A stretch of DNA of 21,098 nucleotides, from positions 1 through 21,098 of IMG/VR virus record IMGVR_UViG_3300010354_000831; one strand, 5' to 3'. Of the stretch, positions 1-21,098 are shown piece by piece (the stretch's first letter is position 1; every line of letters begins with the position of its first letter). The DNA is from a virus. The notes beneath the pieces are model-generated. The model worked only from the letters and a program-made list of their open reading frames with translations, ran no database searches and was not told where the DNA came from. The position numbers and the translations under genes are program-made.

Positions 1-1496
1 ATTGATGGTCTATTGTCAACATAAATTATGTTTCCCGAATATTTTTTCACTTCAGGACCCGCTAAACCATTCGTAAAACTTTGTCCAAGGTAGTAGGTTC
101 TATTATTTATTACAGTAGATACACCAGTAAAGGATGTGCTAATGGAAAGATTTACGCTTCCTCCAGAAATAATTAAACTACCAGTTCCTGTTGGGGAACT
201 AGTAAATTCAGTTAGATCAAATCCATACGTTGGATTTGTCTGAGCTGTACCAACAGTATTAAATCCAACGAGAGTTCTATCTTGCCAGTATTTCAAAACT
301 CCTGTGGTTTGGTCATAACTAATTACTCTACCTACTGCAGTAACTCCAGTTCCAACAGTTTGGGTGATAGTTGCATCTGGAGTGAAAACTGCAGAACTAA
401 ATCCAATACCAGATAGTCTCAACGCATTAGTTGCACTTGCTTTATCTAGATTTAAAACCTGCCCAGATGATGCAAGAGGATTCTCAACAATTCCAACTCT
501 TGCAATTTGATTTCCTGTTATAAAATCTGGATTTTCAACATCATTCTCAATTCTCGAATAGAGTAGAACATTATATGCTCCTAACTCTCTATAAATGTCA
601 TATCCATGCCCACCCTTTGGTGGGATAATAACATCAAAAGTTGGTCTAGATGATCCAAGAGGAACTCCACCAGCAACTAAATCTACGTTTCCGTAAGTAT
701 AACCGGATCCCTGACTGGAAACTACTATAGAGTCTACTTTTTGGTCATTATTGATGACAATAGTACATTGAGCACCAATACCATCACCTCTAATAGGAAC
801 TCCCGTATAAGTTCTATTTGCAGTTCCTAATCCAACACCCCTATTAGTAATAGTAACAATTTTTATTGATCCATCAATTGCATTGTCTCTAACGGCAGAA
901 TTTTCAGGATCTGTTTCCCATTTTGAGGGGACAGGCATAAAATCTGTTGACTCAAATTTTACAATCTCACTTGGTTTGATTGTAAAAAGATATTTCCAAA
1001 TATATCCATCACCAGAAGAACCTGCGGATCTTGGTTCTAAATCGGTAAATGTTGGTTCATCTAGTGATGGTCTTCCATTTGGATTATCTGGATCTGTTCC
1101 ATTTTGAAGGCAAATATAAACACGGTAATCGCTGTTTAATACATAATAAGAAGCAGCGTACAAGTTGGTTGCCCCAGAAACTTTAGCAGTGTTAGATCTG
1201 CTATAATCATGACGATACATGTCATAAGTAGTTCCAGAAGACCAAACTCTTTTTCTAACAACCTGCCTTGCGTCAGAAGAATTGATCTTCTTTAATGCAA
1301 TCATAGTGTCCCAATAGTTATTCTCTTCATTAAAACTATCCTTTGGTGCTGGGGGATTATTATCCCAATCAGTTTGCACCTCTGATGGATTTGGTAGTCC
1401 AACAAAAGAATAATATGAGTTTACCGAAGTAGTTACTCCCGCAACAAAATTTTTCGCATTTAATATTCTAATTTGATCAGTTATAATTGCTGCCAT
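1..1496 (-). CDS. 8: Baseplate wedge protein gp8 (3' end cut off by window edge)
   Basis: Probable T4 gp8 equivalent, a wedge subunit of the baseplate. 498 codons are visible from the ATG at 1496, and the frame is still open at base 1. The N-terminus MAAIITDQIRILNAKNFVAG, the central PPKGGHGYDIYRELGAYNVL and the terminal NIIYVDNRPS are patterns I recall from cyanophage gp8. The last one normally sits close to the C-terminus, so probably only a few tens of residues are missing. T4 gp8 has 334 residues, so this form is much longer. A GSGYTYGNVDLVAGG stretch resembles the GxGY modules of the giant protein upstream. The start has no clear Shine-Dalgarno sequence (upstream CTCTGTAAAATG), but a perfect late promoter lies just before it. 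Position after gp25, gp6 and the gp7-position gene agrees with T4 order. The family call is from recalled similarity and synteny, not a search. Confidence 0.85.
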   Translation of the reverse strand, partial: MAAIITDQIRILNAKNFVAGVTTSVNSYYSFVGLPNPSEVQTDWDNNPPAPKDSFNEENNYWDTMIALKKINSSDARQVVRKRVWSSGTTYDMYRHDYSRSNTAKVSGATNLYAASYYVLNSDYRVYICLQNGTDPDNPNGRPSLDEPTFTDLEPRSAGSSGDGYIWKYLFTIKPSEIVKFESTDFMPVPSKWETDPENSAVRDNAIDGSIKIVTITNRGVGLGTANRTYTGVPIRGDGIGAQCTIVINNDQKVDSIVVSSQGSGYTYGNVDLVAGGVPLGSSRPTFDVIIPPKGGHGYDIYRELGAYNVLLYSRIENDVENPDFITGNQIARVGIVENPLASSGQVLNLDKASATNALRLSGIGFSSAVFTPDATITQTVGTGVTAVGRVISYDQTTGVLKYWQDRTLVGFNTVGTAQTNPTYGFDLTEFTSSPTGTGSLIISGGSVNLSISTSFTGVSTVINNRTYYLGQSFTNGLAGPEVKKYSGNIIYVDNRPS

Positions 1497-1514
1497 TTTA
1501 CAGAGTTTTTTATC

Positions 1515-1522
1515 TATTTATA
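1515..1522 (-). promoter_or_regulatory. T4-type late promoter for gp8
   Basis: Read on the minus strand this is TATAAATA, identical to the T4 late promoter core recognised by the gp55-type sigma factor with the sliding clamp. It lies in the 45-nt gap between the giant gene and gp8, 19 nt before the gp8 ATG, with the expected transcript start about 6 nt downstream. There is no -35 box, as usual for late promoters. It would allow gp8 to be transcribed independently of the 14-kb operon ahead of it. Confidence 0.75.
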
Positions 1523-1541
1523 GGAACTTTTGAAAACAATT

Positions 1542-4500
1542 TTAAACAATATAGTTTGTATATTTTAATGATGAAGTCCTATTCACAAGTCCAGAAGTTG
1601 TAATTCCAGTCACACCATTATTCCCATAGAAAGAGAATTGGTTATTTTCAGTTCTGTATTTCAGATTAATTTTACCCCAACTAAAGTTTCCAATGAAATT
1701 GGATGTTGTAATTCCAATATACGTCGAGAAACCACTTACCCTAGCGTGTATCCTTCTTACTACAGTAGATCCTATACCAATAATATTTGTCTGAACATCA
1801 GAAACAGTATCAACTTGATAAACGCAATCATAAAATTGTGTCGCTATTCCAATAGTCACGTTATTAGTATCTTTGGAAGTTAGATTAGTAGTTCCGACAC
1901 CAACATTGGAATTATAAACTATGAAGTAGTCTCCAGAATTTAAGGAACTTAAAGTAACTGCTGATCCAACTAAAGAAGAATCCCTCAAATAAGAATCGAA
2001 TGGAATGTGCAAGTCAAAAATAACTTTATCAATCGAAGAGATATTAGTTAAACCAAATCCAACCACTACTCCAGAATCTCCGGCATAACTATCAACAGGG
2101 TTAATTTCTGAAATTAAAGATGGTGATTCTATAAGAACATTTGGTGGATTTGTAGAGGTATATCCAGTTCCTGGGTAGGATACTGTAATGGAGGTTACAA
2201 TACCAGAAAATACAGTTGCAATTCCAGAAGCTCTTTGTGTTGTTCCTAGTCCAACTGGATTCTCAAAAACTACATTAGGTGAATTAATATATCCATATCC
2301 ACCGGACGTTATAGAAACGGAAGTAATTGTTCCTGCCGATGATACAATACAAGTAGCAGACGCTGAAACTATTGTGTCTTGAGAAATTAAAGTTACTTCA
2401 TTTTGGAAAGAAAGATTGGTGTTATTTTCTGTTTTTGCATCAAAGAAAGGTCTCAAATTATCAACATAAACTGTAGTAGATCCAACACCAACTGACTGAA
2501 TTAAATATGCTGATGGATAGATTGATGCCTCATATAACATTCTATCTTTTCCAACTTCTTTTTCATTGATAATCTTATCTTCAGTTTGTCTACACCAAGA
2601 TACTGGTCTTTCTAAAGTAGCATCGTCAGTATTTCCTGGTCCAAAATATGGATTAGTCAATACAAAATCTGTAGATTCGATGGAAGTCACTGTTCTTGGA
2701 TTTTCTAGTAGAATTGGGGTTTGTCCAAGAGATGAATCATAAGTAATTGTCAATTCATCTCCAATCTTAACAGTTTCTAAAATATCCCTATACAAGACAT
2801 CTAGAGAACCACTTCCTCTATAGAAAATAATCTTACAAGTATCTTCAATTTGAGGAGGTTCTGTGAAATCTATAGAACTTCCTCCATCAAAGACATATCC
2901 TTTACCGGGAACTTGTAAAATATCATTTACAAAAACCAATAAGGTGTCCTGAATATTAATAAGAGATCCCTTTGCTGCAACAATAGAAGTTAAGTTTCCT
3001 TGATATTTTAGTGGGAAAGATAGTCTTTCGCCGTCAAATAAACTTTCAATTTGATCCAATACTAAAAGTTCTCCAATAGACCATCCATTAAACTTATCAT
3101 TAAAAGTCTTTTGAATAGAGATTTGAAACTCTGAGAATGATGACAATGTGGGTATACCAACAATGTTTCCAACAGGAACTGTTAATAGTTCACCCTGCCC
3201 ATATCCATAACCAAGATTTTTGATTTCAAAATCAATTATACTTGATCCCTGCCCAACAACTATATCTATAGTTGCCTCTGTTCCAAACCCAGGAGTAGAA
3301 CTAGAACTATAAACTAAAGGAATATCCGAATATGACAGCGGTGCATCAATAAAGACTGTGGGTGGATTCGATGAAGTATATCCAAATCCTGGATTAGTGA
3401 TTGCAATACTCACAATACTTCCATTACTTACTGCTGCTGTTCCTATGAAGTGAATGTTTGGAGTTCCTAATGATGATGTAATTACCCCAACTCTTACGGG
3501 AACTGAACTAATTCCACCTGAGGTATAAATTCCCGATCTATATCCAGATCCACTGTTTCCAATACTAATTGACTGAATAGTTCCCGCAGTAGATACAATA
3601 GCAGTTCCACCGGCAGAAACTAAAGGTTGATATCCAAATCCTTCTGTAGATCCGACAGAAACAATTATTCCGCCACGAGGAACGGAAGATGTGTTGACAT
3701 CGTATGGGGCAGAATTAGCTGCTCCAACAAATGTAATTGAAGTGATGCCAGTAGATTCTGATAAAGTGTAGTTATTTGTTAATCCTGGCTCTTGGAATAT
3801 ATCATTTATCAATATGACAGCATTTTCAGTGGACACTCCAGAAACATTTGCACTATTTTGTTTGAGTGTAAAATAATTTTTTGTCGCGTTAAATTGCTCT
3901 GAAATACTATCATAAACATAATTTTTATAATATGTGTGATTTACTCCTCCGGTTTCTCCAGATCTTATAAAACTTCTTCCTTGGAAAGAGGAACTTGTCG
4001 ATATTCCGGACCAGTCTCTTTCGTCTGGTGGATTAGTTGTTGAACTAAATGGCAGTCTTCCATAAGGAGCATCTGCAAAATAAATTATATTATCCACAAT
4101 ATTGTAATTGCCAGAAATTTTTGTAACAAGAGATCCTGTTGAATGTCCAGAGACAACTGTTCCTAATTCTGGTCTACGTACTCTAATCGCATTAGTGCTT
4201 CCAATTCCGATAGAATCAATCCTCATAATTTCGTCATCAATCTTGATCAAATCTCCACCGAAGAATGAAGATATTCCAGTTAGGTAAAGAACATCTTCGG
4301 TGGTAAATAGCCTTGTTGATAGTGAAGAAGTTAGAGCACTTGAAACAACAGGTGATTGAATTACATTATCAATAGCTACAACAACTCTTGAATTTTGATT
4401 TGTTGAAGTAAATGAATGTGATGTGCCAACACCAACAACTCCAGTAAAATCTAAAACATTAGGGACAATCTTGAGGGAATCTTCTGCACTCTTTGATAAT

Positions 4501-7500
4501 TTAATTGTGTTTTGGTCAACTTTTACAATATAAACTGTTGATGGAAGTCTATCCGTAGTTCCAATACCAACTCCAAAATCAGTCGATGTAATTTGGAGTG
4601 CCATTGTCGAACCAACACCGGGAGGAGTGTAAATTACTTTTTCACCAGTTACAAAGAAATGGTTTGGTATTGTTATAGTATTATTTGTAACATTTACAAT
4701 AGACGAACTACTTCCATTAAAACTCCTTGTGAATATTGGATTATTTTTATGATTTAGATTGAAGGATCTCTTTACATCCCTATCTGTTCCATAGTAGAAA
4801 GCAGAATTCGTTTCTATTGTTGCGTTATTAAAACTTACAACATCTCTATCATCATCAATATGAATGATTGCGTTTGTATATACATTAACAACAGTATCAA
4901 TATTCGCAATTGGAGTAAATGTTAATTGAGTAGAATTTGCTGTCCTTTCGATTCCAATAGTGCCAATTCCAGAATAAGTTTCTAAATTAGCAAATTCAGC
5001 AAAATATGCATCTCCTGTATTTGTAACTGATAATACTTCCGACAATTGATGTCTATTGTTGGTAATATCAGAGACCTGAACTATGAAATATGCACAATCA
5101 TATCCATTAAAATACTCCGATATAACATTAGATGATGGGGAAGTTGTTGATGCAATAGAAGTTGATCTTGATTCAAGGTACGCATGTTTCATGAAAATCG
5201 TAGTAATCCCTGCAGATGAAGAATCAGCAATTGCAACTTGAATAGTATTAATCGTTGCCGCTACACCAACATTAGGAATGAAATCAACTTTTAAATTCGA
5301 TCCAGAAATGTATGGATAGAAAGTTCCAAATCCACTACTTGAGTAAGAATCAAAAGAATGTGTTGTAATTTGCCCATAGTCGAGGAATTCTACATTTGAC
5401 CCATCGTGAATGATATTAAATTCATTAAATTCATATTTTCCAGAATTATCTGAAATCTCCACTAAAGCCTTTAGTGATCTATAGGTGGTTCCAATTGAAA
5501 TAATAGAAGTTGATCCTGACGAAACAAAGGAATTGCTAGATCTAATCTCAGCAATATCTCCAATACTTGTGCTTCCTATTCCAGCAACAGAATCTTTTAT
5601 ATTATATGATAAGGTTGTGATATTAAAATCATTCACGGAGTATTTTTTTGGATAATACACTAAAATACCCTCATTTCCAGATATTTGAAGATCAAAAGAA
5701 CCTAAATCATACGTTGTTTCTACCCTTCCATACTGACTTAAATATCCATAGTTATTGTCATGAAGTAATGTCACTAATAATATTTGCTTTTCATCATAAT
5801 ATCTCTTGTCCTCAACATAAGTAATATATTTTCTAGCACGGGAGTCTGCTAGTAAGAATCGATCAATTTCACTGAAACGAGTTGGTCTTGGATTACTATT
5901 AAATTCAGAACTAAAATCATCTATCGACAGAACACGATTTCCGACAGATTCAAAATAATCTGTTAGAATTTTATTTTTGAACGTAATAGCATCTGATGCT
6001 ACTTTTCCATTTAATCTCAATACATTTTCTCTAACTATATCAAAATCATTAACACAATTTAAATCAACGGCACTAATTAAGTCTGCCTTTACATCAACTA
6101 TAGATGTTGATACGCCAACTTTAAGACTATTTGCACTAACTTCTGCAACAGATGGTTCGCACTGATAGTCACCAAATTTTTTAAATCCCGAAGTATGATT
6201 TAGTGTCGATACTGCATCATCCCATTTGTCATAATCTACTTTCGATCTTAATGAATATGAGAAATTTTGATAATACAAACTATCTTGAACTCTTTGCAGA
6301 TCATTATTCAAAATTCCAGTTTCAGTTTCCCAACCCTTTTCTACCTTAGTATAAGCAGAAAGATTGATAGACCCATTGAAAGATGTTATTGAAGAAGCTA
6401 ATCCTTGTGTTTTGGAAGTTTTGCCGTAAATGATTTCATTTGAATTAAATTTATCTTTTGATGATACTGAAAGATAAAGCGTCTTTGGATTCCATTCCTC
6501 AACAATACCAGTTCCAGAATTAGATGTTACTGTTTCTCCAATCAAATAATCATTAGACTTGAGAACTGGGTTGTAAATTGGTAAAAACTTTTCTGGAATT
6601 ATCCTTCCAGATGAATTAACAGGATCAAAGTTTCCTACAATTTCTCCCGAGTTTACTAACCCACTTAAACTATAAGTTACTATACCAATACCACCTCTAT
6701 TTTCTTGAACAGAAGTAAGTGTAAAAAATCTGTAATTATAGTTTTCGGAATTGAATCCTTTTCCAGTAGATCCAACTCCAACGCTTATATTTTCAATATA
6801 AACTCTATCATTGACCTTGAATGGGAATGTATCCGCTGTACTAAATCCAACGGATAAAGTTACAGTTACATTTTTGGTTGTCGAATTGTATTTAATAGAA
6901 CTAATTCCTACACCATTTGAATTTTGTGTAGGAACTATTATTGGTTTAACGTTATTAATACCATAAGAATTTTTTAATATAGTAACTTTGTCATCACCTA
7001 AAGAGTATCTCAGATCTACTTCAGGTACAAGTTTTCCAGTTTTTCCATCTAGAACAATTAATTTTGGTGGAGAAGTATATCCTCTACCCACAGAAGTTAT
7101 TCCAATAAAGTCAAAAGAGGCGAATGGCTCAATTTTTACTTCCTGAACTAAAGAAAGATTTGGTTTTAAAGTAAAATCAGTTGGAAAATCAAATCCAATA
7201 TCATTTACTTTTGTTTTTTTAATATTACCAATAGATTTACTAAAACATTCAAGTATAGATCCAGTTCCTAGTCCAGATTTAACCCCACTAATAAACGGTA
7301 ATGAATAATAATTTCTACCCCTACTCAAAATTTTAACATCAAAAATTGATCCATATGCAGAAGTTGAGTCAGTACTGTACTCCAGTTTTGATGTAGTCGA
7401 ATTATATGAAGATGATTCTGGAAAATCTCTCAGATTATAAGTAAATGATGTGCTGGATAGTGAAGTTATTTTCTGCTCGCCGTTATATCCACTAGCAATG

Positions 7501-10500
7501 AATTGAATTTCATTATTTGAAATTACGTCAGAATCAATGTTAATTTCTACTTTTTCCTGGGGGATTGTACCTTCAAAGATCGGAGTGAGTTTATAATATA
7601 ATTTTTGTGGGAAATACTTGTTTACAGTTAAAACCACTTTTGCATCGGAAGTTATTCCAACTTTTCCATACTTTTGAATATCAAAAGATCTTCTAGATTC
7701 AGTGGTTTCAAATCTTTGTGTAAATTTTTGATCTGTGTAGAATTCTAAAGAAAATGCAGAATAAATGTTTGAAAAATCTACATATGATAAAGATGAATGT
7801 GATAGATCAAATGTAACTGTAGAATCTCTGTAAATTTTTATTGGTGGATTTACTAGAGATAGAGATCCATTTGAAGCACTTGTTAGATCTACAAATTGTG
7901 GATTTGGTATAGTTGCATTATAGTATGAAGACGATAATTTTATTTCATCTTTTGTAATTGGGACGATATAGTAAATTCCATTATTCTGTAAACCACCAGA
8001 TGGTGAGCTCGCAGTGTGAATTACTTTTTGTCCAAGAGAATATCCATGATTTAAAATTGAAATAGAATTTTTAGTGATATTTACATCAGAGTTTGAGAAA
8101 TTTGTTGGATTTATGAGTAATTTTCTGTGATAATCATTATATCTGACGGTAATTGTAGTTGATATTGATGGGTTGACTTCAATATAAACATTGTCATTGT
8201 TGCTCAACCCATGAGTTTGCGCTGTGGATACAGTAACTACATTTTTTGAAATCTGACCTGTTATTCCATAATAGTTTGTTTTAAAACTGTGATAAGATCC
8301 TGTACCAATTCCGGTCAAATATAAAGGCCCATACGACCTAGTTGTGCTCGCAATGCCAACATATGTTCCTGTTGTGCCCAAACCAACCTTTACTGTAGAG
8401 ATTCCGATTAAGTCATTAGATAATTTTGCAACATATAAAGTAGACTGATCTGATAAATTAAACGAAGTTAATCCGTCTGTAGATACACCAATGGATCCAT
8501 TTCCATTAGTGTAATATGTTAGTGCGTCACCAGTCTCTAATTTGTGATCTGGAAGATATAGTGATTGTAGAGGAACAAAGATTTGGGTCGCTCCAGCACC
8601 TGGATTGGAAAATACTAAAGTCGATCCTATTCCAACTGTACCAATTCCAAGAGTTTCTTTGGGATCAAAATAAATTTCTTTATTATACCTAAATTCATAA
8701 GAAGTCTTATATCCAACATTTATATAAAGTTTTCTTGAATTTTCTGTAAATGAACTGGTAAATGTGTGAGATGCTCCGACAGTTCCATCTATAGATCTCA
8801 AAACCCGAATTCTGGATGATTTTTTGTCAATATTTAAGACCTTTACTTTTTCATTTTCTATAGAAAGAATGTCATTCTCTCTAATATTAGGGTAATTTAA
8901 GTTTCCAGAGACTGGAATGTATGTTACTATACCAGTTGATCCTACAGTTCCAAGACCTGTTGAATTGTTAAAGGCAAGAACATTAGTTACAATTTTAGAA
9001 GTATAATCACCTTTTAGGATTGATGATGCTGTGTTAATGCCCGAAAATACAATTAAGTCGCCATTATTGATATTATGCGGATTTTCCGCAAATATTACAT
9101 AAGATCCTTTATCATCCGCTGGATAAATTTCACAGTTATAGATTGAAGTGCTGGCTACACTTATCGAATCTATTTCTTTACCTTTTAATTTTGATACTTT
9201 AGCAGTTAATCCATAACCACGAGTGCCTGTTTCGTCAAAAATAATATTATCATTAACTTTATAATTAGAACCTCCAGTTACAATTCCAATATAATCAACA
9301 GATCCTGGAGATGCATATTTTACATCTACTGTTTGATTTAAATCATTTGGTAAGTTAATGTACTTATATGAATTTTGCTGTCTCAAATGATATGGTAGAG
9401 TATTTCTAACCCAATTAGTTTCATTTAAGTTAATAGCATCTTGATTTGATGATGGGTTGAAATTAAATTCATTTGGTATTGACTTATAAGTATTTCCAAT
9501 TACATACGGGAAGGTCGGTGCCTTGTATCCATTGAAAACGCCAGATGTGTCTGTTGATAGATTAAAAGTTGCGAAGTAAGCATAAACACCATTAGGAAAA
9601 TCTGGGGTTACGCAGAATCTTCCATTATGTTCATCTAAAACAGTATCATCATTTACTTGGTTATATTCAAAATCTTCAACAAAGAATCCCAATGGGAAGA
9701 CGGATGTTGGTGGTCTATTTTCTTTAATTTTAGAGATATATCCTGATTTTAATTGAGTTATGATGCCACCATCTTTTTTTGAATATCCATATGGACCATA
9801 AATTGGATTTCCATCATAAGCCCAACCAATTATTGGTGAATGGTCTACTGAGGAAACTTCAGTATTATTAACTCTTAAAAGATCTGGACTTCCATATAGA
9901 ACATTTCCATCAGCAGATAATGAATAGATGCTTTCTCTAAATTTTCTAGATGGATAAATGTGCTTATATTGCAATTCATAATCATCATTAACGCCATCAA
10001 CAATGATGCCATCATCACTTGTAAATACTGCCAAATTTTTATAAAAGTTATTGACAGTCCATTGCTTTACTTTTGGTAAAAACTTTGCTCCTTCTCCGGG
10101 AGAAATTACATTGATAAAGGTGGAACCTTGGACATATCCAATACCCCCACTAATAACTTTAATTGATTTTATTTGACCATTTTCTAAAATGGGAGTCAAA
10201 GAATCTGCAATTCCTTCACCTAGAATTTGTATTACTGGTGGAGCATAATAATTTCTACCACCACTCTTAACCAATACTTCAACAATTCTTCCATTTGAAA
10301 CAATTGGTGAAAGTTGGGCTCCAGACCCAGCATCTAGACTAATGTTGGGGTCTCTTCTGTAGTTTAAAATTTCCGAAGATCCATAATTTGATCCATTGCT
10401 GGACAAATGAACGGATTCAATACTTCCTCTGAATACTGGTAAAACTTTACACTTGAAATCATTATCAGAAACCGAAGAAATTCCAATATTTCCTACAATT

Positions 10501-13500
10501 TCAACAGATATTTCTGGATAATTAAACTTATGTACCCCAGAACCAGATGAAGTAAAACTTATATATTGTCTTGTATCATAGAAAAATGTTTGTTGTGTCG
10601 ATGCAATCCCTACCTGAGACAATCTAAAAGTATCTTTATCAATCTCCGTGATAAAATAAGTTAAATTATTTTGTAATCCCCCAACTGAAGTACCTGTAGT
10701 TGTATATTTTACAATTTCACCACTCTTAAATCCATGATTCTTTATAGTCACATACCCATTTGAGGTACTAATGCCACTAGAATTAGTAGTTACTAAATTA
10801 TTTTTATATCCGCTCCCTGAATTAGTTACATTAATAGAACCAACTACTAATTTTGTATTATACGATTTAATAGTATGATCACCCAGTCCAAATGAAGATA
10901 ATGTAATAGTGTTAATTCCAGATACTGCTTCATTAAAAGTTCTATGGAATTTAATTGTTTTGGAATCTACTGTAGAAATATAATATGCAGAATCTGTAGA
11001 AAGTCCGCCAACTCCTCTCTGCCCATTTGTTTCATAGATGACCTTTTCTGCATTCCTAAATCTATGGTAGGTACTAAACCCCACAGAAGAGTTTGATAAA
11101 TTTACAAATGATGCACTTGCAGCAGAATTGAAATCTATTTTATGATTAATTCTGGACATTGAAACCGAAGCATTTGCCCCATATCCATTGCCGCCAGTAA
11201 TTTTAACAGATGGAATTTCTGTATAATCAAATCCAGGATCAATAATTTTTATTTCTTGTAATGATCCAAGAACCGCACAATTTCCAGTAGCTCCTGTTCC
11301 AACTAAATCCGAAATAACTACTGATGGTGGATTAATTACATCATAATTTGATCCGGATGCAGTTATTTCTATTTCATCTATCGAACCATAATTGATAATA
11401 TCTTTAGATTTGTAACTTTGCAATTCAACTCCATTGATTAATAATCCAACAGATTCATTTCCGATTGGATAAGTTCCCCCATCATCTATTGTGGGTTTAA
11501 TTTCCCTAAAAAGTTTTTGTGATTTTAAAGTTTTTGATCTAAATTCATATGGTCTAATATTGTCGGAAGAAATTATAGAATCTCTTTTTAAGGTTATGAA
11601 TTTGGAATTGTAAATGTCAGATCTGCTTTTTGCAAATTTTACGTTATTTTGATCTATTCTCTTTATAAAATATAGACCCTCGCTAAATGGAGAAGTAGAA
11701 TTCCCTGGAGTGTAATAAACTGCGTCACCTGAGTAAAATCCATGATCTAAACCAGAAGATATTTTAAATGTACTTTCTCCTTCAATAAAAGTACCAGAAA
11801 AAGTTATAGATTTTATAGTTGCATTTAATGGTTGATTGCTATAAAATGGCAATGAAGAAGAGGCAATTAATGTTTTTTCCCCGTCTTTATATACATTCTG
11901 TACATTTGCGATTTCTTTAGAAAGTTGTGGAAATGTTGAAGAGCTTACCTTTGAAATATTTCTTCTTATGGTATAACTATCGGTTAGACTTAGTGGACCT
12001 TGCCCTTTAATAGAAAAAGAATTTGAAGATGAAACATTAATAATATTAGTATTTTTTTCAACACCAAAAGAATTTACTATGGTGATAATATCGCCAATGC
12101 GGAAAGAATTTGATTCTTTTGTTGTTACTGAATAAGTATCATTTGAACTGTCAATTAAACTAATAGACTTTACATTATAATTTGTTGCAATGTTATAAAA
12201 CCAATTTTTATAAACTGGATCTTTGGGGGATGTTCCTAAAGTACTAATAATAGCAGTATCTTTATCACTGGCATAATAAGTATTAGGGTCAATATTGACC
12301 TTATCTAAAACTGAAGTAATTCTTACCCTAATGATTTCATTACTATCTGAATTTGATGTTCCGTATGCATATACGTTTAATGCAATTTCGGATTGATCCA
12401 AAATATCATAAACTAACGGATCGCAATCAAAAAATTGAGTTATATTTTTTGATTTGTATTTTATAGTCCCTGTTAAACCATTATTATAAACAATGTATAA
12501 TTCCCCACTATTTGGAAAACCTACTGTTGAATCAACGTCTAGTGTTGTTGATCCTGCAAATGTAGTGTTAATTAACTTTGTTTTGGGATGAACCGAAAAA
12601 TTTCCATATAAAGATCCTTCAACTCTAATATCTTTATTGTATCCACCATCAAAACTTAACTTATAATAAGTTCTACCAGTTTTAGAATCAATTTTTTCAA
12701 CCTTAGCAATGGGTGCATATGCCTTAGAATATCCCAAAACTGCATCTTGAATTAAAGTTGATTTATATAAATTAACTGGATTTCCAGAAATACTTTCAAC
12801 GACCAAATCATTGGATACAAAATACTGAGCATCTGATGGTTTAATGAGATAGTCTTGTGGTTTAACGACCTTTACTTCTTCCCCATACAATGCATTGAAC
12901 AAAATTTCAAAAGATTTTTCAGTTCCTCTTGTTGCATAAAAATCTTTTGCATACTTTATAAACAAACTTTCATTAATTTGGTCTGAAAATTCTCTATTTT
13001 CAAATCCTGGAGTAAATTGATATTTTAATTTTGTAAGAAATTCTTTTAAGAATAAAGAACTTAAGTTTATTATTTTCGATCCGACACTATGTGATGCTGA
13101 ATTAGATGATGAAAATACTAATTCATCTGGTGAATTTTGTTTCTTATACGAGGTTACTCCAGAAAACCCTCTGATACAACCAGTAAAACTAGTGGAAGTA
13201 ATTCCAGTGTAAGTAATTATTTCATCATCAATTTGGAGTAATCCATAACTTTTTGGAAACCCAATTGTTCCTGATGGAGTTTTGGATAAATCAATAGAAA
13301 TTACATCAGAAAATTCATCAATAGATCCACTCAAGTATGCAATTTCTGATTGTGAAGAGATATTATCTAATTTTATATACTGATCAATGTTTTGAATTAA
13401 ATCTACAGGAGCACTTTGAAACTCCTGAGAAATATAGTACTGGGATAAAAATTCTACAACAAGAGGAAATTCCTCCCTCACATACAAAGGAAGTTGATTC

Positions 13501-13538
13501 TTAACAATGTTGTTAAACTGAATTCTTTTTTCTGTCAT
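1542..13538 (-). CDS. Giant virion structural protein in the gp7 position, with YHYH domain
   Basis: A single open frame of 3998 codons (roughly 430 kDa), more than half of the window. It sits where T4 has gene 7 (baseplate wedge, 1032 residues), starting 4 nt after gp6 and followed by gp8, so it is probably a hugely expanded gp7-type wedge protein; homology to T4 gp7 itself is not visible by eye. The N-terminus (QFNNIVKNQLPLYVREEFP) begins a conserved-looking head. A YHYH-type domain lies near residues 1215-1330, with IIGWAYDGNPIYGPYGYS and later FPNGVYAYFATF. Much of the rest is repeats: about seven GxGY / NPPxVxI regions (near 713-793, 905, 1033-1153, 1410-1460, 2063-2163, 3300-3453, 3723-3806), at least six NHGFxxGExVxY modules, and more than ten G-[IVL]-G-[ST]-T motifs. 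A less repetitive middle part (about 2400-2650) includes RVQDSLYYQNFSYSL and RFLLADSRARKYITY. No signal peptide or clear membrane segment is seen. It presumably sits at the baseplate periphery and may contact fibres; that is inference. Confidence 0.85.
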   Translation of the reverse strand: MTEKRIQFNNIVKNQLPLYVREEFPLVVEFLSQYYISQEFQSAPVDLIQNIDQYIKLDNISSQSEIAYLSGSIDEFSDVISIDLSKTPSGTIGFPKSYGLLQIDDEIITYTGITSTSFTGCIRGFSGVTSYKKQNSPDELVFSSSNSASHSVGSKIINLSSLFLKEFLTKLKYQFTPGFENREFSDQINESLFIKYAKDFYATRGTEKSFEILFNALYGEEVKVVKPQDYLIKPSDAQYFVSNDLVVESISGNPVNLYKSTLIQDAVLGYSKAYAPIAKVEKIDSKTGRTYYKLSFDGGYNKDIRVEGSLYGNFSVHPKTKLINTTFAGSTTLDVDSTVGFPNSGELYIVYNNGLTGTIKYKSKNITQFFDCDPLVYDILDQSEIALNVYAYGTSNSDSNEIIRVRITSVLDKVNIDPNTYYASDKDTAIISTLGTSPKDPVYKNWFYNIATNYNVKSISLIDSSNDTYSVTTKESNSFRIGDIITIVNSFGVEKNTNIINVSSSNSFSIKGQGPLSLTDSYTIRRNISKVSSSTFPQLSKEIANVQNVYKDGEKTLIASSSLPFYSNQPLNATIKSITFSGTFIEGESTFKISSGLDHGFYSGDAVYYTPGNSTSPFSEGLYFIKRIDQNNVKFAKSRSDIYNSKFITLKRDSIISSDNIRPYEFRSKTLKSQKLFREIKPTIDDGGTYPIGNESVGLLINGVELQSYKSKDIINYGSIDEIEITASGSNYDVINPPSVVISDLVGTGATGNCAVLGSLQEIKIIDPGFDYTEIPSVKITGGNGYGANASVSMSRINHKIDFNSAASASFVNLSNSSVGFSTYHRFRNAEKVIYETNGQRGVGGLSTDSAYYISTVDSKTIKFHRTFNEAVSGINTITLSSFGLGDHTIKSYNTKLVVGSINVTNSGSGYKNNLVTTNSSGISTSNGYVTIKNHGFKSGEIVKYTTTGTSVGGLQNNLTYFITEIDKDTFRLSQVGIASTQQTFFYDTRQYISFTSSGSGVHKFNYPEISVEIVGNIGISSVSDNDFKCKVLPVFRGSIESVHLSSNGSNYGSSEILNYRRDPNISLDAGSGAQLSPIVSNGRIVEVLVKSGGRNYYAPPVIQILGEGIADSLTPILENGQIKSIKVISGGIGYVQGSTFINVISPGEGAKFLPKVKQWTVNNFYKNLAVFTSDDGIIVDGVNDDYELQYKHIYPSRKFRESIYSLSADGNVLYGSPDLLRVNNTEVSSVDHSPIIGWAYDGNPIYGPYGYSKKDGGIITQLKSGYISKIKENRPPTSVFPLGFFVEDFEYNQVNDDTVLDEHNGRFCVTPDFPNGVYAYFATFNLSTDTSGVFNGYKAPTFPYVIGNTYKSIPNEFNFNPSSNQDAINLNETNWVRNTLPYHLRQQNSYKYINLPNDLNQTVDVKYASPGSVDYIGIVTGGSNYKVNDNIIFDETGTRGYGLTAKVSKLKGKEIDSISVASTSIYNCEIYPADDKGSYVIFAENPHNINNGDLIVFSGINTASSILKGDYTSKIVTNVLAFNNSTGLGTVGSTGIVTYIPVSGNLNYPNIRENDILSIENEKVKVLNIDKKSSRIRVLRSIDGTVGASHTFTSSFTENSRKLYINVGYKTSYEFRYNKEIYFDPKETLGIGTVGIGSTLVFSNPGAGATQIFVPLQSLYLPDHKLETGDALTYYTNGNGSIGVSTDGLTSFNLSDQSTLYVAKLSNDLIGISTVKVGLGTTGTYVGIASTTRSYGPLYLTGIGTGSYHSFKTNYYGITGQISKNVVTVSTAQTHGLSNNDNVYIEVNPSISTTITVRYNDYHRKLLINPTNFSNSDVNITKNSISILNHGYSLGQKVIHTASSPSGGLQNNGIYYIVPITKDEIKLSSSYYNATIPNPQFVDLTSASNGSLSLVNPPIKIYRDSTVTFDLSHSSLSYVDFSNIYSAFSLEFYTDQKFTQRFETTESRRSFDIQKYGKVGITSDAKVVLTVNKYFPQKLYYKLTPIFEGTIPQEKVEINIDSDVISNNEIQFIASGYNGEQKITSLSSTSFTYNLRDFPESSSYNSTTSKLEYSTDSTSAYGSIFDVKILSRGRNYYSLPFISGVKSGLGTGSILECFSKSIGNIKKTKVNDIGFDFPTDFTLKPNLSLVQEVKIEPFASFDFIGITSVGRGYTSPPKLIVLDGKTGKLVPEVDLRYSLGDDKVTILKNSYGINNVKPIIVPTQNSNGVGISSIKYNSTTKNVTVTLSVGFSTADTFPFKVNDRVYIENISVGVGSTGKGFNSENYNYRFFTLTSVQENRGGIGIVTYSLSGLVNSGEIVGNFDPVNSSGRIIPEKFLPIYNPVLKSNDYLIGETVTSNSGTGIVEEWNPKTLYLSVSSKDKFNSNEIIYGKTSKTQGLASSITSFNGSINLSAYTKVEKGWETETGILNNDLQRVQDSLYYQNFSYSLRSKVDYDKWDDAVSTLNHTSGFKKFGDYQCEPSVAEVSANSLKVGVSTSIVDVKADLISAVDLNCVNDFDIVRENVLRLNGKVASDAITFKNKILTDYFESVGNRVLSIDDFSSEFNSNPRPTRFSEIDRFLLADSRARKYITYVEDKRYYDEKQILLVTLLHDNNYGYLSQYGRVETTYDLGSFDLQISGNEGILVYYPKKYSVNDFNITTLSYNIKDSVAGIGSTSIGDIAEIRSSNSFVSSGSTSIISIGTTYRSLKALVEISDNSGKYEFNEFNIIHDGSNVEFLDYGQITTHSFDSYSSSGFGTFYPYISGSNLKVDFIPNVGVAATINTIQVAIADSSSAGITTIFMKHAYLESRSTSIASTTSPSSNVISEYFNGYDCAYFIVQVSDITNNRHQLSEVLSVTNTGDAYFAEFANLETYSGIGTIGIERTANSTQLTFTPIANIDTVVNVYTNAIIHIDDDRDVVSFNNATIETNSAFYYGTDRDVKRSFNLNHKNNPIFTRSFNGSSSSIVNVTNNTITIPNHFFVTGEKVIYTPPGVGSTMALQITSTDFGVGIGTTDRLPSTVYIVKVDQNTIKLSKSAEDSLKIVPNVLDFTGVVGVGTSHSFTSTNQNSRVVVAIDNVIQSPVVSSALTSSLSTRLFTTEDVLYLTGISSFFGGDLIKIDDEIMRIDSIGIGSTNAIRVRRPELGTVVSGHSTGSLVTKISGNYNIVDNIIYFADAPYGRLPFSSTTNPPDERDWSGISTSSSFQGRSFIRSGETGGVNHTYYKNYVYDSISEQFNATKNYFTLKQNSANVSGVSTENAVILINDIFQEPGLTNNYTLSESTGITSITFVGAANSAPYDVNTSSVPRGGIIVSVGSTEGFGYQPLVSAGGTAIVSTAGTIQSISIGNSGSGYRSGIYTSGGISSVPVRVGVITSSLGTPNIHFIGTAAVSNGSIVSIAITNPGFGYTSSNPPTVFIDAPLSYSDIPLVYSSSSTPGFGTEATIDIVVGQGSSIIDFEIKNLGYGYGQGELLTVPVGNIVGIPTLSSFSEFQISIQKTFNDKFNGWSIGELLVLDQIESLFDGERLSFPLKYQGNLTSIVAAKGSLINIQDTLLVFVNDILQVPGKGYVFDGGSSIDFTEPPQIEDTCKIIFYRGSGSLDVLYRDILETVKIGDELTITYDSSLGQTPILLENPRTVTSIESTDFVLTNPYFGPGNTDDATLERPVSWCRQTEDKIINEKEVGKDRMLYEASIYPSAYLIQSVGVGSTTVYVDNLRPFFDAKTENNTNLSFQNEVTLISQDTIVSASATCIVSSAGTITSVSITSGGYGYINSPNVVFENPVGLGTTQRASGIATVFSGIVTSITVSYPGTGYTSTNPPNVLIESPSLISEINPVDSYAGDSGVVVGFGLTNISSIDKVIFDLHIPFDSYLRDSSLVGSAVTLSSLNSGDYFIVYNSNVGVGTTNLTSKDTNNVTIGIATQFYDCVYQVDTVSDVQTNIIGIGSTVVRRIHARVSGFSTYIGITTSNFIGNFSWGKINLKYRTENNQFSFYGNNGVTGITTSGLVNRTSSLKYTNYIV

Positions 13539-13542
13539 TTTA

Positions 13543-15468
13543 TTATAATCTTACTAGGTTCCCGTTGCTGTAGCTTGATGTTACGATGTAATTTGATGCC
13601 GAAGGATCAAGACCAGATGAAATTTCATCTACAATCATTTCAAAAGTACTCTTACTAATATCTAGTTGCAAATAAAGATCCTGTAATCCAATGACATCAT
13701 TTGATTGTGGAATTGCAGAAATTTCAATAATTGTTTGTCCGTCTTTTACTTTTCCAGATTGAATATTGATAGGATTTAAAGTTATAATTCCATTTACATA
13801 GTCAATTCTTCCAACATTTCTCTGAATAATTGTTGATTGAGTTGATTGTGGATTCGGTACATTGAATAAAAATATAGAACCAGATTCTCTATTAGAATCG
13901 GGAATATCTGATAGATAAACATTATCAGCAATTCCCGCTACTTTAAACGAAGAAGATTTAATATTATAACCATCCATACTCTTAATATGGAATCTATTTC
14001 CAAATCCAATTTGATATTCTGAAAATGTATTTAAAACTACGCGAAGATCTCTTCTGATTTGTATTTTTGTAATATTGGATGTTATTGACTCGTGACTATC
14101 ATCAAGAATTTTTAAAAATTTACTATACTTAAATCTTGCACCATATTTGTTTAATTCAGTAGAATCCGAATACTTATTTGCATTGGATTGTATGATTGTA
14201 GAAACGTACTGTGATGAAGGTGCTAAATTAGTGTTGTAATAAATTTTTGAATCGATCTCAACATACAAATATTTTAAATCTAAAATTTCAGGTACAATTC
14301 CAGCAACGGAATATTTTTTTAAATCTCTCTTTATAGATTCTTTAATTAAATTTGGTATAAAGTCACCAGTTCTTGGTTTAATACTAATAAAAACCTTTCC
14401 ATATTGTGGTGGTTTTAACTCTTCCCCACCAAAAACAGATATTGATTCAGTTTCTGGATAGATTTTCGCTGGAATTAAAGTTTCGTAATCATTCGCAGTC
14501 AAGGCACGATTTTGAGATGAATATATTCTTGGTGCATATTTTTTAATCGATTCTACAGATTCTATACTTTCCCCACCTGATGACTGAAGACCAGTAGAAA
14601 GTAAAGAAATCCCAGATGCAACCAAATATTCATTTGCATTTGCTGTGTAGGTTATTCTACCAGAGTATGAAAACTGCCCAATACCATTAGCACTTGCACC
14701 ATTACTTGTGATGTATGATGTCATGATATAATTTTTATCTTCTAGTTTTTTACCAAACTTACTGTCACCGAAGATCAATTCATATCTTTCATCTTCAATC
14801 TCTTGTAAGAAATAAACCTTGGATTCCCCATCAATATTAAACAGACTATCTTGTTGGGAATACTTGACCGATGCAGTAGATTGCTCGCTATTTTTTACCC
14901 TAACGGAAATAAGTTGAGTATCTATACCGATATTGTCTAAAATAAATCTTTGAGTTGGATTTGCAGAACTATATGTGAAGTTATTTGTAACTAATGTTCC
15001 CTCATAAATGGAAATATCATTAAATTGTGCAATTCCATTAAAAACTGGAACAGTTATATCTTCTAAAATAGAAAAGACAAAAGATTGATTTCCAAAAGAA
15101 CTAGATGTAGTCGCTACTGGTCCTTTTCTTAAGGTTAAGGACGCAGGTGCTGGAGTAAGAGAAGTCGTATCTACGAAAAAACTAATCGTCGCTCTTGCTG
15201 CCTTTCTAGACCTAGGTACATATCCAATGTTTCTTGCTAAAGATATTACATTCTCTCTAAGTGTCGCACTATCAATGAACACTTCATTTGCAACCATATT
15301 TGCATTATATGAAGTGATGTAAGTATTGTATGCCAATACATCAAGTATTGTTGAGAGATTAGATCCCTCAAAATCATAGTCTGTAAAGTTTGGATTTGAC
15401 CTTAAATAATCCTTTAAGGTTGTTTTAATCTGGTCGAAATCCAGATTTGAAAAGTTTATTAATGGCAT
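13543..15468 (-). CDS. 6: Baseplate wedge protein gp6 (Baseplate J family)
   Basis: 641 residues, close to T4 gp6 (660). gp6 forms the continuous ring of the baseplate inner wedge together with gp25 and gp53 and changes shape when the sheath contracts. The N-terminal region (about residues 30-95) carries FTDYDFEGSNLSTILDVLAY followed by NANMVANEVFIDSATLREN and NIGYVPRS, a signature I recognise from T4-like gp6. A central part around residues 310-345 (APRIYSSQNRALTANDYETL, then AKIYPETESISVFGGEE) is typical of Baseplate J proteins. The ATG directly abuts the gp25 TAA, and the giant gene starts 4 nt beyond its stop, so the three are surely co-translated from one late message. No Shine-Dalgarno sequence stands out at the junction. 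Confidence 0.95.
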   Translation of the reverse strand: MPLINFSNLDFDQIKTTLKDYLRSNPNFTDYDFEGSNLSTILDVLAYNTYITSYNANMVANEVFIDSATLRENVISLARNIGYVPRSRKAARATISFFVDTTSLTPAPASLTLRKGPVATTSSSFGNQSFVFSILEDITVPVFNGIAQFNDISIYEGTLVTNNFTYSSANPTQRFILDNIGIDTQLISVRVKNSEQSTASVKYSQQDSLFNIDGESKVYFLQEIEDERYELIFGDSKFGKKLEDKNYIMTSYITSNGASANGIGQFSYSGRITYTANANEYLVASGISLLSTGLQSSGGESIESVESIKKYAPRIYSSQNRALTANDYETLIPAKIYPETESISVFGGEELKPPQYGKVFISIKPRTGDFIPNLIKESIKRDLKKYSVAGIVPEILDLKYLYVEIDSKIYYNTNLAPSSQYVSTIIQSNANKYSDSTELNKYGARFKYSKFLKILDDSHESITSNITKIQIRRDLRVVLNTFSEYQIGFGNRFHIKSMDGYNIKSSSFKVAGIADNVYLSDIPDSNRESGSIFLFNVPNPQSTQSTIIQRNVGRIDYVNGIITLNPINIQSGKVKDGQTIIEISAIPQSNDVIGLQDLYLQLDISKSTFEMIVDEISSGLDPSASNYIVTSSYSNGNLVRL

Positions 15469-15870
15469 TTACCTTGATGGCTGCAATACAAATTCTAACT
15501 GTTGGGGTAAAACATCTATACCAATAACTCTATAAATTATGGTTACATCGTATGAATTAGTTTCATAGTTTGGAGATGATCTAACATCAACTAATTGAAC
15601 TCTTGGTTCGTAATTAATAATAGATTGTCTAATTTCATCAGAAATAATAGATGCTGAAATATCATCTAGGTTTTCAAATAAAGATCTAGTAATATTAGAA
15701 CCAAAAGTTGCATCAAAGAATTTTTCTCCAGGAAGGGTAAATACAATGTTTCTAATTGAACGAGCAATAGCGTTCTCATTTTTAATTGCAATGAGATCAT
15801 TATTCAGAGGATTGCTCTGAAATGTCATGCTAATATCTTTAAAACTCTGACTTACCCTTTCTAGAGGCAT
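15469..15870 (-). CDS. 25: Baseplate wedge protein gp25 (GPW/gp25 family)
   Basis: 133 residues, against 132 in T4. gp25 is the small lysozyme-like-fold wedge protein that binds gp6 and the first sheath ring and helps start sheath assembly. Visible hallmarks are the FTLPGEKFFDATFGSNITRS stretch (residues 44-63), the SLFENLDD segment and the conserved EPR triad at residues 88-90 (INYEPRVQLVDV), which marks this family also in type VI secretion (TssE). It is the first gene of the late baseplate operon here, with a probable late promoter about 20 nt upstream and its stop codon immediately followed by the gp6 ATG. Start chosen at ATG 15870 because the family length and the promoter both fit. Confidence 0.95.
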   Translation of the reverse strand: MPLERVSQSFKDISMTFQSNPLNNDLIAIKNENAIARSIRNIVFTLPGEKFFDATFGSNITRSLFENLDDISASIISDEIRQSIINYEPRVQLVDVRSSPNYETNSYDVTIIYRVIGIDVLPQQLEFVLQPSR

Positions 15871-15890
15871 GAGATAGTATTAATCTATCT

Positions 15891-15898
15891 TATTTATT
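15891..15898 (-). promoter_or_regulatory. Probable T4-type late promoter for gp25-gp6-giant operon
   Basis: The minus strand reads AATAAATA within GAATAAATAAG, 7 of 8 matches to the late core TATAAATA. It is in the 32-nt gap between the 82-codon gene and gp25, about 20 nt before the gp25 ATG, leaving room for a short leader. The leader holds a small inverted repeat, GATAG(N7)CTATC. It would drive the baseplate block. Confidence 0.6.
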
Positions 15899-15902
15899 CA
15901 CC

Positions 15903-16151
15903 TTATTTGGATTCATAGATTGGTTCAGTGCCATATTCCCAATCATCATAGTCCTCATCATTACGAATTTTTGCATGAATTTCACTTTGGTGATGAAAAT
16001 CATGTTTTTTTGGCGTTAGATCATCATTTGCAATCTCACGAAGCATTTTTTGATTTTGAATTTGTTTTTCCCACCCATATTCTGAGGACAAATACTGAGT
16101 TCCCCACTCATTTTTCATAAAATTTTGGTCTTTGTCTACTTTTTTGGTCAT
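15903..16151 (-). CDS. Hypothetical acidic/polar protein, 82 aa
   Basis: I do not recognise this protein. It is highly charged and hydrophilic, with a basic start (MTKKVDKDQNF), aromatic-rich WGTQYLSSEYGWEKQIQ, a His-rich patch (KHDFHHQSEIHAK, about residues 49-61) and an acidic end (NDEDYDDWEYGTEPIYESK). There is no membrane segment or signal peptide. The start is supported by AGGAG 7 nt before the ATG, the best ribosome site in this part of the window. The gap before it carries an imperfect ACGGG/CCCGT hairpin. It sits directly before gp25 on the same strand, but the late promoter in between suggests it belongs to the preceding unit. The plus-strand frame across it is a shadow. Confidence 0.8.
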   Translation of the reverse strand: MTKKVDKDQNFMKNEWGTQYLSSEYGWEKQIQNQKMLREIANDDLTPKKHDFHHQSEIHAKIRNDEDYDDWEYGTEPIYESK

Positions 16152-16202
16152 TTTTTTCTCCTGATCTATTAAATCAGAACTTTTTACGGGGTTTCTATCC
16201 CG

Positions 16203-16802
16203 TTAATCTATATAAAAACCCTCTCTTAAGTAGTCCTGATCTTCTATAAATGTTAGATCAACATATTTTTCATGATTTTCGCCTTTCCAAACTGGTATTG
16301 CAATTGAATTTCCATATCTAAAATCTGGATTTTGGCGAAAATGAACTTCTATTAACTTATTACCTATAAATTCGCAATTAATCCACTCATAATTGCCTTT
16401 TAAATTATTTAATATCTCAGGAAAATCAACTGTTCTTTCAATTTTACTCCATTTTTTCCATTTGTAAAATATATTTCTATCATCCCTTTCACCCAAAACA
16501 ATTAACTTTGGTTCTTTATGATGAAAATCAACGCTTAAGTGTTCACCCTCAAAGATCTCACACCAAAATTCAGATGGATGAAAGTGATCCGTGCATCTTT
16601 CTATCCATTCTATACGAGAAAATCGTCCCATGCCAAGTAAATTAATACTTGGTCGGACGATATAATTACCTGAACGAGGAACGGGGCACCCTACAGGTCC
16701 ACAGAGATGCCCCAAACGACGATTTAAAAATAGTTTGTTATAAACCCATAGATCTTCATCATGAATTGAATTCCATTCATCTTGAGGATCTAGGTGGTAC
16801 AT
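16203..16802 (-). CDS. Conserved-looking hypothetical protein, 199 aa
   Basis: Unrecognised soluble protein, rich in Trp, His and charged residues. Visible segments are LCGPVGCPVPRSGNYIVRPS (residues about 33-52, with two Cys four residues apart), SINLLGMGRFSRIEWIE after it, then HPSEFWCEIFEGEHLSVDFH and a C-terminal part with HFRQNPDFRYGNSIAIPVW. The VRPxINLxGMG pattern recalls proteins I associate with T4-like cyanophages, some of which look weakly ATP-grasp-like, but I can assign no function. The start codon lies inside the end of the 69-codon gene (13-nt overlap), which points to coupled translation; GTAGG upstream is a weak ribosome site. Confidence 0.85.
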   Translation of the reverse strand: MYHLDPQDEWNSIHDEDLWVYNKLFLNRRLGHLCGPVGCPVPRSGNYIVRPSINLLGMGRFSRIEWIERCTDHFHPSEFWCEIFEGEHLSVDFHHKEPKLIVLGERDDRNIFYKWKKWSKIERTVDFPEILNNLKGNYEWINCEFIGNKLIEVHFRQNPDFRYGNSIAIPVWKGENHEKYVDLTFIEDQDYLREGFYID

Positions 16803-16999
16803 AAACCTACATGATTGCGATGAAGTGTATAATTCTTTTGAATGAGAATATCGGAATTCTTAAAAGTCCAACATTCCCCATTACTATCTAGAAAGACAAC
16901 CCACTCAAGATCATGTTCCTGAGAACGATCAATTACAAAAAAAGCCCAACCATTACCTTTTGGAGTAATGACTGGGATTTGAGGATTTAATTGAATCAC
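16790..16999 (-). CDS. Small conserved-looking hypothetical protein, GTG start, 69 aa
   Basis: Compact protein with the pattern VITPKGNGWAFFVIDRSQEH then LEWVVFLDSNGECWTFKN and a short basic tail. I recall similar small proteins (VITPKG..., HDLxWVVF, GECWTF) in many cyanomyoviruses, always without known function. The start is GTG at 16999, which overlaps the TGA of the 46-codon gene upstream by 3 nt (GTGA), a classic coupling arrangement. The AGG just before that GTG, inside the upstream gene, may act as part of the ribosome site. Its stop overlaps the next gene by 13 nt. Likely cytoplasmic; the fold looks like a small beta-barrel but that is only an impression. Confidence 0.8.
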   Translation of the reverse strand: MIQLNPQIPVITPKGNGWAFFVIDRSQEHDLEWVVFLDSNGECWTFKNSDILIQKNYTLHRNHVGLCTT

Positions 17000-17136
17000 C
17001 TACCTTGTCCGCGATATCTTTTCTTTTTACCATTACGAGAGGTTGCACTGAGTAATGTACGAGCTGAACGTCCTTGTCGAGTCTTCTTCGGTGCTCCTGG
17101 TTGAAAAAGAATTTTACTACTTCCACCTTTTGCCAT
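16996..17136 (-). CDS. Small basic protein MAKGG..., 46 aa
   Basis: A short gene of 46 codons reading MAKGGSSKILFQPGAPKKTR at the start and NGKKKRYRGQGR at the end. It is very basic (Lys/Arg over a quarter of residues), with no hydrophobic segment, so nucleic-acid binding is plausible. I recall closely similar tiny proteins (MAKGG...ILFQPGAPKKTRQG...YRGQGR) in T4-like cyanophages. A strong ribosome site (GGAGG, 8 nt upstream) supports the start, and that site is itself within the last codons of the 51-codon gene upstream. Its TGA is embedded in the GTGA start of the next gene. Function unknown. Confidence 0.82.
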   Translation of the reverse strand: MAKGGSSKILFQPGAPKKTRQGRSARTLLSATSRNGKKKRYRGQGR

Positions 17137-17137
17137 T

Positions 17138-17293
17138 TTAAATTTCCTCCATTTCTAATAAGTTTGGATCAATTTCATCTCCAGAAAAATAATTTTCTGA
17201 AAAGTCTTGAAGAACCTCAGTACATTCTTCTGCACTGAGGTTTGTATAAATTTTTCTTCCGTTGTATAAAATGTTATACAATTTTTCTTTCAT
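17138..17293 (-). CDS. Small protein, 51 aa, resembling the 66-aa protein at 18110-18310
   Basis: Short acidic protein beginning MKEKLYNILYNGRKIYTNLS and ending LLEMEEI. Its first 30 residues line up with the 66-aa product on the other side of the glycosyltransferase gene: both read EKLYxI...GRxIYxxL followed by a Glu-rich helix. The ATG shares its A with the TGA of the glycosyltransferase gene (TGATG), so translation is probably coupled. The gene ends 1 nt before the start of the 46-codon gene and carries that gene's ribosome site. I know of no function; the pattern EKxYHIYAKxxCxYHxL is one I associate with small cyanophage proteins. Confidence 0.78.
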   Translation of the reverse strand: MKEKLYNILYNGRKIYTNLSAEECTEVLQDFSENYFSGDEIDPNLLEMEEI

Positions 17294-18060
17294 CAGATTA
17301 CGCGAGTTTTTTCATGCCCAACTCTAATACGAGGATCGCACCAGATCTTATAACCCTGGTCAATCGCATCAAGACAGAATGAGACATCTTCCCCACACAT
17401 ATCTTGAACAGCACCAGACTCAAAAACTTGCATCTTTGGTGCAAACCAAGGATACTCAAGATTTTCAAAAACACCTTTCTTAATCAGAACCCATCCAAAA
17501 CCTGTGTAATCTACAGTAAATGGCTTACGACGCTTGCTGATCGATTCCACAGTTTCATGATTCATGACTCCACCATTCTTGCGGAAATCATCTTCTTCTA
17601 ACCAATGTGCGACAGATGTTGTGTGACCATCTTCTGTTGCATACCAACCTGCGACAATTTCACGCTCTTCACCTTCAGCAGGGAAAGACATATCACAGAG
17701 TTGCCAAAACTTGTTTGAATCAAAAACAATATCATTATCAATCCACAGTTGATAATCATACTCAAGTTTTCCATCCCAAGGAATTTGCTTCGGACCTCTC
17801 AGAACATTTGCACCAAGAACTTTACAACGTGCAAAGTTTACCATTGATGAATAATCTTGAGAAATTTGAATACTCATTCCATTCTGAACAAGATCAAAAC
17901 AGAGTTGTACAAATGCCTTCAGAAAAATATAAGAGCATCCTCGTCCTGGAAGACAGAATACAATACTCTTACCTTTCATTCTTTCTTTAATTGCACCGTA
18001 GTCCCATTCTTCAGTGTTCTTCTTTGGTGCTACGGTCTTAACAGTGAATCCTTTTGCCAT
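17293..18060 (-). CDS. Probable GT-A glycosyltransferase (family 2-like), 255 aa
   Basis: Likely transfers a sugar from a nucleotide-sugar donor; the acceptor is unknown (virion protein, host envelope, or DNA base). After a basic tail the fold opens with KSIVFCLPGRGCSY (residues 31-44). A DxD-type metal site is seen at 108-110 in QLWIDNDIVFD. An acceptor-side block DYTGFGWVLIKKGVF (184-198) and CGEDVSFCLDAIDQGYKIWC (222-241, with the catalytic-type ED) follow, and the last part, RIRVGHEKT, gives the His often needed for metal binding. This order is typical of short GT-A enzymes of phages. No membrane segment. It has its own sigma-70-like promoter immediately upstream, and a moderate GAAGG ribosome site 11 nt before the ATG. 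It overlaps the 51-codon gene by one base. The enzyme class is fairly secure, the substrate is not. Confidence 0.78.
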   Translation of the reverse strand: MAKGFTVKTVAPKKNTEEWDYGAIKERMKGKSIVFCLPGRGCSYIFLKAFVQLCFDLVQNGMSIQISQDYSSMVNFARCKVLGANVLRGPKQIPWDGKLEYDYQLWIDNDIVFDSNKFWQLCDMSFPAEGEEREIVAGWYATEDGHTTSVAHWLEEDDFRKNGGVMNHETVESISKRRKPFTVDYTGFGWVLIKKGVFENLEYPWFAPKMQVFESGAVQDMCGEDVSFCLDAIDQGYKIWCDPRIRVGHEKTRVI

Positions 18061-18084
18061 AAGTTAAATAAACCTTCAAGATCA

Positions 18085-18113
18085 ATTTTATCAGTCTATA
18101 TATGCTTTGTCAA
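18085..18113 (-). promoter_or_regulatory. Sigma-70-like promoter before the glycosyltransferase gene
   Basis: On the minus strand, TTGACA (18113-18108) and TAAAAT (18090-18085) are separated by exactly 17 nt, a near-consensus host housekeeping promoter. The -35 box overlaps the last codons of the 66-codon gene. The predicted start is near 18078, giving a leader of under 20 nt before the ATG at 18060. The extended match suggests early or constitutive expression by unmodified host polymerase. Confidence 0.72.
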
Positions 18114-18310
18114 TATGAGGAGTTCTGTGTAATAATCTTGTTTACTTCCACCTCTTCATATTGCAAATCTTCCTTTACAATATTCGCACCTAACAAGTCA
18201 ACCATTCTGTGCAACATCTCCCAAGTTTCAGAAAATTTTGTTTCTGGTAAACTGTGGTAGATACACCTTCCTTTTGCGTAAATGTGATATAATTTTTCTT
18301 GTGATCTCAT
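18110..18310 (-). CDS. Small protein, 66 aa, resembling the 51-aa protein at 17138-17293
   Basis: Begins MRSQEKLYHIYAKGRCIYHS and continues through an alpha-helical, acidic half (KEDLQYEEVEVNKIITQNSS). I recall relatives (KKYHIYAKxxCLYHNLxEEEF ... LSYEEVEVNK) in cyanomyoviruses as short proteins of unknown role. The N-terminal half matches the 51-aa product downstream of the glycosyltransferase gene, so the two are probably paralogues. The ribosome site is a CCGGAA motif 9 nt before the ATG, part of the 21-nt left arm of the inverted repeat, so the start region itself is inside a repeat. No membrane segment. Confidence 0.8.
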   Translation of the reverse strand: MRSQEKLYHIYAKGRCIYHSLPETKFSETWEMLHRMVDLLGANIVKEDLQYEEVEVNKIITQNSSY

Positions 18311-18325
18311 AAAAATTTTTCCGGA
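18305..18325. repeat. Inverted repeat, left arm
   Basis: TCTCATAAAAATTTTTCCGG plus one A. Its reverse complement recurs at 18585-18604 with one T fewer in the T-run. This arm covers the ribosome site and the start codon (ATGAGA) of the 66-codon gene on the minus strand. Confidence 0.85.
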
Positions 18326-18334
18326 ATTTTTTTA

Positions 18335-18550
18335 TTATTTTTTCACTGCATTATATATGACGACTATAAGGATTCCAAGTGGCACTCCAATAATTCGGAA
18401 TACCTTATCAGGATATCGTATTAACCATCCAGCAAAGACAACCTTCCAGAAATTCCAATATGGTTTATTTCTTTTTTCTCTTCCGCGCACCATTTGTCTT
18501 TGCTTGTGACTTACATGATTTGCAGCGTTTATCTGGGCGCGACTTACCAT
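18335..18550 (-). CDS. Small membrane protein, up to 71 aa
   Basis: Single-pass membrane protein: a polar, basic N-terminal part, an amphipathic aromatic stretch (KPYWNFWKVVFAGWLIRYP, residues 29-47) and a strongly hydrophobic helix near 50-68 (VFRIIGVPLGILIVVIYNAV) ending in two Lys. I do not recognise it. The start is uncertain. ATG 18550 has GGTGG 11 nt upstream, but the first 19 codons overlap the 36-codon CxxC ORF in another frame. An alternative in-frame ATG at 18493 (MVRGREKRNK) would reduce the overlap to 29 nt but has only a weak ribosome site. A host-membrane function such as inhibition or lysis control is possible but not shown. It lies inside the inverted repeat. Confidence 0.68.
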   Translation of the reverse strand: MVSRAQINAANHVSHKQRQMVRGREKRNKPYWNFWKVVFAGWLIRYPDKVFRIIGVPLGILIVVIYNAVKK

Positions 18551-18575
18551 TTTTATGAATCCACCTAGTAAACAT
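18465..18575 (-). CDS. Tiny basic CxxC peptide, 36 aa, overlapping the membrane-protein gene
   Basis: An ORF reading MFTRWIHKNGKSRPDKRCKS followed by CKSQAKTNGARKRKKK. It has one CxxC (Cys18, Cys21), no other Cys, and about 40% Lys/Arg, so a half-zinc-finger or simple RNA/DNA-binding peptide is plausible. The start is supported by CCGGAG 8 nt upstream, a better ribosome site than either candidate start of the overlapping membrane-protein gene. The composition is far from random for an out-of-frame shadow, which is why I list it. If real, its last third overlaps the other gene in a different frame on the same strand. I know of no named family. Confidence 0.55.
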   Translation of the reverse strand: MFTRWIHKNGKSRPDKRCKSCKSQAKTNGARKRKKK

Positions 18576-18584
18576 TTTTTATAC

Positions 18585-18604
18585 TCCGGAAAATTTTTAT
18601 GAGA
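18585..18604. repeat. Inverted repeat, right arm
   Basis: TCCGGAAAATTTTTATGAGA, the reverse complement of the left arm at 18305-18325 except for one missing base in the homopolymer. On the plus strand it presents a ribosome-site-plus-ATGAGA arrangement like the start of the 66-codon gene, but only a 14-codon frame follows. Confidence 0.85.
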
Positions 18605-18613
18605 TTGATATTT

Positions 18614-18634
18614 AGAGGTCGAATTGTCACCTCT
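18614..18634. other. Perfect short hairpin
   Basis: AGAGGT and ACCTCT form a perfect 6-bp stem around a 9-nt loop. It lies just outside the right arm of the inverted repeat and downstream of the 26-codon ORF on the minus strand. There is no T-tract after it on the minus strand, so it is not a standard intrinsic terminator; it could be an RNA processing or stability element. Confidence 0.4.
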
Positions 18635-18658
18635 GTAGGTTAGGGTAGTTTGGGTTTT

Positions 18659-18739
18659 TTATAACCGCAACGCCGCCACAACGATATAAACAACCGCCAT
18701 AAAACACTGCCAAACCACTGTCATCACCAAGTCTAACAT
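18659..18739 (-). CDS. Possible tiny transmembrane peptide, 26 aa
   Basis: Reads MLDLVMTVVWQCFMAVVYIV then VAALRL. It is almost wholly hydrophobic, with a single acidic residue near the start and Arg near the end, a plausible one-pass membrane peptide. It follows the 46-codon gene at 18779-18919 on the same strand after a hairpin. There is no convincing ribosome site for the first ATG; a second ATG at codon 6 has GGTG close upstream. A weak TTGACA/TAGACT pair with an 18-nt spacer overlaps the start. It is included because the stretch is otherwise empty and the codon pattern is gene-like, but it could be chance. Confidence 0.4.
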   Translation of the reverse strand: MLDLVMTVVWQCFMAVVYIVVAALRL

Positions 18740-18743
18740 ATAA

Positions 18744-18770
18744 GGGCACAGAGTGTCAAACCCCGTGCCC
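18744..18770 (-). other. GC-rich hairpin after the 46-codon gene
   Basis: GGGCAC and GTGCCC pair in a 6-bp GC-rich stem around a 15-nt loop, 9 nt beyond the TGA at 18779. The position suggests transcription termination or mRNA 3' protection, but no U-run follows (TTATATG), so a full intrinsic terminator is not supported. Confidence 0.4.
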
Positions 18771-18778
18771 CTAAATGA

Positions 18779-18919
18779 TCAGAACTCGATTGAATCTGCA
18801 GTGGGTTCGTTATAAGAAATCGACTGCTGATTGTCCTCTGCGAGAGTATCCAGAATCTGAAGAATCTCAGCACCAGTATTACCTTGTGCCAGCAGAGAGA
18901 TGAGAACTTGCTTAGACAT
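18779..18919 (-). CDS. Small acidic protein with GNTGxEILQILD motif, 46 aa
   Basis: Reads MSKQVLISLLAQGNTGAEIL in its first half, then QILDTLAEDNQQ and an acidic tail ending SIEF. I recall this GNTGxEILQILD pattern in very small proteins found in many cyanophages, where it probably forms a short helical fold; function unknown. The start at 18919 fits that pattern, though the upstream sequence (TTCTTCTTTATTATG) lacks a Shine-Dalgarno sequence. It is the last member of a same-strand chain with the 53-, 84- and 57-codon genes, probably read from the promoter at 19729-19757. A GC-rich hairpin follows the stop. Confidence 0.75.
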   Translation of the reverse strand: MSKQVLISLLAQGNTGAEILQILDTLAEDNQQSISYNEPTADSIEF

Positions 18920-18998
18920 AATAAAGAAGAAAAGTGTCAATGAAGAAGTGAACGGTAAGTGTCTTTATAGGGCGCATCTTATTCCCTTTCGCAATACC

Positions 18999-19160
18999 TT
19001 ACTGTACGACTGCTAGAGTGTCAGCATAACGGTAGAACTTGCGAACCTCATCATAAGAAACTGTGATGGGTTTGATGACAACGGAAGGACGATTGATGGC
19101 ATCAGAGCATTGCTTACAGATCTCATCAAAAGTATACTGAGACTGAGGAATGTAACGCAT
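18999..19160 (-). CDS. Hypothetical protein, 53 aa
   Basis: Reads MRYIPQSQYTFDEICKQCSD then AINRPSVVIKPITVSYDEVR and a short tail KFYRYADTLAVVQ. It has two Cys three residues apart (CKQC) but no partner pair, and no membrane segment. I do not recognise it. Codon use and GC content match the neighbouring 84- and 57-codon genes. The ATG at 19160 is 42 nt beyond the stop of the 84-codon gene; no strong ribosome site is seen, and the leader contains AAGTATCACTC, a possible weak remnant of the leader element described at 19491-19510. Probably co-transcribed with its neighbours. Confidence 0.72.
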   Translation of the reverse strand: MRYIPQSQYTFDEICKQCSDAINRPSVVIKPITVSYDEVRKFYRYADTLAVVQ

Positions 19161-19202
19161 GAGAGTGTGAGTAACTGTGTGTTGAGTGAGTGATACTTAA
19201 GA

Positions 19203-19457
19203 CTAGAAATCGAACACGTCAGAGTTAATCTGAATCACGTTCACTTTCGGATCGGCAAACTTAACGCCGTCCTTCGTTTCACGCACTCCATAATCCTCAT
19301 AAAGACGATTTACAAGGGTTTCATAATCACCACACTCAGCAGCAAGGTGATACAAACTCTCATCATTGTTGATCCAGAGAGCAACATTCCAGGTCTCATA
19401 ATTCTCCCAACCGTTATACTCAGTGGAGAGAACATTGCGTTGGAAAGTGGTTGTCAT
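19203..19457 (-). CDS. Small phage protein with GWxNYETWNVALWI motif, 84 aa
   Basis: The block GWENYETWNVALWINND (residues 16-32) is a signature I recognise from small phage proteins, found in T4-like and other phages and even some plasmid genes, of unknown function (a DUF family). The rest is helical and acidic (LAAECGDYETLVNRLYEDYG), ending in DVFDF. It is likely a soluble early protein. The ATG at 19457 fits the family; the leader has no Shine-Dalgarno sequence but instead CGCTCCCA, also found before the 104-codon gene, together with the 20-nt element at 19491-19510. Confidence 0.85.
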   Translation of the reverse strand: MTTTFQRNVLSTEYNGWENYETWNVALWINNDESLYHLAAECGDYETLVNRLYEDYGVRETKDGVKFADPKVNVIQINSDVFDF

Positions 19458-19490
19458 TTGGGAGCGATGTGTGACCCTTACACTATAGGG

Positions 19491-19510
19491 ACACTTTCGA
19501 CGATACTAAC
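19491..19510 (-). promoter_or_regulatory. Conserved leader element, copy 1
   Basis: On the minus strand GTTAGTATCGTCGAAAGTGT, identical in 19 of 20 positions to the copy at 20814-20833. It begins 34 nt upstream of the 84-codon gene. A TATAGT hexamer follows 16 nt after TTAGTA, so it may be part of an early promoter; an operator or leader RNA element is equally possible. Immediately downstream CCCTATAGTGTAAGGG can fold into a short hairpin. Confidence 0.65.
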
Positions 19511-19526
19511 AATAATACCCTGATAA

Positions 19527-19700
19527 TCACCAACGGTCAGGTGTACTTAGGTCCTCGACGTAAGCATCACACTTCTCTGCAGGTTCCAACTTGAATAACT
19601 TCTCCCAATCAATCTGGTGGGGGTCGAAGTCACCGAACACTGATAGATCTAGAGTGATCCTATAACGCTGCTTCTGCGCTTGACTATAAGCAACTGACAT
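19527..19700 (-). CDS. Small conserved-looking protein, 57 aa
   Basis: Reads MSVAYSQAQKQRYRITLDLS, then VFGDFDPHQIDWEKLFKLEP and an acidic end (EKCDAYVEDLSTPDRW). I recall cyanophage proteins with YRITLDLSVxxDFDPxQIDWEKLF and YxEDL, all of unknown function. It looks like a small alpha/beta domain without membrane segment. The start at 19700 is supported by CGGAGCG 8 nt upstream and by a near-consensus sigma-70 promoter ending about 30 nt before it. It is the first gene of the 57-84-53-46 codon unit and the one closest to the divergent control region. Confidence 0.82.
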   Translation of the reverse strand: MSVAYSQAQKQRYRITLDLSVFGDFDPHQIDWEKLFKLEPAEKCDAYVEDLSTPDRW

Positions 19701-19728
19701 AAGTACGCTCCGAATGTGTTATGAGAGT

Positions 19729-19757
19729 AGTCTAAGATGCCTGAGGATTGTTGTCAA
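19729..19757 (-). promoter_or_regulatory. Sigma-70-like promoter, leftward arm of divergent pair
   Basis: On the minus strand TTGACA (19757-19752) and TAGACT (19734-19729) with a 17-nt spacer. Predicted start near 19722, about 20 nt before the 57-codon gene. The -35 box is within TGTCAAGTCC, which is repeated inverted at the rightward promoter. Confidence 0.75.
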
Positions 19758-19760
19758 GTC

Positions 19761-19829
19761 CTGTGGGATATTTATGCGGGGTCTGTGGATTTATGCGCGG
19801 GATCTGTGGGGATTTTGTGACAGCGGGGG
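19761..19829. repeat. Three CTGTGG...GCGGGG repeats, 21-22 bp apart
   Basis: CTGTGG starts at 19761, 19783 and 19804. Each copy is followed by an AT-rich core (GATATTTATG, ATTTATG, GGATTTTGTGACA) and then a G-run (GCGGGG, GCGCGGG, GCGGGGG). The spacing is two helical turns, so a protein would contact the same face at each copy. All three lie exactly between the two divergent -35 boxes. The strand bias is strong: the plus strand is G-rich. Confidence 0.7.
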
Positions 19830-19831
19830 AC

Positions 19832-19860
19832 TTGACATTTTCGCGGGGTGCTGATACAAT
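19832..19860 (+). promoter_or_regulatory. Sigma-70-like promoter, rightward arm of divergent pair
   Basis: TTGACA (19832-19837) and TACAAT (19855-19860) with a 17-nt spacer, a near-perfect host promoter on the plus strand. No plus-strand gene follows within the window: the first ATG (in ACAATGCGG) opens only 19 codons. The transcript would start near 19867, run through the TTTTCCACA inverted repeat and the AT-rich tract, and then be antisense to the 75-codon gene. Confidence 0.72.
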
Positions 19861-19902
19861 GCGGTTAAAGATCACAAGACCTGAGCACATTAAAATCAAT
19901 AC

Positions 19903-20003
19903 TTTTCCACAATTATAACACTTTCTGTGGAAATTGTGGAAAACAATATAATCAACTCAAATACGTTTTTTAATACATTTTTAATTGATTTTTAACATAA
20001 AAA
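19903..20003. other. DnaA-box-like cluster with 12-bp inverted repeat and AT-rich tract (candidate origin)
   Basis: Three nonamers of the TTTTCCACA type occur in 41 bp: TTTTCCACA on the plus strand at 19903-19911, ATTTCCACA on the minus strand at 19926-19934 and TTTTCCACA on the minus strand at 19935-19943. The outer two extend to a perfect 12-bp inverted repeat (TTTTCCACAATT / AATTGTGGAAAA, 17-nt loop). TTTTCCACA is, as I recall, the DnaA box form reported for Synechococcus. From 19944 to about 20010 the GC content drops to roughly 15%. Together with the 343-nt gene-free setting (19701-20043) and the promoter aimed into it, this resembles an origin, or alternatively a strong regulatory RNA hairpin. 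Confidence 0.45.
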
Positions 20004-20006
20004 CAT

Positions 20007-20034
20007 AAAAAAAGAGAGGTTTTATCCCCTCTTT
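20007..20034 (-). terminator. Intrinsic terminator after the 75-codon gene
   Basis: On the minus strand AAAGAGGGG pairs with CCTCTCTTT (9 bp, one G-U), loop ATAAAA, followed directly by a run of T (seven T including the end of the stem). It starts 10 nt beyond the TGA at 20044. It would insulate the genes on its right from the divergent control region. Confidence 0.8.
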
Positions 20035-20043
20035 CAAGTATAA

Positions 20044-20271
20044 TCAATCAATGCCTAATCTGTACCTTGCGTATTCTTTTGCTTCCTTTCTTGACTTGAA
20101 TCGTGCTTGCTTACCATCAAATCTTAGGGGTTCAAACTTATACCTTAGTTGGTTGTTATGTATAATCTTTCGACTGTAAAAGTAGAGAGCAAACATACCT
20201 TCTTGCTTCTCATCTTTGGTCTTTTCCTTGTTAATAATGAACGGAAGATTAACAGTGGTAAGAGTGATCAT
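20044..20271 (-). CDS. Hypothetical basic protein, 75 aa
   Basis: I do not recognise it. The N-terminal part looks like beta strands (MITLTTVNLPFIINKEK), the middle is aromatic (EGMFALYFYSRKI) and the C-terminal third is strongly basic and helical (ARFKSRKEAKEYARYRLG), which would suit binding to nucleic acid. There is no membrane segment long enough to be certain. The ATG at 20271 lies 13 nt after the stop of the 58-codon gene; the leader repeats the ACTGAATCTATCA sequence found before the 58-codon gene. An intrinsic terminator follows the stop, so this is the last gene of its unit. Confidence 0.72.
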   Translation of the reverse strand: MITLTTVNLPFIINKEKTKDEKQEGMFALYFYSRKIIHNNQLRYKFEPLRFDGKQARFKSRKEAKEYARYRLGID

Positions 20272-20284
20272 TTGAGTGATAGAT

Positions 20285-20461
20285 TCAGTTAAACCAATGT
20301 GCTAATTCAGCAAGTTCTTCAGCAACTTGTTCTACATTATCAACAGTGAGTTGAGATAACAGTTGATCTATATCTTCTTGAGGAACATAATACAAATCAC
20401 CGTTAATTTCACTTGCAATTTGTTGTGCTTTATCGAGGCAGATTTGATGAAGTTCAGACAT
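20285..20461 (-). CDS. Hypothetical acidic protein, 58 aa
   Basis: Reads MSELHQICLDKAQQIASEIN at the start, then GDLYYVPQEDIDQLLSQLTV and ends EELAELAHWFN. It is highly acidic and predicted almost entirely helical, probably a small two- or three-helix bundle. Such acidic miniature proteins of phages sometimes act as inhibitors of host enzymes, but nothing here shows that. The start at 20461 is 7 nt after the stop of the 104-codon gene, without a Shine-Dalgarno sequence, so translation probably continues from the upstream gene. Confidence 0.75.
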   Translation of the reverse strand: MSELHQICLDKAQQIASEINGDLYYVPQEDIDQLLSQLTVDNVEQVAEELAELAHWFN

Positions 20462-20468
20462 GATAGAT

Positions 20469-20783
20469 TCAGTTCAGACGCATACCAGAGAAGAAAGGAA
20501 TCGTTGCTCCATTGTAGTTAATGAACCACTGACCTTTCTTTTGGAAGATATACTCACCAGGGCAACCGTGCTCCTGGAGAAGTGCATTAAGGCGAGACTT
20601 TGTGGTTGCTGATTGATAGCCACCATCGAACAATTCGATCCAGGTTTCACCAATCCGTGCAATCAGATTACCATACAGAAACACATCAGAAGTGTTAGTA
20701 TAAGAAACAACTTGAGTGTTGTCTTTCTTCCAATCAACTTGCTTGTTGATTGCTTGATTCATTTGCTTTTCGATGACTCGCAT
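20469..20783 (-). CDS. Conserved-looking phage protein with ELFDGGYQSATTKSRLNAL motif, 104 aa
   Basis: The N-terminal MRVIEKQMNQAI is followed by a beta-rich domain with NTSDVFLYGNLIARIGETWI, then ELFDGGYQSATTKSRLNAL (residues 50-68) and a C-terminal QWFINYNGATIPFFSGMRL. I recall the pattern MRTIEQQMNxAI...WKxxNTxV...LFDGGWQSxTTKSRLNAL from several marine phages, always as an unknown protein that may be an early factor. The frame overlapping it on both strands is a shadow. The leader carries the conserved element at 20814-20833 and CGCTTCCCAC just before the ATG, with no Shine-Dalgarno sequence. Confidence 0.85.
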   Translation of the reverse strand: MRVIEKQMNQAINKQVDWKKDNTQVVSYTNTSDVFLYGNLIARIGETWIELFDGGYQSATTKSRLNALLQEHGCPGEYIFQKKGQWFINYNGATIPFFSGMRLN

Positions 20784-20813
20784 TGTGGGAAGCGTTGTGG
20801 TGATACTACTGGT

Positions 20814-20833
20814 ACACTTTGGACGATACTAAC
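20814..20833 (-). promoter_or_regulatory. Conserved leader element, copy 2
   Basis: On the minus strand GTTAGTATCGTCCAAAGTGT, 19 of 20 identical to the copy at 19491-19510. It begins 31 nt upstream of the 104-codon gene, almost the same distance as copy 1 from its gene (34 nt), and touches the stop of the 46-codon gene at 20835. Confidence 0.65.
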
Positions 20834-20834
20834 T

Positions 20835-20975
20835 TTAATTGTTTGTGATTACAGGTCCAATGACATCACAAAACTCCATCAGAAAGTAATCAATCGACAG
20901 ACCAAGTTCAGATGCTTCAGAATAGAATTGATTGTATTGTTCTGAAGTGAGAGTAAAGAAATCAGTTTCAATCAT
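20835..20975 (-). CDS. Hypothetical acidic protein, 46 aa
   Basis: Reads MIETDFFTLTSEQYNQFYSE, then ASELGLSIDYFLMEFCDVIG and PVITNN. Acidic, with Phe/Tyr-rich amphipathic helices and one Cys. I do not recognise it. The start overlaps the last 8 nt of the 42-codon gene upstream, so translation is probably coupled; no independent ribosome site is clear. It ends just before the conserved leader element of the 104-codon gene. GC content and codon use resemble the neighbouring small genes. Confidence 0.7.
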   Translation of the reverse strand: MIETDFFTLTSEQYNQFYSEASELGLSIDYFLMEFCDVIGPVITNN

Positions 20976-21096
20976 GAGGTTGAATAATGTCTGCTACAGT
21001 GTGCAATGTGTTGGCAGTGATGTTACGAACTCCTGGTGATAGGAATAATGCAACGATGAAAATGAGTGCAATAGTTTTCACTTTGGATGGACTCAT
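20968..21096 (-). CDS. Small membrane or secreted peptide, 42 aa
   Basis: Reads MSPSKVKTIALIFIVALFLS then PGVRNITANTLHTVADIIQP and HD. A short basic N-terminus, a 13-15-residue hydrophobic core and a following LSPGVRN give either a single N-terminal membrane anchor or a signal peptide, though no clear AxA cleavage site is seen. The ATG at 21096 shares a base with a possible TGA of a preceding gene (TGATG at the very edge), which would be coupling, but that gene is outside the window. No ribosome site can be judged. Confidence 0.68.
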   Translation of the reverse strand: MSPSKVKTIALIFIVALFLSPGVRNITANTLHTVADIIQPHD

Positions 21097-21098
21097 CA

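Follow-up and report, generated by a model that had tools for sequence, protein, structure and literature searches.

The window analysed here, a whole stretch of 21,098 nucleotides from one IMG/VR record, is a 21-kb fragment of a T4-like cyanophage (Kyanoviridae). It contains an element that we read, with a probability of roughly 55%, as a replication origin assisted by host DnaA and equipped with an activating or priming transcript. The promoter pair of this element, its late motif and the 5′ motif of its plus-strand transcript are conserved among relatives. About half of the genomes have pairs of DnaA boxes there, a stretch that melts easily lies next to them, and the box cluster is unique in the genome. 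Because an early promoter and a conserved start of transcription come together with repeats, DnaA boxes and this stretch at one place per genome, the element is best read as an origin. From this arrangement we infer DnaA binding, melting and initiation at the element, and priming or activation by the transcript.

On the minus strand, the window carries baseplate genes related to S-SM2 gp8, gp7, gp6 and gp25, followed by small genes that include Kyano_Gp96 (PF23790, 20469–20783) and DUF7249. An ORF survey placed all convincing genes around the element in the window on this strand, in agreement with the first-pass annotation, which had described a one-strand region. At the position of S-SM2 gp7, the baseplate wedge initiator, there is a 3998-aa ORF (1542–13538, minus strand), far longer than T4 gp7.

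The element is built around two divergent promoters. The leftward one, a sigma-70 type early promoter, occupies 19729–19757 on the minus strand, with TTGACA at 19757–19752 and TAGACT at 19734–19729. The rightward early promoter occupies 19832–19860 on the plus strand, with TTGACA at 19832–19837, TACAAT at 19855–19860 and an extended −10 (TGA; TGATACAAT; 11/12). The predicted starts are at about 19722 and 19867. Both promoters had been noticed before; they are present as described, their 17-nt spacers are exact, and they are conserved in relatives. Promoter-like matches in the region are as frequent as in shuffled sequence (23 found versus 21 ± 4), so the pattern alone proves little and conservation had to decide.

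For this purpose 80 IMG/VR loci with a neighbouring Gp96 gene were compared, together with named phages. A profile of the element matches at least 129 loci (at least 116 distinct) of T4-like cyanophages, nearly all from other phages, and a separate IMG/VR pattern scan returned at least 120 loci, with 97 fitting the profile among the matches listed. In the 116 distinct copies among the matches listed, all 114 that could be scored have a left spacer of 17 nt, the right spacer is 17 or 18 nt, the −35 boxes start 77–82 nt apart in 111, and a right −10 box is found in 93. The scan pattern prescribed −35 boxes, a late motif and a rough distance between them, and the fractions for these features are therefore partly due to selection; the spacers and −10 boxes were left free. 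Among 26 loci chosen by neighbour gene or homology instead of by pattern, the left 17-nt promoter is present in 24 and the right promoter in 21; this subset is not fully independent, because some of its loci also seeded the profile. The divergent pair is seen in S-SM2, Bellamy, SynMITS9220M01 and many contigs, and pairs with a strong left promoter also in Syn9 (where the right one is weak), S-SM1, S-SSM5 and Syn33. In the 190-kb genome of S-SM2, no other divergent TTGACA pair is less than 300 nt apart. The first-pass annotation would have been refuted by close relatives that retain the flanking genes but lack the boxes; in most close relatives the boxes had not been lost. The conservation of the pair lifts the promoter pattern beyond chance.

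The first-pass annotation had placed the −35 boxes in a perfect 10-bp inverted repeat (19752–19761 and 19828–19837, with 66 nt between the arms) and had offered, as one explanation, a switch controlled by a protein bound between the promoters. The repeat is exact in the window, but the additional 4 bp beyond TTGACA are not conserved: at least 10 bases of the arm are matched in only 9 of 27 loci, and 6 in most. The repeat is thus mostly two consensus −35 boxes facing each other. An operator palindrome between the promoters was ruled out on the same comparison, and a switch protein acting on the repeat is unsupported.

Between the promoters, a short way upstream of the leftward early one, lies a late-promoter motif, CATAAATA (T4-type NATAAATA; 19769–19776, minus strand). 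Cyanophages use NATAAATA as their late motif (PMC2984593), and the copy read from 19776 to 19769 has the start-proximal position of a T4-type late promoter, which we predict it to be. It is invariant, reading TATTTAT on the plus strand in 26 of the 26 loci not selected by pattern, and among the matches listed the minus-strand NATAAATA starts 17–18 nt from the left −35 box. This invariant motif beside the left early promoter therefore points to tandem early and late promoters directed leftward. The same interval holds two 21-nt direct repeats (GGATATTTATGCGGGGTCTGT and a 76% copy; 19766–19807, plus strand), which are only partly conserved. A 56-aa ORF (19533–19700, minus strand) would be read from the leftward promoters. 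In most relatives its ATGTC start and the left −35 box are 49–55 nt apart, and a Pfam search with the ORF gave no match. Further along the minus strand, a near-consensus early promoter with an extended −10 (TTGACA-17-TAAAAT; 18085–18113) precedes a 255-aa gene (17293–18060), and similar TTGACA-TAAAAT promoters are seen in many relatives.

To the right, we predict a non-coding plus transcript of about 170 nt (19867–20035). Its nearest boundary is a terminator-like hairpin belonging to the convergent minus-strand gene (20010–20035, minus strand). A coding transcript was ruled out, as there is no convincing plus ORF in the window or in most relatives; among the 89 loci whose sequence extends far enough, about 12 have a long plus ORF that starts just downstream. 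Downstream of the promoter, the best-conserved stretch is the 5′ end of the transcript. It carries a motif (AAGATCACAA...GCACATTAAA; 19868–19895, plus strand) that sits at the predicted plus transcription start across relatives in the form AAGATCACAA...CACATTTAAA. The motif is present as a single copy in the window and is repeated every 33–34 nt in relatives such as L009, L040, L018, L165 and L117.

Beyond this motif, an inverted repeat (TTTTCCACAATT / AATTGTGGAAAA; 19903–19943) contains two perfect DnaA boxes (19903–19911 and 19935–19943) and a near match (19926–19934). The perfect boxes read TTTTCCACA, the DnaA box of most cyanobacteria (PMC4674748), and thus form a cluster in the host consensus, as in an oriC. 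In the 400 nt that follow the plus promoter, the density of perfect boxes is about 125 times that in the rest of these loci. Of 92 elements, 25 have two or more perfect boxes in this 400-nt stretch, compared with 1 of 1465 control windows taken from the loci themselves, a difference whose Fisher value overstates the evidence because the loci are related.

A search of 25 cyanophage records, mostly complete genomes, for two perfect DnaA boxes within 30 nt found such pairs in 13 (S-SM2, S-PM2, DSL-LC02, S-CREM1, G002, G003, G005, G006, Syn9, S-SM1, S-SSM5, Syn33 and S-SZBM1). Every pair is at the locus of the element: in 12 records it is no more than about 3.1 kb away from the Gp96 gene, and in G006 it lies beside an element detected by the profile. 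No close perfect pair was found in T4, and none with reversed-pattern controls. The 12 records that have no such pair include Bellamy, SynMITS9220M01, P-SSM2, P-SSM4, S-RSM4 and S-CAM9, as well as three long contigs (G007–G009) that may not all be cyanophages. S-SM2 has three copies of TTTTCCACA in 190 kb, two of them at the element, and the sole pair of Syn9 (52565–52597) is in the element's locus. The DnaA boxes at the element are not there by chance. The third S-SM2 copy adjoins the least stable 60-mer of that genome, around the gp21/gp22 junction (GU071095, 101562–101712).

The orientation of promoter and boxes is also shared. In S-SM1, Syn33, S-CREM1, G002 and L055, a TTGACA promoter points at the boxes from about 80–130 nt away, and a promoter facing boxes recurs in divergent phages, usually together with a T-rich stretch. 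A TTGACA box in the matching position was seen by eye in S-PM2, S-SZBM1 and G005, outside the ranking of the scoring script. The element profile misses S-PM2 and S-CREM1; the box cluster and T-rich stretch are present in both, and the promoter also in S-CREM1. A second box pair lies about 0.3–0.7 kb from the first in some cases (S-CREM1 88401–88432, S-SZBM1 614–634, L055 797–847 and G005 44332–44352), and in S-CREM1 it is on the opposite side of the Gp96 gene.

Many contigs in the window's own group have another inverted repeat, of the TTCTCAATAA or the GATACGAATTCATATC type, in place of the boxes. In six that have no perfect boxes (L017, L036, L051, L058, L005 and L029), the slot holds TTCTCAATAA...TTATTGAGAA or GATACGAATTCATATC. 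By eye, TGAGAATGATTATCA in L051 looks like a Fur box (7-1-7). The replacement may mean that a different initiator is used, or that the boxes are not needed. We tentatively entertain a hybrid origin, in which a T4-style promoter transcript is combined with host DnaA boxes and the repeat that binds the initiator (DnaA-box, TTCTCAATAA or GATACGAATTCATATC type) is exchanged between lineages in a single slot; with such swapping, phages may differ in the initiator protein they use.

Next to the boxes is a T-rich array of 11–12-mers (TTTTTTAATACA, TTTTTAATTGA and TTTTTAACATA; 19961–20005), the proposed unwinding stretch. It is the fifth least stable 60-mer of the window, and the matching stretch ranks second in S-SM2, seventh in MITS9220M01 and sixth in G001. 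In S-SM2 it abuts the two DnaA boxes, and a T-rich array beside boxes is seen in the window, S-PM2 and DSL-LC02. The element thus has the adjacent low-stability stretch expected of an oriC-type origin. A switch in strand composition, a supporting rather than defining sign of such an origin, was not found at the element in S-SM2, MITS9220M01 or a 184-kb contig; the detrended GC-skew minimum is tens of kb away, and in these three genomes the element is closer to a local maximum. Among the explanations first proposed for the plus promoter, an origin transcript is favoured, because the sequence that this promoter faces is conserved, codes for no protein in most cases and contains DnaA boxes as well as an A+T-rich stretch.

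The oriE of phage T4, in the repEA/repEB region, lies among baseplate genes, with the GIY-YIG gene segC nearby; one of its strands is transcribed early and the opposite one late. It has direct-repeat iterons and an apparently early (not middle) promoter (PMC3016281), and the element likewise has an early-mode promoter (TTGACA-17-TACAAT) and, in relatives, evenly spaced direct repeats. The repeats of oriE are 12 nt, whereas those of the element are 33–34 nt and, as far as checked, have no sequence relation to them; the DnaA boxes set the element further apart from T4. At oriF and oriG, a promoter is followed by an A+T-rich unwinding element, an arrangement shared by the element, and the RNA serves as primer (PMC3016281). 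These two origins use a MotA middle promoter, which cyanophages lack (PMC2984593), and no DnaA boxes are described there in the review (PMC3016281). We consider the element reminiscent of oriE, oriF and oriG in the way it would work, and make no claim of descent from oriE. With the chromosomal oriC of cyanobacteria it shares a cluster of TTTTCCACA boxes (PMC4674748) next to an A+T-rich stretch, but it has 2–4 boxes, adjoins neither dnaA nor dnaN, and belongs to a lytic phage with its own replisome. A single theta origin has been predicted for Syn9, as cited in PMC2984593, and may correspond to the locus that holds the sole DnaA-box pair of that phage.

We propose that the RNA polymerase of the host, carrying the main sigma factor, would transcribe rightward from about 19867, across the iteron motif, the inverted DnaA-box cluster and the T-rich unwinding element. 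Host DnaA at the boxes and the transcript, through an R-loop or transcription torsion, could then open the T-rich stretch. Leading-strand synthesis by the T4-type replisome of the phage would start from the RNA, or through primase acting on the strand thus exposed. The small minus-strand genes would be served by the leftward promoter of the divergent pair and by the late NATAAATA promoter.

Several of these features could also belong to an early regulatory region that works in both directions and takes no part in replication; it would send a structured small non-coding RNA to the right and early and late mRNA to the left, the repeats and hairpin acting in RNA. The strong conservation of the transcript's 5′ end fits this reading, as does an inverted repeat that persists while its sequence class changes. 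The predicted plus RNA folds better than shuffled sequences (z −2.85), and S-PM2 has a known small antisense RNA, CfrI (PMC2984593). Promoter and folding together suggest a stable non-coding transcript of the CfrI type from the element. Both would be promoter-driven non-coding transcripts in a T4-like cyanophage, predicted in the case of the element; CfrI is antisense to psbA and a homing endonuclease gene (PMC2984593). Rfam family and tRNA searches gave no match, however, and a purely regulatory region leaves the exact, genome-unique cyanobacterial DnaA boxes and the easily melted stretch unexplained. We consider it unlikely, though the strongest of the competing accounts.

The boxes themselves might bind host DnaA for another end, disturbing host replication by titration or repressing the plus promoter rather than starting phage replication. 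They are exact and lie downstream of a promoter, and the copy number of the phage would presumably make titration effective. There are only 2–4 boxes per genome, however, and the adjacent T-rich array in the window, S-PM2 and DSL-LC02 is left without explanation, which makes this account improbable. It is more doubtful still that the plus promoter serves mainly to express a homing endonuclease gene, present downstream in some phages and absent in others. Such genes, of the GIY-YIG (six Pfam hits) or HNH (one) kind, do directly follow the element on the plus strand in L018, L184, L210, L051, L155, L211 and L139. The long plus ORFs just downstream are nevertheless confined to the minority of loci given above, and the promoter and 5′ motif are kept where such a gene is absent. 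Several of the endonuclease genes carry their own TATAAATA-type late motif; in 6 of 10 examined loci with a long plus ORF just downstream, a late motif is within about 35 nt of the start, and those loci therefore may not need an early promoter.

We found no report of the element in the open-access literature searched on DnaA boxes or replication origins in cyanophages. The replication start site in Syn9 and S-PM2, and the need for host DnaA, appear unmapped in the searchable literature. In T4, the model for the group, replication begins with RNA primers at more than one origin, and DnaA-box pairs of this kind are absent. Since the element is a conserved site of a few hundred bases present in cultured phages, the origin question is testable. 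An early, mostly non-coding transcript is predicted to be aimed at the virus's only DnaA-box cluster, and the element is probably a site at which viruses that infect photosynthetic bacteria begin to copy their DNA.
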